Shown in pieces: positions 1-8,707 of a stretch of 8,707 bases of DNA. The translations under genes were made by a program, and so were the position numbers. The number at the start of each line of letters is the position of its first letter. The stretch's first letter is position 1. The stretch is from an uncultured Coprococcus sp. (lineage in GTDB: Bacteria > Bacillota_A > Clostridia > Lachnospirales > Lachnospiraceae), in the NCBI GenBank assembly GCA_900767685.1, contig CAAGAB010000021.1, positions 1-8,707 of the forward strand, in the 5' to 3' direction. The notes beneath the pieces were generated by a model, which was given only the letters and a program-made list of their open reading frames with translations, was not told the DNA's origin and did not search any database.

Positions 1-1343
1 GCACCTATGACGCTACTCTCCTTCTCTATTCCATGTACGACGAATACCGATATGACATATGTGAACAGGAGCATGAGCAGCACACCGAAGAAGTATCCCG
101 CCTGCACATTGATCTGCTGATCATCAGCGGCTCCGCCTGTTCTTGGGTTGTCGTCACTTGTCACAAATGATGTGATGTTGGCAAGTTCCGTGTCATAATC
201 CTTCAGAAATGAATCAGTCTCCTTCTTGAGTTCTGCCATTCCATCTGCAAGTTCATCTGAGCCATCCTTTGCCTCTGCAGCTCCATCGGTATACTCCTTA
301 ATACCGTCCTTGAATGCCTTGATGCTGTCGATGTCACTCAGAGCGCTTTCGATACTCATCGCCACTACTCCGCCCTGGCTGTCGGCAATCTTCTTCATCT
401 CGTCACTGTAATTATCCTCTGTGAGTTCTGTGTCAAGACCGAACGCTGACAGAGACGAAGCTGCCTGCTCAAGATATGCATCAAACAGCTCCTGTGCCGC
501 ATTGTTTAGCTTTCTGTTGTTGTCAGTAAGTTCTCCGAGTCCATCTGCAAGCTCATTTGCACCTGACTTAAGTTCCTTTATGCCATCCTTGAAATCATTT
601 ATAGCTGCACCAGTTCTATCCCAGTATTCCTGGAAATACTCATCATCTATTCTGTCTGTATCAACCTTAATGTCCTCAAGAGCATCCTTCACGTCATCAC
701 AAGTGGTCTTGCCCTTAAGTCTGAACGCATACAGATAAGTCTCCGTCTTGACGCTCTCGCCTGTCGAATGAAGTTTCTCATATGCGTTCTCTGTGACAAA
801 TACTGTTCCAAACACCTTGCTGTCGACAACTGTATCTGACATCTCCTTGAAAAGCGCATTATAATCAGGTGATGTTCCTATTCCTGTCACCTCGAATTCA
901 TTTCCTGCTATCTGTATTGTATCTCCGACAGAAATATCATTTACCTGGCTGAATCTCTTCTCGATGGCTATCTCATCATCAGCCTCCGCAAGTCTTCCCT
1001 CATCACATTCCACAAGATCTATGTTCTCCCTGTTGGCAAATACCCTGATAATCTTGCCATCCATGACATCATAGTCCTCGTAGAACATCTGCTCAACCTC
1101 AGTACCCACATCCTCAATCCGGGATATCTCATCATCTCTCAGTGGAACGAATACGGAAAACTGACCATCCTCTATCTTATTTGCCTCGTCATGTGTCTCG
1201 CCATTGTCAATGATCGTATATCCGGCTCCTATCAGTGAGACAATGACGTACATACCCATGATGATAAGGAATGCAAGTGCTATGTATCTGAACACATTCT
1301 CCTTCAGATCCCTCAGAACCCTTTTTCTCAAAATCTTCTGCAT
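1..1343 (-). CDS. FtsX/MacB-type ABC transporter permease, C-terminal part beyond the window
   Basis: Membrane subunit of the transporter powered by the ATPase just upstream. The ATG at 1343 follows GGAGG (1357-1353, 9-base spacer) that lies inside the end of the ATPase gene, and only one base (1344) separates the two genes, so translation is probably coupled. The 447 residues present contain a basic N-terminus (MQKILRKRVLRDLKEN), TM1 at about 20-41, a long extracytoplasmic MacB-like region at about 42-420, and the start of the next TM block at about 421-441 (core GVLLMLLFTYVISVFVV). The outer region carries two similar helical stretches, each starting FKDGIKE (residues 251 and 344) and rich in spaced DG and LADG units. 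The gene runs off the left edge; family members usually have further TM helices and a second FtsX domain. The substrate cannot be read from the sequence. Peptides, lipids or drugs are all possible, and a resistance or envelope-stress role is only a guess. Confidence 0.88.
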   Translation of the reverse strand, partial: MQKILRKRVLRDLKENVFRYIALAFLIIMGMYVIVSLIGAGYTIIDNGETHDEANKIEDGQFSVFVPLRDDEISRIEDVGTEVEQMFYEDYDVMDGKIIRVFANRENIDLVECDEGRLAEADDEIAIEKRFSQVNDISVGDTIQIAGNEFEVTGIGTSPDYNALFKEMSDTVVDSKVFGTVFVTENAYEKLHSTGESVKTETYLYAFRLKGKTTCDDVKDALEDIKVDTDRIDDEYFQEYWDRTGAAINDFKDGIKELKSGANELADGLGELTDNNRKLNNAAQELFDAYLEQAASSLSAFGLDTELTEDNYSDEMKKIADSQGGVVAMSIESALSDIDSIKAFKDGIKEYTDGAAEAKDGSDELADGMAELKKETDSFLKDYDTELANITSFVTSDDNPRTGGAADDQQINVQAGYFFGVLLMLLFTYVISVFVVHGIEKESSVIG

Positions 1344-1344
1344 A

Positions 1345-2046
1345 TTACAAATCCTCCAATTCTGACGCTGGAACTCTCACTTCGTTCTCATACTCCTTGC
1401 TTATAAGGCCATCCTTTATGAAGATAACCTTGTGCACCATGTTCTTGATGGAATTGTTATGTGTTACTATCAGCATGGTTGTTCCATACTTCTCATTTAT
1501 CTCCTCGAGAAGAACAAGAATATCTCTGGATGTCTTGGAGTCAAGAGCTCCTGTCGGCTCATCACAGAGGAGGAGTTTTGGATTCTTCACAAGAGCTCTC
1601 GCTATAGCGCATCTCTGCTGCTGTCCACCTGAGAGCTGTGAAGGGAACTTGTTCTGGTGCTCAGTAAGTCCCAGTGTCTCGATCAAGTCATCCATAGGAA
1701 GCGGATCATCGGTCAGATATTCACATACCTGTATGTTCTCTCTCACTGTGAGATTTGGAACCAGGTTATAGAACTGGAATATAAATCCCAGATTATCACG
1801 TCTGTAATCCGAAAGCTGATCGCTAGTCATGCCAAATATCTCTGTGCCGTCAACCTTTATTGAACCCGAATCCATGTTGTCAAGACCACCTATACAGTTA
1901 AGAAGTGTTGACTTACCTGAACCTGATGTTCCCTGTATAACACACATCTGTCCCTTCTCAACACCTGTGTTAATACCCTTGAGTACCTGAACATAACTTC
2001 CATCTTTTCCATAGCTCTTCTTTACTCCCGACACTTCCAAATACAT
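1345..2046 (-). CDS. ABC transporter ATP-binding protein, MacB/LolD-type (233 aa)
   Basis: Cytoplasmic ATPase that drives the FtsX-type permease encoded one base downstream. All expected motifs are present: Walker A GTSGSGKST (residues 39-47), Q-loop Gln91, signature LSGGQQQR (138-145), Walker B LLLCDEPT (158-165) with Glu163 as the catalytic base, D-loop GALD (166-169) and switch His196 in THN. The 233-residue length is normal for a stand-alone MacB/LolD-like ATPase, and the LSGGQQQR form is typical of that group. The ATG at 2046 has a strong AAGGAGG site with a 7-base spacer. A TetR-type operator about 140 bases upstream, matching two in the tetR promoter, implies repression by the neighbouring regulator. 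The C-terminal tail (about 215-233) is acidic and has no recognised motif. Confidence 0.96.
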   Translation of the reverse strand: MYLEVSGVKKSYGKDGSYVQVLKGINTGVEKGQMCVIQGTSGSGKSTLLNCIGGLDNMDSGSIKVDGTEIFGMTSDQLSDYRRDNLGFIFQFYNLVPNLTVRENIQVCEYLTDDPLPMDDLIETLGLTEHQNKFPSQLSGGQQQRCAIARALVKNPKLLLCDEPTGALDSKTSRDILVLLEEINEKYGTTMLIVTHNNSIKNMVHKVIFIKDGLISKEYENEVRVPASELEDL

Positions 2047-2053
2047 AATTCGT

Positions 2054-2060
2054 CCTCCTT
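2054..2060 (-). promoter_or_regulatory. Strong ribosome binding site of the ABC ATPase gene
   Basis: AAGGAGG on the minus strand, 7 bases before the ATG at 2046. It is the best Shine-Dalgarno match in the window and fixes the ATPase start. Confidence 0.9.
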
Positions 2061-2161
2061 TATGCTCTGCTTAATAATATTTTTTATAATGTTTTTTTAA
2101 ATATTTCTTTGATAATTCTGTTGCTTTTCAATATTTTTTAATCGCTATATACATTTCAGTA

Positions 2162-2190
2162 ATTATTCAAGTGTTCATCTGCATACATAA
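2162..2190 (-). promoter_or_regulatory. Candidate promoter of the ABC transporter operon
   Basis: On the minus strand, TTATGT (2190-2185), a 17-base spacer and AATAAT (2167-2162) resemble a sigma-A promoter with a weak -35 and a good -10. The -35 box overlaps the right half of the operator at 2186-2200, a sensible arrangement for repression. The region is AT-rich and other pairings, such as TTGAAT (2170-2165) with TATAGC (2149-2144) at 15 bases, cannot be excluded. Confidence 0.4.
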
Positions 2191-2200
2191 CACTGTTATG
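2186..2200. promoter_or_regulatory. TetR-type operator before the ABC operon (perfect 7+1+7 palindrome)
   Basis: CATAACACTGTTATG: arms CATAACA and TGTTATG are perfect reverse complements around one central base (2193). Read on the minus strand it differs from the site at 2997-3011 at 1 of 15 positions (comparing with that site's plus-strand reading) and from the minus-strand reading of the site at 3015-3029 at 2 of 15. Sharing with the tetR promoter identifies the likely regulator. Confidence 0.82.
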
Positions 2201-2216
2201 GTTAATGTCTTTTTTT

Positions 2217-2243
2217 AGGTCTTCCATGTACTTAGGAAGACCT
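2217..2243. repeat. Perfect 9-base inverted repeat with 9-base loop
   Basis: AGGTCTTCC (2217-2225) and GGAAGACCT (2235-2243) are exact reverse complements, able to form a stable hairpin in RNA from either strand. The run of seven T lies on the wrong side (2210-2216, before the stem on the plus strand; it reads as A after the stem on the minus strand), so this is not a standard intrinsic terminator. It sits 83 bases past the tetR stop and upstream of the ABC operator. It could protect the tetR mRNA 3' end or be another protein site. Confidence 0.7.
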
Positions 2244-2326
2244 ATAATCTACTGTCCTGTATAAATAATCATGTTTCTCTATTTTCAGTTAATTTAATGT
2301 TTCCTATTTTGCTAATGCCATCTGAT

Positions 2327-2968
2327 TTATTCCGGATCCTGCCACGGCTTAACGAGGCCGTACCAGCCTGAGATCAGATATTTCATTCCCGTCTCAACAA
2401 ACTTCTGAGCGCTCTCCTCATTATCTATGTGTGTCACCATGAATACGAACATGTCGATCTGGGAATGTGACATCCAGTGTACAACATTCCTCTCTATCAT
2501 CGGTGTTCCGTAGACTTTACACATCTCCTCACATATAAATGCATTATGTGCATCCATCTGATCCACCATGTTGTCTGGCATGCTCTCCATACTGGATCCC
2601 TGTGACTTCGTGAGCACGAGAAGCACTTCATCTCTATGTTTATATAGCTCATGCACAATATTCCTGGCTGATTCAAAATCACCGCCCTCATTATGGTCTG
2701 ATGCCATGCCGTTGTTCATCTCTTCAACTTCTAATGAAAAATGTTCAGTTAACGCAGCATTGAGGCTGTCCAGCATATGTCCAACAACATTACAGAACAG
2801 ATCATCCTTATCCTTGAAAAAGAAATACAGTGCTCCGGTTGTCACTCCCGCATTCTGACATATATTTCTGAGTGACGCACCCATAAATCCTTTGTCCATG
2901 AATTCTTTCTTGGCACATTTTAGAAGCCCTTTCCTCGTCTCGCTGTCATGTTGTATTTTCTTTGCCAT
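2327..2968 (-). CDS. TetR/AcrR-family transcriptional regulator (213 aa)
   Basis: DNA-binding repressor with an N-terminal helix-turn-helix. Residues 10-60 fit the TetR_N pattern: ETRKGLLKCAKKEF (helix 1), the FMGASLRNICQNAGVTTGAL turn region and the closing YFFFKDKDDLF at 48-58. The C-terminal ligand and dimer domain (about 65-213) is unrecognised and rich in Met and His. An in-frame ATG at 3040 would add 24 residues (MWFNITVLL...), but that stretch is the promoter and operators, so the start is placed at 2968, where the protein begins MAKKIQHDSETR like other family members; GGTGA (2978-2974) serves as ribosome site. Its promoter overlaps two operators, giving probable autorepression, and a third copy precedes the ABC genes downstream. 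The inducer is unknown; a substrate of the adjacent transporter is a reasonable guess. It is separated from region B by only about 90 bases but has its own promoter. Confidence 0.93.
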   Translation of the reverse strand: MAKKIQHDSETRKGLLKCAKKEFMDKGFMGASLRNICQNAGVTTGALYFFFKDKDDLFCNVVGHMLDSLNAALTEHFSLEVEEMNNGMASDHNEGGDFESARNIVHELYKHRDEVLLVLTKSQGSSMESMPDNMVDQMDAHNAFICEEMCKVYGTPMIERNVVHWMSHSQIDMFVFMVTHIDNEESAQKFVETGMKYLISGWYGLVKPWQDPE

Positions 2969-2996
2969 AATCCTCACCCATTTAATTACAAAATAA

Positions 2997-3011
2997 CATA
3001 ACAGTGTTACG
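2997..3011. promoter_or_regulatory. TetR operator copy 2 in the tetR promoter
   Basis: CATAACAGTGTTACG, arms matching at 6 of 7 positions around 3004; the dyad extends by AA and TT on the outside (2995-3013). It lies just downstream of the -10 box of tetR, around or after the expected transcription start. It equals the minus-strand reading of the ABC-side operator at 14 of 15 bases. Confidence 0.78.
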
Positions 3012-3014
3012 TTC

Positions 3015-3029
3015 AATAACACCGTTATG
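3015..3029. promoter_or_regulatory. TetR operator copy 3, overlapping the tetR -10 box
   Basis: On the minus strand CATAACGGTGTTATT, matching the ABC-side operator at 13 of 15 bases. Its centre (3022) is 18 bases from that of copy 2 (3004), close to two helical turns, so two dimers could bind side by side. It overlaps the -10 hexamer (3032-3027), which would block RNA polymerase. Confidence 0.72.
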
Positions 3030-3055
3030 TTAAACCACATTGATTATTTTGTCAA
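3027..3055 (-). promoter_or_regulatory. tetR promoter
   Basis: On the minus strand a consensus TTGACA (3055-3050), a 17-base spacer and TAACAT (3032-3027, 4 of 6 to TATAAT). The -35 begins six bases after the stop codon of the upstream lipoprotein gene (3061-3063). Transcription starting near 3020 gives a leader of about 50 bases to the ATG at 2968 and excludes the longer start at 3040. Confidence 0.75.
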
Positions 3056-3060
3056 CCACT

Positions 3061-4332
3061 TTATTTCTTATACATATCGCTATAAATCCTGTCTATAGTC
3101 TCATCGCGACTCAATTTATCATACAGATAATAATCAGAATCAGATTTAAATGATCCATACACATCCTCAGATTCTAATATTGGTGCCATAACCGACAATT
3201 TGTCGCTGTTTTCTTTTCTCATAGCATCTGCCTGGACCTCAAATCCAGTCAGCATATCATGCTCATCAAGAACAGCAAGTGCCGAGCTGCTGATTGGAAC
3301 ACCTTTTTCTGTTTCCTGCCTTAAAGTCATCTCCTCACTGTTCAACAGATAATTTAGCAGCTTTGCGGCCTCCTCTGGGTGTTCAGTATTATTACTTATT
3401 GCATACATTGTTGCAGGTTTTACAAACCAACCTAACGATTTTGCGCCAGGCTCACATATGTATCCGCCTACTTTTACATCATATCCATTTTCCTTCAAAG
3501 GATCACAATATCCTCCTGCATCACTTACCCACGCAAGAGTGCCGCCAACCTCACCGCTGGCAAAAGAATTCCTGTTAAATGAATCTACAGACATTAATAC
3601 TTTTTTATCAAGCAGTTCCTTATAAAAATCCAGCAGCTCACCTATCTGTTTCCTACTCAGATTCAGCGTACCATCAGACTTGACCGGATCGTTTCCGGTT
3701 GTCTGTATATAATGTGAAAGCAGCATAAAAAATAATGATTTTTTAGTCATGCCCAGAGGATATACCCCATCTTTGCTCATGATTCTGGCTGCATCAAACA
3801 AGTCATCCCATGTTCTGGGAATACTTAGTCCATATGAGTTCCACAGAGTCTCATTATAATAAAAGGTCTCAGTATTGAACGCAATAGGAATAGCATTTAA
3901 TCTTCCATTTTTTGTTCCAAAGGCAAGTTCTTTTTCAGTATAATTTTCGAAATCAATATAATCCGAAAGCGTATTAAGATCATAAAAACCAGATCCGTCA
4001 GAAGAATATATGTCAAGCCAGCCATAGTTTATGAGCATAACATCAGGAGTCTCCTGAGACTTCATGTATATGTGCTGCCTGTTCTCATATCCATTCCACA
4101 CACCATATTCGCATTTGACGTTTATTTCTGGATTTTCTTTTTCAAATATATCAACAGCATCCAGCGTGTACTGATTTCTACTATCATCGCCCCACCAGGA
4201 ATATTCTAAAGTTATCGTATCCCCGACAGCCATATCTGTCTTTTGCTCTCCACAACCACAGAATACCAAAAGCATAAAAAGCATCATCAAAACCGACAAT
4301 CCTCTTTTGTGATTTTTAATTATATGTTTCAT
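3061..4332 (-). CDS. Sugar-type extracellular solute-binding lipoprotein (family 1, 423 aa)
   Basis: Predicted lipid-anchored binding protein on the outer face of the membrane, related to the MalE/UgpB group (COG1653) that binds oligosaccharides for CUT1 transporters. The N-terminus has a basic stretch (KHIIKNHKRG), a hydrophobic core and a lipobox ending FCGC, with Cys27 the likely lipidated residue. The mature part begins with the typical strand and loop LEYSWWGDDSRN, followed by VDIFEKENPEINVKCEYG, TPDVMLINYGWL, IPIAFNTETFYYNETLW and PRTWDDLFDAARIM, all characteristic of this family, and a C-terminal helix block with HPEEAAKLLNYLLNSEE. An in-frame GTG at 4341 exists, but it lies within the ribosome site AGAGGTGA (4345-4338), so the ATG at 4332 is preferred. 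The gene starts 15 bases after the diguanylate cyclase and has no permease or ATPase beside it, suggesting a sensory rather than transport role (inference). The ligand is unknown. Confidence 0.93.
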   Translation of the reverse strand: MKHIIKNHKRGLSVLMMLFMLLVFCGCGEQKTDMAVGDTITLEYSWWGDDSRNQYTLDAVDIFEKENPEINVKCEYGVWNGYENRQHIYMKSQETPDVMLINYGWLDIYSSDGSGFYDLNTLSDYIDFENYTEKELAFGTKNGRLNAIPIAFNTETFYYNETLWNSYGLSIPRTWDDLFDAARIMSKDGVYPLGMTKKSLFFMLLSHYIQTTGNDPVKSDGTLNLSRKQIGELLDFYKELLDKKVLMSVDSFNRNSFASGEVGGTLAWVSDAGGYCDPLKENGYDVKVGGYICEPGAKSLGWFVKPATMYAISNNTEHPEEAAKLLNYLLNSEEMTLRQETEKGVPISSSALAVLDEHDMLTGFEVQADAMRKENSDKLSVMAPILESEDVYGSFKSDSDYYLYDKLSRDETIDRIYSDMYKK

Positions 4333-4337
4333 CTGCT

Positions 4338-4345
4338 TCACCTCT
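4338..4345 (-). promoter_or_regulatory. Ribosome site that decides the lipoprotein start
   Basis: AGAGGTGA on the minus strand, 5 bases before ATG 4332 and just after the cyclase stop (4350-4348). The alternative GTG start at 4341 falls inside this site and would have no ribosome site of its own. Confidence 0.75.
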
Positions 4346-4347
4346 GA

Positions 4348-5841
4348 TCAGTCCTGATTTTCAACGAACCAGCTATACTGACTTTTCCCGTTTCTCTTTG
4401 ATTTATACAAAGCCGTATCAGCTTTCTTCATCATGCTTTCATAATCAGATGAGTTCTCTCCGTCTACGATGTAAACACCTGCTGATAATGAAAGATTACA
4501 TTCTGTATACTGTTCTGCAATCGTTCTGGCAAAATTCTCAGCCAACAGTCTAAGCTCAAATTCCATCTTCTTTTTTACATTTTCCAAAGTCCATCCATTA
4601 AACTTCCTGTATACAACAAACTCATCGCCGCCTACCCGTCCGATCACGGAGTCTGCTCCAAGCATTTTGGTGAAAAGTTCAGCAGTTTTAGACAGAACCA
4701 CATCCCCCTCTCCATGACCCAAAGTATCATTTACCTTTTTAAAATTATCCATATCTATCATAATAAAAACATGAGTGACTGTTTCAGACTTTTCATCAAG
4801 ACAGGATCTAACAACTTCTCCAAACGAAGCTTTATTCATAAGTCCTGTAAGCTGATCATATTCAGCCTTTTGCTTTAATTCCTCAATAGCTCCGGAAACA
4901 GGTGTATATATTCTTTTCAAAACAATACTTCCTGTCACAACAACCAATAAAACCAGCACGAAAGTTGCTACAAATGAATACAATTTCAATCTCCCGACTT
5001 CTTTGAATATCTCAAATTCACTTATATATGACACTACTCTCCAGCCATTTGAACAATGCGCTACGGATATGACATATCCATCCGAATTTGTCTGATATTC
5101 GGAATCGTCATTTTCCTTTGAAAGATTCACCTCAATTTTTTCTCCAACGCATTTTGCATTATTTGAATACACAACTTCCTCGGAATCATTTATAAGACAC
5201 ACCCTCATATCCTTGAGTTCATGACTTAAATTCACCACTGAACTTAGTTCCCTGCTATAGAAGGAAGTTACGATAACAGCATTTTTATTAAGTTTCTTGA
5301 CATAGAAAAGCCTATCTGGACTGTTTAAATAATCAAAAAACCAACCGGACATTGTCTTCTCGTCATTTATATGTCCGGTAAAATATGTATATATTCCTCC
5401 ATCCGGAAAAGCCTGAAGTGTTGTGTTGGAAATCCATCCCACGCTCTTGTCATTGGAATATACAACACCAAAATCTGTAAAATTGTCAAACACGCCAAGA
5501 TCACTTATCCTATTCTGAATAGCCGCTTCCTGCTGTATTCTAGTGAATTCATCCAGACTATCATCTGTGGCGTCATACTCACACAGCTGATCATCAGAGA
5601 AAAAAAGAGCCACATTATCTTCTATACCAACAAGATAATTGTCGACATTGTATCCAAGCTGTTGGTTATTAGATGATATCAGATTCACTATCTTGCTTCT
5701 CATATTATCAACTGCCTGTTTTGTTATGATAAAAGATATCATACCTGCCGTGGCAACGACAGCAGCCAGGAAGATGATAACAAATCTCCTCCTGGCTCTT
5801 TTTATTTCATATTCAGTTCTGTTCCTGCTGCTCACTGACAT
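4348..5841 (-). CDS. Membrane diguanylate cyclase with extracytoplasmic sensor domain (497 aa)
   Basis: Makes c-di-GMP from two GTP. Numbered from the ATG at 5841: TM1 at about 19-41, an extracytoplasmic region of about 245 residues (42-286, the size of a double Cache sensor), TM2 at about 289-309 and a GGDEF domain at about 326-491. The catalytic domain is complete: DQLTGLMNKASF, metal-site IDMDNFKKVND (Asp363), GHGEGD, RVGGDEF (GGDEF at 404-408), LSAGV and KKADTALYKSKRNGKSQY. The inhibitory I-site RxxD is absent; the aligned stretch is GADS. The longer start at 5868 lacks a ribosome site and would coincide with the expected transcript start; the ATG at 5841 has a G-rich site (5855-5850). 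The lipoprotein gene 15 bases downstream may supply the signal sensed outside the cell (inference). Both genes look AT-richer than those around them. Confidence 0.93.
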   Translation of the reverse strand: MSVSSRNRTEYEIKRARRRFVIIFLAAVVATAGMISFIITKQAVDNMRSKIVNLISSNNQQLGYNVDNYLVGIEDNVALFFSDDQLCEYDATDDSLDEFTRIQQEAAIQNRISDLGVFDNFTDFGVVYSNDKSVGWISNTTLQAFPDGGIYTYFTGHINDEKTMSGWFFDYLNSPDRLFYVKKLNKNAVIVTSFYSRELSSVVNLSHELKDMRVCLINDSEEVVYSNNAKCVGEKIEVNLSKENDDSEYQTNSDGYVISVAHCSNGWRVVSYISEFEIFKEVGRLKLYSFVATFVLVLLVVVTGSIVLKRIYTPVSGAIEELKQKAEYDQLTGLMNKASFGEVVRSCLDEKSETVTHVFIMIDMDNFKKVNDTLGHGEGDVVLSKTAELFTKMLGADSVIGRVGGDEFVVYRKFNGWTLENVKKKMEFELRLLAENFARTIAEQYTECNLSLSAGVYIVDGENSSDYESMMKKADTALYKSKRNGKSQYSWFVENQD

Positions 5842-5872
5842 GGCATCTGCCCCCCATGTTATATACATAGCT

Positions 5873-5905
5873 ATTATATAACAACTATTATTGGTAAATT
5901 GTCAA
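5873..5905 (-). promoter_or_regulatory. Possible promoter of the cyclase-lipoprotein pair
   Basis: On the minus strand a perfect TTGACA (5905-5900), overlapping the stop codon of the PTPS-like gene, and a perfect TATAAT (5878-5873), but 21 bases apart, longer than the usual 17. TATATA (5880-5875) would give 19. A start near 5866 would leave a leader of about 25 bases to the ATG at 5841. The pair may thus be transcribed on its own as well as by readthrough from region A. Confidence 0.4.
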
Positions 5906-6360
5906 TCTTTTTTCTCAATATTCCGGCTCTGCTTTATTTCTTTCAATATCCTGTCCGTCAGAGAATTGATGGTCTGCATCTCTTCGGTGTAACTGTCATC
6001 AATGAGACTAACCACATAGGACATGGACGGCGACTCACTCATCTCCATCATCAGGAATATCCAGCCGTTTCTGTTGAGTATTTCGGTCAGCTCATCCTTG
6101 AAATACTCACACATATTCTCAAGTGTGGGATTTATCATGTCAAACGGAGCAATCTCATTCAAAGTCTTGTCCTGATACCTGTTCAGAAATTCTTCAACTC
6201 TGTGCTCCAGATGATGGAACTTCACAGTCTCGTCCTTTCCCTTGACGACATTTATGACTATCTCCCAAGTGTGGGGATGAACCTCCCCGAGTACTCCATT
6301 TTTATATATTCCATGTCTGGCATTGAGGTAGAATTTGAATTTGTATTGTCTGAATCTCAT
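5902..6360 (-). CDS. 6-pyruvoyl-tetrahydropterin synthase-related protein, XrtG-locus type (152 aa)
   Basis: Small cytoplasmic T-fold protein resembling PTPS/QueD. Visible family marks: FYLNARHG with His16, HPHTWEI with His28 and His30 (the three usual zinc ligands; HPH replaces HGH), NPTLENMCEYF (77-87, the PTxEN motif) and SESPSMSY, where Glu109 fits the pterin-anchoring glutamate. The catalytic triad is broken: the Cys expected four residues before His28 is Leu24, and the Asp-His pair appears as Asp64-Lys65. A normal synthase reaction is therefore unlikely. It matches, from memory, TIGR03112, a family of unknown function found with the exosortase-G-associated glycosyltransferase. ATG 6360 overlaps the upstream stop (ATGA) and has GGAGGAG (6375-6369). 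A ligand-binding role is an inference, and a guanine-containing nucleotide is one candidate. Confidence 0.85.
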   Translation of the reverse strand: MRFRQYKFKFYLNARHGIYKNGVLGEVHPHTWEIVINVVKGKDETVKFHHLEHRVEEFLNRYQDKTLNEIAPFDMINPTLENMCEYFKDELTEILNRNGWIFLMMEMSESPSMSYVVSLIDDSYTEEMQTINSLTDRILKEIKQSRNIEKKD

Positions 6361-7427
6361 CTGTTCGTCTCCTCCCCGTAGAACACCTTTCTCGGATCAT
6401 CGCCGTCTGTGACAGTCCTGAGTTCTGTTCTAATCTCGACCCCCGCTTCATTTGCCGAGGTTCTTTTCCAGCTTTCAAGCATCTTATCACGTATCTGTTC
6501 AGCCGTTGACATATCTGTCATATACATAAGCACAGCAAAATTGCCTTTTGAGATTTCTGCGGTTACATGGTTAGACTTCATGCTGCCCTTTATGAAATCC
6601 ATTATCCCGAATATCTCATCTCTTGAAAAATAACGATCTCCCATCTGAACACTTATGAACAAGAAAGTAATCGGATAAAGCTCCGGATCTGTCGATTTTG
6701 AGAGCAGTGAGTCCACAACCTCCATATCGTAATATCTATCTGATCTTTTATCTGCAGGCTCAATATCCTTCTGCCTTAACTCTTCCTCATAACTTTCTGT
6801 AAATCTCTCATATTCATCGAATTTCTCATTTCTCGCTGCAAGTTCTGCTTCAAGTCTTCCGACTTTTCTGCCCATATGTCCTATCCTGCCGGCAAATTCT
6901 ATCACCATACCGCCAAGGATGAGGAAAACTGCTATCACAGCTATTACGATATAGAATTCAAAATCATTCACTCCGTATGCCGAGAGCACATACGACCTGT
7001 CAGCATATATCCCGACAACGTAACCAGATCCAACGATAGCTGTCGCACTGACTATTCCCTTCTGCTTGCTCATATATTCGTCCAGACCTGATGCAGTCAT
7101 GTTAGACAGTTCCGCCGTGGTTGCCGCATCCTTAACAAATATGATATCATCCCCTTTTATAAGGAACACCCATTCCGAACCGGATACATCAACTACTTCA
7201 TTTATGACTGACTCCATATCTTTCTCGCTCAAACCTTCCAGTCTCTCAGCAAAAATAGATACCGTCTGCAGCTGGTCGTCCTTATACGCTGAAAGGATGT
7301 TGTCTCTATTGGTCTTCATGTGATAACCATAGTATATGGTTTCCAGAGCTATCATGAACAGAACAACAGCAAAAGCTGCCACTACTCGTCCTCTATATGT
7401 CTTATTCTTTTCAGCTTTCCTGCTCAT
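6357..7427 (-). CDS. Two-TM membrane protein with coiled coil and degenerate GGDEF domain (356 aa)
   Basis: Numbered from ATG 7427: TM1 at about 15-35, an extracytoplasmic domain of about 120 residues (36-156, possibly a single Cache/PAS-like sensor), TM2 at about 158-178, a charged coiled coil at 186-222 (GRLEAELAARNEKFDEYERF) and a C-terminal domain at about 230-345. The last domain follows the GGDEF layout: DRYYDMEVVDSLLS fits the DxLTGLxNR start, YPITFLFISVQ the metal-site strand, and EISKGNFAVLMYMTDMSTAEQI the GGDEF strand and next helix. The motif itself is SKGNF (293-297), the metal-site Asp is missing, and no RxxD precedes it, so cyclase activity and classical I-site binding are not expected. 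It overlaps the glycosyltransferase by 17 bases, has AAGGAG (7441-7436, 8-base spacer), and shares ATGA with the PTPS-like gene. A receptor or scaffold that gates the glycosyltransferase is the likely job (inference). Confidence 0.8.
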   Translation of the reverse strand: MSRKAEKNKTYRGRVVAAFAVVLFMIALETIYYGYHMKTNRDNILSAYKDDQLQTVSIFAERLEGLSEKDMESVINEVVDVSGSEWVFLIKGDDIIFVKDAATTAELSNMTASGLDEYMSKQKGIVSATAIVGSGYVVGIYADRSYVLSAYGVNDFEFYIVIAVIAVFLILGGMVIEFAGRIGHMGRKVGRLEAELAARNEKFDEYERFTESYEEELRQKDIEPADKRSDRYYDMEVVDSLLSKSTDPELYPITFLFISVQMGDRYFSRDEIFGIMDFIKGSMKSNHVTAEISKGNFAVLMYMTDMSTAEQIRDKMLESWKRTSANEAGVEIRTELRTVTDGDDPRKVFYGEETNR

Positions 7428-8707
7428 GACATTTTCTCCTTCCTGTCACCTTGTACACCAATCTTCCAAGCCAGCGGAAGTCATGCTTTATGATGCTCCA
7501 CGCCGTCTGTCTCTCCTCGCTGAAATTCTGCATTTTCCAGCTTCCCTTAGACTTCATGGAGTTGATTATTCCTGCAAATCTAAACCAGAACACGACAAAG
7601 TTGTACAGAGGAAGCAGGAATACAAGATACCATTTTCTCATGTAATATCTTCTGAGCTGTTTAAACTGACTCAGAAACAAACTTATGCATATATACAGCA
7701 GTGTTGTGGTAAAAACATACAGAAGATACATGATTATGACTGAATCTATGATGAGCGTAAACGGATAATCCTGGAATATACCAAGGCATATCAGCGCAAA
7801 GTACCATATCATACGCGGGAATGCAAATGTATGATCGAACATAACCAATCTCACAATGAAGTCAGAGAAGAATCCGCGCACGGCGTTCATCCTGTTCTTC
7901 ATGAACATGTGAACAACCTCTATCTCTCCCCTCTGCCATCTCTGTCTCTGTATATATAGTCTGTTCATATCCTCTATCGGATCGACATAGAATATTGCTT
8001 CACTGCACAAAGCTACCTTGTCTCCGAGCACATCCCTTATCTGAAACGTTACATGCGTATCCTCGCACACGGTATCCGTGTTGTACATATTTGTCTTCAT
8101 GATGGTCGAACGTCTGAACGCTGAGAAAGCACCTGACAAAGTGAATATATTGTTGAACTCCGACTGGAAATTCCTGCCAGCGAGAAACGCCTGACAGTAT
8201 TCAAAGAATTCCAGTTTTCTAAGCAGTCTGAGTCCAAATCTGTCAGTATCATCGACCATTTCAGGGTTGGTCATGATCGTTCCGGTCATGCAGTCGATGT
8301 CAGGATTTCTCTCGAATTTGGTCACCATATTCCTGATGGCATCCCTCTGAAGCACACCATCGCTGTCTATGTGTATGATATATTTGCCGTAGCTGTTGAA
8401 AAGTCCCAGATTGAGAGCCTTTGATTTTCCCTGTCTTGAATTTACCCAGTTCATTGTAAGATCAGGAAATTCCTCCTGACATTTGCAGAATACGTCAAAG
8501 CTCCTGTCCGTGCTCATATTATTTACAACAAGTATATATATCTTGCTGTTTGGATAGCTTGACGCATCTATAGAGCTTATACATCTGTGAAGGCTGTGCT
8601 CCTGATTGTATACAGGTATGATAAGTGTTATCTCCGGTGAGAAGTTGATCGCATTCTCCTTCCTTGACACAAGCTTCTTCTTTATCAGTATGAAGAAATT
8701 GCATATA
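7411..8707 (-). CDS. Membrane family-2 glycosyltransferase, exosortase-G-associated type, 5' end beyond the window
   Basis: Processive-type glycosyltransferase predicted to make or extend a surface polysaccharide from nucleotide sugars at the membrane. The frame is open to the right edge, and the codons before GTG 8670 encode a hydrophobic then basic stretch (ICNFFILIKKKL), so the true start and an N-terminal TM lie outside; the GTG lacks a good ribosome site. Numbered from that GTG: TLIIPVYNQE (15-24, GT-A start), VVNNMSTD (48-55), QGKSKALNLGL (80-90), DSD (102-104, metal and sugar nucleotide), CED (202-204, general base) and QRQRW (241-245, the QxxRW motif of cellulose and hyaluronan synthase-like enzymes). 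Membrane segments follow at about 283-299, 305-332 and 348-370. No PilZ domain is seen, so c-di-GMP control would need a partner protein. From memory it fits TIGR03111, glycosyltransferases beside the exosortase homologue XrtG. Confidence 0.92.
   Translation of the reverse strand, partial: ICNFFILIKKKLVSRKENAINFSPEITLIIPVYNQEHSLHRCISSIDASSYPNSKIYILVVNNMSTDRSFDVFCKCQEEFPDLTMNWVNSRQGKSKALNLGLFNSYGKYIIHIDSDGVLQRDAIRNMVTKFERNPDIDCMTGTIMTNPEMVDDTDRFGLRLLRKLEFFEYCQAFLAGRNFQSEFNNIFTLSGAFSAFRRSTIMKTNMYNTDTVCEDTHVTFQIRDVLGDKVALCSEAIFYVDPIEDMNRLYIQRQRWQRGEIEVVHMFMKNRMNAVRGFFSDFIVRLVMFDHTFAFPRMIWYFALICLGIFQDYPFTLIIDSVIIMYLLYVFTTTLLYICISLFLSQFKQLRRYYMRKWYLVFLLPLYNFVVFWFRFAGIINSMKSKGSWKMQNFSEERQTAWSIIKHDFRWLGRLVYKVTGRRKCHEQES

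Follow-up and report, generated by a model that had tools for sequence, protein, structure and literature searches.

A membrane sensor with a degenerate GGDEF fold between a glycosyltransferase and a PTPS-like protein in a probable XrtG / Firmicu-CTERM cluster

What is the role of a membrane protein with a degenerate GGDEF domain that is encoded between a family-2 glycosyltransferase and a relative of pterin enzymes? The question is raised by a DNA stretch of 8,707 nucleotides (the window), in which three such genes overlap. XrtG clusters are already recognised by annotation models, and the cluster is thus known but unexplained; no paper giving a mechanism for it was found in the literature searched. 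What is new here is that in some relatives the sensor, termed psG, is fused to a PTPS-like domain instead of a dead GGDEF domain. This sharpens a vague question, namely why a relative of pterin enzymes adjoins an exosortase.

Gene layout and cluster membership

The initial annotation had described three genes with overlaps of 17 and 4 bases and had named TIGR03111 and TIGR03112 as families of the two outer ones. All three genes were found on the minus strand, and the overlaps are real and the same in a congener, G002 (Table 1). Running both models on the window, a check proposed at the time, gave 616.2 bits for the glycosyltransferase (GT; cut-off 363.95) and 143.4 bits for the PTPS-like protein (cut-off 69.35), and the family names were right. 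The dN/dS values between the window and G002 were 0.055 for GT (the 431 codons available), 0.25 for psG and 0.039 for the PTPS-like gene, indicating purifying selection on all three.

Table 1. Positions of the features in the window; a full stop marks a stretch given without strand.
Feature	Position	Strand	Evidence or remark
GT (XrtG-associated family-2 glycosyltransferase, TIGR03111)	7411..8707	-	profile match, motifs, dN/dS
psG (356-residue membrane sensor whose GGDEF domain is degenerate)	6357..7427	-	model, dN/dS
psG residues 37-152, extracytoplasmic Cache-like sensor domain flanked by two transmembrane helices	6972..7319	-	
psG residues 230-353, degenerate GGDEF fold	6369..6740	-	
SKGNF, at the psG hairpin position of GG(D/E)EF in active enzymes	6537..6551	-	model and alignment
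PTPS-like protein (TIGR03112, 152 residues)	5902..6360	-	profile match, residue counts, dN/dS
GT/psG overlap, 17 bases	7411..7427	-	same length in G002
psG/PTPS-like overlap, 4 bases	6357..6360	-	same length in G002
Stretch common to the window and G002, 94.9% DNA identity	5897..8707	.	ends just past the PTPS-like stop codon

The window is best read as holding the 3' portion of an XrtG / Firmicu-CTERM cluster from a bacterium of Lachnospiraceae type; it stops inside GT, before XrtG. In G002, which is 95% identical over window positions 5897-8707, a second TIGR03112 gene, a Firmicu-CTERM gene and XrtG lie directly upstream. XrtG (TIGR03110) scored 215.4 bits in G002, where it adjoins GT, and 215 bits in the related locus L001, which likewise has XrtG and Firmicu-CTERM upstream. 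Firmicu-CTERM was detected by TIGR04145 (cut-off 50) at 146 bits in L001 and 61.3 bits in L018, and in G002, where only a custom profile was used, at 259 bits.

Among 150 genomes of the family (a draw made by XrtG, and independent except for its centre, G002), TIGR03110, TIGR03111 and TIGR03112 exceeded their cut-offs in the same eight, including G002, and in 8/8 the three genes adjoin one another. Gene order and presence in related loci were counted with a six-frame profile scan. A set of 38 loci was found via the PTPS-like protein, so that its presence in them is not independent; among the profiled genes, XrtG was followed by GT in all 36 loci that hold both. The Cys, Arg and His of XrtG were kept in 37/37 rows. 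L054 and L035, whose contigs are of equal length, are apparently the same contig, a single MAG is the source of both L001 and L002, and L038 is unrelated. The relatives have XrtG and Firmicu-CTERM upstream, usually with an adjoining GT-C-type membrane protein (PF10131), a family counted in the GT-C clan (PMC7801869); a sequence-only PDB search with the PF10131 protein gave nothing usable. The earlier proposal of an XrtG-type locus with conserved gene order was thus supported, and its surface polysaccharide or glycoconjugate role fits such a locus. Compared with the XrtG / Firmicu-CTERM cluster as defined by TIGR03110, TIGR03111, TIGR03112 and TIGR04145, the window has GT and the PTPS-like protein over the family cut-offs, but carries psG as an extra sensor gene between them and lacks PF10131 at its 3' end. 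For the XrtG system of L. plantarum, only CTERM, XrtG and two glycosyltransferases are listed (PMC12854382).

The reading frame of GT is open to 8706 and runs past the right window edge, the TIGR03111 match starts at profile position 40, and the G002 homologue has 461 residues with a hydrophobic N-terminus that corresponds to sequence past the edge; the GTG at 8670 is therefore not the true start. GT carries D-S-D, E-D and QRQRW, invariant in 12/12 aligned relatives, which we take to be the DxD, ED and QxxRW motifs of processive-type membrane family-2 synthases. Judged by these intact motifs, GT is probably such a synthase. It shares them with the poly-GlcNAc synthase PgaC/IcaA, the second-best NCBIfam family, but its score there (131 bits) is far below the PgaC cut-off of 422.

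The membrane sensor and the c-di-GMP question

The label 'pseudo-GGDEF' given earlier to psG could not be demonstrated by profile searches, where no Pfam or NCBIfam family exceeded its cut-off, but was upheld by the predicted fold. A sequence-only PDB search gave nothing usable. The model (pLDDT 80.8, pTM only 0.46) has a GGDEF fold, for which the Foldseek rows include PelD (4etz), and the best alignments of the ectodomain are to sensor domains that bind ligands. The GG(D/E)EF motif was found in none of the 32 aligned rows of psG homologues (SKGNF in the window), and neither was the RxxD primary I-site (KSNH in the window, RPVE in L006 and L007), although alignment at the latter position is poor in the seven remotest rows. 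Six of the eight XrtG genomes gave psG matches above 45 bits, at the XrtG locus, as against at most 24.1 bits in the other 142.

By its predicted fold psG is a GGDEF-fold membrane protein encoded beside a glycosyltransferase, and in this it resembles PssE (pssA-E EPS operon of Listeria), YdaK (B. subtilis) and PelD (B. cereus), EPS regulators that are degenerate GGDEF membrane proteins of glycosyltransferase operons. It differs from these in lacking RxxD, a site that YdaK and PelD reportedly require, in its Cache-like ectodomain and in lying beside XrtG and PTPS-like genes. The gts operon of L. acidophilus (PMC6123363) similarly brings together a GT2 synthase, a membrane partner and a protein with a degenerate second-messenger domain, but its receptor is a degenerate EAL protein.

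Neighbouring genes were scanned for a GG(D/E)EF-type motif, because single-sequence phmmer was insensitive (it scored the GGDEF/EAL protein of L059 at 11 bits or missed it). The motif, in a scan blind to degenerate domains, occurred in 0/47 loci; these differ in length and are not all independent, and many have truncated flanks. The GGDEF/EAL gene of L059 lies two genes upstream of its PF10131 gene, and the protein scored 50.7 (GGDEF) and 190.5 bits (EAL) by Pfam.

In the window, an intact GGDEF diguanylate cyclase is encoded 33 bases downstream, occupying the place of PF10131 in L001. An operon that also includes the cyclase and solute-binding-protein pair was weighed but rejected: the match to G002 stops at 5897, and in L001 and L002 this place is taken by PF10131. 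The terminator scan gave no hit, so read-through into the cyclase is possible. By eye, a TTGACA at the PTPS-like stop is followed 21 bases on by a TATAAT, outside the scanner's spacing; it was noted as speaking against the cyclase in the operon.

These observations bear on the reading that the cluster encodes a polysaccharide synthase switched by c-di-GMP, psG being a receptor like PssE, YdaK or PelD and the adjacent cyclase a source. The GGDEF fold and the PelD match, the processive-type GT, the nearby cyclase, the GGDEF/EAL protein near the L059 cluster and the many GGDEF genes in genomes of the genus are consistent with it, but RxxD and GGDEF are absent throughout the aligned psG rows, no locus of the 47 has the motif, the window cyclase is at neither the G002 nor the L001 locus, and psG is missing from 17/37 related loci; we consider it unlikely. 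The c-di-GMP link drawn in the initial annotation gained no support from these counts. By motif, fold and neighbourhood, c-di-GMP control of the cluster is not supported, while binding by another mode is possible. Control by c-di-GMP need not follow from the presence of a degenerate GGDEF protein next to a glycosyltransferase.

A proposed control path

In six of the 37 related loci (L008-L012 and L014) the sensor part of psG is fused to a PTPS-like domain in place of the dead GGDEF domain, the same Cache-TM-coil segment being joined straight to the PTPS-like domain. The output is thus more likely to be the PTPS-like domain, with the dead GGDEF domain as a dimer platform or spacer. The explanation that we favour, at about even chances, is that psG is a one-component sensor that controls a surface-glycan synthase via a PTPS-like adaptor. 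GT would build a surface glycan, and the Firmicu-CTERM protein, sorted by XrtG, may carry or anchor it. The Cache-like domain would read an extracellular ligand, and the second transmembrane helix and the coiled coil would relay the signal to the GGDEF domain, itself catalytically dead, and from there to the PTPS-like adaptor, which would switch GT; this path does not require c-di-GMP. Whether the PTPS-like domain switches the glycosyltransferase becomes testable through the conserved sensor and its fusions to that domain.

A more specific version, rather doubtful and offered tentatively, is that the PTPS-like zinc fold was recruited as the output of a one-component receptor, so that the Cache signal would directly control an exosortase-coupled glycan synthase. 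The dead GGDEF domain would then be a relay in whose place other lineages have put the PTPS-like domain itself, and a pterin- or purine-like PTPS ligand could be a second input independent of c-di-GMP.

Several results count against the favoured explanation. The cluster can work without psG, as its absence from related loci implies, and a Thr/Ser-rich stretch that is strong in G002 is missing in L001 and L002. Moreover, L014, L030, L032, L033 and L037 gave weak matches to the psG profile, at 46-74 bits and mostly in the N-terminal part, so some 'psG' may share the sensor half only.

The overlaps and fusions make a three-part membrane complex of GT, psG and the PTPS-like protein, as proposed earlier, plausible. 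They would also suit a psG that is mainly a structural subunit holding the synthase and the PTPS-like protein, its Cache-like and GGDEF folds being relics without sensing. Consistent with this, divergence is faster in psG than in the adjoining genes (identity to L001/L002 of 53-54%, as against 87% for GT, and the higher dN/dS). However, the ectodomain resembles ligand-binding sensor domains, and the PTPS fusions retain it while dropping the GGDEF part, which makes a mainly structural role distinctly unlikely.

Residues of the PTPS-like protein

The PTPS-like protein exceeded the cut-off of PF01242 (56.8 bits) but stayed below those of the enzymes, with 35.6 for TIGR03367 (QueD; cut-off 89.25) and 19.6 for TIGR00039 (cut-off 125.5). 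A single-sequence PDB search gave chance matches only, and a profile search found PTPS entries.

Residues were counted in the ORF-caller set plus the window and G002; the downstream copies of L011, L016, L017, L032, L036 and L038 and the upstream copies of L006, L010, L016, L025, L027 and L036 are omitted. H16, H28 and H30, presumably the zinc-binding histidines of the PTPS type, were kept in 58/58 rows. No Cys lies between H16 and H28 in any of the 58; we take this column, set by the 2oba alignment, to be the catalytic cysteine of PTPS enzymes. Two further columns presumably form their catalytic Asp-His dyad: the Asp column is Gln in all 34 downstream copies, and the His column is Asp, Asn, Ser or Glu in these 34 and His in 2/24 upstream copies. 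The C-terminal pterin-type pocket glutamate is kept in 34/34 downstream copies. The family thus shares with PTPS and QueD enzymes its PF01242 membership, the H and HxH histidines and the pocket glutamate, but has lost the catalytic Cys and the dyad.

The retained glutamate means that the PTPS-like proteins could still be enzymes, which again counts against the favoured explanation. An active enzyme with altered residues, making a pterin- or purine-derived cofactor or a sugar modification with psG only as its membrane tether, would fit the kept histidines and glutamate, the PF01242 match and the low dN/dS, but is improbable given the missing Cys, the replaced dyad columns and the QueD score.

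Three overlapping genes of an XrtG-type cluster

The XrtG-associated glycosyltransferase (GT), the middle protein (psG; predicted to comprise a Cache-like ectodomain, transmembrane helices, a coiled coil and a degenerate GGDEF fold) and the PTPS-like protein are encoded on one strand. The window ORFs overlap by 17 bases (GT/psG) and 4 bases (psG/PTPS-like), as the initial annotation had described. In NCBIfam, the GT matched TIGR03111 at 616.2 bits (cut-off 363.95) and the PTPS-like protein TIGR03112 at 143.4 bits (cut-off 69.35); the runner-up family for the GT, PgaC/IcaA, scored 131.4 bits, under its cut-off of 422.3. For psG no family was above cut-off in Pfam or NCBIfam. The TIGR03111 match begins at profile position 40, and the homologue in the closest genome found (G002) has an extra hydrophobic segment at its N-terminal start; the window GT is thus truncated at the right edge.

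Coordinates of the features in the window and in related loci
Feature	Position	Strand	Remarks
PTPS-like gene	window 5902-6360	minus	ORF
psG gene	window 6357-7427	minus	ORF
GT gene	window, ends at 7411, open at right edge	minus	ORF
Transmembrane GGDEF cyclase and solute-binding lipoprotein-like gene	window 3061-5868		motif intact, without RxxD
FtsX/MacB-like permease	window 3-1343, cut by left edge		X-X-X-Leu-X-X-Gly heptad repeats; TIGR03057, 40 bits
C-terminal FtsX permease piece	L043:8899-9546	minus	XrtG locus of G002
YfhO-family membrane protein	L053:5708-8308	minus	602 bits
GT-sulfatase fusion	L024:5972-8896
PAS-GGDEF-EAL protein	L059:15265-17379	minus

Protein identities between the window and G002 were 98.6% (GT), 89.6% (psG) and 97.4% (PTPS-like), with dN/dS values of 0.055, 0.25 and 0.039, respectively. 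By these values all three look like genuine genes under selection. The DNA identity was 94.9% across window positions 5897-8707, and similarity breaks off there. Upstream, G002 encodes a TIGR03112 protein (92.3 bits), a 451-residue match to a profile for Firmicu-CTERM, the putative XrtG-sorted protein, built in this analysis, and XrtG (215.4 bits). A contig scan with the window PTPS-like protein yielded 38 loci, mostly labelled Lachnospiraceae. In L001, whose PTPS-like protein is 91% identical to that of the window, the order is TIGR03112, Firmicu-CTERM, XrtG, GT, middle protein, PTPS-like, PF10131 (a GT-C-type membrane protein) and TetR. With both window families above cut-off and XrtG upstream in relatives, the placement in an XrtG-type locus was borne out, and the window genes almost certainly belong to such a cluster. 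The MAG SUG1695 holds two versions of the entire cluster (L001 and L002; PF10131 proteins 82% identical), which are either paralogues or mixed strains.

Conservation of the cluster

Gene order was scored with locus-derived profiles on six-frame translations of the 38 loci. Among the profiled genes, the GT came next after XrtG in 36/36 loci holding both; the remaining two are L011, whose contig is 3.4 kb long, and L038, with a distant PTPS match only. Of 37 related loci, 14 encode the middle protein separately, 6 (L008-L012, L014) have it fused with the PTPS-like domain, and 17 lack it; in 14 of these 17 the order differs, PF10131 being upstream. A second sample comprised 150 genomes of the family, drawn around G002; in it TIGR03110, TIGR03111 and TIGR03112 were above cut-off in the same 8 genomes; TIGR03112 matched below cut-off in 2 further genomes and TIGR03111 in all 150, as with other GT2 enzymes. 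The GT adjoins XrtG and a PTPS-like gene lies downstream in 8/8. Conservation of gene order, a check set by the initial annotation, was thus found in both samples. psG lies between GT and PTPS-like gene in six of the eight (L043, L054-L058); a YfhO-family protein takes its place in L053, and no gene does in L059. A search with psG alignment A2 gave 45.9 to 516 bits in 6/8 XrtG genomes, always at the XrtG locus; six genomes in the rest of the draw matched, all at ≤24.1 bits.

The GT motifs D-S-D, E-D and QRQRW, the signature of processive membrane synthases, are present in the window and invariant in 12/12 aligned relatives, and the XrtG residues Cys, Arg and His are kept in 37/37 rows. In L024 a sulfatase-superfamily domain (PF00884) forms one polypeptide with the GT, and the GTs of L032 (969 residues) and L034 (979 residues) are about as long. 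At their C-terminal end, most Firmicu-CTERM proteins have a short motif (S/T-T-G or S-S-G, for example), then a hydrophobic stretch followed by basic residues. Those of G002, L006, L007, L019, L031, L036 and L044 contain a strongly Thr/Ser-rich stretch, which is lacking in L001 and L002. PMC7801869 places PF10131 in the GT-C glycosyltransferase clan.

The neighbouring cyclase and the question of c-di-GMP

The window cyclase begins 33 bases past the PTPS-like stop codon, which is overlapped by a promoter-like stretch, and is followed by the solute-binding protein (SBP) and TetR. The corresponding place in L001 and L002 is occupied by PF10131, flanked by the PTPS-like gene on one side and, on the other, by a TetR fragment that shares 87-90% identity with the TetR of the window. 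In G002 the FtsX piece directly follows the PTPS-like gene, as if the stretch between them had been deleted, and PF10131 was not found in this genome. A further genome, G003, has a shortened cyclase-SBP pair (43-47% identity) near 839 kb, well away from the XrtG locus of that genome (1.33 Mb). Judged by these positions, the cyclase-SBP pair more probably just neighbours the cluster in the window than forms a conserved part of it.

The initial annotation had also proposed a link to c-di-GMP; no sign that psG binds it was seen. At the hairpin where active enzymes have GG(D/E)EF, psG reads SKGNF, and both GG(D/E)EF and RxxD are missing in 32/32 aligned rows, including the window; the RxxD place, which reads RPVE in L006 and L007, is poorly aligned in the seven most distant rows. 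PssE, which has RxxD, is reported to bind c-di-GMP, and altering RxxD is reported to abolish either YdaK-dependent EPS production or the binding by PelD of B. cereus (PMC4125290, PMC5422440 and PMC7112168); psG differs from these in lacking RxxD. No GG(D/E)EF-type motif was found in ORFs of at least 150 residues in the 47 loci examined, with a scan that does recover the window cyclase. Two observations point against a c-di-GMP-free reading: a PAS-GGDEF-EAL protein in L059, two genes upstream of the PF10131 gene on the same strand and the sole GGDEF-domain neighbour found among related loci, and, in L037, an ORF about 7 kb downstream that contains an EAL-like motif. psG may bind c-di-GMP by another mode.

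PTPS-like domains as candidate output

Residues were counted in 34 downstream and 24 upstream PTPS-like copies, with the Asp-His dyad columns placed by alignment to 2oba. Compared with PTPS/QueD, the histidines are kept (H16, H28 and H30 in every copy), no copy has a cysteine between H16 and H28, and the dyad columns are altered: downstream copies have Gln plus Asp/Asn/Ser/Glu, and the second place is His in 2/24 upstream copies. The C-terminal glutamate is present in 34/34 downstream and 10/24 upstream copies (Asp in 13). Judged by these residues, the proteins resemble domains that bind a metal and a ligand but lack the known catalysis; they might have some other catalysis.

The most telling clue comes from the fusion loci, where the Cache-TM-coil part of psG continues into the PTPS-like domain instead of the GGDEF domain. 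This points to the PTPS-like domain as the true output, which would signal on to the GT. The analysis shows which genes are present and how they are ordered, their predicted folds, that the motifs of GT and XrtG are intact, that GGDEF, RxxD and the PTPS catalytic residues are lost, and that fusions occur. Beyond this, we infer that psG would detect an extracellular ligand, the PTPS-like domain would relay the signal, and the GT would produce a surface glycan attached to the protein that XrtG sorts. We consider this reading as a whole evenly balanced between right and wrong. Among the matches listed in the open-access literature, no description of psG or of a sensor-PTPS fusion was found. A second type of PTPS fusion occurs in the cluster, the upstream PTPS-like domain being joined to PF10131 in L014, L053, L055 and L058. 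For P0024, which is closely related to the PTPS-like proteins and 228 residues long, an additional PF13545 domain is listed; it may be a chimera or a further fusion.
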